A DNA stretch of 64,000 nt from Clostridiaceae bacterium (GTDB lineage: Bacteria; Bacillota; Clostridia; Acetivibrionales; DUMB01), in contig DUMB01000090.1 of the NCBI GenBank assembly GCA_012840085.1, positions 1 through 64,000 of the forward strand, read 5' to 3'. The translations under genes were made by a program, and so were the position numbers. Positions 1 to 64,000 of the stretch are shown one piece after another. Every line of letters starts with the position of its first letter. Positions within the stretch are counted from its first letter, which is position 1. The notes under the pieces are model-generated. The model was not told where the DNA came from and ran no database searches. It was given only the letters and a program-made list of their open reading frames with translations.

Positions 1-200
1 AGAAATAACATAAATATAACTATGAGGTAATACATATACGCACATTTTCACATTTTTTAAGAAAATTCAAGCCAATTATAATCTAAGCTAAAACATCTAT
101 CTTGTATCCTCAACTCCTATAAAAAATGGCCGTTATCTAATCTGGTAACTCAACTATTAATTTTCGGGACGGTTGATATGTTCCCTCAAGCAACAAAAAT

Positions 201-268
201 AAGGGTTTCCTGACATTGCCACATCCGGCAGATCGGCCTCGAGAAAAGCTAAATGTCTGGAAACCCTT
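201..268 (-). terminator. Probable terminator of the rlmD-like gene, large-loop hairpin
   Basis: Two 17-base arms (201-217 and 252-268) are complementary with one mismatch and enclose a 34-base loop that contains further short self-complementary segments. Read on the minus strand the hairpin follows the stop of the methyltransferase gene by about 20 bases and is followed by a T-rich run (ATTTTTGTTG). The large loop is unusual for an intrinsic terminator, so it may also be a small palindromic repeat serving as one. Bases 1-200 show nothing else I can name. Confidence 0.6.
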
Positions 269-290
269 TATATACAAGCTTTTCAGTTTT

Positions 291-1661
291 TTATTTCTCA
301 ACCTTTGACATCAATGTGACGCACTCAACATGGTGCGTCCAGGGGAACATGTCCACCGGCTGCACCTCCACAGCCCTGTAGCCGTTCTGGTCCAGGTAGT
401 GCAGGTCCCTTGCCAGTGTGGACGGATTGCACGATACATATACAATCCGCTTCGGCTGCATGTCCACCAATGTTTTCAGCAGTCTCTCGTCACAGCCCTT
501 CCTGGGTGGATCCACTACCACCACGTCTGCCCTTATACCGTTGGCGTACATCTCAGGTATGACCGTTTCCGCTTCCCCGGCAATGAACTCCACATTGTTC
601 ACTCCGTTTTCCTCCGCATTTCTTTTCGCATCCTTTACTGCATCTTCCACCACTTCAACCCCATATACCTTTCCTGCTTTTTCGGATAAAAAGAGTGATA
701 TGGTTCCTATGCCGCAGTACAGGTCAAAAACTGTCTCGGTGCCGGTAAGGCCGGCATACTCCAAAGCTTTATTATATAGAACTTCCGTCTGTATGGGATT
801 TACCTGGTAGAATGACAGAGGCGATATGTGAAACTTGTATTTGCCAATATAATCTGTAATTGTGTCGCTGCCGAATATTTTTATGTTTTTCTCTCCCAGA
901 ATTACATTCGTATTCTTTGTATTAATATTCAAATAAATACTCTTGATTTGCGGCACGGCGGAAGTAAGCTCCTTTACCAGAGCTTTTCGCGCAGGCAAGT
1001 CCCGGGCGTTTATCACCAGCACCACCATGACTTCTCCCGTCTTGAATCCAACCCGGGTCATAATGTGGCGTAATATTCCCACTTGATTTTTCTCATCATA
1101 TATGCTTATGCCATGCTTTGAAATAAAATTTCTTATAAGCTCCGTAATCTCCGAGCTTAGCTCGTCCTGTATCCCACAGCTTGCACTGCCTATGTCTATA
1201 ACGTCATGGGACCTTTTAGCAAAAAAACCTATTAAAGGCTTCGCCGGTGTACCCGCTACCGGAAGCTGTGTCTTATTCCTGTATCTGAGAGGTTCTTCCA
1301 TGCCTATAGTGTTGTGCACAACGGCATTTTCAAGTTTTCCTATACGCGTGATATTGTCTTTTACTGTATTGGTTTTGAATTCCAGCTGGGCTTCATAGCT
1401 CAAATGCTGAAGACTGCAACCTCCACAGCGCTTGTAAACCGGACAGAAGGGCTCTGTCCTCTGTGGTGAAGCCTCCAGTATTTCTAGCAGCTTGCCCACT
1501 GCATAGCTTTTTGTAACTTTTATTATTTTAATATGAACTTTTTCTCCCTTAATTGCTCCCTCCACAAATACGGTAAAATTATCAATTCTCCCCACCCCAA
1601 GCCCGTCATGGGTCATTCCGTCAATTTCTATATCATATTCTGCATTCTTTTGTACAACCAT
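291..1661 (-). CDS. rlmD: 23S rRNA (uracil-C5)-methyltransferase, RlmD/RlmCD (TrmA/RumA) family
   Basis: SAM-dependent enzyme of the TrmA/RumA family that makes 5-methyluridine in 23S rRNA; in Firmicutes one RlmCD enzyme usually handles both U747 and U1939. From the chosen start (456 aa) I see an N-terminal TRAM-like region (~1-60), four iron-sulfur cysteines (C73, C79, C82 in CPVYKRCGGC, and C162), a SAM motif DLYCGIGTISLFL (~315), VVVDPPRK (~385) and the catalytic Cys in VSCNPST (~C411). An upstream in-frame GTG at 1676 overlaps the ribosome site AAAGGTGG, so the ATG at 1661, 11 bases after it, is preferred. It is downstream of the chemoreceptor gene by about 30 bases and may be co-transcribed. 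TrmA activity on tRNA cannot be excluded from sequence alone. Confidence 0.9.
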   Translation of the reverse strand: MVVQKNAEYDIEIDGMTHDGLGVGRIDNFTVFVEGAIKGEKVHIKIIKVTKSYAVGKLLEILEASPQRTEPFCPVYKRCGGCSLQHLSYEAQLEFKTNTVKDNITRIGKLENAVVHNTIGMEEPLRYRNKTQLPVAGTPAKPLIGFFAKRSHDVIDIGSASCGIQDELSSEITELIRNFISKHGISIYDEKNQVGILRHIMTRVGFKTGEVMVVLVINARDLPARKALVKELTSAVPQIKSIYLNINTKNTNVILGEKNIKIFGSDTITDYIGKYKFHISPLSFYQVNPIQTEVLYNKALEYAGLTGTETVFDLYCGIGTISLFLSEKAGKVYGVEVVEDAVKDAKRNAEENGVNNVEFIAGEAETVIPEMYANGIRADVVVVDPPRKGCDERLLKTLVDMQPKRIVYVSCNPSTLARDLHYLDQNGYRAVEVQPVDMFPWTHHVECVTLMSKVEK

Positions 1662-1693
1662 AATAGTAACTTCCACCTTTCAACAATCAGCAA

Positions 1694-4177
1694 TTAACCA
1701 AAGCTGTATTTTTTCAGGACATCATGCAGTCTGGCAGTTGCCTGGTCCAGACTCAATGCCAATTCTTCCAGTCCCAGAATTATTTTGTTTTGCTCCTCAA
1801 TACTTCTGCTAATATATTCCCCTTTACCGGCTGCATTAGCCGCAGTTTCCTCTATTGTATCAAGAATTCTGGCCATTTCGCCTGCATTCCTTGACTGTGT
1901 CCCGGCGGTTTTCGCTACAGTCTCAACTGACTTTACTACAGTCTGAATGGATTTTATAATTTCATGCATACCTGTCTTGACATTGCTTACCTTTCCGGCA
2001 CCTTCTTCAAATTCCACAAAACCGCTGCCAATGCTCTCAGCTGCATCTTTTATTTTATCCTGTATCTCAACAATTTGCGCCTTTATTTCGTGCGCAGCTT
2101 TGTTGCTTGCTTCTGAGAGCTTTCTTATCTCCTCTGCGACAACAGTGAATCCCTGTCCTTCCTTTCCTGCCCTGGCAGCCTCTATTGCAGCGTTGAGTGC
2201 CAACAGGTTGGTCTTGGAGGCAATTTCAGTTATCTTATTAGTAATATCCCCTATTTTGCCTGATGATTCATCAAGCTGATTTATGGAATCGGTTATGGAC
2301 CTCACGGTTTCAGCAACCTTATTAATAATTTCCTCTGCTTCTGACGCCGACTGTTTTTCCTTTTCCGCTATTTCAAGTACTTTTATTCCCTTATCTACTA
2401 CATTTGAGACTACCTGTTGTATATTTTCAGCCCTGGATTCAAAGCCTTCATTAGATTTCTGCATGCCGGAAGATTTTATACTTCTTTTAAAACTTTCAAA
2501 AAATTCCGATAATTCACCGGAAATATGTCTTACATTGTTTTTCCCGGAGTTAAAGGAATCAACAAGTTTGCTTTTTAATCTGCTGATATCATCAGCAGTT
2601 TCTCTGATACGGTCTGTAATTGTCTGGTGCTCTTCCAGGACATTGTTTACCTTGCTGCCTAATTCACCTATTTCATCATCTCTGGTCACAGGCACCCTCG
2701 CTTTTAAGTCTCCCCTGTGTACTCTCTCAAGATAATCTATCATTCCTTTTATTGACTTGTTTACTCCGGAAAGTGCAGTAGCAAGTATATATCCCGTTAC
2801 GACTGAAATCAGTGTTATAACAAGCAGTGCTGCCAGGATACCTGTCTTTATCTTCTCCGAAGTGTCAAAATCTGCATCCAGGTACTTGTTAAATGAGTTT
2901 TCCAGAGTTTCTGCCATATCTATGCACTGACCCAGCTCATCCTCTATCTTCCCAAAAGCACCGGCAACCGTTCCTTTATTTATATTTTCGATGGCAGACA
3001 GCAATTCATTGTATTCTGCATCTAAAGTTTCAACCAATGCTTTTATCTCGTTAAGAGTACCTACATCACTTGAAGGAAGCAGACTCTCCAACTGCCGGAA
3101 GCACTGATTCAATGCTTCGTTTTGTGTATTATATCCATCAAAATCCTCGCTGCCTGTTACCAAAGCCTCGGCAGGAAAACCATATTTCTCATCTGTAAGC
3201 GCTGCCAACCCTTTTAGCTGGCTTAATGCATCAAGTTCTTTTTTCAAGCTTCCCACTGCTTTTGTATCTAATAGTTCGATATGGCCAGCTGTACCAACGG
3301 TCAGGTTATTAATAGCATTAATAGCCAGCCTTATCTGTTCCGCAACCTTATATCCATTATCAATACTTTCCCCGGCATCTGAGTCATTCCTTCTCCCTTC
3401 CGCTTCCGGCACTGCATGGGATACTTTCTCATCCTCTTCACCCTGCCCGGTTTCAAATCCATTTTGGAATCCTTCTCCTGTTTTCTTTTCATCCCCTTCC
3501 TGTCTTATCCGGGCATCTGCCTCAGACCTGGCTCCAGGTTCCATATAATAATCTTCTTTAAGACGTTTTTCAATCTCTCCCAGTTGTGCAGCTATATCTT
3601 CAAGCCGGCTGTCTTTTTCATTTATACTTGATTTAAGCTGTGATATATTCTTTGAAATGCTGCTGACAGCTGATGATATACGCTCTTGCACCGAAAACTC
3701 AAGTTCTTCCCCAAGTTGGTTAATTTTTTCATAACTGTCCTTTCTCTTTATAAATAAGCTTTCAAGTTTTGCTTTATCAGCCTCCGCTAAAGCTGTCATC
3801 AATTCCTTCTCAAAGGTATTAAGCGAACTGTCATTCAATTCTTTTAGCTTGTTCAGGCTTTGGACGTCATCTTCCGACAAATTTTGTGAATAACCAAGCA
3901 ACTTCTGAATAGCTGCATCAGCTTCATCATGTGCCTTGCTGAAATCATCTTTTAACGACATGTCGAAACTCAGTGCAATGCCTGTCGCAATCTCCTGCTT
4001 TTTATATATGGAATTCTGTATATTCTGAATTTCATTGATATATTTTTCATTTCTCTTAATGTTTGAAGCCCTTGACAATATAAAGTAATAGCCTCCCGCT
4101 GTAATCCCAAGTGATAAGATTGTTACTAAAATAATTACCGGAAATGCTACTGTTAATCTGCTTTTTATTTTCATCAT
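1694..4177 (-). CDS. Methyl-accepting chemotaxis protein, transmembrane, with long extracytoplasmic helical sensor
   Basis: Membrane chemoreceptor (827 aa) expected to pass a ligand signal to CheA/CheW. TM1 is at ~8-33, an extracytoplasmic sensor at ~34-443, TM2 at ~445-470, a HAMP domain at ~465-520, then the cytoplasmic signalling coiled coil with the conserved hairpin tip at ~651-690 ([28 protein letters not shown]). The sensor looks like a helical-bundle type but is interrupted at ~212-272 by a Gly/Glu/Asp-rich low-complexity linker, unlike the helical segments on both sides. ATG at 4177 follows GGGGAT; a second ATG lies one codon later. The ligand is unknown. The family call is secure from the signalling tip. 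Confidence 0.93.
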   Translation of the reverse strand: MMKIKSRLTVAFPVIILVTILSLGITAGGYYFILSRASNIKRNEKYINEIQNIQNSIYKKQEIATGIALSFDMSLKDDFSKAHDEADAAIQKLLGYSQNLSEDDVQSLNKLKELNDSSLNTFEKELMTALAEADKAKLESLFIKRKDSYEKINQLGEELEFSVQERISSAVSSISKNISQLKSSINEKDSRLEDIAAQLGEIEKRLKEDYYMEPGARSEADARIRQEGDEKKTGEGFQNGFETGQGEEDEKVSHAVPEAEGRRNDSDAGESIDNGYKVAEQIRLAINAINNLTVGTAGHIELLDTKAVGSLKKELDALSQLKGLAALTDEKYGFPAEALVTGSEDFDGYNTQNEALNQCFRQLESLLPSSDVGTLNEIKALVETLDAEYNELLSAIENINKGTVAGAFGKIEDELGQCIDMAETLENSFNKYLDADFDTSEKIKTGILAALLVITLISVVTGYILATALSGVNKSIKGMIDYLERVHRGDLKARVPVTRDDEIGELGSKVNNVLEEHQTITDRIRETADDISRLKSKLVDSFNSGKNNVRHISGELSEFFESFKRSIKSSGMQKSNEGFESRAENIQQVVSNVVDKGIKVLEIAEKEKQSASEAEEIINKVAETVRSITDSINQLDESSGKIGDITNKITEIASKTNLLALNAAIEAARAGKEGQGFTVVAEEIRKLSEASNKAAHEIKAQIVEIQDKIKDAAESIGSGFVEFEEGAGKVSNVKTGMHEIIKSIQTVVKSVETVAKTAGTQSRNAGEMARILDTIEETAANAAGKGEYISRSIEEQNKIILGLEELALSLDQATARLHDVLKKYSFG

Positions 4178-4677
4178 ATGCGTTTCATCCCCATATAAAA
4201 AAATATTAGTCCTGACTTAGAACAACATGGTAATTATTCTATGTTATATTTGCAAAATCCTCCTATTTTTCGCATAAACCGACAATTATTATTTTGATTT
4301 ATTATTTTTCGCCTTCAAAATATTTACCGCGTGAACGGGCAGTTGCGCATATAATACTTGTGCAGAGCCTTAGCATTATTAATTTCATGTTGCGGTTTTC
4401 GTTTATAAATCTTTTGACATATTGCAGCTTTCACAAAACAGCTTTCGAAAATGAATACCATAAAACTGCAACAGGCTCATCAATAAAAACAGAGCAAAAG
4501 CAAAGGCGATGGCAGTTAATTCTTTTTTGCATATTAATAGCAATAATATTGGATATACTATACTATATAAAATTCCTTACAAAAAAAGGACTTTTTAATT
4601 TTTTGTAGAATGAAGTTAGTTATAAAAAACCAAATGCAATAAATATAATTAAAATAATACATAGTTTGGCGGTAAAA
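4178..4677. other. Spacer between divergent chemoreceptor and M23 genes; no feature recognised
   Basis: AT-rich divergent intergenic region. It must hold promoters for both flanking genes, but I could not pick a convincing -35/-10 pair. A plus-strand reading frame at 4294-4608 begins with TTG, lacks a ribosome site and has no recognisable similarity, so it is not annotated. Confidence 0.4.
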
Positions 4678-5601
4678 ATGATTAGAGGAAAGTTAAAGAA
4701 CAAAAAACAATATTCATCTGTTATGATTATACCTCATTCTCAAGGTGAGGTTAAGTCACTCAGATTTTCGGCTTTCTATTTTAAATTGGCTGCAATGATT
4801 GGCATGCTGATGATAGTCGTATTGTGCATGGGAATAGTAATAAGCACTATATGGAAAGAAAACAGAGAGCTGAAAGAAAATATTTCTCAATTACTCGAAT
4901 TAACCAGTCGGCAAAAAGAACTCTTGGAAAGTCAAACTCTCGAATTACAGGCATTAAAAGATAATGACCGTAATATAGATGAAATACTGCAGCAATATGC
5001 TGATAGGATCCGTGAAATCACTGAAAACTATATATCCATGAATACCGGCAGCAGCCTTGCAAGCAGATCCGGAGGCCGCAACCCGAGTTCTTTTTCTGCT
5101 GACATAGCCGAATTGAAGAAGCTATTGGACAGCCTGAGCGAGATAAATTCAGCCGGCGAAGGATATAAAGTTGACTTGTCAGAAGCAGAGGAAAAGCTGC
5201 AAAAATATCTGGATGCAATACCTACATTATGGCCTGCTTCAGGAAGAAAAAATGACAGCTTCGGCTACCGTACGGATCCTTTCACCGGTAAGAAAACATT
5301 CCATGAAGGTTTAGACATTTCAGCCAGTTCAGGTACCCCGATTAAGGCATCAGCCAGCGGTGTCGTAGAGTTTGTGGGAAAAAAGGGCGGTTACGGCAAC
5401 TGCGTAATTATAAATCACGGTAACGGGATAAAAACATTATATGGTCATGCATCAAAACTTTTGGTAGAAGCAGGTCAGAAAGTGCAAAAGGGAGATGTAA
5501 TCGCAAAAGTAGGAAGTACAGGGCGAAGCACCGGACCGCACCTGCACTTTGAAGTGCTTGTTGGAGGCACTCCGGTAGACCCGCTGCAATATCTTGAATG
5601 A
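4678..5601 (+). CDS. Membrane-anchored M23 (LytM-type) peptidoglycan endopeptidase
   Basis: Cell-wall metallopeptidase (307 aa from ATG 4678). A cytoplasmic basic N terminus precedes one membrane anchor (~36-58), a coiled-coil stalk (~60-115), a Ser/Gly linker (~120-140) and a C-terminal LytM domain (~195-305). The zinc and catalytic residues are all visible: H209 and D213 in HEGLD, H257 in YGHAS, and H288/H290 in GPHLHFE, so it should be active rather than a degenerate activator. An in-frame TTG at 4666 is possible, but the GGCGGT ribosome site sits just ahead of ATG 4678. A bactofilin follows by 122 bases, a pairing common in cell-shape and sporulation modules. The stop codon lies in the first unit of a tandem repeat. 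Confidence 0.9.
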   Translation: MIRGKLKNKKQYSSVMIIPHSQGEVKSLRFSAFYFKLAAMIGMLMIVVLCMGIVISTIWKENRELKENISQLLELTSRQKELLESQTLELQALKDNDRNIDEILQQYADRIREITENYISMNTGSSLASRSGGRNPSSFSADIAELKKLLDSLSEINSAGEGYKVDLSEAEEKLQKYLDAIPTLWPASGRKNDSFGYRTDPFTGKKTFHEGLDISASSGTPIKASASGVVEFVGKKGGYGNCVIINHGNGIKTLYGHASKLLVEAGQKVQKGDVIAKVGSTGRSTGPHLHFEVLVGGTPVDPLQYLE

Positions 5602-5701
5602 CGGTTAAATTTTGAATGACAGTTAAATTTTGAATGATGATTAAGTTTTGAATGAAGATTAAATTTAAAATGTTCATTAAAATCTTGGATAATGGTTAAA
5701 A
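5594..5701 (+). repeat. Six 18-bp degenerate tandem repeats starting inside the M23 stop region
   Basis: Consecutive units begin at 5594, 5612, 5630, 5648, 5666 and 5684, all 18 bases. The first four fit TTGAATGANRRTTAARTT closely; the last two are more diverged. Unit 1 contains the last codons and the TGA stop (5599-5601) of the M23 gene. Units are contiguous with no spacers. Confidence 0.9.
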
Positions 5702-5723
5702 GTGCTTTCTCTGGGGGGATGTT

Positions 5724-6131
5724 ATGTTGAATAAAAAAAATAAGAGTTTTAACACTGTTATAGGTGCGGACACAATAATCAACGGCGATATCAAATCTGA
5801 CGGTTCCCTGCGGATTGACGGGAAAATAACAGGCAACATCGAGATTCAGGGCGATTTGTTTATTGGCAGCAGCGCAGTCATAAATGGCAATATTACCGCC
5901 CATAATATTGAGTTATCAGGTATGGTGGTAGGCAATGTACATTCTGAAAATTTAATGAGAATGCTGTCAACCGCAAAGCTTTACGGGGATATGCAGGTGA
6001 ACGCCCTTGTAGCTGATGAAGGAGCATTTTTTAAAGGAAAATGCAGCATGCCCAAGACATCTGAATCTGCAGAGTCTGCAAGCATAACGGAACCTGCAGG
6101 TACAACAGAGCCTGCAATGGGATCTGAATGA
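5724..6131 (+). CDS. Bactofilin family protein (DUF583)
   Basis: Self-polymerising cytoskeletal protein (135 aa) with the right-handed beta-helix typical of bactofilins. Residues ~12-105 show the repeating pattern of glycines and hydrophobics: GADTIINGDIKSDGSLRIDG, then GNIEIQGDLFIG and NGNITAHNIELSG. The C-terminal ~25 residues are a low-complexity Ser/Glu/Ala/Pro tail. The ribosome site GGGGGG stands 6 bases before ATG 5724. Bactofilins often act with M23 peptidases to localise cell-wall remodelling, and the gene directly follows one here; the functional link is inference from adjacency. Confidence 0.92.
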   Translation: MLNKKNKSFNTVIGADTIINGDIKSDGSLRIDGKITGNIEIQGDLFIGSSAVINGNITAHNIELSGMVVGNVHSENLMRMLSTAKLYGDMQVNALVADEGAFFKGKCSMPKTSESAESASITEPAGTTEPAMGSE

Positions 6132-6145
6132 CAGGACAAATTAGC

Positions 6146-6796
6146 CTATGCGTCAGGAGTGCTTGTCACAATAACCGTCTCTGCTACAGGGACGGTCTTT
6201 GAAATTTCAACCTTTCTGTGTGCCAGTGGTGCTATAATGTCTATTTCGGCACTTACATGAAGGTACATTCTGTGTATTGTCTGATTTGCCATTCCTGATT
6301 CAAATTCAGATTTAATTTCTGTTTCTATGTTTCCACAGGGCTTAAGGGATATATAAAGCTCAGGGCCTACGCCGGCAAAAACCGTGCTCCTGAGAAGAAC
6401 TCCCAAAGGTATGGAGATTCCTATTTTCTCTACTCCGTTTAATTTATTTTGCAGACTGGCGGAGAATTCACCCGAAAGCCTGTTTATCTTGCTTACATCA
6501 GTTTCAATGGAAGTAATTCCACCAAAGCCGTCTCTGCTCAACAATAAAAACTCACTGTGATCCCTGTTTTCAGTGAAAACCTCATCCACTGCCCTGTTTA
6601 TTGCATCGGTTACTATGGCTCTTGCTTTTGACTCGGATATATCCATTATGTACGGGACAATAGTCCTGTCAATATATGTAACAAAAATCGCCAGTATAAT
6701 AATCACTACAGAGAGCCTGAGAAAAATATTCAATTTTTTTGCATTTCGCCTCTTGGCATACCATAGCCTTCTATATAATATACTGTTTCTGAACAT
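6146..6796 (-). CDS. yunB: Sporulation protein YunB
   Basis: 216-aa protein matching the YunB family: a short basic N terminus, one membrane segment (~26-46, LRLSVVIIILAIFVTYID), and a conserved extracytoplasmic domain with TDAINRAVDEVF (~63-74) and IPLGVLLRSTVFAGVGP (~150-166). In Bacillus yunB is a mother-cell sporulation gene needed for efficient spore formation; its biochemical role is not established. It is convergent with the bactofilin gene (14 bases between stops). The ribosome site GGAGGG is partly buried in a perfect hairpin directly upstream (6806-6830), which could restrict translation. Confidence 0.88.
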   Translation of the reverse strand: MFRNSILYRRLWYAKRRNAKKLNIFLRLSVVIIILAIFVTYIDRTIVPYIMDISESKARAIVTDAINRAVDEVFTENRDHSEFLLLSRDGFGGITSIETDVSKINRLSGEFSASLQNKLNGVEKIGISIPLGVLLRSTVFAGVGPELYISLKPCGNIETEIKSEFESGMANQTIHRMYLHVSAEIDIIAPLAHRKVEISKTVPVAETVIVTSTPDA

Positions 6797-6802
6797 AGAA
6801 AA

Positions 6803-6830
6803 CCCTCCGAAACCATTATATGGTTTCGGA
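6803..6830 (-). promoter_or_regulatory. Hairpin sequestering part of the yunB ribosome binding site
   Basis: On the minus strand a perfect 10-bp stem (6830-6821 with 6815-6806) closes a 5-base loop. Its 3' arm ends in CGGA, which forms the start of the GGAGGG Shine-Dalgarno sequence (6808-6803); ATG follows 6 bases later. Three of the six Shine-Dalgarno bases are therefore paired. The hairpin is seen directly; a role in translational control is inference. Confidence 0.55.
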
Positions 6831-7422
6831 AGATTTTTGGTGATTAAAATAATACAATAATTTTATGATATTGAAATATTTTTATGCATATTAATTGAAA
6901 AAATGATAACTTTCATATAAAATTGGAAAAAATCCATTATATCAATGTTTTGCAGCAACAAATAAATTATTATTTTAAATACAATTTATGTTATAATTTA
7001 ATAATGCTAATAAATTGTACTATTTTAATTTGTTGTGCCAGGTAATGTGATAGCATAGTGGAGAGCTTAAAGCCAGCCGGCAAATTGAAAGATAAGGAAG
7101 ATCAGCTATAGGATTAGGCAGACCGGCTAAAGGATAAGGCAAATGGGTTAAGCAGGCTCCCCTCTGCAATCCCCGTGTTAAAAGAATTATCTTTTAACAC
7201 AAAAGAACAAAAGAATTGATTTGCCACGCAATGAGCTTATTAACTCCAAAGCTCGAAATCATGCTATCGTAATTACAGCTCAACAGGTAACGGCTTAACA
7301 TATTGAAAGCACTAATTATTAGAAGCATTAGTTATTGAAAGTTTTAATTAATTACATAAACGGAACATTTTCGATATAAGGTTCTTCTAATTTCTTAGAA
7401 GGATAAGCATAAGGAGGAAAAT
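6831..7422. other. Divergent yunB / pbp spacer with long-range complementarity and degenerate repeats
   Basis: Bases 7042-7056 and 7261-7276 can pair (GTAAT with ATTAC, then GATAGCAT with ATGCTATC). Between them are a perfect hairpin at 7175-7200 (GTGTTAAAAG / CTTTTAACAC), paired segments GGCAAAT (7079-7085) / ATTTGCC (7219-7225), and about three degenerate 21-base units at 7085-7150 built on GGCTAAAGGATAAGGCA. A possible -10 (TATAAT, 6992-6997) lies upstream. This may be a structured leader of the penicillin-binding protein gene; I recognise no known RNA family. Confidence 0.35.
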
Positions 7423-9942
7423 ATGGATCCGAGAACAAGGGCTGTCCCCACAGGAAAAGCCAAAAAAAGCAAAAATAAGTCTCATTCGACGGTGAAAAAG
7501 TTTATCTTCACCGTTTTGAAGACACTTTTTATATTTTTTGTTGCACTTGCATGCGCATTGAGCGGGCTTCTGGGCGGAGCAGTACTGGGTTATTTGAAAA
7601 TGGCAAAGCCTATAAGCGATGAGGATTTGGTCACTAAAAACCTTACTACTTTTATATATGATGCAGATGGCAATGTCTTAAAGTCACTTACAGGAAAGGA
7701 CAATATTAATAGAGAATGGGCAAGCTATGATGAAATTCCCGATTACCTGAAAGAAGCTTTTATAGCTATCGAAGATGAAAGATTTTATAGTCACAGAGGT
7801 GTAGATATTAAAGGCATTTTGCGTGCCGTAACAAGAAAAATCCTTAATCCTTCAAGTAAAATGGAAGGCGGAAGTACAATAACACAACAGCTTGCCAGAA
7901 ATATAACCGGACAGACGCAGGTAACCCTGCAAAGGAAGGTTCAGGAATGGTATCAGGCATTAGACCTTGAGAAGCGTTATAAAAAATGGCAGATCCTTGA
8001 GTTATACATGAATATGGTATACTTTGGTAACAGCTATTACGGTGTAAGATCTGCTGCAAAAGGTTATTTTGGCATGGATGTTTCTGAGCTTTCCCTGGCT
8101 CAGTGTGCAATTTTGGCCGGCGTTACCAACAACCCGAGCATATACAATCCTTATACAGAAAAAGGAAGGAAAGCAGCTAAAAACAGGCAGGAAATTATTC
8201 TGCGCGTGATGCTGGAACAAGGAAAAATTGATGAAAAGCAGTATAAGCAAGCCATGTCAGAAGAAATTGTTTTCCGTGAAAAAAGCGCGGCAAAAAAGAG
8301 TACGACTACCCAGTCATATTTTATTGATCAGGTCATACTGGATGTAAAAAGAGACTTGATGGAAGAGAAAGGCTGGAGCGAAACCATGGCTCTGGCTCAA
8401 ATATACAGCGGTGGCCTCAATATTTATACTACCATGGACCCTGAGGTTCAAAGAGCATTGGACGAAGTATTTAATGACAGCAAGTATTTTATAGGAGTTG
8501 AAGAAAAGACCAAAACACTTCTTGAACATCCTGAAGCAGGCATGGTAGTAATAGATCCTGAGACAGGTGAAGTTAAAGGCATGCGTGGAGGCTATGGAGA
8601 ATTAAATGCCAGCATGACTTTAAACCGCGCTACCCAGATTCAAAGACAGCCGGGTTCAAGCTTTAAACCTATAGCCGTATATGCTCCGGCTCTTGATTTG
8701 CATAAAATTACTCCTGCTACAGTTTATGATGACGTTGCTGTATACTACGGTACCGGCAAAAATAAAAATAAACCTTATCCCAACAACTATGATCATACAT
8801 ACGGAGGTCTCACAACCATCCGCAATGCCGTCAAGAGATCCGTCAATGTTGTTGCAGCTCTGGTCTGGATGGACATCGGACCCGATCAATCCCTTTCCTA
8901 TTTGAAAAAGGTAGGCATTGACAGGTCTGAAGAGAGATATCTCTCAATTGCTATGGGCGGTCTTAATAAAGGAGTAAGCCCTCTGCAAATGGCTGCGTCA
9001 TATGTGCCCTTTGTTCATAAAGGTATGTATTTTGAACCCGCAACATATACAAAGGTAGTGGACAGCAACGGAAAGACTGTTCTTGAGAAGAAACCCAAAT
9101 ACGAAACTGTTTATGATGAAAGAACTGCTTATCTCATGACCAATATTCTTAGGGATGTAACAAGCAGTCCGGGCGGTACCGCATATGGCGGAGGTATCAT
9201 AAAAAACGGCGAAGGTAAAGTAATTCCCACTGCCGGAAAGACCGGGACAACCAGTGATGACAAGGATAAATGGTTTGTCGGCTTTTCCCCCTATTATGTA
9301 GCTGCAACATGGTATGGCTATGACCACCCCAGACAGCTTGTCGGTAATGAGCGAAGCCAGGCACTTATTATATGGCATGATGTTATGGAGAAAATTCACA
9401 AGGACAAAGAGCCTGTTGATTTTGAGCAGCCTTCAGGCATCGTCAAAAAACCGGTATGTATTTATTCCGGTAAAACTCCGTCAGCTCTCTGCTCTCAGGA
9501 CCCTAGAGGCAATGCCGTAAGGGAAGAATACTTCATTAAAGGCACGGAGCCAAAATCCAATGAAATATGTGATGTGCATGTTTCAGCAAAAGTATGTACG
9601 CATAGTCAGGATGCCTGGGGCAGGAATCTTCTGGCAGGGCCCTACTGCCCGGATGAATCTGTGGTGGAAAAAGTCTTTATCCAGCGCACTACACCTTATG
9701 TACCTAAGATGGTAGACGAAAAAGCTCCTAAAGACTTGCATTATGAACTGCCTGCAGGAGAATACTGTCCAATACATGGTGAGCCTGCACACAGAACAAC
9801 GTTTCCGGCAGGAAACAGCGGTAATATTCAAAATGAAAGCGGCTCCGGTGAAAATGAGTCACATACAGATGAGACACAGGAAGACGAGGATTTCAATAGT
9901 TTTTTCCATAGAATACTTGAAGGGCTTAATTTCATAGATTAA
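7423..9942 (+). CDS. Class A penicillin-binding protein (PBP1A-type, bifunctional)
   Basis: 839-aa bifunctional peptidoglycan synthase. A Lys-rich cytoplasmic tail (~10-26) and membrane anchor (~28-58) precede the GT51 glycosyltransferase domain, with catalytic E117 in IEDERFYSHRGVD and GGSTITQQLARN (~149-160). The transpeptidase domain has the S412-S-F-K415 nucleophile motif, S473-V-N475 and K606-T-G608, so all catalytic motifs are intact. The C terminus (~690-800) adds a Cys-containing extension and an acidic, Asn/Glu-rich tail. AAGGAGG lies 7 bases before ATG 7423. The gene is monocistronic and ends at a bidirectional terminator shared with convergent proA. Confidence 0.95.
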   Translation: MDPRTRAVPTGKAKKSKNKSHSTVKKFIFTVLKTLFIFFVALACALSGLLGGAVLGYLKMAKPISDEDLVTKNLTTFIYDADGNVLKSLTGKDNINREWASYDEIPDYLKEAFIAIEDERFYSHRGVDIKGILRAVTRKILNPSSKMEGGSTITQQLARNITGQTQVTLQRKVQEWYQALDLEKRYKKWQILELYMNMVYFGNSYYGVRSAAKGYFGMDVSELSLAQCAILAGVTNNPSIYNPYTEKGRKAAKNRQEIILRVMLEQGKIDEKQYKQAMSEEIVFREKSAAKKSTTTQSYFIDQVILDVKRDLMEEKGWSETMALAQIYSGGLNIYTTMDPEVQRALDEVFNDSKYFIGVEEKTKTLLEHPEAGMVVIDPETGEVKGMRGGYGELNASMTLNRATQIQRQPGSSFKPIAVYAPALDLHKITPATVYDDVAVYYGTGKNKNKPYPNNYDHTYGGLTTIRNAVKRSVNVVAALVWMDIGPDQSLSYLKKVGIDRSEERYLSIAMGGLNKGVSPLQMAASYVPFVHKGMYFEPATYTKVVDSNGKTVLEKKPKYETVYDERTAYLMTNILRDVTSSPGGTAYGGGIIKNGEGKVIPTAGKTGTTSDDKDKWFVGFSPYYVAATWYGYDHPRQLVGNERSQALIIWHDVMEKIHKDKEPVDFEQPSGIVKKPVCIYSGKTPSALCSQDPRGNAVREEYFIKGTEPKSNEICDVHVSAKVCTHSQDAWGRNLLAGPYCPDESVVEKVFIQRTTPYVPKMVDEKAPKDLHYELPAGEYCPIHGEPAHRTTFPAGNSGNIQNESGSGENESHTDETQEDEDFNSFFHRILEGLNFID

Positions 9943-10007
9943 TGGGATTAATTGTTCCATTGGATAAAGTACAGGATAATGTGATCGATCGTTTAATACG
10001 GGATGAC

Positions 10008-10117
10008 GTATAAAATTAGTTGTATATAATTAAATTGCATATAAGGTTAAATTACATATAAAGTTAATCGCGTATAAAATTAATTGCATTAAAAATTTGC
10101 TGCATAAAAAATCACCT
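10008..10117. repeat. Degenerate 14-17 bp tandem repeats downstream of the PBP gene
   Basis: About seven contiguous units built on GCATATAANGTTAAATT occupy the spacer after the penicillin-binding protein stop, running into the terminator. Units differ in length by 1-3 bases and share no sequence with the arrays at other loci. Confidence 0.6.
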
Positions 10118-10168
10118 TTCCTTTAAATAGTAGCTTGAACAACTCTATTATACCGGAAAGGTGATTTT
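10108..10168. terminator. Bidirectional intrinsic terminator between pbp and proA
   Basis: Perfect 14-bp inverted arms (10108-10121, AAAATCACCTTTCC; 10155-10168) enclose a 33-base loop. T-rich runs follow on both strands (TTTTCTTTATTTTTATC on plus, TTTTTT on minus), fitting termination of the two convergent genes. Confidence 0.85.
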
Positions 10169-10185
10169 CTTTATTTTTATCTTTT

Positions 10186-11430
10186 TTATCTTATTTGTCC
10201 GCTGCCATATATAATATACTTGGTTGTGGTCAATTCCTTGAGTCCCATGGGACCTCTTGCATGCAGCTTTTGGTTGCTGATACCTATTTCAGCTCCGAAA
10301 CCAAACTCAAAACCGTCTGTAAACCTTGTTGAGGCATTTACATATACAGCTGATGCATCAACTTCCCGCAGAAATCTTTGAGCCTTGCTGTAGTTTTCCG
10401 TAACTATTGCCTCGGAGTGGTGTGTTCCGTACTTGTTTATGTGTTCAATTGCTTCATCGATGCCCTTGACAATTTTTACTGCAAGAATATAGCCCAGGTA
10501 CTCGGTATACCAGTCTTCCTCTGTCGCAGCCTTTGCGTCCTCGAACAGCTCAAGCGTTCTTTCGCATCCCCTTATTTCCACCTTTAAGTCCCGTAACGTC
10601 TTAAGGGCTTGAGGAATAAATCTTTCCGCTATGGCCTCATCTACCAGCAATGTTTCCGCTGCATTGCAAACTCCAGGCCTTTGTGTCTTGGCGTTGACAA
10701 TTATTCTTTCGCCCATTTCAAGATCCGCATCTCCATCCACATAGACATGGCAATTTCCTTCCCCTGTTGCTATGACCGGTATGGTGGAATTCTGTATCAC
10801 GGACTGTATCAATCCTGCTCCACCTCTTGGGATAAGTACATCTATATACTTGTTCAGCTTCATCATCTCATTTACTGTTTCCCTGCTGGTGTCTTCTACA
10901 AGCTGAACTGTGCCGTCAGGCATTTGTGCTTCATCAAGTGCCTCTTTTATTATGGATACAATAGCCTTGTTTGAATTGATTGCTTCGCTTCCGCCTCTGA
11001 GAATAACTGCGTTTCCTGACTTGAGACACAATGCCGCTGCGTCAACGGTAACATTCGGCCTGGCTTCATATATAATTCCTATAACGCCTATCGGCACACG
11101 CTGTTGGCCTATCTGTAGCCCATTAGGTCTTCTCCACATTGATACCACTTCTCCCACCGGGTCAGGCAGAGAAATAATTTGCTCCACTCCCTCAGCCATG
11201 GCCTTTATCCTCTGGCTGTTGAGAGTCAGCCTGTCTATCAGCGCTCCCGTTATTCCTTTGGCTTTTGCATTTTCAAGATCCATTGCGTTTGCCTTCAGTA
11301 TCTCTTCACTTCTTTCCAAAAGCTTGACTGCAACTTTTTGCAGTGCATTGTTTTTTGCTGTAGAATTAAGTACTGCCAGTCTGTAAGAAGCCTTTTTTGC
11401 TTTTTCGCCCATTAATTCCAGCTTACTCAT
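10186..11430 (-). CDS. proA: Gamma-glutamyl phosphate reductase
   Basis: NADPH-dependent reductase converting gamma-glutamyl phosphate to glutamate-5-semialdehyde, second step of proline synthesis. The 414-aa protein has the aldehyde-dehydrogenase-like fold: IGVIGIIYEARPNVTVDA (~115-132), the catalytic Cys in RPGVCNAAETLL (~255) and the family C-terminal GLKELTTTKYIIYGSGQIR. The ORF could begin at GTG 11439, but this lies 2 bases after the GGGAGG ribosome site; ATG 11430, 11 bases away, is preferred and overlaps the end of proB by 8 bases, implying translational coupling. Confidence 0.95.
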   Translation of the reverse strand: MSKLELMGEKAKKASYRLAVLNSTAKNNALQKVAVKLLERSEEILKANAMDLENAKAKGITGALIDRLTLNSQRIKAMAEGVEQIISLPDPVGEVVSMWRRPNGLQIGQQRVPIGVIGIIYEARPNVTVDAAALCLKSGNAVILRGGSEAINSNKAIVSIIKEALDEAQMPDGTVQLVEDTSRETVNEMMKLNKYIDVLIPRGGAGLIQSVIQNSTIPVIATGEGNCHVYVDGDADLEMGERIIVNAKTQRPGVCNAAETLLVDEAIAERFIPQALKTLRDLKVEIRGCERTLELFEDAKAATEEDWYTEYLGYILAVKIVKGIDEAIEHINKYGTHHSEAIVTENYSKAQRFLREVDASAVYVNASTRFTDGFEFGFGAEIGISNQKLHARGPMGLKELTTTKYIIYGSGQIR

Positions 11431-12262
11431 TTTTTTCACATCCTCCCTTCTTCGCTACAAACATAGTTCCAACTTTCTCTCCGTTTAAAATTTTGAGAAT
11501 TACGCCTGGGTCTTTCCCATTGGCAAGAACCATATTAATGCCTGCAGATGTAACTATCCTGGCTGCCGATAACTTGGTGATCATTCCGCCTGTTCCCCTT
11601 TTCGTTCCGGCTCCGCCGGCACATTTCTCAATTTCAGGAGTTATATCCTCAATAGTGGATATCAGATTGAAACAGGAATTCTTTTTAGGATCGCAATCAT
11701 AGAAGCCGTCTATATCTGAAAGTATTATGAGCACGTCGGCTTTCACAAGCTTTGAAACTATGGCGGACAATGTGTCATTATCACCAAAAACCCTGTGTTC
11801 TCCGTATTCAATCTCGTCTATTGAGACGGAGTCATTTTCATTGACTATTGGAACAATACCCAGCTCTATTAAAGTTTCAAATGTGTTTATTACGTTCTGC
11901 CTTCTGTGGTCATTGTCAACAACGTCTCTGGTAAGAAGTATTTGAGCAACCACATGTCCGTATTCGGAAAAAAACTTACTGTACATGTGCATTAACTCAC
12001 ACTGTCCCACAGCTGCCACTGCCTGCTTTTCACGTACTGTTTTGGGCTTTCCTCTGAATTTTAATTTTCCCACTCCTACACCTATCGCTCCTGAAGACAC
12101 CAAAACTATCTCTTTGTCCTGATTGAGCAAATCCGACAAAACTCTTGCAAGTTTGTCCATAGTTCCTAAATTAGTCTTTCCATTGTCATAGGTCAGGGTG
12201 GAAGTTCCCACCTTTACAACTATCCTCTTTGCCTCACGCAAAATACTTCTGTCATCACACAT
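11423..12262 (-). CDS. proB: Glutamate 5-kinase
   Basis: ATP-dependent kinase phosphorylating the gamma-carboxyl of glutamate, first committed step of proline synthesis and the usual point of proline feedback inhibition. The 279-aa length fits the short form made only of the amino-acid kinase domain; the C-terminal PUA domain is absent. Visible motifs: VVKVGTSTLT (~14-23), VLVSSGAIGVGV (~53-64), the EL-rich FETLIELGIVPIVNENDSV (~132) and GTKRGTGGMITKLSAARI (~215). A GAGGGG ribosome site precedes ATG 12262. It is the first gene of a proB-proA operon whose last codons carry the proA ribosome site. Confidence 0.95.
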   Translation of the reverse strand: MCDDRSILREAKRIVVKVGTSTLTYDNGKTNLGTMDKLARVLSDLLNQDKEIVLVSSGAIGVGVGKLKFRGKPKTVREKQAVAAVGQCELMHMYSKFFSEYGHVVAQILLTRDVVDNDHRRQNVINTFETLIELGIVPIVNENDSVSIDEIEYGEHRVFGDNDTLSAIVSKLVKADVLIILSDIDGFYDCDPKKNSCFNLISTIEDITPEIEKCAGGAGTKRGTGGMITKLSAARIVTSAGINMVLANGKDPGVILKILNGEKVGTMFVAKKGGCEKNE

Positions 12263-12485
12263 AGCTTTACCCCTCTTACTGTAATTCCTTTCTTTTACAT
12301 ATACCCGAAGTTTTACAGGTTCCTGCAGTATTCATAAACCATAGCTTCAGGGTCTATATCGCAGAAAAAATTTACTTTTTATCCTAATAATTATCCTAAT
12401 GAATAATTATCCTGACAATTTTCTTACAATTATACACCAAATTCAGGTTTCTTGCATCAATATTTATACATTCAAATATGTAACA

Positions 12486-12509
12486 ATATTATGTTGTTTT
12501 ACATAATAT
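12486..12509. promoter_or_regulatory. Inverted repeat upstream of the 132-aa unknown gene
   Basis: ATATTATGT and ACATAATAT form perfect 9-base arms separated by TGTTTT, ending about 6 bases before the GGTGAT ribosome site of the gene at 12527. It could be an operator or a 5' mRNA hairpin; sequence alone does not decide. Confidence 0.4.
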
Positions 12510-12526
12510 GAAAATGGTGATGTAAA

Positions 12527-12925
12527 ATGGATGATAATAAAAATAAATATGAAAAGTTGGAATACATAACAAAAGGAATTTGTGCCGCAAACAAAATCAA
12601 TGAAATGTACAATTCGAGAATTCAAACACGTGACGGATCCAGCATAATGCCGGATAGACTTGATATGCTTTGTGAAATGCTTAATATCATAGCCCAATAC
12701 TCCCCCGCTCCACAAAGCAGATTACTTGGCAATGCAGCCGATAAAAGCGCTAAATACAGTGAAGCATACAGAAATATTAAACTCCAGATAAATAATGTGA
12801 GAAGTAATGGAATGAATATAGACACAGTTATTAGCACTCTTAAATATATTAGACCCCTCCTTAGAGGACAGCAATTGCATACAATAGATAAAATCATCAG
12901 GGTTTACGATATTATTAAGTCATAA
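12527..12925 (+). CDS. Conserved-looking hypothetical protein, 132 aa
   Basis: I do not recognise this protein. It is small, mostly helical and soluble, with no signal peptide or membrane segment. Charged N-terminal residues (DDNKNKYEKLEY) are followed by helices containing DRLDMLCEMLNIIAQYSP (~43-60) and a C-terminal stretch with LKYIRPLLRGQQLHTIDKII (~103-126). ATG 12527 follows GGTGAT, and a strong hairpin terminator lies 22 bases after its stop, so it looks like a real monocistronic gene. The size and composition recall small Clostridia proteins of unknown function; no role can be assigned. Confidence 0.7.
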   Translation: MDDNKNKYEKLEYITKGICAANKINEMYNSRIQTRDGSSIMPDRLDMLCEMLNIIAQYSPAPQSRLLGNAADKSAKYSEAYRNIKLQINNVRSNGMNIDTVISTLKYIRPLLRGQQLHTIDKIIRVYDIIKS

Positions 12926-12947
12926 CTTGCCATTTTTTCCCTTACGT

Positions 12948-12990
12948 GGGGCTGTCCTAGGTTTTTAAGCTTAGGATTGCCCCCGTTTTT
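12948..12990 (+). terminator. Intrinsic terminator after the 132-aa gene
   Basis: A stem of GGGGC-TGTCCTA with TAGGATT-GCCCC (12948-12959 / 12972-12984, allowing G-U pairs) and a 10-13 base loop is followed by CGTTTTTT. Confidence 0.85.
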
Positions 12991-13042
12991 TATCCACATT
13001 TAACCGCATTTCTCTCCGTACTTATCCACATTTTTATCCATA
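12990..13042 (+). promoter_or_regulatory. Three DnaA-box-like sites in the pflB upstream region
   Basis: Two perfect matches to the consensus DnaA box TTATCCACA (12990-12998 and 13022-13030) and one single-mismatch copy TTATCCATA (13034-13042) lie in the same orientation within 53 bases, 110-165 bases before the pflB start. The matches are direct; DnaA binding and any effect on transcription or titration are inference. Confidence 0.5.
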
Positions 13043-13153
13043 TTTTTATAACTTTTTATTCAATTTATAAAACGTGTTAAGTGTTTTGGGAATGATAATA
13101 ATAAATACGAATACTTGAAATTCGAATATCTATCTGGAAGGAGAATCACTTGC

Positions 13154-15394
13154 ATGAGGCAGTTTATGGAACAATGGAAGGGATTTGCAGAAGGTAACTG
13201 GTGTTCGGAAATAGACGTGAGAAATTTCATACAACTTAATTATAAACCTTACGAGGGAGACGAAAGTTTCCTCGAAGGGCCAACAGAGAACACAAAAAAG
13301 CTGTGGGAAAAAGTAACCGATCTTTTGAATAAAGAGCGCCAAAACGGTGGAGTTCTTGATATTGACACACATACCATTTCTACAATTGTATCCCACCCAC
13401 CCGGCTATATAGATAAAGATCTCGAAAAAATAGTGGGTCTTCAAACCGATGCTCCTTTAAAGCGTGCAATAATGCCGTTTGGTGGAATACGGATGGTAAT
13501 GAAGGGCTGTGAAGCTTACGGAAAGAAACTTGACCCCAACGTGGTTAAAATCTTTACAGAATATAGAAAGACCCACAATCAGGGAGTTTATGACGTTTAT
13601 ACACCTGAAATGAGGCGGGCAAAGAAGGCCGGCATAATAACAGGTCTGCCCGATGCATACGGCAGAGGCCGGATAATAGGAGATTACCGCAGGGTTCCCC
13701 TATACGGCGTAGACAGGCTTATACGGGAAAAGGAAGCTGAGTTTGCCCATCTTGAATATGATTACATCGATGCAGATACTGTCAGGGACAGAGAGGAGCT
13801 CATGGAACAAATCAAAGCTCTTAATGAGCTTAAAAAGATGGCTGAAAGCTATGGCTTTGACATATCCAGACCTGCGGCCAATGCTCAGGAAGCAATCCAG
13901 TGGCTGTATTTTGCCTACCTGGGAGCTGTAAAGGAGCAGAATGGCGCAGCAATGAGCCTCGGCAGGGTATCAACTTTCCTGGACATTTACATTGAAAGGG
14001 ATTTAAATGAAGGTAAAATAACAGAAAAGGAAGCCCAGGAGCTTATTGACCACTTTATTATGAAACTCCGTATTGTCAGGTTCCTGAGAACTCCCGAATA
14101 TGACAGGCTGTTTAGCGGGGATCCCACATGGGTGACTGAGAGCATTGGCGGAATGAGCCTTGACGGCCGGACTCTCGTTACAAAAACATCCTTCAGAGTG
14201 CTGAATACCCTCTTCAATCTTGGGCCGGCCCCGGAACCCAATATGACAGTATTGTGGTCGGTACATCTTCCCCCCGCTTTCAAAAGATTTTGTGCCAAAG
14301 TTTCAATTAGTACCAGCTCTATACAATACGAGAGCGATGACATCATGAGGTATCATTGGGGAGATGACTATGGAATAGCCTGCTGCGTCTCGGCCATGAG
14401 AATTGGCAAACAAATGCAGTTTTTCGGTGCAAGATGCAACCTTGCAAAAGCGCTGTTGTATGCAATTAACGGCGGCCGGGATGAAATGACGGGAATACAA
14501 ATAGCTCCCAAATTTGCCCCGGTGGATACGGAGTACCTGGACTACGATGATGTAATGGAGCGTTTCGACATGGTCCTTGATTGGGTTGCAAGGCTTTATA
14601 TGAACACCCTTAATATAATACACTATATGCATGACAAATACGCGTATGAAAGGCTGCAGATGGCCCTTCACGACCGCGAGGTTTTCCGTACCATGGCATG
14701 CGGTATTGCAGGACTATCCGTTGTGGCAGACTCATTAAGTGCAATAAAATACGCAAAAGTCAAGCCAATAAGAAACGAAAACAATCTGGTGGTGGACTAT
14801 GAAGTTGAAGGAGATTATCCGAAATTCGGAAATAATGATGACCGCGTAGATGATATTGCTACAGAAATAGTGCGAATGTTCATGAATAAGCTCCGCAAGC
14901 AGAGGTCATACAGGAATTCAATACCCACCCTATCCATTCTCACTATAACATCAAATGTTGTGTATGGTGAAAAAACAGGCAATACACCTGACGGAAGAAA
15001 AAAGGGCGAGCCCCTGGCGCCCGGAGCAAACCCCATGCATGGAAGGGATATAAATGGAGCCCTTGCCGTTTTAAATTCTATTGCTAAACTTCCTTACGAG
15101 TATGCACAGGACGGTATTTCATATACCTTCTCCATTACACCTAAAGCACTGGGACGAGAGGAAGCTCAGCGTGTTGACAATCTTGTAGCCCTTCTTGACG
15201 GGTATTTCCACCAGGGTGGCCACCATATAAATGTAAACGTATTTGAAAGACAAACGCTACTTGACGCCATGGAACATCCTGAAAAATATCCGCAGCTTAC
15301 TATAAGGGTATCGGGATATGCAGTCAATTTCATCAAGCTTACAAGAGAGCAACAGCTGGATGTAATTAACAGGACCATCCATGAGCTTATCTAG
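13154..15394 (+). CDS. pflB: Formate C-acetyltransferase (pyruvate formate-lyase)
   Basis: Glycyl-radical enzyme splitting pyruvate with CoA into acetyl-CoA and formate during anaerobic sugar fermentation. From ATG 13154 it has 746 aa, the normal length. The adjacent active-site cysteines are in [10 protein letters not shown] (~C410-C411) and the radical glycine is in RVSGYAVNF (~G721). The ORF extends upstream to TTG 13115, but the ribosome site GGAAGGAG (13136-13143) falls inside that extension and points to 13154 (or ATG 13166). pflA follows with only 13 bases from stop to start. The activase confirms a true PFL rather than a choline- or glycerol-type lyase. Confidence 0.95.
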
Positions 15395-15407
15395 TACGGT
15401 GATAGAT

Positions 15408-16145
15408 ATGATAAAAGGCAGAATTCACTCTTTTGAAAGCTTTGGAGCCCTTGATGGTCCCGGCATACGTTTTGTCGTATTCATGCAGGGATGCCCTCTG
15501 AGATGTCTCTACTGCCATAACAGGGATACCTGGAATATGTCAGGCGGAAAAGAGTATACATCGGACGAGGTTTTCAACGAAGTGAAAAAGTACATGAACT
15601 ACCTTAAATTTTCAGGCGGGGGAATTACAGTGACAGGCGGTGAGCCTACCCTGCAGGCAGAATTTGTAACAGACCTGTTTAAAAAATGTAAGAAAGCCGG
15701 TATTCATACCGCTCTGGATACATCAGGTTTCGCTGATATTGATAAGGTAAAGGAACTTCTTGAGAATACGGACCTGGTTCTTCTGGATATAAAGCATGGT
15801 ATAAAAGAAAAGCATAAGAAGCTAACAGGTGTAAGCAATGACAAAATTATTGAGTTTGCTTACTACCTCTGCGAAAAAAATATACCCGTCTGGATACGCT
15901 ATGTACTTGTACCGGGTTACACAGATGCCCCTGAAGATTTGGAAAGTGCAGCTGCCATTATCGGTAAACTGAAAAATGTTCAAAAAGTTGAGGTGCTTCC
16001 CTACCACTGTATGGGGGCCTATAAATGGGACAAGCTTGGCTACGAATATACTCTTGAAGGTGTACGCGAGCCTACTTCCGAAGAGATCGCAAGGGCTTCA
16101 AAAATCCTTTCAGAGCCGTTGAAGAGACCTTTCAAGAACCATTAA
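15408..16145 (+). CDS. pflA: Pyruvate formate-lyase activating enzyme (radical SAM)
   Basis: Installs the glycyl radical in PflB using SAM and a 4Fe-4S cluster. The cluster motif C29-x3-C33-x2-C36 lies in GCPLRCLYCHN, followed by the SAM-binding stretch GGGITVTGGEPTLQ (~65-78) and LLDIKHG (~128). The open frame starts at ATG 15381 inside pflB, but GGTGAT (15399-15404) lies just before ATG 15408, giving 245 aa, the usual size. There are no extra ferredoxin-type cysteines between strands, consistent with a PFL activase rather than other glycyl-radical activases. It forms an operon with pflB. Confidence 0.95.
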   Translation: MIKGRIHSFESFGALDGPGIRFVVFMQGCPLRCLYCHNRDTWNMSGGKEYTSDEVFNEVKKYMNYLKFSGGGITVTGGEPTLQAEFVTDLFKKCKKAGIHTALDTSGFADIDKVKELLENTDLVLLDIKHGIKEKHKKLTGVSNDKIIEFAYYLCEKNIPVWIRYVLVPGYTDAPEDLESAAAIIGKLKNVQKVEVLPYHCMGAYKWDKLGYEYTLEGVREPTSEEIARASKILSEPLKRPFKNH

Positions 16146-16205
16146 AGCAGTAGCAAAATAAGTTAACGCAGTGTTTAATAGAACTAAACAAATTTTCTTC
16201 ATTTT

Positions 16206-16240
16206 AAACCTATTTTTTAAAAGAACAGGTTTCTTCTTTT
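16206..16240 (+). terminator. Weak intrinsic terminator after pflBA
   Basis: AAACCT (16206-16211) pairs with AGGTTT (16227-16232) and is followed by CTTCTTTT. The short stem makes this a weak candidate. The rest of 16146-16360 shows nothing else. Confidence 0.45.
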
Positions 16241-16360
16241 ATGCACCTGAAAATATTTTGTTAAATTTCTGTGTCACAATATTATGTTAGCGCCCTGCAA
16301 CCCTTGTAATCAAAAGCATTGCCGCCCTTCTGAAATATTTAATTTTTTTTGAAAAACATG

Positions 16361-16390
16361 TTGACTTTATGTCTAGTATGTGTTTATAAT
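16361..16390 (+). promoter_or_regulatory. Sigma-A promoter of the regulator-potABCD operon
   Basis: TTGACT (16361-16366) and a perfect TATAAT (16385-16390) are separated by 18 bases. Transcription should begin near 16397, just before an inverted repeat. Confidence 0.8.
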
Positions 16391-16402
16391 AAGATGTTTT
16401 GT

Positions 16403-16423
16403 AAGTTTAGTCACTGTAAACTT
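16403..16423. promoter_or_regulatory. Candidate operator overlapping the pot operon start site
   Basis: Perfect arms AAGTTTA and TAAACTT separated by 7 bases lie directly after the predicted start of transcription. A related half-site, AACTAAAC, occurs at 16440-16447. The position suits repression by the adjacent XRE/cupin protein (autoregulation); this is inference. Confidence 0.5.
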
Positions 16424-16477
16424 GGTGTTTAAAAATAACGAACTAAACCTGTTACTTTTTTTGAAAAGGGTGTTATT

Positions 16478-17017
16478 ATGAAAATCGGTGAAAAAATAAA
16501 GCGCTTAAGGATAAAAAACTCTCTTACACAGGAAGAACTGGCAAACAGATGTGAATTGTCGAAAGGTTTTATTTCTCAGATAGAGCGTGATCTCACATCA
16601 CCTTCTATAGCAACTTTGGTAGATATACTTCAGTGTCTGGGAACAAACCTTAAGGATTTCTTCAACGAACCAACAGATGAAGCAATTGTATTTGGCAAAG
16701 ATGATATATTTGTAAAACAGGACTTCGAACTTAATCATGAGATAAAGTGGCTTGTACCCAATTCCACCAAAAACCTTATGGAACCAATAATAATAACTTT
16801 GGAAGCCGGCGGAAGGTCGGAGATTGATAATCCCCACGAAGGTGAGGAATTCGGGTATGTATTTTCGGGAAGCATATATATACACCTTGGAAATACTAAA
16901 CGCAGGGTAAAAAAGGATGAGAGCTTTTATTTTAAACCGACGATGATTCACCATATATCAAATGCAGGTAAAACCAAAGCAAATGTTTTGTGGGTTTCAA
17001 CACCGCCAAGTTTTTAG
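16478..17017 (+). CDS. XRE-family regulator with C-terminal cupin (PuuR-like)
   Basis: 179-aa DNA-binding regulator. An N-terminal helix-turn-helix of the Cro/C1 type (~1-62: IKRLRIKNSLTQEELANRC, KGFISQIERD) is joined to a C-terminal cupin_2 barrel (~105-175: ITLEAGGRSE, HEGEEFGYVFSGSIYIHLG, FYFKPTMIHHISNAG). The cupin probably senses a small ligand; proteins of this design next to potABCD are generally thought to regulate polyamine uptake. It is the first gene of the operon, 90 bases ahead of potA, with a sigma-A promoter and an inverted repeat in front. Spermidine or putrescine as effector is inference from the neighbours. Confidence 0.9.
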   Translation: MKIGEKIKRLRIKNSLTQEELANRCELSKGFISQIERDLTSPSIATLVDILQCLGTNLKDFFNEPTDEAIVFGKDDIFVKQDFELNHEIKWLVPNSTKNLMEPIIITLEAGGRSEIDNPHEGEEFGYVFSGSIYIHLGNTKRRVKKDESFYFKPTMIHHISNAGKTKANVLWVSTPPSF

Positions 17018-17107
17018 ATATTGAACAATAATTGAACTGATCGGTCTTTTGCCGAATCATCGGGCAAGATAAGCTCGCCTAACTTGCTGAAAACGGGGGG
17101 ATGCGCA

Positions 17108-18154
17108 ATGTCGGAGAATATTATTGAACTGATAAATATTTCAAAAGATTATGATGGAGCTGAAGCTCTTAAAGATGTCAGTCTTACTATAAAAAAGAAT
17201 GAGTTTGTGACGCTATTAGGTCCCAGCGGTTGCGGTAAAACAACGACACTCAGGATTATTGCAGGATTTGAAAACCCGACGGAAGGGACTATCCTTTTTG
17301 AGGGGCAAAACATAAACTCACTTCCGCCCTATAAAAGAAAAGTTAATACTGTGTTTCAGAGGTACGCTCTCTTTACTCACATGAACGTTTTTGAGAATGT
17401 TGCCTTTGGCCTGAGAATTAAAAAATTTGATAATAAGACAATAAAGGAAAAAGTAAGCAATGTTCTTCACATGGTAAATCTGTCAGGCTATGAAAAAAGA
17501 TCCGTAGATTCCTTAAGCGGTGGTCAGCAGCAGAGAGTGGCTATTGCAAGAGCGCTTGTCAACGAACCCCAGGTTCTATTACTGGATGAACCTCTTGCAG
17601 CTCTTGACCTCAAGCTTAGAAAAGAAATGCAGATTGAATTGAAACAAATGCAAAAACGTCTCGGAATCACTTTTGTATATGTCACTCATGATCAGGAGGA
17701 AGCCCTCACAATGTCTGATACCATTGTGGTAATGCGTGACGGATCTATTCAGCAGATAGGAACTCCTGTAGAAATATACAATGAGCCTAAGAATGCTTTC
17801 GTTGCAGACTTTATAGGTGAAAGCAATATTATCGACGGTACTATGCTGAGAGATTACCTTGTGCGTTTTGCAGGACATGACTTCGAATGTGTGGATAAAG
17901 GCTTTGGCGAAAATAAGGAAGTAGACGTTGTAGTCCGCCCTGAAGACATTAAAATCACCCGTGAAGAAGATGGAATGCTTAAAGGTGTAATAAAATCTGT
18001 AACTTTCAAAGGTGTTCATTATGAGATGATTGCTGAGGCAAACGGAGTACAGTGGATTATACACAGTACTGCCATGAGTCCCGTAGATTCCAGAGTCGGG
18101 CTGTGCATACATCCAAATGATATCCAGATAATGGAGAAGGTGGTGTCGGAATGA
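17108..18154 (+). CDS. potA: Spermidine/putrescine ABC transporter, ATP-binding protein
   Basis: Cytoplasmic ATPase (348 aa) powering polyamine import. Walker A is GPSGCGKTT (~38-46), the Q-loop is in VFQRYALF, the signature is LSGGQQQR (~136) and Walker B is [11 protein letters not shown], followed by the H-loop [10 protein letters not shown]-terminal TOBE-like regulatory region occupies ~240-348. The ORF opens at TTG 17084, but the GGGGGG ribosome site (17095-17100) lies within that stretch, so ATG 17108 is used. The stop overlaps the potB start (ATGA). Substrate is inferred from the whole operon and the PotD homology. Confidence 0.93.
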
Positions 18155-18978
18155 AAATACGTTGGATATCAACACCCTATATCGTCTGGATGATTATGTT
18201 TACGGTAGTGCCTTTGCTGCTCGTATTTTTTTTCAGCATAACTGTGCAGACTGATGAGGGAATCACGTTTACATTGGAGAATTTTAAAAAATTATCGGAG
18301 CCAATCTACCTTAAAGTATTGTGGCGTTCAATTTACCTTGCCTTTGTGAGCACGGTGATTTGCCTTCTTTTAGGTTATCCTATGGCAATGATACTGGCGG
18401 GTACTGACGTTAAGAGAAAAAATGTGCTCATATTCCTTTTTGTCGCTCCGATGTGGATGAATTTTCTTTTAAGGACATATGCATGGCTTACACTGCTTGA
18501 AAAAAACGGGCTGATTAATACCGTACTTTCGCTTTTCGGCATAAAACCCCTGAACTTGCTATATAACAACCTGGCTGTTCTGCTGGGTATGGTTTATAAT
18601 TTTTTGCCTTTTATGGTGCTACCTATATATTCCGTGCTTAGCAAGGTTGACAAAAGCGTGATTGAAGCAGCTCAGGACCTTGGTGCAAATAATTTCAAGG
18701 TTTTCACCAAGGTAACATTTCCCTTGAGCCTTCCTGGTGTGGCATCGGGAATTACCATGGTATTTATGCCTGCAGTGACAACCTTTGTTGTTCCAAGGCT
18801 GCTGGGCGGAGCGCAGTTTACGCTTATTGGCAATCTTATTGAAAGGCAGTTTGTACTTGTCGGCGACTGGAATTTCGGATCAGCGATTTCAATTGTAATG
18901 ATGATTCTTATTCTTATTAGCATGGGCATTATGTCCAGGTACGAGACTGAACACGTGGGGGGAGGATTTTTCGGATGA
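18151..18978 (+). CDS. potB: Spermidine/putrescine ABC transporter permease PotB
   Basis: 275-aa inner-membrane permease of the binding-protein-dependent type with about six membrane segments. The first is at ~8-28, and the EAA motif that contacts PotA is at ~171-190 ([20 protein letters not shown]). It starts by ATGA overlap with potA and ends by ATGA overlap with potC, so the three are translationally coupled. PotB and PotC are expected to form a heterodimeric channel. Confidence 0.93.
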
Positions 18979-19745
18979 GATTTTTAAAAAAATTCTATAC
19001 ACTCATAATATTTTTCTTTCTCTACGCGCCCATTATAGTGCTAATGATTTTTTCTTTCAACAATTCGAAATCCAGAGCCAAATGGGGCGGATTTACCCTT
19101 AAATGGTATGCTGAGCTGTTTAAAGATAATGAAATTTTGAGTTCTCTTTACTATACGATAATAATAGCAGTTATCTCTTCCCTCGTTGCAACTGTGATAG
19201 GTACTATAGCTGCTATAGGAATTCATAATATGAGTAAAATAAAAAAGACAGTTGTTATGAATTTGACGTATCTCCCGGTGATAAATCCGGACATTGTTAC
19301 AGGTATATCACTGATGATACTGTTCATTTTTATAAAGTTAAACCTTGGTTTCATTACGCTTCTTTTTGCGCATATTACCTTTAACATTCCCTATGTAATA
19401 CTTTCGGTTATGCCCAAATTGAAGCAGTTGGACAAGCACGTTTATGAGGCTGCTTTGGACCTTGGCGCTACACCGTTGTTTGCTTTCCGGAAGGTTGTTC
19501 TTCCCGAAATAATGCCAGGTGTGGTAACAGGTGCCCTATTGGCCTTTACGCTGTCCCTGGACGATTTTGTAATAAGTTTCTTCACAACAGGCTCAGGAGT
19601 ATCAAATTTGTCCATAACGATTTACTCAATGGCCAGAAGAGGTATAAACCCAAAAATAAATGCTCTCTCAACCATTATGTTTATAACTGTACTGCTTCTG
19701 CTCATTATTGTAAACAAAAGGACATCCAGAAAGGAAAATGCTTAG
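18975..19745 (+). CDS. potC: Spermidine/putrescine ABC transporter permease PotC
   Basis: Second permease subunit (256 aa), with about six membrane segments and the EAA loop EAALDLGATPLFAFRKVVLP (~156-175), followed by the PotC-typical LDDFVISFFTTG (~195-206). ATGA overlap with potB fixes the start. The last codons and TAG stop lie in a 16-base unit that is repeated directly after the stop (19728-19743 and 19744-19759, 14 of 16 identical), carrying into the potD ribosome site. Confidence 0.93.
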   Translation: MRFLKKFYTLIIFFFLYAPIIVLMIFSFNNSKSRAKWGGFTLKWYAELFKDNEILSSLYYTIIIAVISSLVATVIGTIAAIGIHNMSKIKKTVVMNLTYLPVINPDIVTGISLMILFIFIKLNLGFITLLFAHITFNIPYVILSVMPKLKQLDKHVYEAALDLGATPLFAFRKVVLPEIMPGVVTGALLAFTLSLDDFVISFFTTGSGVSNLSITIYSMARRGINPKINALSTIMFITVLLLLIIVNKRTSRKENA

Positions 19746-19759
19746 AAAAGAAAACGCTT
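19728..19759 (+). repeat. 16-bp direct tandem duplication across the potC stop codon
   Basis: AGAAAGGAAAATGCTT (19728-19743) is followed immediately by AGAAAAGAAAACGCTT (19744-19759), a 14/16 match. The TAG stop (19743-19745) spans the junction. A partial third copy gives AAAGAAAGGAG, which is the potD Shine-Dalgarno sequence. Confidence 0.8.
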
Positions 19760-19778
19760 AAAGAAAGGAGATTAGAAT

Positions 19779-20870
19779 ATGAAACATATTAAATATAATA
19801 TAAAACATAAAAAACAGATAGTGAAATTTATGGCGCTAATATTATTACTTGCTGTATCTGTGCCTTTAATGACAGGTTGTGGTGGTTCCAAAAACGGTTC
19901 CGGTGAAAAAGTTGTCCTTAATGTTTATAACTGGGGAGATTACATCGACGAAACCGTCAACGATTTGTTTGAGGAAAAATATGGGATTAAAGTTAATTAC
20001 GAGACATTCGCAACCAACGAAGATATGTATACAAAGATAAAATCAGGCGCTGGAAAATATGATATAGCTATACCCTCTGACTATATGATTAAGAGAATGA
20101 TAGATGAAAATCTGTTAAATAAAATCAACCTGGACAACATTCCTAACTATAAATATATAGAGGACCGCTTTAAAAACCTTGCTTACGATCCGAACAACGA
20201 ATATTCCGTGCCTTATATGTGGGGTACTGTAGGGATTTTATACAATAAAACCATGGTAAATGAGCCTGTAGACAGCTGGAAAATCCTATGGGACGAGAAA
20301 TATGCCAAGCAGATACTGATGCTTGACAGCCAGCGCGAATCAATAGGTGTGGCTCTTCAAATGCTTGGCTATTCAATGAATTCCGACAATCCTGAAGAGC
20401 TGGAAGCGGCCCAGAATGCTTTGATCGAGCAAAAGCATCTTGTACTGGCCTATGTAGGTGATGAAATAAAGGACAAAATGATTGGTGAAGAAGCTGCTCT
20501 GGCAGTGGTATGGTCAGGAGATGCCATATATTGCAAACGCGAAAACCCAAATCTTGACTATGCAATACCAAAGGAAGGGTCAAATCTCTGGTTTGACGCC
20601 ATTGTAATACCTAAAACAGCAGAACACCAGGCAGAAGCAGAAAAGTATATAGATTTCCTGTGTGATCCTGAAATTGCTTTTAAAAACGCTGACTACATCG
20701 GATATTCATCACCAAATTCAGGGGCTAAAGAGATGCTTGACCCAAGTCTCCTCAGTGATAAGACTGCGTACCCGGACGACGAGGATATTAAAAATTGTGA
20801 AATATTCCAATATAATGAGAAACTCATAAAAATTTACGATGAAATTTGGACCAGAATAACTGCAGAGTAA
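19779..20870 (+). CDS. potD: Spermidine/putrescine-binding lipoprotein PotD
   Basis: 363-aa substrate-binding protein of the pot transporter. A basic N terminus and hydrophobic signal (~16-30) lead to the lipobox LMTGC (Cys34), so it should be a membrane-anchored lipoprotein. The mature part has PotD hallmarks: LNVYNWGDYIDE (~47-58), KYDIAIPSDYMIKRM (~98) and the closing SPNSGAKEMLDPSLLSDKTAYPD segments. AAAGGAG precedes ATG 19779. It is last in the operon. An 11-base inverted repeat follows the stop. Confidence 0.93.
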   Translation: MKHIKYNIKHKKQIVKFMALILLLAVSVPLMTGCGGSKNGSGEKVVLNVYNWGDYIDETVNDLFEEKYGIKVNYETFATNEDMYTKIKSGAGKYDIAIPSDYMIKRMIDENLLNKINLDNIPNYKYIEDRFKNLAYDPNNEYSVPYMWGTVGILYNKTMVNEPVDSWKILWDEKYAKQILMLDSQRESIGVALQMLGYSMNSDNPEELEAAQNALIEQKHLVLAYVGDEIKDKMIGEEAALAVVWSGDAIYCKRENPNLDYAIPKEGSNLWFDAIVIPKTAEHQAEAEKYIDFLCDPEIAFKNADYIGYSSPNSGAKEMLDPSLLSDKTAYPDDEDIKNCEIFQYNEKLIKIYDEIWTRITAE

Positions 20871-20880
20871 AATATTATTT

Positions 20881-20926
20881 ACTAAGTATTTTAAATATAT
20901 ACTTCTCATTTACTGAAATACTTAGT
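20881..20926. promoter_or_regulatory. Inverted repeat between potD and mecA
   Basis: ACTAAGTATTT (20881-20891) and AAATACTTAGT (20916-20926) are perfect 11-base arms around a 24-base loop. There is no strong T run, and the right arm abuts a TATAAT (20926-20931) that could be the mecA -10. It may be an mRNA end hairpin for potD or an operator for mecA. Confidence 0.45.
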
Positions 20927-20993
20927 ATAATATAATTGAACTTCTTAATTACGTAAGGAACCCAGGTAGAAAGGATTCATGGTGGTGATCATT

Positions 20994-21620
20994 ATGAAGA
21001 TTGAAAGAATTGGCGAAAACATGATAAAGATAACGCTATCCATAGATGATCTGGAAGAGAGGAATATCGACCTGGAGTCTCTTAACTATAATTCACCTGC
21101 AGCTCAGGAACTTTTCTGGGACATGATGGAACAAGTTGAAGATCAACTTGGGTTCAACCTTTCTGATTCTCAGTTTATTATAGAGCCTGTACCTGATTTA
21201 GATGAAGGATTTATAATAACAATCGCCAGAATGGACGATGATGGAGACTTTGAGTCAATTCAGAAATATATAAAGAGCAAGCTGAAGAAATCTGAATTGA
21301 AAGCAAAAAGAAGGGCTCGGAGAATTTACTCCACATTGCTGATTTATGCTTTCAATAATATTGAAGACTTGCGCCAATTGAGTAAAAATTTGAGTTCGAT
21401 ATACACCGGTGAAAGTTCACTGTACAAATACGGAAATACCTACTATCTGGTTCTGTTAAGAAGCAATTTTACCGTTACTGATAAGAGAAAGTTTGAAACT
21501 CTGCTCAGTGAATTTGGTTCAAAAATATCAAATGTGAACTTTTACGAAGGATACCTCAGCGAATATGGTTCCAAGCTGGTAGAAAACAATGCACTGGAAG
21601 TAATCAATAACTATTTTTAA
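20994..21620 (+). CDS. mecA: MecA-family adaptor protein of the Clp protease
   Basis: 208-aa adaptor related to MecA/YpbH, which deliver substrates to ClpC and help assemble its active form. N-terminal MKIERIGENMIKITLSIDDL is characteristic; a charged linker (~85-112) leads to the C-terminal ClpC-binding domain (~115-205). The ORF opens at ATG 20979, but GGTGGTGAT lies just before ATG 20994, which gives the family's usual N terminus. Competence regulation as in Bacillus is not implied; a general ClpC adaptor role is more likely in Clostridia. Confidence 0.88.
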   Translation: MKIERIGENMIKITLSIDDLEERNIDLESLNYNSPAAQELFWDMMEQVEDQLGFNLSDSQFIIEPVPDLDEGFIITIARMDDDGDFESIQKYIKSKLKKSELKAKRRARRIYSTLLIYAFNNIEDLRQLSKNLSSIYTGESSLYKYGNTYYLVLLRSNFTVTDKRKFETLLSEFGSKISNVNFYEGYLSEYGSKLVENNALEVINNYF

Positions 21621-21660
21621 TTTATATAATAATTAAAATTTATAATTAAACAAATGAATT

Positions 21661-21697
21661 TAACGGCAGGGTCTGAATAAAGACCGTGCCGTTTTTA
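21661..21697 (+). terminator. Intrinsic terminator of mecA
   Basis: AACGGCA-GGGTCT and AGACC-GTGCCGTT form an interrupted 12-bp stem around GAATAA, followed by TTTTTAG. Confidence 0.85.
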
Positions 21698-21951
21698 GTT
21701 ATCATTTAAGTTCCATGATGAAATAATCGCATAACTTTTTTAGCTTTATACTTTGCAATAGTTTAAACAAACATATAGCTTTTTTAGACATATGCTTTCT
21801 TAAATACATTTAACTTTCATAAATAAAAGCATTATACAGCTTGTTATTTAGCTTTATAATATAGAAAAAACTATATATCTTATATTTTATGATATAAAAA
21901 AAATTATATCTTATATAGAAAGAATTATACAGCTTGCATACTATATAAGAA
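21698..21951. other. AT-rich spacer with degenerate repeats, no gene
   Basis: The spacer between mecA and the convergent phosphatase gene consists of loosely repeated motifs (ATATAGCTTTTTTAGACATATGC, CTTATAT, ATTATACAGCTTG twice). No terminator for the minus-strand gene was found by eye. Confidence 0.4.
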
Positions 21952-23670
21952 TCATATAACTTCCATAATAAAGAATGTAATATCGTCTGTAAGATTTCCA
22001 GGGTTGGTAAAATTAAACATATCCTTTATTATGGCTTCTGAAAGTTCTGAAGCAGATTTACGGCTATTTTCTTTCAAAATTTCTTTCAAATGTTCATCAG
22101 AATACTTTTCCACTGCAAAATTATCCGCTTCAATTAATCCATCAGTATAGAACAGTAGCTTATCCCCTTCTTCCAATGTAATTTCCATATTTTCATAACT
22201 TACAGGATAAATGTCTGAAATTTTACATATAGGTAAGCCTTTGACAGGCAATTCAACTACCAAACCGTTTCGCTTTATAATCAGAGGAACTGCATTTATT
22301 CCTGCGGAAGAATATGTAAGTTTCTTCGTTTTTTTGTCATATATTGCATAAAGCATGACAAAATATACATCATCCTTGAAGTTCATTCTGTTGAAAGTTT
22401 GAAATACACTATGCAATACATCTGCCGGTGAGTATATTTTATCCTTTCCTTTTACTCTTTCCCTGAAGCCTATTATGCTTTGCTTCGCAAATACCGTAAG
22501 CATGGCGGCAGGTACACCGTGTCCGGACACATCGCCAATATACATTCCAATGTTGTTATCATCAATTTTAAATACATTATAAAAATCACCGCTGACATGC
22601 TCTGCAGGGAAGTATCCGGCACTGAATGCCACCTCTTCATCTTCAGGCAAATGCTGCGGAAGCAAAGATCTCTGTATGTCTCTGGCGTATTCCAAGTCCT
22701 CCAGAAGTTTCTGGTTTACTTCCTTCAATTGTGCCGTCCTCTGCTCAACAAGTCTGTCAAGGTTCTCTATATAGTTCTGAAGTTCATTCCTTGTCCTTGC
22801 CAATTCACTGTATGGTTTTTGGACGTTGCTTATAAAAATAACTCTAAAGATTATAAAATATGCAATAAACTTATATACATGTCCCAGATAGTTGTAAATA
22901 TCATATACCTGTCCATAGCTCACAAATGCAAGTTCACTGAATATCGTTATTATTAATGCACAGGAAAGCGGTACGGCTGAAGCACAATTGCTTTTTTTGC
23001 TGCTTTTGTACAGCATAACAACTATCGATGCCAGCAAAATCATAATGATAATATATTCAAGCACTATTTTTGTATTAGTAAGGCCGTTCTCACTTTCTAA
23101 ATACATTGGCGCCAGTGTATCAGGAAACCAAACAACTGTTATAAGTACTGCAAGACTAAAGACAAGAGGCGGTATTGAGAAAAAAAGTTTTTTGATTCTG
23201 TAGTTCATTTGCTCCGGAATAAATGCTGTTATAAGAAACCCGACAGCCATGACAAGTCTTCCGATTATCCAGAAAGTTGTAGCCTGATTTGCACTTTCAA
23301 TAGGCTTGAAGAAATCCGGCATACCCATAAAACTCAGTGCATGAAACATATCTATAATGCCAATGGAAAGAAAAACACTTCCAAGAAATACTGACCTGAC
23401 GCTGCCTGTCTGATCATATGTATAGTATGAAACTGCAAAAACAGCAAAGCTAACCACAATTGATGTGAGTTCAAAAATATTGTGCCAGGTAAGATATGTA
23501 GCAACATTCATAATGCTGCAGAACCAATCTTCAAGAAGGTACGCAAATTTATAAAGCAAAAATGAGAGAATGAAAACTGCCAAAAACAAATGTAGATTCT
23601 TATTGTTAGTTAAATATTTAAGCTTTGCCTTGCCAGTTAAATACTCAAGCTTTGTCCTTTGAAGTTCCAT
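21952..23670 (-). CDS. MASE3 membrane sensor with C-terminal PP2C (RsbU/SpoIIE-type) serine phosphatase
   Basis: 572-aa signalling protein. Residues ~28-275 contain about eight membrane segments with MASE3-type features (LEDWFCSIMNVATYLTWHN, FHALSFMGMPDFF). A coiled coil (~280-325, LARTRNELQNYIENLDRLVE) joins this to a PP2C-like phosphatase (~335-572) with motifs EHVSGDFYNVF, GMYIGDVSGHGVPAAML, LFYTDGLIEA and DDITFFIME, retaining the metal-binding aspartates. Such proteins typically dephosphorylate anti-anti-sigma factors in partner-switching pathways; no partner gene is adjacent. Near the N terminus a 9-residue in-frame duplication is visible (LEYLTGKAK / LKYLTNNKN). GAGGGGC precedes ATG 23670. 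Confidence 0.9.
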   Translation of the reverse strand: MELQRTKLEYLTGKAKLKYLTNNKNLHLFLAVFILSFLLYKFAYLLEDWFCSIMNVATYLTWHNIFELTSIVVSFAVFAVSYYTYDQTGSVRSVFLGSVFLSIGIIDMFHALSFMGMPDFFKPIESANQATTFWIIGRLVMAVGFLITAFIPEQMNYRIKKLFFSIPPLVFSLAVLITVVWFPDTLAPMYLESENGLTNTKIVLEYIIIMILLASIVVMLYKSSKKSNCASAVPLSCALIITIFSELAFVSYGQVYDIYNYLGHVYKFIAYFIIFRVIFISNVQKPYSELARTRNELQNYIENLDRLVEQRTAQLKEVNQKLLEDLEYARDIQRSLLPQHLPEDEEVAFSAGYFPAEHVSGDFYNVFKIDDNNIGMYIGDVSGHGVPAAMLTVFAKQSIIGFRERVKGKDKIYSPADVLHSVFQTFNRMNFKDDVYFVMLYAIYDKKTKKLTYSSAGINAVPLIIKRNGLVVELPVKGLPICKISDIYPVSYENMEITLEEGDKLLFYTDGLIEADNFAVEKYSDEHLKEILKENSRKSASELSEAIIKDMFNFTNPGNLTDDITFFIMEVI

Positions 23671-23759
23671 AATATGCCCCTCTTTATCTATTTCTCAATA
23701 ATTTTATCATTGAAAAGGATGTTTATCAATCCATACAAAAGTATCTTAAACAAAATAAG

Positions 23760-23787
23760 AAGACAGACGTTTTTGCTCATCTGTCTT
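23760..23787 (-). terminator. Intrinsic terminator of lon
   Basis: AAGACAGA (23760-23767) and TCTGTCTT (23780-23787) pair around a 12-base loop; on the minus strand CTTATTTTGTTT follows. It lies about 35 bases after the lon stop. Confidence 0.75.
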
Positions 23788-23790
23788 CCT

Positions 23791-23836
23791 CATATATTAC
23801 TATTATTCAATCTCATATATTACTATTGCTCAATAA
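23791..23836 (-). repeat. 23-bp tandem duplication containing the lon stop codon
   Basis: Units 23791-23813 and 23814-23836 both begin CATATATTACTATT and match at 19 of 23 positions. The second unit contains the TAG stop (23823-23825) and the last codons of lon; the first lies just downstream of the gene. Confidence 0.85.
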
Positions 23837-26267
23837 GTGCACTTGGGCCAACATTGTCGCCAACAGCCTTTTCATCAGGAAGAATTATCTTTTCCACTTC
23901 ATTCTGCAATCCTTCCATTATACGTCTTGCCTTTGGCCTTGCCAAAGCCGTCGCAAGCACTTCATCCATGTTTATCACAGGTACAAATCTAATTCCCTTT
24001 CTTACATTTTCGGGTATTTCCTCAATATCCTTTCTGTTGTCCTCAGGAATAATTACCGTATCTATTCCGGCCCTGTGAGCTGCCAGTACCTTTTCTTTCA
24101 ATCCTCCTATCGGAAGTACCCTTCCGCGGAGAGTTACCTCACCGGTCATTGCAACATTCTTTTTCACAGGTATACCGGTAAGAGCCGAAACCATGGCAGT
24201 TACCATAGTTATTCCGGCAGAAGGACCGTCCTTTGGAATTGCTCCTTCAGGCACGTGAATGTGAATGTCATATTTTGTGTGGAAATCCTTATCTATGTTA
24301 AAATCTTCAGCTCTTGAACGTATATAACTCATTCCGGTCTTGGCAGATTCCTTCATTACATCACCAAGCTGGCCAGTCAGTTCAAGTTTACCGTTTCCAC
24401 TCATAATTGTTACCTCAACGGATAATGTGTCACCGCCGATAGGAGTCCATGCAAGGCCTCTTGCTATTCCAACTTCATCTCTTTCATTTGCCATATCGAA
24501 TCTGTATTTCTTTTTGCCAAGATACTTCTCAAGGTTGCCTGAGGTTATCTTGACATACTTTTTACCGCTTGACAGCAGATTCTTTACGGCTTTTCTGCAA
24601 ATAGTTGCGATTTCCCTCTCAAGGTTTCTGACCCCTGCCTCGCGTGTGTAGTAATTAATTACATCTCTTACAGCCTGGTCGTCAATTCTCAGGTTGCCCT
24701 TCTTCAGGCCGTGGGCCTCTATTTGCTTGGGTATTAAATGCCTTATTGCAATATTAAATTTCTCCTCTTCAGTATACCCGGAGATGCTTATTACTTCCAT
24801 CCTGTCCAGTAAAGGCCTGGGTATCGTATCGAGAGTATTCGCAGTGGTAAGGAATAATACATCTGAAAGATCAAAAGGCAACTCCAGATAGTGATCCCTG
24901 AATGCAAAATTCTGCTCACCGTCAAGCACCTCAAGCATTGCAGATGCCGGGTCACCTCTGAAATCGCTGCTCATCTTGTCTATCTCGTCAAGAAGTATAA
25001 GCGGGTTTTTTGAACCTGCCTGTTTTAAAGCTGCGATTATTCTTCCGGGCATTGCTCCTACATAGGTGCGTCTGTGCCCTCTTATCTCCGCTTCATCCCG
25101 GACTCCGCCCAACGACATTCTCACATAGTTTCTGTTAAGGGCTTTTGCAACAGACCTGGCTATAGATGTTTTACCCACACCCGGAGGTCCTACAAGGCAA
25201 AGTATGGGGCCTTTAAGGTCATTCTTTATCTTTCTGACAGCAAGATACTCAATTATTCTTTCCTTAACTTTTTCAAGTCCGTAATGATCGTCATCAAGAA
25301 TTTTTGTCGCCTTTTCCAGGTCTATTACTTCTTCAGTCTTCTTGCTCCATGGCAGATCAAGAATCCAATCAAGGTAAGTCCTGATAACTGAACCTTCAGC
25401 TGATCCGGAAGGCGTCTTTGCAAGCCTATCCAACTCTTTCAATACTTTCTTCTCTGCTTCTTCGGGGAGATTGGATTCAGCCATTTTTTTCTTGTATTCG
25501 TTTATTTCACCTGTAATGCCGTCCTTGTCACCAAGTTCATTCTGAATGGCTTTCAACTGCTCCCTCAGGTAGTACTCTTTCTGCATTTTGTCAATTTGTT
25601 TGCGGACCTTTATATTTATGTCTTTTTCAACTTCAAGAATCTGTATTTCTCTCACCAACAGTTCAAGCAACTTCTCAAGCCTCTTAACGGGGTTGAACTC
25701 ACTCAACAGCTTCTGCTTGTCTTCTATTTTCAATACAATGCTTGCCGCAATCAAATCAGAAATCTGATTAATGTCATCATTGGACATAATATTGACTACA
25801 CTGTCAGCCGTAATCTTGTTGCTAAGCTTTACATACTCCTCAAAAGTACTGATGACTTCTCTCTTCAGTGCTTCAACTTCAGTCTTGTTAATATTGTCGG
25901 GTGCAATTATTTTTTCCATGACTTCAGCCATGAAGAAAGGCTCAGTCTGAGTGAATTCACATATTTCCGCCCTGTTTATACCTTCTACCAACACTCTTAT
26001 TGTATTTCCGGGCAGTTTTAGTAATTGCTTCACTTTTGATATGGTACCTACCTTGTAAATGTCATCCTTGGCAGGAGCATCATTTTGAGCATCCTTTTGA
26101 GCTACGAGAAAAATAAGCTGGTTATTTATCATAGCTTCTTCAAGAGCCTTTATGGATTTTTCTCTCCCCACGTCAAAATGAAGAATCATATATGGAAACA
26201 CCGTTAAGCCTCGCAGAGGTAAAAGCGGCAGCACTTGCTTTTTTATGGTCTTTTTTGATTCCATCAT
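23823..26267 (-). CDS. lon: ATP-dependent protease Lon (LonA)
   Basis: 814-aa AAA+ serine protease degrading misfolded and regulatory proteins. An N-terminal LON substrate domain (~10-205) and coiled coil precede the ATPase module, with Walker [10 protein letters not shown] (~360) and Walker [11 protein letters not shown]. The C-terminal protease domain has the Ser-Lys dyad S683 ([10 protein letters not shown]) and K726 ([14 protein letters not shown]). Length and order are those of LonA; there is no membrane segment, so it is not LonB. GGGGGA precedes ATG 26267, a second ATG follows, and a consensus sigma-A promoter lies about 110 bases upstream. No CIRCE operator was seen. Confidence 0.96.
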
Positions 26268-26373
26268 TCTAATACATTCCCCCCATTACTTAAAACAAAT
26301 ATTATGCTGTAAAGGTTAAATTATTACTTTATCTAAAAAATAACCATAGTACACGTACATATTAACTTAACCT

Positions 26374-26402
26374 ATTATAACTTTTAGCCATTGCTATTGC
26401 AA
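26374..26402 (-). promoter_or_regulatory. Sigma-A promoter of lon
   Basis: On the minus strand TTGCAA (26402-26397) and TATAAT (26379-26374) are 17 bases apart. Transcription would start near 26367, giving a 5' leader of about 100 bases. Confidence 0.75.
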
Positions 26403-26492
26403 TTGTTTTATATGGTAATGCGGGAATTGATGTCCACATGCTCATATGATACTGCCGGATTTAGCTTACGCTATGTACCCCGAAGGCCGGTC

Positions 26493-27950
26493 TTATAATA
26501 CGTTTTCGCCCCTATCTTCAGCTTCCCTGGTCAACATTACCATGTTGTTAAAAATTTCTATTATTGTCTTGGAAAGCTCTTCAGCCGTTTTCTCTAATTC
26601 ACTGGCTTCTTCATAATTGCCTTTTCTGAGGCAATCAATAACCTGAGCACCTCTGCGGTGCAGTTCACTATGAATACCTTCGACCTCTTCCCACAAACGA
26701 AGTATTTCACCGGAAGATGGTTTTATACTGTAATAAAAGCGTCCGAAGCCGCATTTGTGGTCATCAGTTTGCAGCGGTCTTACCGTCCTGTCTCTAACCA
26801 TGTTTTTCAAGTCATTCACCCAATTCTTATGGGCCTTGATCGCAGCTTCTATACTGTCGATAAACTCACTGTTGGGGAATTTGTAAAAATCGTCAACAGC
26901 CAGCATGCTGCTGTCCTTTGAAAGGCTGCTTACCACTCCTTCTATTTCTTCAATGGAATTCGCAACATCAAGCACATCTTTTGCTATATTTTCAAGGTTT
27001 ATGGAAAGAGAAGAAGTATTTTCAGCATCAGCACTTAACACATTCATGGCAGCAGTAGCTTCTTCAAGCGAGGAATTAATTTTATCATTAAATACCGAAA
27101 TATTTTCAAGTTCTCCCACAACACATTCAATTGAACGTGTATTATCCAGCATAATATCCGACATTGATTCTACCATTGAGTTAACATTTCCTATTGATTC
27201 AACAGTTTTGGAAACACTTCCCGAACTTTTTTGAGAAGCTTCATCTATCTCACTTAAAAGCTTGTCCATTGACTTAAGCAGTGATTTAGTGCTTTCCGAC
27301 AGCTTTCTTATCTCCTCTGCAACTACTGCAAAACCCTTTCCGGCTTCGCCGGCTCTGGCAGCTTCTATTGAAGCATTTAGTGCAAGGAGATTGGTCTGAT
27401 CGGAAATTCCATATATTCCGCCAACAGTATCTTTCATTGTATTCAATATATTCAGCAGATTATTCATATCATTTCTCATTCCGTCTGCATATTCCAGGAC
27501 ATTCCTGTTTTCCAGCCTTATATCATCTATTACCTTTTTTGCTTTTGCGGTATTTTCATTAAGTGCGTTTGCCTGCTGTAATATACTGTCGAGAGAAGAC
27601 GTCATCTCTGAACTGGTGTCAGTTATTTGAGTAATTGATGCAGTTGCCTCTTCAAATGCGGAATATACTGTTTGGGCTACGTTGCTTAGTTTCGAAGTCA
27701 GATCTTTTATCTTATTACTATGAAACTTTAATTTCAGATCAAAGCTGCTTAACATTGTTGCAACTGAGAATATCCTTTTAACGACAGAATTGGCCCTCTT
27801 TCTGCCATCTTCAAGCCTTGATGCCAGTCTTGAAATAGTACGAGATAAATTATCAGCCTTATTCCTTAATTCACTTTCAACTTCTGCGAATCTTCCTTTT
27901 TCTATATTGGTAAGAAGTTTCATTGCTTTATTCCTGCTGCAACTGAACAT
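26493..27950 (-). CDS. Soluble methyl-accepting chemotaxis protein with C-terminal CZB zinc-binding domain
   Basis: 485-aa chemoreceptor with no membrane segment. The signalling domain occupies ~60-345 with the conserved tip [18 protein letters not shown] and [11 protein letters not shown] (~185-225). The C-terminal region (~360-465) fits the CZB fold: [14 protein letters not shown] and GIHSELH supply the His/Cys zinc-ligand pattern (H, C, H, H). CZB domains sense zinc or hypochlorous acid in other bacteria. The first ~55 residues are helical. GGAGGG lies 8 bases before ATG 27950. The ligand here is unknown; cytoplasmic location is inferred from the absence of membrane segments. Confidence 0.9.
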
Positions 27951-28136
27951 CGTGTATCCCTCCGCTACTGATTAATGAATCCTTAGTAATTATTAGATAG
28001 AATTATGTCTACTTGAAATTTACCCACTCTTATACCCGGTTTAACAATATTTTAACAACTTTTTTTTACAATAGCTTAATAGTTTAATGCAAATAATTTA
28101 ATTAAGAAATGCAACTTTATTCTTTGAGAAATTCAG

Positions 28137-28727
28137 CTATCTTTTTTTCATGGCATTAAGTGCTAATACAGCAGGAATTGTTACCAATACGGCTACTATT
28201 ATCTCCGGTATGCCTTGTACGACAGCTATCCCTAATATCAATTTAGCTGCACTGATGGCAGGAACTCCTTTTATTTCTGCATATCTGGCAGCATAAAATA
28301 TATAGATCATGGATAAGACGCCCACAGTATTTGTAATGGTTCCTGCGGCAGCGCCAATCCCAATTCTCAAAGCATGACTTTTAACCTTAATCGATTTATA
28401 TGTATAATACGACACAACTCCTATCAGAACCCTTGGCAATACTGAAACCATCGGGTTATAAAATGCAAAAGAAAGCACTCCGGGATTAATCATGTTCTGA
28501 AATATACTGAAAAGCCCAAATATCAACCCTATAAGTGCCCCAACCACCGGGCCCTCCACAATAGCACCTATTACCACCGGAATGTGCAATATTGTTGCTT
28601 TTATGGTGGGCAGTGCAATAAAACCATAACCGGTAAGCCCCAGCACTATTGAAATAGATGATAGCATTCCTGCAACGACAACTTGTCTTAGTCCGAGCTT
28701 CTTTTTTGAATTAGTCTTGTTTTCCAT
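28137..28727 (-). CDS. ECF transporter S component
   Basis: 196-aa membrane protein with about six hydrophobic segments. It matches the substrate-binding S-component family of energy-coupling-factor importers: the early RQVVVAGMLSSISIVLG helix, HIPVVIGAIVEGPVVGALIG and a conserved Pro/Gly-rich second half. It would need the shared EcfA/A'/T module, which is not in this window. The substrate cannot be told: no riboswitch is evident upstream. The ribosome site is poor. It lies 88 bases after tuf on the same strand, beyond the tuf terminator, so it depends on read-through or its own weak promoter. Confidence 0.85.
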   Translation of the reverse strand: MENKTNSKKKLGLRQVVVAGMLSSISIVLGLTGYGFIALPTIKATILHIPVVIGAIVEGPVVGALIGLIFGLFSIFQNMINPGVLSFAFYNPMVSVLPRVLIGVVSYYTYKSIKVKSHALRIGIGAAAGTITNTVGVLSMIYIFYAARYAEIKGVPAISAAKLILGIAVVQGIPEIIVAVLVTIPAVLALNAMKKR

Positions 28728-28777
28728 ATATCAACCGCTATTCTTTACATAAAATTTAAATTGATAAAAATAAAAAA

Positions 28778-28801
28778 GGACAGATACTTTCATATCTGCC
28801 C
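28778..28801 (-). terminator. Intrinsic terminator of tuf
   Basis: Minus strand: GGGCAGATA and TATCTGTCC pair around a 6-base loop and are followed by TTTTTTATTTTTA, about 15 bases after the tuf stop. Confidence 0.85.
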
Positions 28802-28815
28802 CCGATTTTCAATTA

Positions 28816-30018
28816 TTACTCAATTATCTCTGTAACAGTTCCGGCTCCAACTGTTCTTCCGCCTTCACGGATAGCGAACTTCAAACCTACGTCCATAGCT
28901 ATAGGAGTAATAAGTTTGATTTCCATGTTAATGTGGTCACCAGGCATAACCATTTCTGTTCCCTGTGGAAGCTCGATAACACCTGTAACGTCAGTTGTTC
29001 TGAAATAGAACTGAGGTCTGTATCCATTGAAGAAAGGTGTATGTCTTCCGCCTTCTTCCTTGGTCAGAACGTATACCTGACCTTTGAAATGAGTGTGAGG
29101 CTTAATTGAACCTGGCTTAGCAAGAACTTGTCCTCTTTCAACTTCTGTTCTCTGAACACCTCTTAAAAGAGCACCAATGTTGTCTCCGGCAACAGCCTGG
29201 TCAAGAATCTTTCTGAACATTTCAACTCCAGTAACAACTGTCTTTCTTGGGGCATCCATCAAACCAACTATTTCAACTTCGTCTCCAACCTTAACAACGC
29301 CTGCTTCTACTCTACCGGTAGCAACAGTACCACGGCCTGTGATTGAGAATACGTCCTCAACAGGCATAATGAATGGTTTGTCAACATCTCTTTCAGGAGT
29401 CGGGATATAGCTGTCAACTGCTTCCATCAACTCAAGAATTGGCTTGTATACTGGGTCATTAATATCATTTGAAGTAGCTTCGAGTACCTGCAATCCAGAT
29501 CCTCTGATAATCGGAATATCGTCTCCAGGGAAGTCATATGAACTGAGAAGTTCTCTAACTTCCATTTCAACCAATTCGATAAGCTCTTCGTCGTCTACCA
29601 TATCACATTTGTTAAGGAAAACAACTATGTATGGTACACCAACCTGACGAGCAAGAAGAATGTGTTCTCTTGTCTGAGGCATTGGACCATCAGCAGCTGA
29701 TACAACGAGAATAGCTCCATCCATCTGTGCAGCACCGGTAATCATGTTCTTAACATAGTCAGCGTGGCCGGGGCAGTCAACGTGAGCATAGTGTCTGTTT
29801 TCAGTCTCATATTCAACGTGAGAAGTAGAAATTGTGATTCCTCTAGCTTTCTCTTCCGGAGCCTTGTCGATCTGGTCATAAGCTGTGTAGTTAGCTCTTC
29901 CCAATAATCCTAAAGTTTTTGTAATAGCAGCTGTCAATGTAGTCTTACCATGGTCAACGTGGCCGATAGTTCCAACATTGACATGGGGTTTAGTTCTTTC
30001 AAATTTAGCTTTTGCCAT
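28816..30018 (-). CDS. tuf: Translation elongation factor Tu
   Basis: 400-aa GTPase delivering aminoacyl-tRNA to the ribosome. G1 GHVDHGKT (19-26), DCPGHADY and NKCD are all present, followed by the two beta-barrel domains ending in [15 protein letters not shown]. It is the last gene of the str cluster (rpsL-rpsG-fusA-tuf) but has its own promoter in the 279-base gap after fusA. GGAGGAG-type ribosome site precedes ATG 30018. An 11-base repeat TCAATTATTAC/TCAATTATCTC spans its stop. Confidence 0.98.
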
Positions 30019-30092
30019 TATAAATCTCCTCCCTTTCAGTAGTTTTACTGAAATTATAATTTTTAATCATTAATAATAAATTTTATCATCAT

Positions 30093-30192
30093 ACGGGAAC
30101 CACATTCCGTAACTCCCGTAAGTAAAGTAACTCATGAAACGGGGCTTCATTTCCGGGAAGTTGCACTGTATTTCATATAATTGTACAACTTC
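30093..30192 (-). promoter_or_regulatory. Structured tuf mRNA leader with three hairpins
   Basis: In the predicted tuf leader, from 5' to 3', arms GAAGTTG/CAACTTC (30192-30186 with 30163-30157), ATGAA/TTCAT (around 30134-30150) and ACGGGA/TCCCGT (30119-30114 with 30098-30093) form successive hairpins. None is followed by a T run, so they look like leader structure rather than terminators. Confidence 0.45.
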
Positions 30193-30206
30193 TCCAGTTA
30201 ATGAAT

Positions 30207-30235
30207 ATTTTATACTTACATTACAAATATTTCAA
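30207..30235 (-). promoter_or_regulatory. Sigma-A promoter of tuf
   Basis: Minus strand TTGAAA (30235-30230), 17-base spacer, TAAAAT (30212-30207). It lies in the fusA-tuf gap, about 190 bases before the tuf start. Confidence 0.6.
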
Positions 30236-30297
30236 CACATTAGCCCCATAATTTCAAATTATTTACTAACTTATAAAATAACTTGCTTTTAAATAAA

Positions 30298-32364
30298 TTA
30301 CTTATTTACTATTGAATCCTGTATGTTTTTAGGAACTTCTTCGTAGTGGTCAAATTGCATAGTGAAGACTCCTCTTCCCTGTGTCTTGGAACGCAACTGT
30401 GTAGCGTAACCAAACATTTCCGCAAGGGGTACGTGAGCTGTTATAACCTGAGCTCCTGATCTCATTTCCATGCCTTCAATTCTTCCCCTTCTGGAATTCA
30501 AGTCTCCCATTACATCCCCCATGTATTCTTCAGGAGTTATAACATCAACTCTCATTATAGGTTCAAGCAAAACAGGATCAGCTTTGCGGCAACCTTCCTT
30601 GAAAGCTATTGAACCAGCAATTTTAAATGCCATTTCAGAAGAGTCAACTTCATGGTATGAACCATCAACTACAGTAACCTTCACGTCAATCACAGGATAC
30701 CCGCCTAAAACGCCGGTATTCATTGCATCCTGCACACCTGCATCGATAGCGGGTATATATTCCTTCGGAATAGCGCCGCCCACAATTTTGCTTTCAAATG
30801 CGTAGCCTGCGCCTGGTTCCTGTGGCTCAATTTCAAGCCAGCAATGTCCATACTGACCTCTACCGCCTGACTGTCTGACAAATTTACCTTCTGCTTTGAC
30901 AGCTTTGCGTATGGTCTCCTTATATGCAACCTGAGGTTTACCGATATTAGCCTCTACTTTAAATTCTCTCATGAGCCTGTCAACTATAATCTCAAGATGA
31001 AGTTCACCCATACCGGCAATTATTGTCTGGCCGGTTTCAGGGTCTGTATGAGCCCTGAATGTGGGGTCTTCCTCTGAGAGCTTCTGAAGAGCAATTGACA
31101 TTTTCTCCTGCCCTTCTTTAGTCTTAGGCTCAATGGCAATTTCTATAACTGGTTCCGGGAATTCCATTGATTCAAGTATTATAGGATTTTGTTCATCACA
31201 CAATGTATCTCCCGTAGCTGTATCCTTCAAGCCTACCGCTGCAGCTATATCTCCGGCATAAACCATATCGATTTCCTCTCTATGGTTAGCATGCATCTGA
31301 AGTATTCTTCCTATTCTTTCTCTCTTGTTTTTGCTTGAATTTAATACGTAAGAACCTGATTTCAATGTGCCTGAATACACTCTGAAGAAACAAAGCTTTC
31401 CGACAAACGGATCCACTGCAATTTTAAATGCAAGCGCAGAGAATGGCTCATCGTCGCTAGTATGTCTCTCCATTTCCTCCTCGTCATCAGGTGATATACC
31501 CTTTACAGATGGTATATCAAGAGGTGACGGTAGATAATCTACTATCGCATCAAGCAGCAATTGAACTCCTTTGTTCTTATAAGATGAACCGCAAGTAACC
31601 GGTATCATGCTTACGCTAATAGTCGCTTTTCTTATGCCAGCACGTATTTCTTCTTCGGTCAGTTCTTCACCTTCAAGATATTTTGTCATTAATTCTTCAT
31701 CTTGTTCAGCAACAGCTTCAAGTAATTTTTCACGATATTCTTCTACAATATCGCTCATGTCATCGGGAATAGGACGTTCTTCAACTACTTTTCCCATTTC
31801 ATCCATATAATAATATGCTTTCAAAGTTACCAGGTCGATAATGCCCTGGAACTCACTTTCCTTACCAATAGGTAATTGTATAGGAATAGCATTGGCATTA
31901 AGCCTATCCTTCATCATTTTTATGCAGTTATAAAAATCTGCTCCCATGATGTCCATCTTGTTGACATATGCAATACGAGGAACGTGATACTTGTCAGCCT
32001 GTCTCCAAACGGTTTCAGACTGAGGTTCAACTCCTCCTTTTGCGCAAAAAAGTGTTACTGAACCATCGAGAACGCGAAGAGATCTTTCAACTTCGACCGT
32101 AAAGTCAACGTGCCCCGGCGTATCTATAATATTAATTCTGTGACCTTTCCATTGAGCAGTTGTAGCAGCAGATGTGATAGTTATACCTCTCTCCTGCTCC
32201 TGCTCCATCCAGTCCATAGTTGCAGTACCTTCATGGGTTTCACCAACTTTATGAACCCTGCCTGTGTAGTATAATATTCTTTCTGTCGTCGTAGTTTTTC
32301 CTGCATCTATGTGTGCCATTATACCAATATTTCTTGTATTTTCTAAACTGAACTGCCTGGGCAT
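30298..32364 (-). CDS. fusA: Translation elongation factor G
   Basis: 688-aa translocase GTPase. G1 AHIDAGKTT (~17-25), DTPGHVDF (~81) and NKMD (~135) are visible, then domains II-V ending with [18 protein letters not shown]. It follows rpsG by about 65 bases on the same strand, in the classical str order. GGAGG stands before ATG 32364. The length is normal for the bacterial canonical EF-G (not the shorter paralogue EF-G2 set). Confidence 0.98.
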
Positions 32365-32430
32365 ATAAACCTCCTTTCCTTCACGATGATTCCTTTAATG
32401 AAATCCATATAAAAATTATTACTCAAACTA

Positions 32431-32985
<555 letters not shown>

Positions 32986-33064
32986 TTATATTAAACAACG
33001 TACCCTGCACCATGCTTTATTATACATACACCAAAATTTACCTTAAGCAAGCACGTTGTATGAT

Positions 33065-33493
33065 TTACTTACCGGCCGCACCTGCCTTAGGTCTCTTAGC
33101 ACCGTACTTGGACCTACCCTGCATCCTTTTTGCTACACCTGCAGCGTCAAGAGTTCCTCTGATAATATGGTATCTTACACCTGGCAAGTCTTTAACCCTG
33201 CCTCCTCTTATAAGAACAACGCTGTGTTCCTGAAGATTGTGGCCAATTCCTGGAATGTAAGCTGTAACTTCAATACCATTTGTCAAGCGAACCCTTGCAA
33301 CCTTTCTCAGTGCTGAGTTAGGTTTCTTAGGAGTAGTGGTCTTAACAACTGTGCATACTCCTCTTTTCTGGGGGCTGTTAATCTCAATAGGTCTTTTCTT
33401 AATTGTATTAAAACCCCTTTGCAATGCAGGAGCAGTGGATTTCTTCTCAGCAACCTTTCTACCCTTCTTAACCAGCTGATTAAATGTTGGCAA
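33065..33493 (-). CDS. rpsL: 30S ribosomal protein S12
   Basis: 142-aa decoding-centre protein. [16 protein letters not shown] and [17 protein letters not shown] contain the streptomycin-resistance positions in their usual sensitive state (Lys in PKKPNSA, Lys in GRVKDLP). The start is a TTG (33493-33491) preceded at good spacing by AAAGGAGGTG; no nearer ATG fits the N terminus MPTFNQLV. The TTG start is unusual for a highly expressed ribosomal protein. Confidence 0.97.
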
Positions 33494-33520
33494 TACCTAC
33501 ACCTCCTTTCGCCAATAGTT

Positions 33521-33593
33521 ATTAAAAATATAAAACATTAAAATTAAAAACATTAAAATATAAAATATTAAAATATAAAAAATATAAATATAC
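33521..33593. repeat. AT-only 15-16 bp tandem repeats between the L7Ae-like gene and rpsL
   Basis: Five contiguous units (33521, 33537, 33552, 33567, 33582) share ATTAAAATATAAAAC with few changes; the last is truncated. They fill most of the 118-base spacer. Confidence 0.85.
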
Positions 33594-33611
33594 AAATATC
33601 CCTTCGCTTTA

Positions 33612-33869
33612 TTACGGGTTGGATATCGTTTTTAAAATGGCTGCAGCTGCGGCACCAACTTCAATATTACAAGCTTTACCAAGTTGATGCATACTATCAG
33701 CATATCTTATTTCAATGGAGTTCTTTAAACAAGCTCGTTTCAGTTCCTCAACCAATTTTTCATCTGCATCCTTAGCTATAAAAACAACTTCTGCTTTTCC
33801 TCTGTCCACAGCTTTTAAGGTCTGCTTTATACCTACAGCCTTCTTACAGTCTTTGAGATTTTCGAGCAC
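33612..33869 (-). CDS. L7Ae/L30e-family RNA-binding protein (YbxF-like)
   Basis: 85-aa K-turn-binding protein related to archaeal L7Ae and Bacillus YbxF/RplGB: VGIKQTLKAVDRGKAEVVFIA (in two parts) and DADEKLVEELKRAC are family features. It normally sits between rpoC and rpsL, as here. The open frame extends to 33932, but a GGAGGG ribosome site (33881-33876) six bases before GTG 33869 fixes the start and gives the normal family length. Its physiological role is uncertain; binding to K-turn RNAs is known for relatives. Confidence 0.9.
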   Translation of the reverse strand: MLENLKDCKKAVGIKQTLKAVDRGKAEVVFIAKDADEKLVEELKRACLKNSIEIRYADSMHQLGKACNIEVGAAAAAILKTISNP

Positions 33870-33937
33870 CCCTAACCCTCCTGTATAACCTGCATTTTTC
33901 TTAAAGTTCAGCGCAGCACTAACTGCCACCATCCCAC

Positions 33938-34146
33938 TTCCATTAATTTCCTGTCACAGTCTTGCGGGATTCATTCCTAAAACTGCAGCATGACAAAAGC
34001 ATTTACTACCCTCGCCCTGCTTCTATTAATTTTTCTGCTACGGTCTTGCAGGATTTATTCCCGAAAGCCGCAACATAGCAGTTTCTTGCTATAATTGATC
34101 TTCTATTGCAGTCTTACGGAATTCATTCCCGAAAAACGCAATATGG
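33938..34146. repeat. Three ~70-80 bp hairpin repeats in the str operon leader
   Basis: Copies centre on 33956-33992, 34036-34079 and 34108-34146. Each carries the core CTTGCRGGATTYATTCCCGA followed by a Cys-/Gly-free run AAANCCGCAAC that can pair back with the preceding TTGCGG. Upstream flanks (CTTCTATTAATTT) are repeated too, so the whole unit is about 72-82 bases. The same core occurs twice near 46.4 kb. They lie between the promoter at 34.3 kb and the L7Ae gene and should be transcribed. Confidence 0.8.
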
Positions 34147-34288
34147 CAGTTATCACGAAAACAGGGTCAACTACTCCCTGTTTTATTACTTTCAAACCAA
34201 TTTCTAAACCTTAAGAAAGCAGGAGCTGCAAATACATCAACCCACTCATAAAATATACGAGATTAAGCTGAAATTCGCACACTGAATA

Positions 34289-34318
34289 ATTCTATCACCG
34301 TTTTACTTCTTTTGTCAA
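34289..34318 (-). promoter_or_regulatory. Sigma-A promoter of the L7Ae-rpsL-rpsG-fusA operon
   Basis: Minus strand TTGACA (34318-34313), 18-base spacer, TAGAAT (34294-34289). The predicted leader is about 410 bases to the L7Ae start and contains the three hairpin repeats. Confidence 0.75.
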
Positions 34319-34353
34319 GAGCATGAGCTCAGCCAATAATTGATACTGCCTGG

Positions 34354-34409
34354 CCTGTTGTGCTGATTCCACTTCTTTGATTCTGTGAAGCTGCATCAGA
34401 CACAACAGG
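34354..34409. other. Long imperfect hairpin between rpoC and the str promoter
   Basis: CCTGTTGTG (34354-34362) pairs with CACAACAGG (34401-34409) and the inner CTGAT with ATCAG. No T run follows on either strand, so a conventional intrinsic terminator is not supported, though an rpoC 3' end is plausible here. Confidence 0.5.
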
Positions 34410-34477
34410 TTATTCAGGCATTCACTCCGCATGCTTTCTTATTCTATTGATTAACAATACTTATTTAATCCATTAGA

Positions 34478-34655
34478 CAGTATTTACTTTTTTATGTCAT
34501 ATTTACTTTCTATTGTCATATTTGCTTTCTATGTTATAAACAGTATCTACTTTTATTCATTTGTAATATCTGCTTCTATTTATTTGCAGTATCTGCTTCT
34601 ATTTATTTGCAGCATCTGCTTTTATTCATTGTCAGTATTTATTGCTATGTCTCTG
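34478..34655. repeat. 19-bp and 23-bp tandem repeats running into the 3' end of rpoC
   Basis: Two 19-base units start at 34495 and 34514 (TGTCATATTTACTTTCTAT). Five 23-base units follow from 34541, 34564, 34587, 34610 and 34633, sharing CAGTATCTGCTTCTATTTAT. The fourth contains the rpoC stop codon (34622-34624) and the fifth lies in the last rpoC codons. Confidence 0.85.
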
Positions 34656-37600
34656 TACCTGCTCATTCCGGTACCCGCAGGAATCAGTTTTCCAATTATT
34701 ACGTTTTCCTTAAGGCCTACAAGTGGATCGACTTTTCCTTTGATAGCTGCCTCAGTCAGAACTCTTGTAGTTTCCTGGAATGACGCTGCCGACAGGAATG
34801 ATTCGGTAGCAAGAGAAGCTTTGGTTATACCAAGGAGTGCCCTTCTACCTGTTGCCGGCCTGAGTCCCTGAGCTATAGCCTTTTCATTTTCTTCTTCGAA
34901 AGTAAAGGCATCTACAAGTCCACCAGGCAGCATGTTGGTATCTCCGGCATCCTCAATCTTAACTTTCCTCATCATCTGTCTCAGTATTACTTCGATGTGC
35001 TTGTCATTGATTTCAACACCCTGCAGTCTGTAAACTCTTTGTACTTCCTGGAGGAGGTATGACTGCACACCTTTAACACCTTTTATTTTCAGTATATCGT
35101 GAGGATTAACAGAACCTTCTGTCAATTCGTCACCGGCTTCAACGACATCTCCGTCTGAAACCTTTATTCTTGAACCATACGGTATAGTATAGTTTCTTGT
35201 TTCTCCATCTTCAGCCGTTACTATAATTTCACGCTTCTTCTTCGTTTCACTTATCTTAACTGTACCGCTTATTTCTGATATAATAGCAAGTCCTTTCGGC
35301 TTTCTTGCTTCAAAAAGCTCCTCAACACGCGGCAAACCTTGAGTGATGTCTTCTCCGGCAACACCACCGGTATGGAATGTTCTCATGGTAAGCTGTGTTC
35401 CAGGCTCTCCTATGGACTGGGCAGCGATAATTCCAACCGATTCACCGACATTCACAAGCTCGGCGGTTGCGAGGTTGATTCCATAGCATTTTGCACATAC
35501 GCCATACCTGGAGTGGCATGTAAGTACCGATCTTATCTTTACTTTCTTAATGCCGGCTTTCTGGATCTTATCAGCATCTTCATCTGTAATAAGTTTGTCT
35601 GCTTCTACAATTACTTCGCCGGTTTCAGGATTAACAACAGGTTCAATAGTGAATCTTCCTACTATTCTTTCTGCAAGATCCTCAATTACATCTCTTCCGT
35701 CTTTAACATCACTTACCTCAATACCCTTGTCGGTTCCGCAATCAGTTTCTCTTACTATAACGTCCTGGCTTACGTCTACAAGTCGGCGTGTGAGGTAACC
35801 TGAGTCAGCCGTTCTGAGCGCTGTATCCGCAAGACCTTTTCTTGCTCCGTGAGTGGAAATGAAGTATTCGAGAACTGTCAATCCTTCACGGAAGTTAGCT
35901 TTTATAGGAATCTCTATGGTCTTACCCTGGGTATTCGCCATGAGTCCCCTCATACCGGCCAGCTGTTTGATCTGGTTGACGTTACCTCTAGCTCCCGAGT
36001 TAGCCATCATATACAGCGGATTGAACCTGTCAAGGCTGCTCATCAACGCTGCAGTAATATTTTCACTTGTTTCATTCCATATTGCAATTACTGAATTATA
36101 CCTCTCCTCATCGGATATAAGTCCGCGTTTATATTGCTTTGTTATTTTATCTATTTTTTCCTCTGCTTCTTGCAGGTATTTCTGTTTTACTTCAGGTATA
36201 ACCATATCAGAAACACCTATGGTTATTGCACCCCTTGTGGAGTACCTGAATCCTAAATCTTTAATTTTATCGAGTACAATAGAAGTTTTTGTTGTACCAT
36301 GAACCTTTATGCATTTGTCTATTATCTTCTGAAGTTCCTTACGTCCAACCAGGAAGTTAACCTCAAGATCCAATATTTTGGCAGGATCTGATCTGTCCAC
36401 AAATCCCAGGTCCTGAGGTATTGCCTCGTTAAATATGATTCTTCCGGGAGTTGCATCCACAATACGTGAAACCTTTTTCCCGTCTATTTCCTTTGTCATT
36501 CTCACCTTTATACCGGCATGTAGTCCTACATAGCCCTCATTGTAAGCCATCAGTACTTCTTCAGGTGAGCAGAATACCTTGCCTTCGCCCGGTTCACCCT
36601 CACGGGATATTGTAAGGTAGTAACTTCCAAGCACCATATCCTGGGTAGGAACTGCAATTGGCTTTCCGTCTTTCGGCGCCAGCAGGTTGTTTGCTGAAAG
36701 CATAAGGAATCTTGCTTCTGCCTGTGCTTCTGCTGAGAGAGGAACGTGTACAGCCATCTGGTCTCCGTCAAAGTCTGCATTGTATGCCGAGCAAACCAAC
36801 GGATGCAGCTTAATTGCCCTACCTTCCACAAGTACAGGTTCGAAAGCTTGTATTCCAAGCCTGTGAAGTGTTGGAGCACGGTTCAGCAGTACCGGATGTT
36901 CTTTAATTACGTCCTCCAGGACGTCCCAAACTTCCGGTCTTACTCTCTCAACCATCCTCTTGGCACTCTTAATATTATGGGCAAGACCGTCATTTACCAA
37001 TTTCTTCATAACAAACGGCTTGAAAAGTTCAAGTGCCATTTCTTTAGGAAGACCGCACTGATACATCTTTAATTCCGGACCAACAACTATAACCGAACGT
37101 CCTGAATAGTCAACACGCTTTCCAAGAAGGTTCTGACGGAATCTTCCCTGTTTTCCCTTCAACATATCGGAAAGAGATTTAAGTGGCCTGTTTCCAGGGC
37201 CTGTGACAGGTCTTCCTCTCCTGCCGTTATCAATAAGCGCGTCAACAGCTTCCTGAAGCATTCTTTTTTCGTTTCTGACAATAATGTCAGGCGCACCAAG
37301 GTCCAGAAGCCTCTTTAGACGGTTATTTCTGTTTATTACTCTTCTATACAAATCATTCAGGTCAGACGTTGCAAACCTGCCACCGTCTAACTGAACCATT
37401 GGGCGTAATTCCGGAGGTATTACCGGTATTACATCAAGTATCATCCACTCAGGCCTGTTTCCCGAGAGTCTGAAGGCTTCAACAACTTCAAGCCTTTTGA
37501 TTATTCTTATTCTTTTTTGTCCCGTAGCATCTTTCAGCTCTTCTCTCAATTCCTGAGACATTTTATCGAGATCTATTTCAGCCAGAATTTCCTTTATAGC

Positions 37601-38119
37601 TTCTGCTCCCATTCCTGCTCTGAATTTGTGCCCGAATTTTTCAATACTGTCCCTGTATTCTTTTTCAGACAGTATTTGTTTCTTTGAGAGAGGTGTCTGC
37701 CCGGGATCAATTACAACATAGGAAGCAAAATACAGCACCTTCTCCAAAGCACGTGGAGACATGTCAAGTATAAGTCCCATTCTGCTGGGTATTCCTTTAA
37801 AATACCATATATGTGATACAGGTGCTGCCAGCTCAATATGGCCCATTCTTTCTCTTCTAACCTTGGAACGTGTAACCTCAACACCGCACCTGTCGCATAC
37901 TATTCCCTTGTATCTTATTCTTTTATATTTTCCGCAATGGCACTCCCAGTCCTTCTGAGGCCCGAAAATTCTTTCGCAGAAAAGACCGTCTCTCTCCGGT
38001 TTCAGAGTCCTGTAGTTTATAGTCTCTGGTTTTTTTACTTCGCCTCTCGACCATTCCCTGATTTTTTCAGGAGAAGCTAAACCAATTCTTATCGCATCAA
38101 AATTACTTAGTTCAAGCAT
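34622..38119 (-). CDS. rpoC: RNA polymerase subunit beta'
   Basis: 1165-aa catalytic subunit. The zinc ribbon cysteines are C60, C62, C75 and C78, and the active-site [12 protein letters not shown] binds Mg2+; the bridge-helix/trigger-loop region contains [19 protein letters not shown] and [27 protein letters not shown] (the Firmicutes form without the large proteobacterial insertion). AAGGAGGGAGAT precedes ATG 38119, 18 bases after rpoB. The C-terminal codons fall in a tandem repeat, so the terminal residues (NTDNE) may vary among relatives. Confidence 0.98.
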
Positions 38120-38137
38120 GGCTTCTTATCTCCCTCC

Positions 38138-41100
38138 TTAAAGGTCTTCATCGTCAATATCAAGGGTATCATCAAAACTGTCATCATCCTGCTCGAAGAG
38201 TTCATCAACAAGATTTTCGTCAAGGTTTCCTGCGTCGCTTAGATCATCCAGATCATAATCATCTAAATCGTCCAAATCATCTTCTAATGGCTCATCGGTA
38301 ATATCGTCACTATAATCATCATCAAATGGAATTTCGTCCTCTCTGCCTTCGATATTGACATTAAGCTCTTCAAGTTCATCATCAACTGATTCCTTGATAG
38401 TAATTTCTTCACGTTCTTCTGAGAATACCTTGACATCAAGCGCAAGGCTCTGCAGCTCTTTTATCAATACCTTGAATGATTCAGGAATTCCGGGTTCAGG
38501 AACATTTTCGCCCTTAACAATAGCTTCGTATGTCTTGACCCTACCTACAACGTCGTCAGATTTTACAGTCAATATTTCCTGCAAGGTATAAGCAGCACCG
38601 TAAGCTTCAAGAGCCCATACTTCCATCTCTCCGAACCTCTGTCCGCCGAACTGGGCTTTTCCTCCAAGAGGCTGCTGCGTAACAAGTGAATAAGGTCCTG
38701 TAGAACGTGCATGTATCTTATCGTCAACAAGGTGTGCAAGTTTCAGGAAGTACATGTATCCTACTGTTACTCTATTGTCAAAAGGTTCTCCGGTCCTTCC
38801 GTCATACAGGACAGACTTACCGTCTTCAGGAAGGCCTGCCAACCTGAGAGTTTCAATTATGTCCTCTTCGCTGGCTCCATCAAATACAGGAGTTGCAATC
38901 TCCCATCCAAGTGCTTTTGCAGCATAACCCAGATGGACCTCCAGCACCTGACCAATATTCATACGTGAAGGAACACCCAGCGGATTCAAAACAATCTCGA
39001 GGGGCGTACCGTCAGGAAGGAATGGCATATCTTCCTCCGGAAGAATCCTTGAAATAACACCCTTGTTTCCATGTCTTCCAGCCATCTTGTCTCCAACAGA
39101 TATTTTTCTTTTTTGCGCTATATATACCCTGACAAGCTCATTCACGCCTGGTGGCAGTTCGTCACCGTTTTCCCTGGTAAACACTTTAACATCAACTACT
39201 ATACCTGATTCACCATGAGGTACTCTCAGTGACGTGTCTCTTACCTCTCTTGCCTTTTCTCCGAATATTGCCCTCAAAAGTCTTTCTTCAGCTGTAAGCT
39301 CAGTTTCTCCCTTTGGAGTTACCTTACCAACCAAAATATCTCCTGCTCTGACTTCTGCACCAATTCTGATAATTCCCCTGTCATCAAGATCCTTTAATGT
39401 ATCTTCACCGACATTGGGAATATCCCTGGTAATCTCTTCAGGTCCCAGTTTGGTATCTCTGGCTTCAGCTTCATATTCTTCTATATGAATGGATGTAAAT
39501 GTGTCATCCTTAACAAGTTTCTCGCTAATCAGAATAGCGTCCTCATAGTTGTAACCTTCCCAGGTCATAAATCCAACCAGGACGTTCTTGCCGAGAGCTA
39601 TTTCGCCCTCATCAGTAGACGGACCGTCAGCTATGACATCGCCTTTTTCCACTACGTCACCTTTCTTGACCAGCGGTCTCTGGTTAATACAGGTACCCTG
39701 GTTGGAACGCATATATTTTAGAAGTTTATATTGATCTCTCTTTCCATCCTTGGTCCTGATTATAATTTCTCTCGCTGATACTTTCTCAACTGTACCGGAA
39801 TTTTTTGCAACCACAACAACTCCGGAATCAATGGCTGCCTTATACTCAATACCTGTACCGATTATAGGAGCCTCAGTCTTTATCAAAGGAACAGCCTGAC
39901 GCTGCATGTTGGAACCCATCAATGCACGGTTTGCGTCATCATTCTCGAGGAATGGAATCATAGCCGTAGCAACTGAAACAACCTGTTTAGGCGACACGTC
40001 CATGAAGTCAACTTTTTCTCTTTCGACTTCAGGGAACTCATCCATGTACCTACAAAGCACTTTTTTGTTTATGAACCTGTTCTCTTCATCAAGAGGCTCG
40101 TTTGCCTGAGCAACAATATATTGGTCCTCTTCATCTGCAGTCAGGTATACTATTTCATCAGTTACAACGCCACGTTCCTTGTCAACTTTTCTATAAGGAG
40201 CTTCGATAAAGCCATATTCATTTACTCTGGCATAAGTACTCAATGAGCCTATAAGACCAATGTTAGGTCCTTCAGGAGTCTCTATAGGACACATACGGCT
40301 ATAGTGTGAATGGTGTACGTCTCTTACTTCAAAGCCTGCTCTCTCTCTGCTTAAGCCTCCCGGTCCCAGTGCACTCAATCTTCTCTTATGAGTAAGTTCT
40401 GCCAACGGATTTGTCTGATCCATAAACTGGGACAACTGGCTGCTACCGAAAAACTCTTTTATTGCAGCAGCAACCGGCCTTATATTTATAAGAGCCTGGG
40501 GAGTAACAATATCTATATCCTGTATTGTCATTCTTTCCCTTACTACTCTTTCCATTCTTGCAAGACCAATTCTGAACTGGTTTTGCAAAAGTTCGCCAAC
40601 TGAACGCAGCCTTCTGTTTCCAAGATGGTCTATGTCATCAATATACCCAATACCATAGCTTAAGCCAATTATATAGCTTATTGAAGAAATAATATCATCT
40701 GGCGTAATGTGTTTGGGTATCAAATTATCTATATTTTCCTTTAAGGCTCTCTTGATATCCTTTGGATCACTGTTCTCTTCCAATATTTTTGAAAGCACGT
40801 CAAAATGTACCTTCTCGTTAATGTTAAGGTCTTCTATATCGAAATCTATATATTCTTTTATATCAACAGTATTATTGCCTATAACCTTTATCTTTTTCCC
40901 GTCGATATTGACAACAACACTGTTTATGCCGCAATTCTGGATCTTTACAGCGGTCTCCTTGTCTATTTTTTCATCTTCTGCAACTATTATTTCACCGGTA
41001 TGCGGATCTACTATATTTTCTCCGGCTCTAAACCCGGATATCCTTGAAGCTAATGAAAGTTTTTTATTGAACTTAAATCTGCCCACCTTTGCAAGGTCAT

Positions 41101-41890
41101 ATCTCTTTGGATCAAAGAAGAGATTATGCAATAGCGAGCGGGCACTTTCAACTGTAGGAGGTTCTCCCGGTCTTAACCTTTTATATATTTCAAGGAGTCC
41201 CTCATCAGCTGTTTTTGCATTGTCCTTCTGAATGGTCGCCAGTATTCTCTCGTCTTCTCCTAAAAGCTCAGTTATCTCTATGTCTGTTCCATAGCCGAGA
41301 GCTCTTATCAATACGGTAATTGGAAGCTTTCTTGTCCTGTCGATTCTTACTGAAATGACATCATTTGAGTCTGTCTCGTATTCCAGCCATGCTCCTCTAT
41401 TAGGTATAACGGTATTTGAATAAAGTTTCTTACCGGTCTTATCAATTTTCATTGCATAATAAATACCAGGTGACCTTACCAGCTGACTTACTATTACTCT
41501 TTCGGCACCATTGATTATAAATGTACCGTTTTCAGTCATAAGAGGGAAATCTCCCATAAAAATTTCCTGCTCTTTTACTTCACCTGTTTCCTTATTAATA
41601 AGTCGCACTTTAACCTTCAGCGGAGCCGAATATGTGGCATCTCTCTCTTTACACTCCTCTACGCTGTATTTCGGCTTATCAGAAATGGAGTAATCCACAA
41701 ACTCGAGAATAAGATTACCGGTATAATCCGTAATGGGAGAAACATCCCTGAAAACTTCCCTTAATCCTTCTTGTAAAAAGTTTTTGTAAGAGTTTTTCTG
41801 AATCTCGATCAGATTGGGCATGTCAAGAACTTCTTCAATTTTCGAATAGCTCATTCTGGTATTCCTACCCAATTTAACGGGATGTACCAT
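38138..41890 (-). CDS. rpoB: RNA polymerase subunit beta, with long acidic C-terminal tail
   Basis: 1250-aa subunit. The rifampicin region reads [30 protein letters not shown], in the sensitive arrangement (given here only to its first residues: [20 protein letters not shown]). The conserved core ends near residue 1175 with [19 protein letters not shown]. It is followed by an unusually long Asp/Glu-rich tail of roughly 75 residues ([16 protein letters not shown]). GAGGTGAT precedes ATG 41890. It is co-transcribed with rpoC and has its own promoter about 500 bases upstream rather than close linkage to rplL. Confidence 0.97.
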
Positions 41891-42380
41891 TAAATATCAC
41901 CTCGTCAGTCATGATTTTGTGTTAATACTTCCAAGCCAATTACTTACACTTAAAATGCTTGCTTAACGACTTCCGTGTTTCTATGTACAATTAAGACATA
42001 AACAATAAAATAACCCTGCCGGTATGTTTTATATTTAACAAAATTCAAATTTCAACCATCCACCCGACATGCTTTATTGTTATGCCTTAAGCGTTCCATC
42101 TTATTTATTTATAACCTGCTACATTCAATCACGGTAAACAAGCTTGTTTGTCAGCACTTCCTGTATATGTCAAGTTATTTTTTGGCTTTATTTGTAGCCA
42201 GTCATTGTATAAATTAATAAAAAAAACATATAATATTTGTAATAGATAAATTTGCAGCTATTAAAATATTATTAACAATTATTGTCTTATTTATTCCCAT
42301 ATGTTATAATTAAACTGTACTAAGCAGTAATTGCATACATTACAAGAAAAATTTGACATATGGACTCGGAATTATAACGC
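41891..42380 (-). other. Long rpoBC 5' leader
   Basis: About 490 bases between the predicted transcription start and the rpoB ATG, AT-rich and without an ORF I can support. It contains a small hairpin TGGCT/AGCCA near 42187-42204 and a 14-base perfect palindrome AAACAAGCTTGTTT (42136-42149). Such length suggests post-transcriptional control, but no known RNA family was recognised. Confidence 0.5.
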
Positions 42381-42388
42381 AGTATATA

Positions 42389-42417
42389 ATTCTAACATAG
42401 TTCAATAAACTTGTCAA
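42389..42417 (-). promoter_or_regulatory. Sigma-A promoter of rpoBC
   Basis: Minus strand perfect TTGACA (42417-42412), 17-base spacer, TAGAAT (42394-42389). It lies downstream of the rplL terminator, so rpoBC can be transcribed independently of rplJL. Confidence 0.85.
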
Positions 42418-42490
42418 TTATTTTATTTTTTATGTTTAATACTTTATTTTAGCTGTTCTTTGTGGTTAGAAATTATTTTATATATACAGC

Positions 42491-42519
42491 AAAAAGCCCC
42501 GTTTGTTAACGGGGTTTTT
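42491..42519 (-). terminator. Intrinsic terminator after rplL
   Basis: CCCCGTT and AACGGGG pair around a short loop, flanked by AAAAAG and TTTTT on either side. Minus-strand reading gives GGGGCTTTTTGC. Partial read-through to rpoB is likely, as in other bacteria. Confidence 0.85.
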
Positions 42520-42550
42520 CTTATTATCTGTCGAATATAACAATCAATTA

Positions 42551-42937
42551 TTATTTTATTTCTATTGTAGCTCCAACTTCCTTGAATTTTGCTTCTATTG
42601 AAGTAGCTTCTTCTTTTGAAACATTTTCTTTTATTGGCTTTGGAGCTCCATCAACGAGATCCTTAGCTTCTTTCAGACCAAGACCTGTTACTTCTCTTAC
42701 AACTTTGATAACCTTAATCTTTTCTGGTCCAACGTCCTTCAAAATAACATCAAACTCAGTCTTTTCTTCAACTGCAGGAGCTGCTCCGCCAGCTGCAGGT
42801 GCTGCTGCTGCAACAGCTACAGGTGCTGCTGCTGATACTCCGAATTCCTCTTCGAGAGCCTTTACTAATTCTGAAAGTTCAAGCACTGTTAATGCCTTAA
42901 CGTCTTCAATTAATTTTAAAATTTTTTCACTTGCCAT
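42551..42937 (-). CDS. rplL: 50S ribosomal protein L7/L12
   Basis: 128-aa stalk protein. N-terminal dimerisation region ([20 protein letters not shown]), Ala/Pro-rich hinge (~36-52) and C-terminal factor-binding domain ([20 protein letters not shown]) are complete. It follows rplJ by 125 bases filled with repeats. GGAGG precedes ATG 42937. Confidence 0.98.
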
Positions 42938-42981
42938 ATTTATTCATACCTCCATATTTTTTTAATCAATTAATAATTTAA

Positions 42982-43036
42982 ATAGTTTAAAATAAGATAG
43001 TTTAAATTAAGTATAGATAGTTTAAATTAGTTAAAC
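42982..43036. repeat. Degenerate 15-20 bp tandem repeats between rplJ and rplL
   Basis: Three units begin ATAGTTTAAA (42982, 42997, 43017) with different tails. They occupy about half of the short rplJ-rplL spacer. Confidence 0.7.
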
Positions 43037-43062
43037 AAATAATACTTAAGCTGCAAAGCAAA

Positions 43063-43602
43063 TTAAGTATTTGCTGATGCCTTTTTCTCTGCTATAGCAT
43101 TTAATGCTACTACAAGACCTCTTATGTTTCCGTTTAATACGTTTACGAGGCCTGCAATTGGAGCATTGAAACCACCAAGAACCCTTGCGATAAGAACCTC
43201 TCTGGGTGGCAAATCTGCAAGTTCTTTGATGGCATTGATGTCTACAACTTTACCTTCAACAATACCTGTTTTAATTTCAAGCTTGTCAAACTTCTTGGCA
43301 TACTCAGATATAATCTTAGCAGGTGCTACAGGATCAGTATCACTGAACGCCATTGCTGTCGGACTGTTAAAATAAGAATCAATGCCTTCGTGACCGTTTT
43401 CCTTTAAAGCAAATTTAACAAGTGTATTCTTTACAACCTTGTATTGAACTCCCGCTTCTCTAAGAGCCTTTCTCATTTGAGTATCCTGTTCAACAGTAAG
43501 GCCTCTGTAATCAGCAAAAACTATACTTTTTGCATTAGCAATCTTTTCAGTAAGATCTTGGACTATTTCTTTCTTTTTTTGGAGTTTGGCTTCGCTAGGC
43601 AC
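43063..43602 (-). CDS. rplJ: 50S ribosomal protein L10
   Basis: 179-aa stalk base protein. VFADYRGLTVEQDTQMRKAL (~29-48) and YKVVKNTLVKFAL (~53-65) are typical. The start is GTG 43602 with GGAGGTGG about 8 bases upstream. L10 (with L12) binds its own leader to control rplJL; such a leader is visible upstream at 43.65-43.79 kb. Confidence 0.97.
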   Translation of the reverse strand: MPSEAKLQKKKEIVQDLTEKIANAKSIVFADYRGLTVEQDTQMRKALREAGVQYKVVKNTLVKFALKENGHEGIDSYFNSPTAMAFSDTDPVAPAKIISEYAKKFDKLEIKTGIVEGKVVDINAIKELADLPPREVLIARVLGGFNAPIAGLVNVLNGNIRGLVVALNAIAEKKASANT

Positions 43603-43640
43603 TAAACATCCACCTCCCTCGTTCTGTTATAAAATAATAA

Positions 43641-43672
43641 ACCCTTTGTATGCACATAGACACACAAAGGGT
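43641..43672 (-). terminator. Attenuator-like hairpin at the end of the L10 leader
   Basis: ACCCTTTGTATG and CACACAAAGGGT (43641-43652 / 43661-43672) form a stem with one or two wobbles; minus-strand TTATTATTTTATAAC follows. It lies 38 bases before the rplJ start, after the leader, as expected of an attenuator. Confidence 0.75.
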
Positions 43673-43790
43673 ATTAACCTTCCACTTAATGATTAATCAC
43701 ACCTCGGCTGGCAGGCACTGGGGCCAATTACGCCGTACAGGTTTGTCCCTGTACTGACACCAACTGTCTATGGCGATACAATATTTAATT
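43660..43790 (-). ncRNA. Ribosomal protein L10 leader (autoregulatory mRNA element)
   Basis: On the minus strand from ~43790 the transcript shows a paired arm GTACAGGGACAAACCTGTAC, then a GGCGTAATTGGCCCCAGTGCC stretch ending in CTGCCAGCCGAGG, the sequence and position typical of the L10 leader family in Firmicutes. The complex L10(L12)4 binds such leaders and represses rplJL. Boundaries are approximate. Confidence 0.8.
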
Positions 43791-43800
43791 AACAATAAAC

Positions 43801-43829
43801 ATATTACTATATAACAAATATTTTGTAAA
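43801..43829 (-). promoter_or_regulatory. Sigma-A promoter of rplJL
   Basis: Minus strand TTTACA (43829-43824), 17-base spacer, TAATAT (43806-43801), placing the transcription start at the beginning of the L10 leader. Confidence 0.7.
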
Positions 43830-43908
43830 GCTAAATTATAATTATTTTTTACATTCAACTTTTTTATATTCAACCGGTTTTATATCCAAACGGATTAACA
43901 ACCAATCA

Positions 43909-44604
43909 TTAATCTAATACTTTCTGAGGATTTATCTTTATTCCAGGTCCCATAGTGGTTGAAATAACAACACTCTTAAGATACTGACCTTTTGCTGCGG
44001 CAGGCTTTGCCTTTATTAATGCTTCTAAAAGGGTCTTGAAGTTATCATGAAGCTTTTCGGTTCCAAATGAAACCTTTCCTATAGGACAATGGATAATGTT
44101 ACTCTTGTCAAGCCTGTACTCAATCTTACCGGCTTTAATATCAGCTATGGCCTTTGCTACGTCCATTGTAACTGTACCAGCCTTGGGGTTTGGCATTAAC
44201 CCTTTTGGTCCGAGCAGCTTACCAAGTCTTCCGACAACTCCCATCATATCAGGAGTTGCTACTACAACATCAAAATCAAACCAGTTTTCATTCTGTATCT
44301 TAGCTACAAGATCTTCTGCTCCTACATATTCTGCGCCTGCATCTTCCGCTTCTTTTGCCTTTTCGCCTTTTGCGAATACAAGCACTCTTACTGTTTTTCC
44401 TGTTCCATGCGGAAGAACTACAGCACCTCTAACCTGCTGGTCAGCATGTCTGGAGTCAACTCCAAGCCTTACATGAGCCTCTACAGTCTCATCGAACTTA
44501 GCTTTTGCAATCTTTTGAGCAAGCTCAATAGCTTCTGTAGGTTCATATAATTTAAATTTATCTACAAGCTTTGCGCTTTCTAAATATTTCTTTCCTCTTT
44601 TCAT
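43909..44604 (-). CDS. rplA: 50S ribosomal protein L1
   Basis: 231-aa L1-stalk protein. [16 protein letters not shown] at the N terminus and [19 protein letters not shown] (~142-160) are diagnostic. ATG 44613 abuts the GAAGGAG ribosome site with no spacing, so ATG 44604 is chosen, giving the standard length. It follows rplK by about 80 bases, with a hairpin in the gap. Confidence 0.97.
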
Positions 44605-44659
44605 CCTATTCATCTCCTTCGTGGTAATTTTATTACGGGATAAATCCCTCCCACTAGTA

Positions 44660-44688
44660 AATTCAAACTTTCTACGTCAGTTTGAATT
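44660..44688 (-). other. Hairpin in the rplK-rplA gap
   Basis: AATTCAAACT (44660-44669) and AGTTTGAATT (44679-44688) are perfect 10-base arms with a 9-base loop, overlapping the rplK stop. No T run follows. L1 represses rplKA through an mRNA site in other bacteria, but this element does not resemble that K-turn-like site by eye. Confidence 0.5.
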
Positions 44689-45112
44689 ACTCTTTAACAA
44701 CAATGCCCATACTTCTTGCAGTACCGGCAATCATTCTCATTGCACTTTCGACATCAGAAGCATTTAAATCAGGCATTTTAAGCTCTGCAATTTTCCTAAT
44801 TTCATCCTTGGATATAGTAGCAACTTTTTCTCTGTTTGGCTTTCCGGAACCGCTTTCTATTTTGCAAGCCTTCTTTAGCAGCACTGACGCCGGTGGAGTC
44901 TTTGTAATGAAAGAAAAAGATCTGTCAGCATAAACAGTAATTATAACAGGAATAATCAATCCTGCATCTTTTGCAGTTCTTTCATTAAACTCCTTGCAAA
45001 ATCCCATTATGTTAACGCCATGCTGTCCTAAAGCTGGTCCAACCGGTGGAGCCGGAGTTGCCTTTCCTGCAGGAATTTGTAGTTTCACATAGCCAGCAAT
45101 TTTTTTAGCCAT
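44687..45112 (-). CDS. rplK: 50S ribosomal protein L11
   Basis: 141 aa, the standard length, from ATG 45112 (GGGAGGTGG upstream); an in-frame upstream start at 45139 would add nine atypical residues. [20 protein letters not shown] and [11 protein letters not shown] are the expected N- and C-terminal signatures. It belongs to the secE-nusG-rplK-rplA run. Confidence 0.98.
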
Positions 45113-45159
45113 AACTATCCACCTCCCAATTTTGTGCACTTACACGTGCCAAGTATTAC

Positions 45160-45693
45160 TTATAGTTTTTGTATCTGAGCAAGTTCCAATTCAACAGGTG
45201 TCTCCCTGCCAAACATGGACACAGCTACTCTTACCTTCTTCTTCTCCAAGTTTATTTCTTCAACCTCTCCAATGAAGTTTTCCAAAGGTCCAGAAATAAC
45301 TCTCACGCTATCGCCAACCTCATAGTCAACAACAGGAGCAAATTCTTCCACACCCATGTTCTTGATCTCTTCATCGGTTAAGGGAACAGGTTTGGAACCT
45401 GGCCCGACAAAGCCTGTTACGCCTCTTGTGTTTCTGACAACGTACCATGATTCGTCGGTCATTATCATCTTCACAAGCACATAACCTGGAAAAACTTTAC
45501 GAAGAATAGCTTTCTTTTTTCCATCTTTGATTTCAATTTGTTCTTCCATTGGAACAATAATATCCAGTATATAGTCCTGAAGGCCTCTGTTTTCAACAAT
45601 TTTCTCCAAATTGGCCTTGACCTTGTTCTCATACCCGGAATAAGTATGGACTACATACCATTTTGGGGTATCAGGAGTATCATTAGGAAGCAT
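45160..45693 (-). CDS. nusG: Transcription termination/antitermination factor NusG
   Basis: 177 aa: NGN domain (~9-115, KWYVVHTYSGYENKVK, FPGYVLVKM) and C-terminal KOW domain (~122-177, VGDSVRVISGPLENFIGEV). NusG modulates RNA polymerase pausing and couples transcription with translation. ATG 45702 is only 2 bases after AAGGAGG; ATG 45693 is 11 bases after it and is preferred, though either may serve. secE lies 14-23 bases upstream. Confidence 0.97.
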   Translation of the reverse strand: MLPNDTPDTPKWYVVHTYSGYENKVKANLEKIVENRGLQDYILDIIVPMEEQIEIKDGKKKAILRKVFPGYVLVKMIMTDESWYVVRNTRGVTGFVGPGSKPVPLTDEEIKNMGVEEFAPVVDYEVGDSVRVISGPLENFIGEVEEINLEKKKVRVAVSMFGRETPVELELAQIQKL

Positions 45694-45715
45694 TAAATAC
45701 ATGTCCTCCTTTTTA

Positions 45716-45940
45716 TCACTTTAACAAAGTCAACTCTAAAACCTTAGTCAGACCAAAATCAACCAGCCAGATAATAATTCCTACTACCAGGCAGAAAAAT
45801 AGTACTGTCAACGTATTGTTGACCATCTGTTGTTTAGTTGGCCATATAACTTTCTTGAGTTCACTTCTAGTGTCTTTAAAAAACCTGACAAATTTTTTCC
45901 GGGCATTAGCAAATTTTGATACTTTTACATTATCAGCCAT
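45716..45940 (-). CDS. secE: Preprotein translocase subunit SecE
   Basis: 74-aa single-span membrane protein of the SecYEG channel. An amphipathic FFKDTRSELKKVIWPTKQQ segment (~18-36) precedes one membrane helix (~40-62). The GTG at 45949 adjoins the GGAGAT ribosome site without spacing, so ATG 45940 is used. The gene order rpmG-secE-nusG is standard. Confidence 0.96.
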   Translation of the reverse strand: MADNVKVSKFANARKKFVRFFKDTRSELKKVIWPTKQQMVNNTLTVLFFCLVVGIIIWLVDFGLTKVLELTLLK

Positions 45941-45993
45941 AAAACCCACATCTCCGTTTGGTTATTTTGGTTTATTGTTATTTTATCATTTGG

Positions 45994-46143
45994 TTATTTT
46001 GTTTCTTTGTGTAAAGTATGCTTATGACAGAATTTGCAATATTTCTTCATTTCCAATCTATCAGGGTCGTTCTTCTTGTTCTTCATCGTAATATAGTTTC
46101 TCTGTTTGCAATCGGTACAAGCCAAAGTAATCTTTACTCTCAT
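45994..46143 (-). CDS. rpmG: 50S ribosomal protein L33
   Basis: 49-aa protein ([20 protein letters not shown] at the N terminus) with two CxxC pairs (C9/C12 and C36/C39), i.e. the zinc-containing form. ATG 46143 follows GAGGTG. It leads the rpmG-secE-nusG-rplK-rplA unit behind a sigma-A promoter. Confidence 0.96.
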
Positions 46144-46211
46144 GATATATACACCTCTATAGCTATACTAATTTTGACATAAAAAAAAAAGACCTTCACA
46201 CAAGCATAAAT

Positions 46212-46240
46212 AATTTAACATACATTAAAAAAAAAGTCAA
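46212..46240 (-). promoter_or_regulatory. Sigma-A promoter of rpmG-secE-nusG-rplKA
   Basis: Minus strand TTGACT (46240-46235), 17-base spacer, TAAATT (46217-46212), about 70 bases ahead of the rpmG start. Confidence 0.7.
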
Positions 46241-46335
46241 TATTTCATTAAAATTTATTTACTTTACTAGCGAATTTCTCCCAAATTTTAGCTATAATAC
46301 AATATTTCTTTTTGGGATATTTCTTTCCTTTCCCA

Positions 46336-46446
46336 TTGAGGCTTTCAGAATTCATTTCCAAAAGCCTCAACGGAAAAAATTCTGGCTTTGCTTTCATTGA
46401 TTCTCCCGTTGAGGCTTCCGGGGTTTATTACCGAAGGCCTCAACGG
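46336..46446. repeat. Two hairpin repeats between GH-BNR gene and rpmG
   Basis: Copy 1 (46336-46370): TTGAGGCTTT / AAAGCCTCAA, perfect 10-base arms, 15-base loop. Copy 2 (46406-46446): CCGTTGAGGC / GCCTCAACGG, perfect 10-base arms. Both carry a loop related to GGGTTTATTACCGAA, the core also seen three times at 33.9-34.1 kb. A separate perfect palindrome CCGCAACGTTGCGG follows at 46453-46466. Neither hairpin has a T run. Confidence 0.8.
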
Positions 46447-46476
46447 AGCAAGCCGCAACGTTGCGGTTAATCTGTG

Positions 46477-48516
46477 TTATTTCAATATTTTAAATGTGGC
46501 GTCGTTTTTATCCAGATCTGTTGATATGGTTGTCATCCACATCAGTCCATCTCTATGCCTCATATACTGCCCTGGGAAATTATATGCCTCAAAAGAATAC
46601 ATGGAACTGTCCGCCAGCCCGGGTTTAATTCTCCAGGTTGCATCCGCCTTGAACAAAGCTGTATCACTCTTTGGATCAATCCATACCTGCCCGTCTCTGT
46701 GTCTCAGGAAATATCCCGGACGATTTACAGATTCAAAGGATACGCAACTTGAATCAGCAAGCCCCGGTACAATTTTCCACTCTGAATCCTGGAAAGGTGT
46801 GGTTCGGAAATCGTCTCTGTGACTGATTTGAACTCTATAGTTTGAGTGGCGTACAAATGTATTTGTTATATTTTTTGACTCCAGCCTTACTATATTATCC
46901 TGCTCAACTTTCCATCTCTGACTTGCGCTTCCGTTGTCAATATTCTGGACGACATATGCAGCCGGTGCTGTAGAGCCGCCGCTTACGTCCAAAACCAGTC
47001 CGCTTGCTTTATTGACCAGTTTATAGTAGCCGTTTCCTGTATGAGTGATGGTCCACCGCTGCGGATCCATGCCATTGTCATGCCATTGAATAATCTTGTT
47101 GCCCGGAGTAGACAATCCATTATAATTATCCAAAAGAAGGTTGCTGAACATACATGTCAACTTGTAATACCCATTTCCCATATAATCAGCTTTCCACCTT
47201 TGTGTATCAAGGCCGTTATCATGCCACTGGCCAATTTGAGTACCTGCCGTAGTCGAACCTCCGAGATCATCCAGGCAAAGTCCGCTGTTTTGATTTGTCA
47301 GTTTATACTGTGCGCCGGATATGATAATACCATGGGAATCTACTATTCCAGTTCCGCACCTGACTTCATTGAAACTGCCGTTGAAAAAGTTATTAATCTC
47401 TATCAGGGTATTACCTTTGGCAAGGAAAGTACCGCTCCAGCTACTTCCGACACTTTCTCTGCGAAATACTGTAAGCGGAGCATCAATTGTGGTCCAGGTC
47501 GCTCCGTTATCGGTGCTGGTTAAGCATTTGTTTGTAATGCAGGTGTCATTCATTCCCCGAACAAATAATCTGCCATATGTGCTTCCGTCATCCACTAAAG
47601 CTATTTCAGGACACTGAACTGCGTATTGGTTATCACTGGTTTTAACAACGGTGCCCATACTGGTTGCATTTCCCCAGTTGATGCCATCTGTTGAGATTTT
47701 GAAGCTTATTACACCTTGAGGATAGCTGGGATCGCAATTTATATTTTCAAATGCCATAAAGTAGTTCCCGTTTTTCAGTCTAAGTACTCTTGGCATACCT
47801 GGACGCCAGCCTGATACTCCCGTAGGTGCATCGTTCTTTCCTACAATTATTGCAAAATTACCCCAGGTAAGGCCTCCATCGTCTGAAATTTCTCTTACAA
47901 TACATTGGTCATAACCAATCTGTCTTTCATCAGAATAGTAGCAAACCAGCCTTCCATCGCTGCTAACTGCAAATTCCGGTTCCCAGACGTTATTACCTTT
48001 TGTTATGCCGTCATTTGTACCACGGGCAGCCAGGGAACTGTGATATTGCCATGTTGCTCCATTATTCGTACTTCTCCATATGTGAATACAATATGGGCCG
48101 GTAGACCAGTCTGTTGTAGCAAATAATATGGTACCGGCAGGGAATTGTCCCAGTTGCTGAGGCAGAACAAACAATCCGGGCATACCCTGTTTCTCCACCG
48201 GGAAGCCGCCATTTGTTGAAGAATTGAGTTCACTTACAAAACTCCATGTTTTCCCGCCATCCGAGCTTTTGTAGAAATAAAAACTTTTTGCATTGGTAGA
48301 CCAGTTTGCAGGTGGAAAGCTTCTCATAAATGTGCAAAGAATGTCGCCATTAGGAAGTACAACAGCTCTCTCATAAAAGCACCTGTTATCCGTAGTGTTG
48401 CCGTAAATAAACGAGCCTGTTACGTCTGCAGCCTGAACGGGTGTCGTGGAAGCAATGCCTAATGCCATTACAAGTGTCAGAATTACCGACAATAAAATCT
48501 TTCCTTTCTTTAACAT
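46477..48516 (-). CDS. Secreted BNR-propeller glycoside hydrolase (GH93-like exo-arabinanase?) with CBM13 and CBM42
   Basis: 679-aa extracellular enzyme. A signal peptide ends at VQA (~29). The catalytic region (~32-400) is a six-bladed propeller with repeated Asp-box motifs (SSDGGKTW, STNNGATW, SDDGGLTW, STDNGATW), as in sialidases (GH33) and exo-arabinanases (GH93). Then come three ricin-type QxW repeats (~405-540, e.g. NGLDTQRW, NGMDPQRW, NGSASQRW; CBM13) and an AbfB domain (~545-679, two FVRH/FLRH/YMRH-containing repeats; CBM42), which binds arabinofuranose. CBM42 and the GH43 neighbour favour an arabinan substrate over sialic acid. No dockerin, so not cellulosomal. AAGGAGGG precedes ATG 48516. 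GH93 is inference. Confidence 0.8.
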   Translation of the reverse strand: MLKKGKILLSVILTLVMALGIASTTPVQAADVTGSFIYGNTTDNRCFYERAVVLPNGDILCTFMRSFPPANWSTNAKSFYFYKSSDGGKTWSFVSELNSSTNGGFPVEKQGMPGLFVLPQQLGQFPAGTILFATTDWSTGPYCIHIWRSTNNGATWQYHSSLAARGTNDGITKGNNVWEPEFAVSSDGRLVCYYSDERQIGYDQCIVREISDDGGLTWGNFAIIVGKNDAPTGVSGWRPGMPRVLRLKNGNYFMAFENINCDPSYPQGVISFKISTDGINWGNATSMGTVVKTSDNQYAVQCPEIALVDDGSTYGRLFVRGMNDTCITNKCLTSTDNGATWTTIDAPLTVFRRESVGSSWSGTFLAKGNTLIEINNFFNGSFNEVRCGTGIVDSHGIIISGAQYKLTNQNSGLCLDDLGGSTTAGTQIGQWHDNGLDTQRWKADYMGNGYYKLTCMFSNLLLDNYNGLSTPGNKIIQWHDNGMDPQRWTITHTGNGYYKLVNKASGLVLDVSGGSTAPAAYVVQNIDNGSASQRWKVEQDNIVRLESKNITNTFVRHSNYRVQISHRDDFRTTPFQDSEWKIVPGLADSSCVSFESVNRPGYFLRHRDGQVWIDPKSDTALFKADATWRIKPGLADSSMYSFEAYNFPGQYMRHRDGLMWMTTISTDLDKNDATFKILK

Positions 48517-48600
48517 AAGAGACCCTCCTTTAAATTTATATTTTCTCTATAACTCAAATGATTTGGGCTATAGAAGTTTTATTCCATGGAGGCAGTATCA

Positions 48601-48780
48601 GGAATGCAGCTATAATATCTGGAATACAGCTATAATATCTGGAATACAGCTATATTATCAGGAATGTAGCTATAATGTCTGGAATGCAACTATATTATCA
48701 GGATTATTGCTATAACATCAGAAATGTAACAATAATATCAGGAACACAGCTATAATTTTCGGAATAATCTGTTATGTACT
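48601..48780. repeat. Nine 20-bp tandem repeats upstream of the BNR hydrolase gene
   Basis: Contiguous units of exactly 20 bases begin at 48601 and every 20 thereafter; consensus GGAATGCAGCTATAATATCT. The first six are close matches, the last is poor. No spacers separate units, and they begin about 85 bases before the hydrolase start, so promoter elements may lie inside the array. Confidence 0.9.
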
Positions 48781-48795
48781 ATGCTTCTTTTAATA

Positions 48796-48889
48796 GGCAC
48801 TATCGTTGCTATTAAAAAGGTACTATCATTGTGCTGTTATAAGGTACTATCATTGCCGTTTAATAGACACTTTCATGGCTATTTATGCA
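48796..48889. repeat. Four 23-24 bp tandem repeats next to the 20-bp array
   Basis: Units at 48796, 48819, 48843 and 48866 share GGTACTATCATTG and a T/A-rich tail. This is a second array of different sequence in the same spacer. Confidence 0.8.
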
Positions 48890-48940
48890 GTACGAATTCT
48901 ATAATCCATTGACCGCATGTATTCATTCATCGTATCAATT

Positions 48941-49906
48941 TTATATCTCTAACTCTCCTGATGGTTTCCTCAACTCTGCTGTTCGGGATAATGGTTTCCC
49001 AAACTCCGGATAACCGTTATCATTCCAGTAAAATGGCTGAGCCCACACACTTCTGGAGTTCGTGTCCAATCTCTGGCCTCTTGCCCCTGAAATCGCATGG
49101 AAGATTATCCAGTCTTCTTTATCGTCCGGTGACTTTGTAAAGCTGTTATGACCAGGTGCTACAACCATGTTTTCAATACATTTCTTAAATACGGGCACCT
49201 CTGATTTTTTCCAGGAATCCTTCGAAAGCAGGTTGCAACTATCATAAATAGATAGCATTCCCAGACAATAATCTTCAGACCAGGTTGTGCTGGCGGAATA
49301 AATAATGAATATTCTTCCATTACGCTTTAATGCCACAGGCCCTTCGTTTATAGCCATTCCCCCTTGCTTTTCCCAGCCATATTCCGGTTTTGTCAATAAG
49401 ACATTGTCACCTCCCAAGGTCCAAGGGTTTATCATCTTTGCTATATAGATTGCGGAGCCATATTCAGGATAATAGCCATAGCCCGCATATAAGAAATACA
49501 GTTCCTGGTCATGCTGGAGTACTGTGCCGTCCAATCCGGGATATGCTGTATTAACTGCACCTTTTTCGGTCCATTTTCCCTCGAAAGGATCTTCAGACTC
49601 ATTCTCAAGAACATAAATCCTTCTTGTTTCATCTCCGCCGCCATCACTGGCAGTGAAATATACATACCATTTACCGTTGATTCTGTGAAGTTCTGGCGCC
49701 CAGATATCTTTTGAACCAGGTCCTGCAGGCGCAGCATTCCATATTGTTTTTCTTTCAGCTTCGCCTAAATCTGTAATACCACGTGAGCGCCACAGTTCAA
49801 GCCGGTCAGCAAGTGTACACATAAAATAGTAACAGCCGTTCTGATGTTTATATAGCCATGGGTCAGCCCCATTTTCCAAAATCGGATTTTTAAATGTCTT
49901 TTTCAT
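48941..49906 (-). CDS. Intracellular GH43 glycoside hydrolase (arabinanase/arabinofuranosidase type)
   Basis: 321-aa five-bladed propeller hydrolase. The GH43 catalytic triad is visible: base D15 (GADPWLY), pKa modulator D126 (GLDGTVL) and acid E188 (INEGPVALKR). It lacks a signal peptide, so it should act on imported oligosaccharides. Together with the secreted CBM42 enzyme it suggests breakdown of arabinan or arabino-oligosaccharides; subfamily and linkage are not certain from sequence. Its ATG overlaps the stop of an upstream GH2 remnant (TAATG) and is preceded by AAAGG. It is followed by two tandem-repeat arrays. Confidence 0.88.
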   Translation of the reverse strand: MKKTFKNPILENGADPWLYKHQNGCYYFMCTLADRLELWRSRGITDLGEAERKTIWNAAPAGPGSKDIWAPELHRINGKWYVYFTASDGGGDETRRIYVLENESEDPFEGKWTEKGAVNTAYPGLDGTVLQHDQELYFLYAGYGYYPEYGSAIYIAKMINPWTLGGDNVLLTKPEYGWEKQGGMAINEGPVALKRNGRIFIIYSASTTWSEDYCLGMLSIYDSCNLLSKDSWKKSEVPVFKKCIENMVVAPGHNSFTKSPDDKEDWIIFHAISGARGQRLDTNSRSVWAQPFYWNDNGYPEFGKPLSRTAELRKPSGELEI

Positions 49907-50280
49907 TAATCATTTACCTTTCTTACCTTTTCAATATTAACCTTCTTAAGTTCAATATTAACCTTAAGTTTTCTATAAGTTGTCATAAACCGGTTCACTT
50001 CATGCATTGCATAGGTTAGCTGAGTATAGTAATAACCCCTTACATACTGATCAGCCGAGTTTGACCCATTGCCTGAATTATGCAGTACGGGAATCTTGCT
50101 AAATCCTGTTGAATTTTATCAGTACAAATATTTCAAACGCCCCAGGATTAATTGAGAGGAACCCTTGTAAACGTTAAAAACATACGTACCTGGCATCTCT
50201 CCCCATACCAATAAACCTAACCTGTCTGCATTCTTTGAAGTGAATATTATTAAAACCGCTATTTTGAATTATTTCATATA
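49906..50280 (-). pseudogene. Eroded GH2 glycoside hydrolase remnant
   Basis: Minus-strand translation shows two separated GH2 pieces in different contexts. Around 50180-50280: GFNNIHFKE, a frameshift, then NADRLGLLVWGEMPGTY, which matches the GH2 barrel motif usually written YWADRLGLLVWGEMPSAYEFN. After a stop near 50120, an open stretch to 49906 reads FSKIPVLHNSGNG then RGYYYTQLTYAMHEVNRFMT and YRKLKV, matching the GH2 C terminus (CYTQLTDVEQEINGLLTYDRKPKV-like). The N-terminal two thirds and the catalytic acid region are missing, and the nucleophile Glu position has changed. The end overlaps the GH43 start as TAATG, so the genes were once coupled. The last residues contain an in-frame duplication (LKVNIE-LKKVNIE). 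Confidence 0.75.
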
Positions 50281-51083
50281 TTATGTTTTTATTGTTAAAA
50301 AAAATTTACCCGATAATTAGCGTAATAATTAATATAATTAGCACAGTAATCAATTAATCAGTACAGTAATCAATGCACATTACTATATTCTGGGTATATT
50401 CCTAAATTTTTCACCAGAGACTATGATAGACCCTGATTGTGAGTATTACCCTTCTCACTCATTGTACGCAGGCAGGAACAATATTGCAGTCAGTACAGCA
50501 ACCGGCAGGCATGTTTATATAAGCAGAGCTCTTGCTATTTCGTACAGCCCCCTTTATTTGCACATATTAAGCGATGTCTTGTCAACATTAAGCGATACCT
50601 GCTTTATCAATGCCCCTTACCCCACATAGCTGCTCATATAAATAATATAAATAACTCATATAAATAATATAAATAAATATAAATATTCAATTGTTTTCTA
50701 TAAATCTTTCTGCAAATCACTAAATGGTCTTTCAAAGTAATCGTGCAATAACTTATTAGTAAACTGGAATTAGCTACTTTTCAAATTGCTATATAAATTG
50801 CTTCATATTTCTCGTTATTTCTTCCATTTTATAATATATCATAATATTTGTTTTAATTCAATAGTTATGGTAAAAAATTATACCTTTTAATACATTTATT
50901 TCATTTATTTAAAAGCAAATGAACTTTATTTGAAAATAAATTAACTGCCTGTTTGCTGTGCAAACAAGCAGCTGTACATAATACTGTTATAGCTGGTTTG
51001 TCATCTATACTGACGTGTCATCCATCCGGCGACAATCTACAAATCTCTTCTTATATGTTATTACTCATCTACTTAAAATGTTA
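50281..51083. other. Gene-free spacer upstream of the GH2 remnant
   Basis: AT-rich, with short repeats at 50330-50385 (two copies of CAGTAATCAAT) and 50636-50690 (CATATAAATAATATAAATAA, two copies). An ORF at 50423-50629 has no ribosome site or recognisable product. It may be further decayed GH2-operon sequence, but I could not identify it. Confidence 0.4.
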
Positions 51084-51100
51084 TTACTCATCTATCAATT
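51055..51100 (-). repeat. 23-bp tandem duplication containing the ilvB stop codon
   Basis: Units 51055-51077 and 51078-51100 both begin ATGTTATTACTCATCTA and diverge only in the last six bases. The second contains the ilvB stop (51084-51086) and final codons; the first is a copy just beyond the gene. Confidence 0.85.
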
Positions 51101-52751
51101 CATCTATTGGAGCTCCTGGCGGAACTATTGGGAACACTTTTTCATCCCTGTCAATTTCGAAATTAATAACAACAGGTCTGTCTACGTATTCAAGCGCTCT
51201 GGTTAGTGCCGGTTCCACTTCCTCCGGTTCAGTTACGTTTATGCCCTCGGCTCCATATGCCTTGGCCAGTGCCACAAAATCCGTTGACCTGTCAATAGTT
51301 GTTGAAGAATACCTGCCTCCATAGAACAAATTCTGCCATTGCCTTACCATTCCAAGAACCCTGTTATTCAAAATTGCAATTATAATCGGAAGCCTGTACT
51401 CAACCGCCGTGGCTAATTCATTGCAATTCATTCTGAAACTTCCGTCACCGGCAATATTTATTACTTTCTTGTCAGGCCTTGCAATCTGTGCGCCTATACA
51501 TGCACCCAGGCCATACCCCATAGTGCCAAGACCTCCGGATGAAATGAACTGCCTGGGCTCTTTAAATTTATAAAATTGAGCCGCCCATAGCTGATTCTGT
51601 CCAACTTCCGTAGTAATTATGGCATCTCCTCCGGTAAGTTCATAAATCTTCTCAACCACGAAGTGAGGTTTTAATGAACCATTCCGCTCATATTTGAGAG
51701 GGTATGACGTCTTCCATTCGTTTATTTTTTTATTCCACTCTGTACGGCTGCATTCCCTGACTCGTGCATTCAATTGTTTCAATATCTTTTTTATATCCCC
51801 CACCAGAGGGTAATGTGTAACAATGTTTTTACCTATTTCAGCATGATCTATGTCGATATGCATAATTTTAGCATTAGGAGCAAATTTATTAACATTACTT
51901 ACTACTCTGTCACTAAAACGTGCACCAATTGCTATGAATAAATCCGTTTCTGCAATTGCACGGTTGGATGTCCTGGAACCATGCATGCCTACAAGTCCTG
52001 TGAAGAGGTCATGAGTGCCCGGGAACGACCCCAAACCCATTAATGTCGTTGTGACAGGTATCCCGGCTTTTTCCGCAAGTTCTCTCACTTCTTCGCATGC
52101 ACCTGCTATCGATACGCCGCCGCCTGAAAGTATTATAGGTCTTAAAGAATTGTTTATAGCCTCCGCAGCCTCTTCAATATCCTTTTCTGAAACATCCGGA
52201 GTCACACCAAATACCCTTTTCAAAGGCCTGTTATGAAATTCAGTTTGCGCGGCAGTCACATCCTTGCAAATATCTATAAGCACAGGACCAGGTCTGCCTG
52301 ATTTTGCTATAACAAATGCTTCACGAACTGTATCTGCAAGTGTTTCAACATTTTTAACAATGTAATTGTGCTTTGTAATGGGCATGGTTATTCCCGTAAT
52401 GTCAACTTCCTGAAAGGAGTCTTTACCTAATAATGACGTTGCAACCTGCCCGGTAATGGCAACCATCGGAACGGAATCCATGTAAGCCGTTGCTATACCC
52501 GTAACCAGATTTGTAGCACCGGGTCCGGAAGTGGCTATACAAACCCCCACCTTTCCCGAAGCTCTTGCGTATCCGTCAGCTGCATGTGCTGCGCCCTGCT
52601 CATGAGATGTCAGTATGTGACGGATGTCCTTCTGTGCATGATAAAGTGCATCATATATATTTAACACAGCACCGCCCGGAAAACCAAAAATGGTATCCAC
52701 GCCCTGTTCCTTAAGACATTCTATAAGAATTTCAGCGCCAGTAAGCCTCAT
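51084..52751 (-). CDS. ilvB: Acetolactate synthase, large (catalytic) subunit
   Basis: 555-aa thiamine-diphosphate enzyme condensing pyruvate (or pyruvate with 2-ketobutyrate) at the start of branched-chain amino acid synthesis. Catalytic E51 is in SHEQGAAHAADGYARA; the TPP motif GDGSFRMNCNELATA is at ~430. It has the biosynthetic (FAD-containing, AHAS) pattern rather than the catabolic AlsS. It follows ilvD by 58 bases; no ilvN regulatory subunit or ilvC is present downstream. GGGGGGAG precedes ATG 52751. Confidence 0.95.
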   Translation of the reverse strand: MRLTGAEILIECLKEQGVDTIFGFPGGAVLNIYDALYHAQKDIRHILTSHEQGAAHAADGYARASGKVGVCIATSGPGATNLVTGIATAYMDSVPMVAITGQVATSLLGKDSFQEVDITGITMPITKHNYIVKNVETLADTVREAFVIAKSGRPGPVLIDICKDVTAAQTEFHNRPLKRVFGVTPDVSEKDIEEAAEAINNSLRPIILSGGGVSIAGACEEVRELAEKAGIPVTTTLMGLGSFPGTHDLFTGLVGMHGSRTSNRAIAETDLFIAIGARFSDRVVSNVNKFAPNAKIMHIDIDHAEIGKNIVTHYPLVGDIKKILKQLNARVRECSRTEWNKKINEWKTSYPLKYERNGSLKPHFVVEKIYELTGGDAIITTEVGQNQLWAAQFYKFKEPRQFISSGGLGTMGYGLGACIGAQIARPDKKVINIAGDGSFRMNCNELATAVEYRLPIIIAILNNRVLGMVRQWQNLFYGGRYSSTTIDRSTDFVALAKAYGAEGINVTEPEEVEPALTRALEYVDRPVVINFEIDRDEKVFPIVPPGAPIDELIDE

Positions 52752-52809
52752 AAATCTCCCCCCATAACATTAAGCCAACCTACCTGTCTGTCTTGTTGTT
52801 TGCCTGATC

Positions 52810-54477
52810 CTATTTGCCTAATTGCAGCACTGCTCCTTTGCTGGCTGAAGTAACCATTTTAGCATAACGTCCAAGATACCCCTTTGTTATTCTGGGTTCA
52901 GGAGCTTTCCATTGTTTCATTCTTTCAGCAATTTCCTCTTCAGACAGTTCCACGTTCAATCGTCCACTGGGTATATCAATACTTATTATGTCTCCTTCTC
53001 TTATAGCGGCAATTGGCCCACCTTCCATTGCTTCAGGAGATACATGGCCTATGGAAGCTCCCCTGGAAGCACCGGAAAAACGTCCGTCGGTTATTAGCGC
53101 AACATCCTTGTCAAGCCCCATTCCGGCTATCGCAGAGGTAGGTGAAAGCATCTCTCTCATACCTGGTCCGCCTTTGGGACCTTCGTATCTAATAATTACT
53201 ACATCTCCCTTTTTGATTTTTCCACCATAAATAGCAGCTATTGCCTCATCCTCTGAATCAAACACCCTTGCAGGCCCTTTATGGACAAGCATTTCTTCTG
53301 CCACTGCTGAACGCTTGACAATAGCCCCATCAGGAGCAATATTCCCCTTTAACACAGCCAGACCGCCTGTCGGACTGTAAGGATTGTCTATATCTCTTAT
53401 TACCGTGTTATCTTTAACACACGCTTTCTCTATATTCTCTCCAAGGGTTTTCCCTGTAACCGTGAGTAAATCCAGGTGCAGCAGATTCTTTTTGGACAAT
53501 TCTTTCATTACCGCCTGTACTCCGCCTGCTGCATATAAATCCTGTACATGATGCGGTCCTGCCGGCGCAAGCCTGCAAAGATTCGGCACACGGCTGCTTA
53601 TTTCATTTACAATGTCAAGATTTATCTCAATTCCTACTTCATGTGCAATTGCAGGCAGATGCAACACAGAGTTGGTGGAGCAGCCCAGAGCCATATCTAC
53701 GGCCAGAGCATTTTCAAAGGCCTCGGGGACAAGAATATCAGAAGGCTTGATATCCTTCTCCACAAGCTCCATTATTTTCATCCCCGCCTGCTTTGCCAGC
53801 CTTATTCTTTCTGCATATACTGCCGGAATTGTTCCGTTTCCGGGCAATCCAAGCCCAAGTACTTCAGTAAGACAGTTCATGGAGTTGGCTGTAAACATTC
53901 CGGAACACGAGCCGCATCCGGGACAGGCGAAATCTTCATACTCTTTCACTTCATCTTCTGTAATTGTACCGGCCTTATATGACCCTACTGCTTCAAAAAC
54001 ACTGTTTAAGTCAAGCTGTCTCCCGTTTCTGTTTATTGAAAGCATTGGACCGCCACTGATTACAATTGACGGTACGTTGACTCTTGCGGCTGCCATAAGC
54101 ATCCCGGGCACTATCTTGTCGCAGTTGGGAATAAACACCAGGCCGTCAAAACTGTGTGCAAGCCCCATGGCTTCACAGGAGTCTGCAATAAGTTCTCTTG
54201 TCGGAAGAGAATATTTCATTCCCATATGTCCCATGGCAATTCCGTCACAAACCCCTATAGCTCCAAATTCAATGGGGGTCCCTCCTGCAATTCTTATTCC
54301 GGCCTTGACTGCTTCCGCTATTTTATCAAGGTGTATATGTCCCGGGATAATTTCACTTTTTGAATTTATAACACCTATCAAAGGGCGATTTAATTCTTCA
54401 TCAGTATAACCCATTGCTTTGAAAAGTGATCTGTGAGGTGCTCTTTCTATTCCTCTTTTTACTACGTCACTTCTCAT
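52810..54477 (-). CDS. ilvD: Dihydroxy-acid dehydratase
   Basis: 555-aa iron-sulfur dehydratase, third step of valine/isoleucine synthesis. Cluster cysteines are C119 (PNCDKIVPG) and C185/C188/C191 ([10 protein letters not shown]). The open frame starts at 54501, but GGAAGGTGAT precedes ATG 54477, which gives the standard [10 protein letters not shown] terminus. It heads an ilvD-ilvB pair behind a candidate promoter and 5' hairpin. A 14-base repeat spans its stop (52799-52826). Confidence 0.95.
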
Positions 54478-54541
54478 ATATTCATCACCTTCCAATATCA
54501 TTCCAAATTACCAATATATATCTCACATGGTTTAAAATTAA

Positions 54542-54602
54542 AGCCGGGAAGACCCGGCTGTTACTTATTCTTATTTTACTATTTAATTTTATTAAATGTC
54601 TA
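54542..54602 (-). promoter_or_regulatory. ilvDB promoter and 5' hairpin
   Basis: Minus strand TAGACA (54602-54597), 18-base spacer, TAAAAT (54578-54573). A strong hairpin AGCCGGG/CCCGGCT (54559-54542) with a 4-base loop begins about 7 bases after the predicted start, i.e. at the very 5' end of the mRNA. Only a moderate T run follows (CTTTAATTTT), so it may be an mRNA-stabilising cap or an attenuator. Confidence 0.55.
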
Positions 54603-54736
54603 GTGTTCATATTAAAAAGCAAATATTCGTTAATTAAAAAAGATTTTTGAAGATAATTTTCATTAAGTACATACGTTAAATCATACATTTAAAAGTACAG
54701 ACGCAAGATGAAAGAATTCAAGAACTGCTTTAGCAA

Positions 54737-55435
54737 TTACTTGGGAAACATAAAGTTGATAATAAAATTATTTTGATAAAAAAACTTTGCAACAACTGAA
54801 CTTTCGATACTTGCAAACAGATTTGCCAGTTTGGGAGACGAACTGAAGAGCATAAGAATTGCAAAAAGCACATATATTGACATCAGACCTTCAACAGCCC
54901 CCAATGCAAAACCTCCGAATTTATCAAGCTGTTTGAACAAAGGAAGTTTGGTTACACTACGAAGTATGACTTTTGCAAATACCAATGCTATCCTGACAAT
55001 TATATAAACAATTATCAGGCTTATTATTTGGATAACAATCCAGGTTAACTGCTCACTTATAGTTTCCATCACCTTTTCAACGGGAAGTACTTGAGTTACA
55101 TTGGGCATGGAAGCTTTTATGGAGTTTTTCAGAAATCCCGGCAGCTTAAGATGATCTATAACTGTCTGAGCTGCTGTTTCTTTTACCTGGTTGTTAACTC
55201 CGTCTGTGAGTGTGCCGCTCTGAAGCAAAAGGTTTTTGAATATGTTTTCCTTTATTCTGGTTGCAATGACAGTTTTTGCAAGAACCTGTGCTATTTTCGG
55301 ATAAATTTTCAATGAAACAAATATGGATGCAAAATAAGATACAAGTCTGAAAACAGAGAGTACAAAGCCGGTTTTCATCCCAATTACTGCAAAAACAACT
55401 ATGATTGCAATAACCAAAATATCTGTCCAGTTCAT
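54737..55435 (-). CDS. CvpA-family membrane protein
   Basis: 232-aa protein with about four to five membrane segments (~3-25, 28-46, 110-145, 165-190) in the pattern of CvpA (colicin V production). NWTDILVIAIIVVFAVIGMKTGF and the GGFALGAVEGLMSIYVLFA helix are characteristic. ATG 55435 follows AAAAGGGGG; an upstream in-frame start at 55462 lacks one. CvpA proteins affect envelope stress and biofilm formation in other species; the exact role is unknown. It is the last gene of YkvI-DUF5711-CvpA. Confidence 0.85.
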   Translation of the reverse strand: MNWTDILVIAIIVVFAVIGMKTGFVLSVFRLVSYFASIFVSLKIYPKIAQVLAKTVIATRIKENIFKNLLLQSGTLTDGVNNQVKETAAQTVIDHLKLPGFLKNSIKASMPNVTQVLPVEKVMETISEQLTWIVIQIISLIIVYIIVRIALVFAKVILRSVTKLPLFKQLDKFGGFALGAVEGLMSIYVLFAILMLFSSSPKLANLFASIESSVVAKFFYQNNFIINFMFPK

Positions 55436-55494
55436 GTTATTCCCCCTTTTATCATTAATCAAAGCATAATAAATCTGATCTGAGAAAGTACCTG

Positions 55495-56706
55495 TTACAA
55501 GATGCCTGTCAAGGTTATAATCTCAACACTGTTATTTGTTACTACAGCTGCCTGGAATCGGTTCAGAAAATACATATTCAGTACATCCGACTTAAACGAA
55601 TATTTACCTGCAAAGTCACCCTTTACATTGACAAAATGCACTTCTCTGCCTGTATTCACAGCAATTATGTCGACATATACCTGAATATTTTTTACTTCAT
55701 CCTTGACCGGATATGACGCAATTTCTTTTCCCTGTCTGTTCAGAATACTGACCTTTGAATCGGAAATATTTTGCTTTCCCGATTCTACAGCCGCAAGAGC
55801 CAGATATTTATCCTGAATTACACCTGAACTGTATATTTTGCTATATTCTTTCGTCCATTTTTTATTTCTGTCTTTATCAACATAAATTACATTTGAACTG
55901 CCAACAGTAAAAAACGAATCATCATCCAGCTGCCATATAAAAGGAAAAATATCTTTCTCATTGAATTTCATACCGGCAACAGGTTGCTTCTGCCCGCTAA
56001 CAATCTCTTTTACATTGAAAAAATCAATGTATGAAACTGCCTCTATTCCAGAAGCATCTATACAATTTATCAGAAATTGGTTACCTGATGGAGAAACCTC
56101 TGCGCTTACCACAAAATTCTCGGCAATAAAGCGTTTGAACATTTCAATCCCCGAAGAGTCAAACACTTTTACCTGCCCTCTATAACCCTTGGCTTCACAA
56201 ACTACAGTAACATAGCCATCTTCACTTATATGAGCATTCAATATATTGTCCTCGAATTTCGCAGACCATTTTATGCTTTTACCTTTAATTACATAAATCT
56301 CCTTACTGCCAATACCCGTTACAAGAAGTTCGCTTCCATTTGTCTTCAGCAAAGGATTGTTTATGTTAACAGGTACAGACCATACTTCTTTGCCATCTTT
56401 GTCCAACCCCGTAACATGGTCTCCGGTGCACTTTATTAAAGCATTGTCGAAAGTGCAGAAAACCGGGTGGCTCGTTACGTCATATTCTATGCTAATGGGC
56501 TTTGTATCCTCATCGGAATTAATCTGCGCTCCGATAAGACCCGAAAACACTTTTTTTACACCGACTTCTGCAATATCTATTCCTTTGCTCATCAGATAAA
56601 CATACCCAGACAGGCAAACTACCAAAATAAAAAGAAGAATGAATGCAATTACGCCCGCTATGCTGCTGCGCCGTTCTGTTTTATTATTAAACTCGGGAAC
56701 CTCCAC
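55495..56706 (-). CDS. DUF5711-type membrane-anchored beta-propeller protein
   Basis: 403-aa protein with one N-terminal membrane anchor (~18-40) and an extracytoplasmic domain of repeated blade-like segments (VTGLDKDGKEVWSV, KVFDSSGIEMFKRF, ILNRQGKEIASYPV), the PQQ-like propeller pattern of DUF5711. There is no catalytic motif. GTG 56706 is the start, after GGGTGGAG. Function unknown; relatives commonly sit with CvpA-type genes in Clostridia, as here (inference). Confidence 0.8.
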   Translation of the reverse strand: MEVPEFNNKTERRSSIAGVIAFILLFILVVCLSGYVYLMSKGIDIAEVGVKKVFSGLIGAQINSDEDTKPISIEYDVTSHPVFCTFDNALIKCTGDHVTGLDKDGKEVWSVPVNINNPLLKTNGSELLVTGIGSKEIYVIKGKSIKWSAKFEDNILNAHISEDGYVTVVCEAKGYRGQVKVFDSSGIEMFKRFIAENFVVSAEVSPSGNQFLINCIDASGIEAVSYIDFFNVKEIVSGQKQPVAGMKFNEKDIFPFIWQLDDDSFFTVGSSNVIYVDKDRNKKWTKEYSKIYSSGVIQDKYLALAAVESGKQNISDSKVSILNRQGKEIASYPVKDEVKNIQVYVDIIAVNTGREVHFVNVKGDFAGKYSFKSDVLNMYFLNRFQAAVVTNNSVEIITLTGIL

Positions 56707-56820
56707 AAAACTCCACCCCGCAATTTATCTTCTGTTTCAATCTTTTTCTCTATTTTATCATATGGAGGAAATTTTTACACCTGCCTAATTGCTTATCTGT
56801 CTGCTTTGCTTTATTTTTTA

Positions 56821-57933
56821 TCAGGTTTGCTCTATTTTCTTATTTTGCTTACAATACTTTATTTTTTTGCTTTTCCCATTTCCTTTCCGGAAAATTTCCC
56901 TGGCCCATTGAAATATTATAACAGTCAATATAAAAAGTCCAATGTATCCGAACATTGGATAAATGGATGCTATAAGGCCTGAAAATCCCACGCAGGACAG
57001 CGGAATTACCACAATACATGCAATTACTGTTATTGTTCTTATATTCATATTAAGTTTGCTGCTGACCCGCTCAACAAGGCAAAAACCTGAATTTACTGCC
57101 GATACAAGCATTGCCAGCCAGAGAACAAATGTGTAAACGTAGCTGAGTACTCTGCTGTACCTTTCAACTATATCGAGCATTGGTATCTCACCTGTTGTGA
57201 ACTTGGGATGGAATAAATTTATTGTAGCATTAAGTATAAGCGTAATGAGGCACAGTACCAGTCCTCCCAGCACACCACCCCATTTTGCCGATTTTCTGCT
57301 TTTCAGGTATGGCAGGAGGTTGCATAATACAAGTACTGAGAGTATGCTGTTATAGCTGACATAAAGAAGCGATGATATGAACCAGTTATCTGACTTATTC
57401 CTTAACAAGCCTATTATGCTGAACACCGAAGTATCTTTAAATACTATGATATATAAACCTATAATCACAATGCCCGCAATAAGCAATGGTGTAATTACAG
57501 AACTTACAGTGGTAACCCTGCGAATATCACCAAGAATTATAAGCATACAGATACAGGCCATCAATACAACAGAAAGCCGGTATGATAAAGCCAGTTTCTC
57601 GTTTAAAATGCTGCTCATACCGGCAATCATTATACTAAAAAGGGAAAGCATGAATAAAGTAACTACGGTATTCACGATCTCTCCAACAACTTTACCGAAG
57701 GTCGGATATATAAATTCATCATAATTATTTATTTTTTCTACATAGACCCTGTCAAGAACAATTCCCCCTATGGCGGCAAAAATAATTCCCGCAAGGATTA
57801 TTCCATAAAATCCGCCCTCATAATATGTTGTAAAAAACTTAATAATTTCCTGACCCGAAGCAAATCCGGCTCCAACTACCGATGATATGTATATGCAGGC
57901 AATTCTGACAGCATTTTTAAATTGTCCCCTCAC
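56821..57933 (-). CDS. YkvI-family membrane protein
   Basis: About 370-aa polytopic protein (roughly ten membrane segments) with YkvI-family traits: YISSVVGAGFASGQEIIKFF (~14-33) and LVERVSSKLNMN near the C terminus. The fold is related to amino acid/sodium symporters of the LeuT superfamily; substrate unknown. Start choice is uncertain: GTG 57942 is 2 bases after GGGGG, GTG 57933 is 11 after, and the latter is preferred. It heads the run YkvI-DUF5711-CvpA. Confidence 0.82.
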   Translation of the reverse strand: MRGQFKNAVRIACIYISSVVGAGFASGQEIIKFFTTYYEGGFYGIILAGIIFAAIGGIVLDRVYVEKINNYDEFIYPTFGKVVGEIVNTVVTLFMLSLFSIMIAGMSSILNEKLALSYRLSVVLMACICMLIILGDIRRVTTVSSVITPLLIAGIVIIGLYIIVFKDTSVFSIIGLLRNKSDNWFISSLLYVSYNSILSVLVLCNLLPYLKSRKSAKWGGVLGGLVLCLITLILNATINLFHPKFTTGEIPMLDIVERYSRVLSYVYTFVLWLAMLVSAVNSGFCLVERVSSKLNMNIRTITVIACIVVIPLSCVGFSGLIASIYPMFGYIGLFILTVIIFQWAREIFRKGNGKSKKIKYCKQNKKIEQT

Positions 57934-58014
57934 CAAACACAACCCCCGGAATTTAATTCTGTTATCTAATTCTATGCTTATACTTATGAGTTAATGAAAA
58001 AAGACCGGGTAAAA

Positions 58015-58086
58015 GACAGGGGACGTGAAAAGACAGGGGACGGTTCTGTGTCATGTCATGACATGACACAGAACCGTCCCCTGTCT
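58015..58086. repeat. REP-like perfect 56-bp palindrome with partial direct copy
   Basis: Bases 58031-58058 are exactly complementary to 58059-58086, with no loop bases. The outer arm reads AGACAGGGGACGGTTCTGTG, then TCATGTCA at the centre. Immediately upstream (58014-58025) the arm end AAAAGACAGGGGACG is repeated. Palindromes of this GGGGACGGTTCT type are dispersed in many Firmicutes and are thought to be moved by REP-associated tyrosine transposases. It could also stop transcription of the DUF4340 operon, as it lies 11 bases after that gene's stop. Confidence 0.85.
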
Positions 58087-58097
58087 CTTTGCTTTTC

Positions 58098-59465
58098 TTA
58101 TTGCTTTTCCATAACCTCTACAAGATTTTTATAGCTATTGCGTATTTCGTCAAATTTTGCTTTGTCAACTACCATACCGGTATACTTATCATTTTTTACA
58201 ACATAGTAGAATCTGTTGTTTTTCGGTATAAATTCAAGCTTAACAAGTTTAGGATCAACTTTTTGATGATAAGTGATAGTTACCTCAGGCTCCCCGGTGG
58301 GCTCTACACCTAATTCGATATCATACAGAGTAATACCTATCAAAGCCTGATAATACTTCCTGAAGGGCTGGCTGCCTCTATCATCCTCCATGGATGCATC
58401 TTTTCCGTTCACTGTGAATTTATCGCCATCCCCCTCCTGGGTCGCGTCTATTTCACTTACTACCTTCTGGCCATCCATCTCAACTTCTATTTTTAAGACG
58501 TCCCATATGCTTACTATATGGGCAAAGCTCTCAATAATTTCCTTAAAGGGTTTGTCAAGGAAACTAAATGAGCTCAAACTTATTGTAAATACCTCATTGT
58601 CCCCATCCAGCATTGCATAAACCTGGGATCCTTTTTCCTTTTCACTGCCCAAAAGCAGCTTTTTCTTGCTGCCGGATGCCTCAAATTCCAGTATATACCG
58701 GGGATTGTTGAGTCCGTATTTCTCTAAGTCTGTTACATTTTCCTCTATGAATTCAGAAACTTTTGCCTGTGTTATTGCTTCTACCATTGGCACCATTGCT
58801 GAATATTGCGCAGTAGCATCTATCGGATAAGTCACAAGCCAGTCTGTTTCTCCGGACTTTCTGGCTTCAAAAACTTTCTGCTGGTTTCTTTCCATCGCCA
58901 GTGCTGTAATATCATCCTGCTCAACAGTAAACAGTTGTTTATCTCTAATACTGTTTTTGGTTATCTTCAGCCTTCCGCCTGTATATGAACCTATTACATA
59001 TACTTTGTCGCCGCCTTTTTCCCTGACGTAATAGCCGGATTTGGTCGGTGTCTGATCGCCAATTTCAAGTGCTTTAGTCACTCCGTCTTCCGTTTTTACA
59101 GTTACCACTACAGGCTTATCCAAACCATATATTGACAGGTCTGCAGGATTTTCTTCCACCAGCTTGTCAGCGCTCAGAGAATAAATGTTAGAGGCAATAC
59201 TGCTTATCTCATTTTTATCCGCTTTTAAGCCGGCAGGGGATACTACTGTCCATTCTTCATCTTTCTTTTCAAATTCAAATACTCCTTCAGGTGTCTCAAC
59301 AGTCATCTCTTTTATTTTGGACAATTCCAGATCAAAAATCTTTATTATGTCATTTGAGTCATCATCAGAACTATTACCCTGGTCTCTATTTTTCAAGAAT
59401 ATATAAGAACCTGTGAGAATTGCCAGGACAACTACAAGGATAATAACATTGCGAAACAATTTCAT
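58098..59465 (-). CDS. DUF4340 domain protein, Gld-type ABC transporter accessory
   Basis: 455-aa protein with an N-terminal membrane anchor (~5-25) and an extracytoplasmic part holding two copies of the DUF4340 fold: KEMTVETPEGVFEFEKKDEE, DKPVVVTVKTEDG and GDQTPTKSGYYV in the first, and VSEFIEENVTDLEKYGL in the second. It overlaps the GldG-like gene by ATGA, so translation is coupled. DUF4340 proteins accompany ABC transporters of this type; molecular function is not known. Confidence 0.88.
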   Translation of the reverse strand: MKLFRNVIILVVVLAILTGSYIFLKNRDQGNSSDDDSNDIIKIFDLELSKIKEMTVETPEGVFEFEKKDEEWTVVSPAGLKADKNEISSIASNIYSLSADKLVEENPADLSIYGLDKPVVVTVKTEDGVTKALEIGDQTPTKSGYYVREKGGDKVYVIGSYTGGRLKITKNSIRDKQLFTVEQDDITALAMERNQQKVFEARKSGETDWLVTYPIDATAQYSAMVPMVEAITQAKVSEFIEENVTDLEKYGLNNPRYILEFEASGSKKKLLLGSEKEKGSQVYAMLDGDNEVFTISLSSFSFLDKPFKEIIESFAHIVSIWDVLKIEVEMDGQKVVSEIDATQEGDGDKFTVNGKDASMEDDRGSQPFRKYYQALIGITLYDIELGVEPTGEPEVTITYHQKVDPKLVKLEFIPKNNRFYYVVKNDKYTGMVVDKAKFDEIRNSYKNLVEVMEKQ

Positions 59466-60910
59466 AGATGTCTCCTCCTTAAATATACAACCACTCCTGT
59501 AACAATAACTATAAGAGGTAATACACCTATAACCAAAATACCCATCAACAGGGATTGCTGTGCGGTAATCTTCATTACCGGAGTTTCATAGCTCTTAGGA
59601 GCTATTACAACATCATTCTGTGCATCGTGCATCCAGTTCAATGACATGAGGAAGAGGTACATACCGTTCTGAGAATATGCTCCGTAGCGCTGGATAGCAG
59701 TATCTGTGATAAAGCTGGAATTACCAAATACCAAAATTTTCGAAACACTTAATCCGCCTTTATCTTCAACTGCAACTGCAATATCCAAAGGCCCGTTCAA
59801 ATCGTCGCCTCTTGTCTTATCAATCATCTCACCAACAGCTTTATCGCTGGTTTTGAGAAGCGGTGTTACGGTAATATAATCCTTTGTATTCTTAAGCTGA
59901 TTAATACTTCTTGATTTAGGCATAATCATTACAAATTCCTGTGATACTATGCTGTTTGTCTGAACATCTGGAATTATATCATACTGATTTCCTGGTACAT
60001 ACCTTGAATCATCGTTTTCTTTAACCCTGTCATAGTTCAGTGATATATTATATTCCGACAATATCTTGTCAAAGTTAACAAGGTCCGGGTCATTGTTTAG
60101 AGGATCAAACAGGAATACTGCATTGCCTCCGTTGTCAAGATAATCCTTCAGCTTAACCATCTCATCCTCTGACAGGTCACTTTTTGGAGAAGCAAACATA
60201 AGAATCTCAGCATCTTCCGGTACTGCTTCAACAGCAAGAAGATTTATCACCTTTATATCATAATTGTTCATTTCAAGGTACTGCTTTAAAGTTTGCAATC
60301 CTTCATCAACTTTGTTTTCATCGTGTCCTTCCGTAAAATAAACTGTTGGAGTTATATCGGAAGTTACATACTTTATGGCACCTGTAAAGCTCTGTTCAGC
60401 TACCGAACCGGTAATAACCGTGCTGAAAGAGTATTGATCCAGTTGCACATTAAAAAGGTCATAATATGAGAGTTTCTTAACCTTATTGCCACACTTTACC
60501 ACAAAATCATTCTTTCTGACGTCATTTAATTTTTCACTGTCAAGTTCCTTCATTATTCCAGGGTTTTTGTCCGGATCCACATACTTGACAGTTACATGGT
60601 CATACTTGTCATAATGTGACAAAAGATCGGTTACGTCCTTATACTCCCCTGAACTGCCAATTTTACTGTCGTCGAAAAGACCGTAAATTACAACATCTTT
60701 CTCAAGATTTTTCAGTATATCCCTTGTAGTATCAGTAATTGAGTACAACTTGTTTGGGGTAAGGTCCAGCTTTAAGTCGGTCATTCCAACTATCAGGTTA
60801 ACCACCACCGCTATTGCCACAACAATCGCTACAAGGATAATAGAGTTTGTTCCATACTTGAAATTTTTATTTTTAAAAAAACCTTTTATTGCATTAATAA
60901 TCTTATCCAT
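59462..60910 (-). CDS. GldG-family ABC transporter auxiliary protein
   Basis: 482-aa protein of the GldG/ABC_transp_aux family. A first membrane segment (~22-45) is followed by a large extracytoplasmic region (LDLTPNKLYSITDTTRDIL, VTVKYVDPDKNPG, YFTEGHDENKVDEGL) and a second membrane segment at ~455-478. In Bacteroidetes GldA/F/G are gliding-associated; in Clostridia the homologues have no assigned role. It lies between the permease and DUF4340 genes. Confidence 0.88.
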   Translation of the reverse strand: MDKIINAIKGFFKNKNFKYGTNSIILVAIVVAIAVVVNLIVGMTDLKLDLTPNKLYSITDTTRDILKNLEKDVVIYGLFDDSKIGSSGEYKDVTDLLSHYDKYDHVTVKYVDPDKNPGIMKELDSEKLNDVRKNDFVVKCGNKVKKLSYYDLFNVQLDQYSFSTVITGSVAEQSFTGAIKYVTSDITPTVYFTEGHDENKVDEGLQTLKQYLEMNNYDIKVINLLAVEAVPEDAEILMFASPKSDLSEDEMVKLKDYLDNGGNAVFLFDPLNNDPDLVNFDKILSEYNISLNYDRVKENDDSRYVPGNQYDIIPDVQTNSIVSQEFVMIMPKSRSINQLKNTKDYITVTPLLKTSDKAVGEMIDKTRGDDLNGPLDIAVAVEDKGGLSVSKILVFGNSSFITDTAIQRYGAYSQNGMYLFLMSLNWMHDAQNDVVIAPKSYETPVMKITAQQSLLMGILVIGVLPLIVIVTGVVVYLRRRHL

Positions 60911-60916
60911 TTAACA

Positions 60917-61630
60917 TCACCCCTGACTCCAGCGTCTTTTTTCTATCACTCTAACAGTAAGGAAAAGCATTACAAAAATAAAGCTTAAATAATACACAAT
61001 AGAACCGAAATTCAAAATTCCTCTGTTAAAGTCGTCATATCTTGAAAGCAACGATATCCAATTCAACACTTTTGCTAAAGTTCCTCCAAGGTAGCCGGAC
61101 ACGCCGCTGATAATCCACATAATCAGCAACATTACAAAGCTTGTAATTACGGCCACTACCTGGTTTTCAGTCAGAGACGATGCAAAAACGCCTACTGAAA
61201 GAAATGATGCTCCTAATAATATAAATCCTATATATCCACCTATAATTTCCGCAGTAAACTGTGCATCAAACGCAAATGTTATCAAAGGATATACGAAAGT
61301 TATTGCTGTCATTATGAGGAAAACAACCAGAGCTGCAAGATACTTTCCAACAACAATGGAAACTATATTCACAGGGGAGGTAAGCAGCAGAACCTCGCTT
61401 CCGTTCTTTCTGTCCTCAGCCAATATCCTCATTGTCAAAACCGAACTGAAAATCATCAATACAAGTATAAAAATACCGTTCATGAAAATCCATCTGGTAT
61501 CTGCATATGCGCTTGCCAGATTAAACACAAAAAACAATATTGATCCTACGAGCAAAAACAAGCCTATAAGAACGTAGGCAATCGGAGAATAAAAATATGA
61601 TTTTAACTCTTTCTTAAAAATTGCATTCAT
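60917..61630 (-). CDS. ABC-2 type permease (GldF-like)
   Basis: 237-aa permease with six membrane segments. The N-terminal MNAIFKKELKSYFYSPIAYV is typical of GldF/ABC-2 permeases. ATG 61630 is chosen; the upstream TTG at 61642 directly abuts the GGAGG site located in the end of the ATPase gene. It pairs with the ATPase to make the membrane core of the transporter. Confidence 0.9.
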   Translation of the reverse strand: MNAIFKKELKSYFYSPIAYVLIGLFLLVGSILFFVFNLASAYADTRWIFMNGIFILVLMIFSSVLTMRILAEDRKNGSEVLLLTSPVNIVSIVVGKYLAALVVFLIMTAITFVYPLITFAFDAQFTAEIIGGYIGFILLGASFLSVGVFASSLTENQVVAVITSFVMLLIMWIISGVSGYLGGTLAKVLNWISLLSRYDDFNRGILNFGSIVYYLSFIFVMLFLTVRVIEKRRWSQG

Positions 61631-61631
61631 A

Positions 61632-62582
61632 TTATGCTTCAACCTCCTTTTCCTCAGTTGTCAACTGCAGGAATATGTCCTCAAGCGACATACTGAGAGA
61701 TTTGAGCTCTATGATAGGATACCCCGCTTTAGCCATTGCGTAGAAGATCGGGCGTCTTACGTCTACATTCTTATCCGATTCAACAATATATGTGAAAGCA
61801 TCTTTCTCTCTTTCGGCACCCGCCTCAACATATTTGACACCATATATCTCCTTGATACTTGAAATTATCGAAGGTTTTGGTCCTGCAATAGTTATCGAAA
61901 GCCTTGAAGAATCACCCAAACCTTTGGAGAGATTTTCCGGAGTATCAACAGCAGCAATTTCGCCCTTGTTTATTATAACCACTCTTTCACACACCGCACT
62001 TACCTCAGGCAGTATATGAGAGCTGAGTATTATCGTATGTTCATTTCCAAGAGCTTTAATAAGCTTTCTTATTTCAATAATCTGCTTGGGGTCAAGGCCT
62101 ACGGTAGGCTCGTCCAGTATAAGAACCTCAGGATTTCCGATAAGAGCCTGTGCCAATCCTACTCTTTGCTTATATCCTTTTGACAGGTTTTTAATCAGTC
62201 TTCCTTTATGGTCGCCAATTTTTACAAGCTCCATAATATCTCTTATCTGTCCTGCTTTTTTCTTTTTGTCTACAGATTTAAGATCGCTGACAAAGTCCAG
62301 ATAATCATAAACGGTCATATCAAGGTAAAGCGGCGGCTGCTCAGGGAGAAATCCTATGCTCCTTTTTGCTTCTCGAGGATTTTCCATAATATCATAGCCG
62401 TTTACTTTAACACTGCCTTCCGTAGAGGAAATATAACCTGTTATGATTTTCATTGTTGTCGATTTTCCTGCTCCGTTGGGGCCCAGGAATCCGAGTATTT
62501 CTCCTTTTTCGACAGTAAAGTTAAGGTTGTTTACAGCAGTTATCTGACCGTATCTTTTGGTCAGATTTTTTATTTCTATCAT
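61632..62582 (-). CDS. ABC transporter ATP-binding protein (GldA-like)
   Basis: 316-aa ATPase, first gene of the operon. Walker A GPNGAGKST (~33-41), signature LSKGYKQRVGLAQALIG (~134), Walker B VLILDEPTVGLDP (~153) and H-loop SSHILPEVSAV are complete; an extra C-terminal domain (~225-316) is typical of GldA/NatA-type ATPases. The start is ATG 62582 after GGGGGG; the open frame to 62618 has no other ribosome site. The sequence reads as an exporter-type ATPase; substrate unknown. Confidence 0.9.
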   Translation of the reverse strand: MIEIKNLTKRYGQITAVNNLNFTVEKGEILGFLGPNGAGKSTTMKIITGYISSTEGSVKVNGYDIMENPREAKRSIGFLPEQPPLYLDMTVYDYLDFVSDLKSVDKKKKAGQIRDIMELVKIGDHKGRLIKNLSKGYKQRVGLAQALIGNPEVLILDEPTVGLDPKQIIEIRKLIKALGNEHTIILSSHILPEVSAVCERVVIINKGEIAAVDTPENLSKGLGDSSRLSITIAGPKPSIISSIKEIYGVKYVEAGAEREKDAFTYIVESDKNVDVRRPIFYAMAKAGYPIIELKSLSMSLEDIFLQLTTEEKEVEA

Positions 62583-62629
62583 CTTATTCCCCCCTGCTTG
62601 TATCGTTATAAGAAACATGCATTTTAATT

Positions 62630-62664
62630 ATTATAAATACATTTTAATAAATTGTGAACAATTT
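62630..62664 (-). promoter_or_regulatory. Promoter and candidate operator of the Gld-type ABC operon
   Basis: Minus strand TTCACA (62658-62653), 17-base spacer, TATAAT (62635-62630). A palindrome AAATTGT-GA-ACAATTT (62649-62664) covers the -35 element, the usual position for a repressor site. No regulator gene is adjacent. Confidence 0.6.
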
Positions 62665-62725
62665 GTAAAAAGTGACTTTGATGCTGTTAACTGCTTCATG
62701 TCCTAATGAAGCAAAACAAAAAACA

Positions 62726-62758
62726 AATTCCCAGACAATAAGAAAGGTACTGGGAAAT
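62726..62758 (-). terminator. Terminator of the P-type ATPase gene
   Basis: CTGGGAAAT (62750-62758) pairs with AATTCCCAG (62726-62734) around a 15-base loop; on the minus strand TTGTTTTTTGTTTTGC follows. Confidence 0.8.
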
Positions 62759-62844
62759 ATGCAATTTACCGGTACCTAACAATTATATAGTTTTTTATAT
62801 ATGTTTTCAACATTTTTGAAAGAGATTGGTATAGCTTTCTTTTT

Positions 62845-64000
62845 CTATCTTCTCCTGCGTTTTACAAAAGAGGATATTGTGGGTCCCAACGCAGTAAAGC
62901 CGACTATAAGAAACCATTCGTTCAGAGTAGGCGTTACAGTTTTGAAAACCGGTTGAAGAAATGGTATGTAAACTACTGATAAAATCATTGTAAGAGAACA
63001 AAGCACAGCCAGCACCAGATATTTGTTATTGAAAATCGGTATTTCGAATATAGTTTTCCTTTCGGATTTGCATTCGAATACATGGGTAAGCTGGGTCAGA
63101 ACCAGAGTAATAAAGCCACACGTTCTGGCCAGTTCCACGCTTGCCGTAAAATGCAGCACACTTACAAAAACAGCAAGGGTGCAAAGTCCAAGAATTACTC
63201 CTCTTACCACAATCATTTCCAGCAGTCCGCCGGAAAAGATATTATCACTTGAATGTCTCGGAGGCCTCATCATGATGTCCTTTTCAGGCGGATCCAGCCC
63301 CAAGGCAATTGCAGGCAGTCCATCGGTAACAAGATTTACCCAGAGTATCTGTATCGGCAGAAGAGGAACCGGAAGGCCTATAAGCATGCCAAGAAACATG
63401 GTGAGTACTTCACCTATATTGCATGACAGCAAATATCTGATAAATTTCCTTATGTTGTTGTAAATTATCCTTCCCTCTTCAATAGCTGCAACAATAGTTG
63501 CGAAATTATCATCCATAAGTATCATGGAAGAGGCTTCCTTTGTAACATCCGTACCTGTTATACCCATGGACACGCCTATATCCGCTTCCTTTACGGCAGG
63601 AGCATCATTAACTCCGTCCCCCGTCATAGCCACTATGTAATTCTTTCTTTTCAGAGCCCGCACTATCATCAGCTTGTGCTTTGGTGAAACTCTTGCATAT
63701 ACCGATACATCATCTGCTATTTCCTCCAGTTCCCTTTCAGTCATCGTGTCAAGCTCGGAACCGGTTAATATTTTCTCTCCTTTGGAGTAAATCTTGAGCT
63801 CTTTTGCAATTGCCGCAGCAGTCAGCTTATGGTCTCCTGTTATCATCACAGGCTTTATACCAGCAATACGGCATTTTTGGACTGCTTCCTGGGCCTCTTT
63901 CCTCGGGGGATCTATCATTCCCACAAGCCCTACAAATATAAGATCGTTCTCCAGCTCATTCTTCTTGTAATTTCTTGAATTAAGCTTTTTATAAGCCATC
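62845..64000 (-). CDS. Cation-transporting P-type ATPase (calcium type), partial
   Basis: C-terminal 384 residues of a P2-type ATPase; the gene continues beyond the right edge, so the phosphorylation Asp and the N-terminal membrane domain are outside the window. Visible: KPVMITGDHKLTAAAIAKEL, the hinge TGDGVNDAPAVKEADIGVSM, and the C-terminal membrane segments, including NLVTDGLPAIALGLDPPEK, the sixth-segment motif typical of calcium and sodium pumps. The TM4 PEGL ion-site motif is not in the window, so calcium specificity is likely but unproved. Confidence 0.9.
   Translation of the reverse strand, partial: MAYKKLNSRNYKKNELENDLIFVGLVGMIDPPRKEAQEAVQKCRIAGIKPVMITGDHKLTAAAIAKELKIYSKGEKILTGSELDTMTERELEEIADDVSVYARVSPKHKLMIVRALKRKNYIVAMTGDGVNDAPAVKEADIGVSMGITGTDVTKEASSMILMDDNFATIVAAIEEGRIIYNNIRKFIRYLLSCNIGEVLTMFLGMLIGLPVPLLPIQILWVNLVTDGLPAIALGLDPPEKDIMMRPPRHSSDNIFSGGLLEMIVVRGVILGLCTLAVFVSVLHFTASVELARTCGFITLVLTQLTHVFECKSERKTIFEIPIFNNKYLVLAVLCSLTMILSVVYIPFLQPVFKTVTPTLNEWFLIVGFTALGPTISSFVKRRRR

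Follow-up and report, generated by a model that had tools for sequence, protein, structure and literature searches.

What do closely spaced DnaA boxes do in front of a fermentation gene? The question is raised by a locus in a 64,000-nucleotide stretch of DNA from a Clostridiaceae bacterium, hereafter the window, which lies on contig C85 of a draft genome of 4.09 Mb in 108 contigs. Two perfect boxes, TTATCCACA, where perfect means identical to what we take to be the DnaA box consensus, were found by word match on the + strand at 12990..12998 and 13022..13030, the second starting 32 bp after the first. A sequence-only reading had placed them correctly, in letters, position and strand, together with a third motif, TTATCCATA (13034..13042, +), and had offered a tie between fermentation and replication, the titration of DnaA, or a remnant of an origin as possible roles.

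The two perfect boxes sit between a terminator-like hairpin (12944..12986, +, from the centroid fold), which is followed by a T run from which box 1 continues, and pflB, which encodes pyruvate formate-lyase (13154..15394, +; an ORF with Pfam PFL-like and Gly_radical matches). They lie 124-164 bp before the start codon of pflB, for which we chose the ATG at 13154, after GGAAGGAG, the listed start of the ORF being 13115. Among the best 80 named records, from which records of the same genome may have been excluded, the closest pflB is that of Acetivibrio straminisolvens (83%). The next ORF (15381..16145, +; Pfam Radical_SAM and Fer4_12) encodes a PFL-activating radical SAM enzyme and, given its position, is presumably pflA. 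On the other side of the hairpin, which was not flagged by a consensus terminator scan, an ORF of 132 amino acids (12527..12925, +) has no Pfam match at E 0.001. No described RNA element reached gathering scores in positions 12000-16000. The GC skew of the window is steadily negative from 24001 to 64000 (-0.15 to -0.22 per 4 kb) and mixed before 24 kb.

The number of boxes had to be settled first, as the sequence-only reading counted three. The yardstick for box variants consisted of two sets of 30 loci, with 700 bp per locus (41.9 kb in all), taken upstream of the ribosome hibernation-factor gene hpf and beyond tsaD, and the background of the opposite sides of these two genes plus the regions upstream of pflB and of the pyruvate:ferredoxin oxidoreductase (PFOR) gene in other genomes (81.4 kb). 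The perfect word TTATCCACA occurs 124 times in the yardstick and never in the background, from which TTATTCACA (68 copies in the yardstick) and TAATCCACA (30) are absent as well; ATATCCACA (22 copies vs 2), TTTTCCACA (17 vs 1) and TTATACACA (13 vs 2) are also enriched, these copies being non-independent events since the yardstick clusters are homologous to one another. Conversely, TTATCCATA has no copy in the yardstick and 2 in the background. It is also part of a 12-bp tandem repeat of 2.3 copies (13022..13049, +, Tandem Repeats Finder), which begins at box 2, spans both box 2 and TTATCCATA, and leaves box 1 outside. In view of these counts and of the repeat, TTATCCATA is probably not a DnaA box, and we count two boxes at the locus, not three. 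We also considered whether the pair is surrounded by weak boxes at intervals of 10-12 bp, and dropped the idea, given that a search with up to 2 mismatches gave just one more site, TTAACCGCA at 13000.

Two perfect boxes at this distance are not a chance association. The window as a whole has no excess of boxes, neither at up to 1 mismatch (21 matches for 20.9 expected) nor for the word TTWTNCACA (8 for 9.1 expected). The exact word is found 83 times in the genome, 33 on the + strand and 50 on the - strand, against 46 for the reversed pattern, and there are 4 same-strand exact pairs with a gap of 0-30 against none for the reversed control; by simple arithmetic, a random spread of the 33 and 50 boxes would give about 0.03 such pairs. 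The same trend holds in 58 genomes of the order, with 34 same-strand exact pairs against 1 in the control, and in 391 genomes of the class, of which 180 have one and 6 have a match to the control. Locally, two exact boxes did not appear in any of 5000 dinucleotide-shuffled versions of the 125 bases at 12986-13110. The statement that such clustering is unlikely in a random promoter region is thus borne out for the two perfect boxes. The excess of close pairs resides in the exact word and hardly in the relaxed one: TTATNCAYA gives 16 pairs in the genome against 10 in the control, a slight excess.

The distances between paired boxes are also restricted. Measured start to start, the 34 pairs of the order are spaced by 9 (7 pairs), 12 (3), 18 (1), 20-22 (7) or 30-32 bp (16), with no others. 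In the class we counted at least 150 pairs, and the 150 among the matches listed fall at 9-13 (53), 18-24 (58), 30-33 (21) and 36-39 bp (12), with 6 elsewhere. Few same-strand exact pairs are spaced by 14-17, 25-29 or 34-35 bp (6 of the 150 class pairs listed and none of the 34 order pairs), a pattern that in part reflects the shared ancestry of homologous sites. A fitted helical period was tried and rejected: the Rayleigh score at 10.5 bp was 0.80 for the order and 0.48 for the class, but the scores are broad, and among distinct class strings the value at 10.5 bp (0.43) is below that at 9-9.5 bp (0.47). Hence, we rely only on the contrast between filled and empty spacing classes. The 32 bp at pflB, about three helical turns, belong to a filled class, and DnaA therefore probably binds there, if weakly.

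Could the pair nevertheless be a functionless product of drift or slippage within T-rich intergenic sequence? The pair is private to this genome, the 12-bp repeat starts precisely at box 2, and relaxed words are barely enriched, all of which a neutral origin would explain. Yet box 1 lies outside the repeat, and exact pairs are far above the reversed control even when those at oriC, hpf and tsaD are set aside (11 of the 34 order pairs are elsewhere, against 1 control pair overall). The preferred spacing likewise favours genuine DnaA sites over drift. We consider a functionless pair unlikely, and a neutral origin does not exclude that DnaA binds the boxes today.

The genome encodes a DnaA of full length, DNA-binding domain included (Pfam), and the pair at pflB is one of several groups of boxes available to it. 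Eight places have at least 2 exact boxes with starts within 500 bp, on contigs C32, C69, C71, C76, C85 (the pflB pair), C90 (twice) and C91, and a ninth, on C108, comes close at 501 bp. Three of them are in places where clusters are found repeatedly across the order: the end of C90, on the dnaA side of oriC, the region upstream of hpf on C71 (exact boxes at L033 4168-4227; homologous loci L153-L182 and L267-L294), and the region on C76 between tsaD, which we take to be gcp, and an SLT-domain gene (exact boxes at L036 3177-3471; homologous loci L183-L212). Considering the best 30 loci for each gene, this genome being one of each 30, and 700 bp of sequence (upstream of hpf, beyond tsaD), 28 hpf loci and all 30 tsaD loci have one or more exact boxes, and 22 and 27, respectively, have two or more. 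Of the 34 order pairs, 12 are at oriC, 7 on the hpf side and 4 at tsaD; the remaining 11 lie elsewhere, and three of those 11 belong to this genome. When enriched variants are included, the clusters have 8 boxes on C32, 7 on C69, 5 on the dnaA side of oriC, 5 at tsaD, 4 at hpf and 3 on C91, while the pflB locus (12900-13160) and the second cluster of C90 have 2 each. The existence of recurrent homes at oriC, hpf and tsaD, next to private ones, provides a yardstick for any single finding of DnaA boxes.

Measured against this yardstick, the pair at pflB is not conserved. We placed pflB-family genes by tblastn and scanned the 700 bp upstream of them for exact boxes. The 110 loci comprise the best 30 from 40 genomes, 5 of which gave no match, and 80 named records; they include the window's own locus, two distant PFL-like proteins (L029 and L030), one or more genomes represented twice (L016 and L093) and some loci with a short upstream sequence (13 bases in L010). 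Two exact boxes were found in 1 of the 110 loci, the window's own, to be compared with the boxes at 28 of 30 hpf loci and 30 of 30 tsaD loci, and a single box in one further locus, from Pseudanabaena (L077). The sole genome of the same family that was searched (G001) lacks an orthologue of pflB (best match 32%), so the comparison is made at the level of the order or wider. Since its position is not conserved, the pair may do nothing. The absence of boxes upstream of pflB in relatives, and the presence of equal clusters across the genome, had been set in advance as outcomes that would count against the proposed roles. Both were observed, as none of the 109 other loci has two boxes and the genome contains seven more clusters of at least 2 exact boxes within 500 bp. 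These results refute a conserved role specific to pflB that would tie fermentation to replication; they do not refute DnaA binding at the locus.

A role in this genome alone would take the form of DnaA bound upstream of the promoter, raising or lowering the transcription of pflB according to how much DnaA is present or to its ATP state. The boxes lie in a promoter region, and a second private pair in the same genome adds to this. More precisely, C90 has two perfect boxes on the same strand with the identical spacing of 32 bp (exact words at C90:29709/29741; L034 3710-3750; G000:C90:29709-29749), 578-610 bp upstream of a PFOR gene (POR domains, Pfam), with no ORF of more than 52 amino acids lying wholly in between and no described RNA element beside it at gathering scores. 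Both enzymes perform the same conversion, of pyruvate to acetyl-CoA. One could thus imagine that DnaA was recruited to both oxygen-sensitive pyruvate-cleaving enzymes, the supply of acetyl-CoA following DnaA occupancy and fermentation being tied to the replication cycle. We regard this broader scheme as very improbable, the coincidence having been spotted in hindsight, among five private clusters. The PFOR pair is on the contig of oriC, some 28 kb away from the boxes on the dnaA side, and its position may therefore relate to oriC rather than to PFOR. A common descent of the two pairs was rejected, as their pairwise alignment, judged by eye, shares little besides the boxes and A/T-rich letters.

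Several observations speak against the regulation of pflB by DnaA. The pair is missing from the pflB loci of other genomes, as seen above, and the one at PFOR is just as private (no exact box in the 28 other loci with upstream sequence, out of the best 30, L231 having none) and far from the start of the gene. Among the neighbours of the 54 other pair loci that were read, there is no pflB, pflA or PFOR. We found no consensus promoter between the boxes and pflB, and the alignment of pflB upstream regions gave no confident placement of one. Control of pflB by DnaA is accordingly doubtful, although less so than the joint scheme with PFOR.

An origin, or what is left of one, would account for some traits of the locus. 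The boxes share their orientation, and nearly their spacing, with oriC pairs found in the order (30-32 bp), and the stretch 3' of them is AT-rich, with 4 G+C in the 40 bases at 13031-13070, contrary to the claim that no such element is nearby. However, dnaA and dnaN, rightly described as absent from the vicinity, are both on a separate contig, C90, together with their own boxes. Neither this gene pair nor rpmH/rnpA is beside the boxes at pflB, which adjoin other genes, and no origin-type gene is among the ORFs of 9000-18000. The letters between the two boxes, compared by eye, are also unlike those of the oriC pairs of the order, which makes a remnant unlikely too. We therefore agree with the sequence-only reading that the locus is not an origin, and find a second or degraded origin the least credible of the explanations considered here.

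We are left with a reading that we hold to be somewhat probable: the pair is a minimal DnaA-binding locus, a private and weak member of the dispersed DnaA-box clusters (DBCs) of Firmicutes, with a small share in titration and an effect on pflB that is small or absent. With about three helical turns between them, the two perfect boxes would present DnaA molecules on one face of the DNA. At a high level, DnaA would occupy both, perhaps jointly, and the pair would contribute slightly to the pool of chromosomal sites keeping DnaA away from oriC, with little or no consequence for pflB. Among the roles offered by the sequence-only reading, titration is likeliest, as a minor contribution.

Like the DBCs of Bacillus subtilis, the locus has grouped perfect boxes, closer than expected by chance, in an intergenic position away from oriC. 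Another cluster of this genome, the one beyond tsaD, is located where B. subtilis has its gcp/ydiF DnaA region (PMC4447404). In that paper (Table 1), the eight main regions of B. subtilis have 4-12 sites and an in vitro Kd of 0.13-0.33 uM, whereas regions with two sites have a Kd of 1.4-4.9 uM for the ATP form, and its authors consider the occupancy of most weaker regions in vivo unlikely. With 2 boxes instead of 4-12 sites and a position that is not conserved, the pflB pair would be a minimal DBC at best. It is closer in number of sites, and in its expected low affinity, to the two-site regions found in vitro only (for example yvmC/yvmB and rplB), and its weakness is suggested by this rough analogy, the sites of PMC4447404 having been counted there with a weight matrix over 300 bp and ours as exact words. 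As for the effect of DBCs, a review (PMC5295017) reports both that the removal of six clusters in B. subtilis advances initiation, with partial relief when one is restored, and that the clusters play no significant role in initiation.

The pair shares with datA and DARS of Escherichia coli the presence of DnaA boxes on the chromosome outside oriC, but datA measures about 1 kb and contains five boxes together with an IHF site (PMC5295017), an arrangement not seen at pflB. The promoter of sda in B. subtilis has boxes upstream of a gene, as does pflB, but there are 8 sites, and mutations in boxes lower the expression of sda (PMC4447404). As one weak site, the pflB pair matters little by itself.

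The boxes upstream of hpf are more interesting than the pflB pair, as this home suggests a testable link between the control of replication and ribosome hibernation. It extends beyond the order: of 25 out-of-order loci, two of them with a shortened upstream sequence, 13 have at least one exact box upstream of hpf and 7 have two, against 2 and none downstream. A literature search that covered few subscription papers gave no paper linking DnaA boxes to hpf, ribosome hibernation or yvyD, and one, a genome paper on Bifidobacterium dentium, for DnaA boxes together with pyruvate formate-lyase. Two private clusters were noted as well. On C32 (L031 4414-4781), eight variant-counted boxes form two groups of four, one per strand, the first with spacings of 22, 21 and 22 bp, between a LURP-one-related gene and what we presume to be a short-chain dehydrogenase-like gene. 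On C69 (L032 1186-1830), seven variant-counted boxes precede a CBS-domain gene, and the cluster includes a brief tandem run, TATAGTTTCAAATA.
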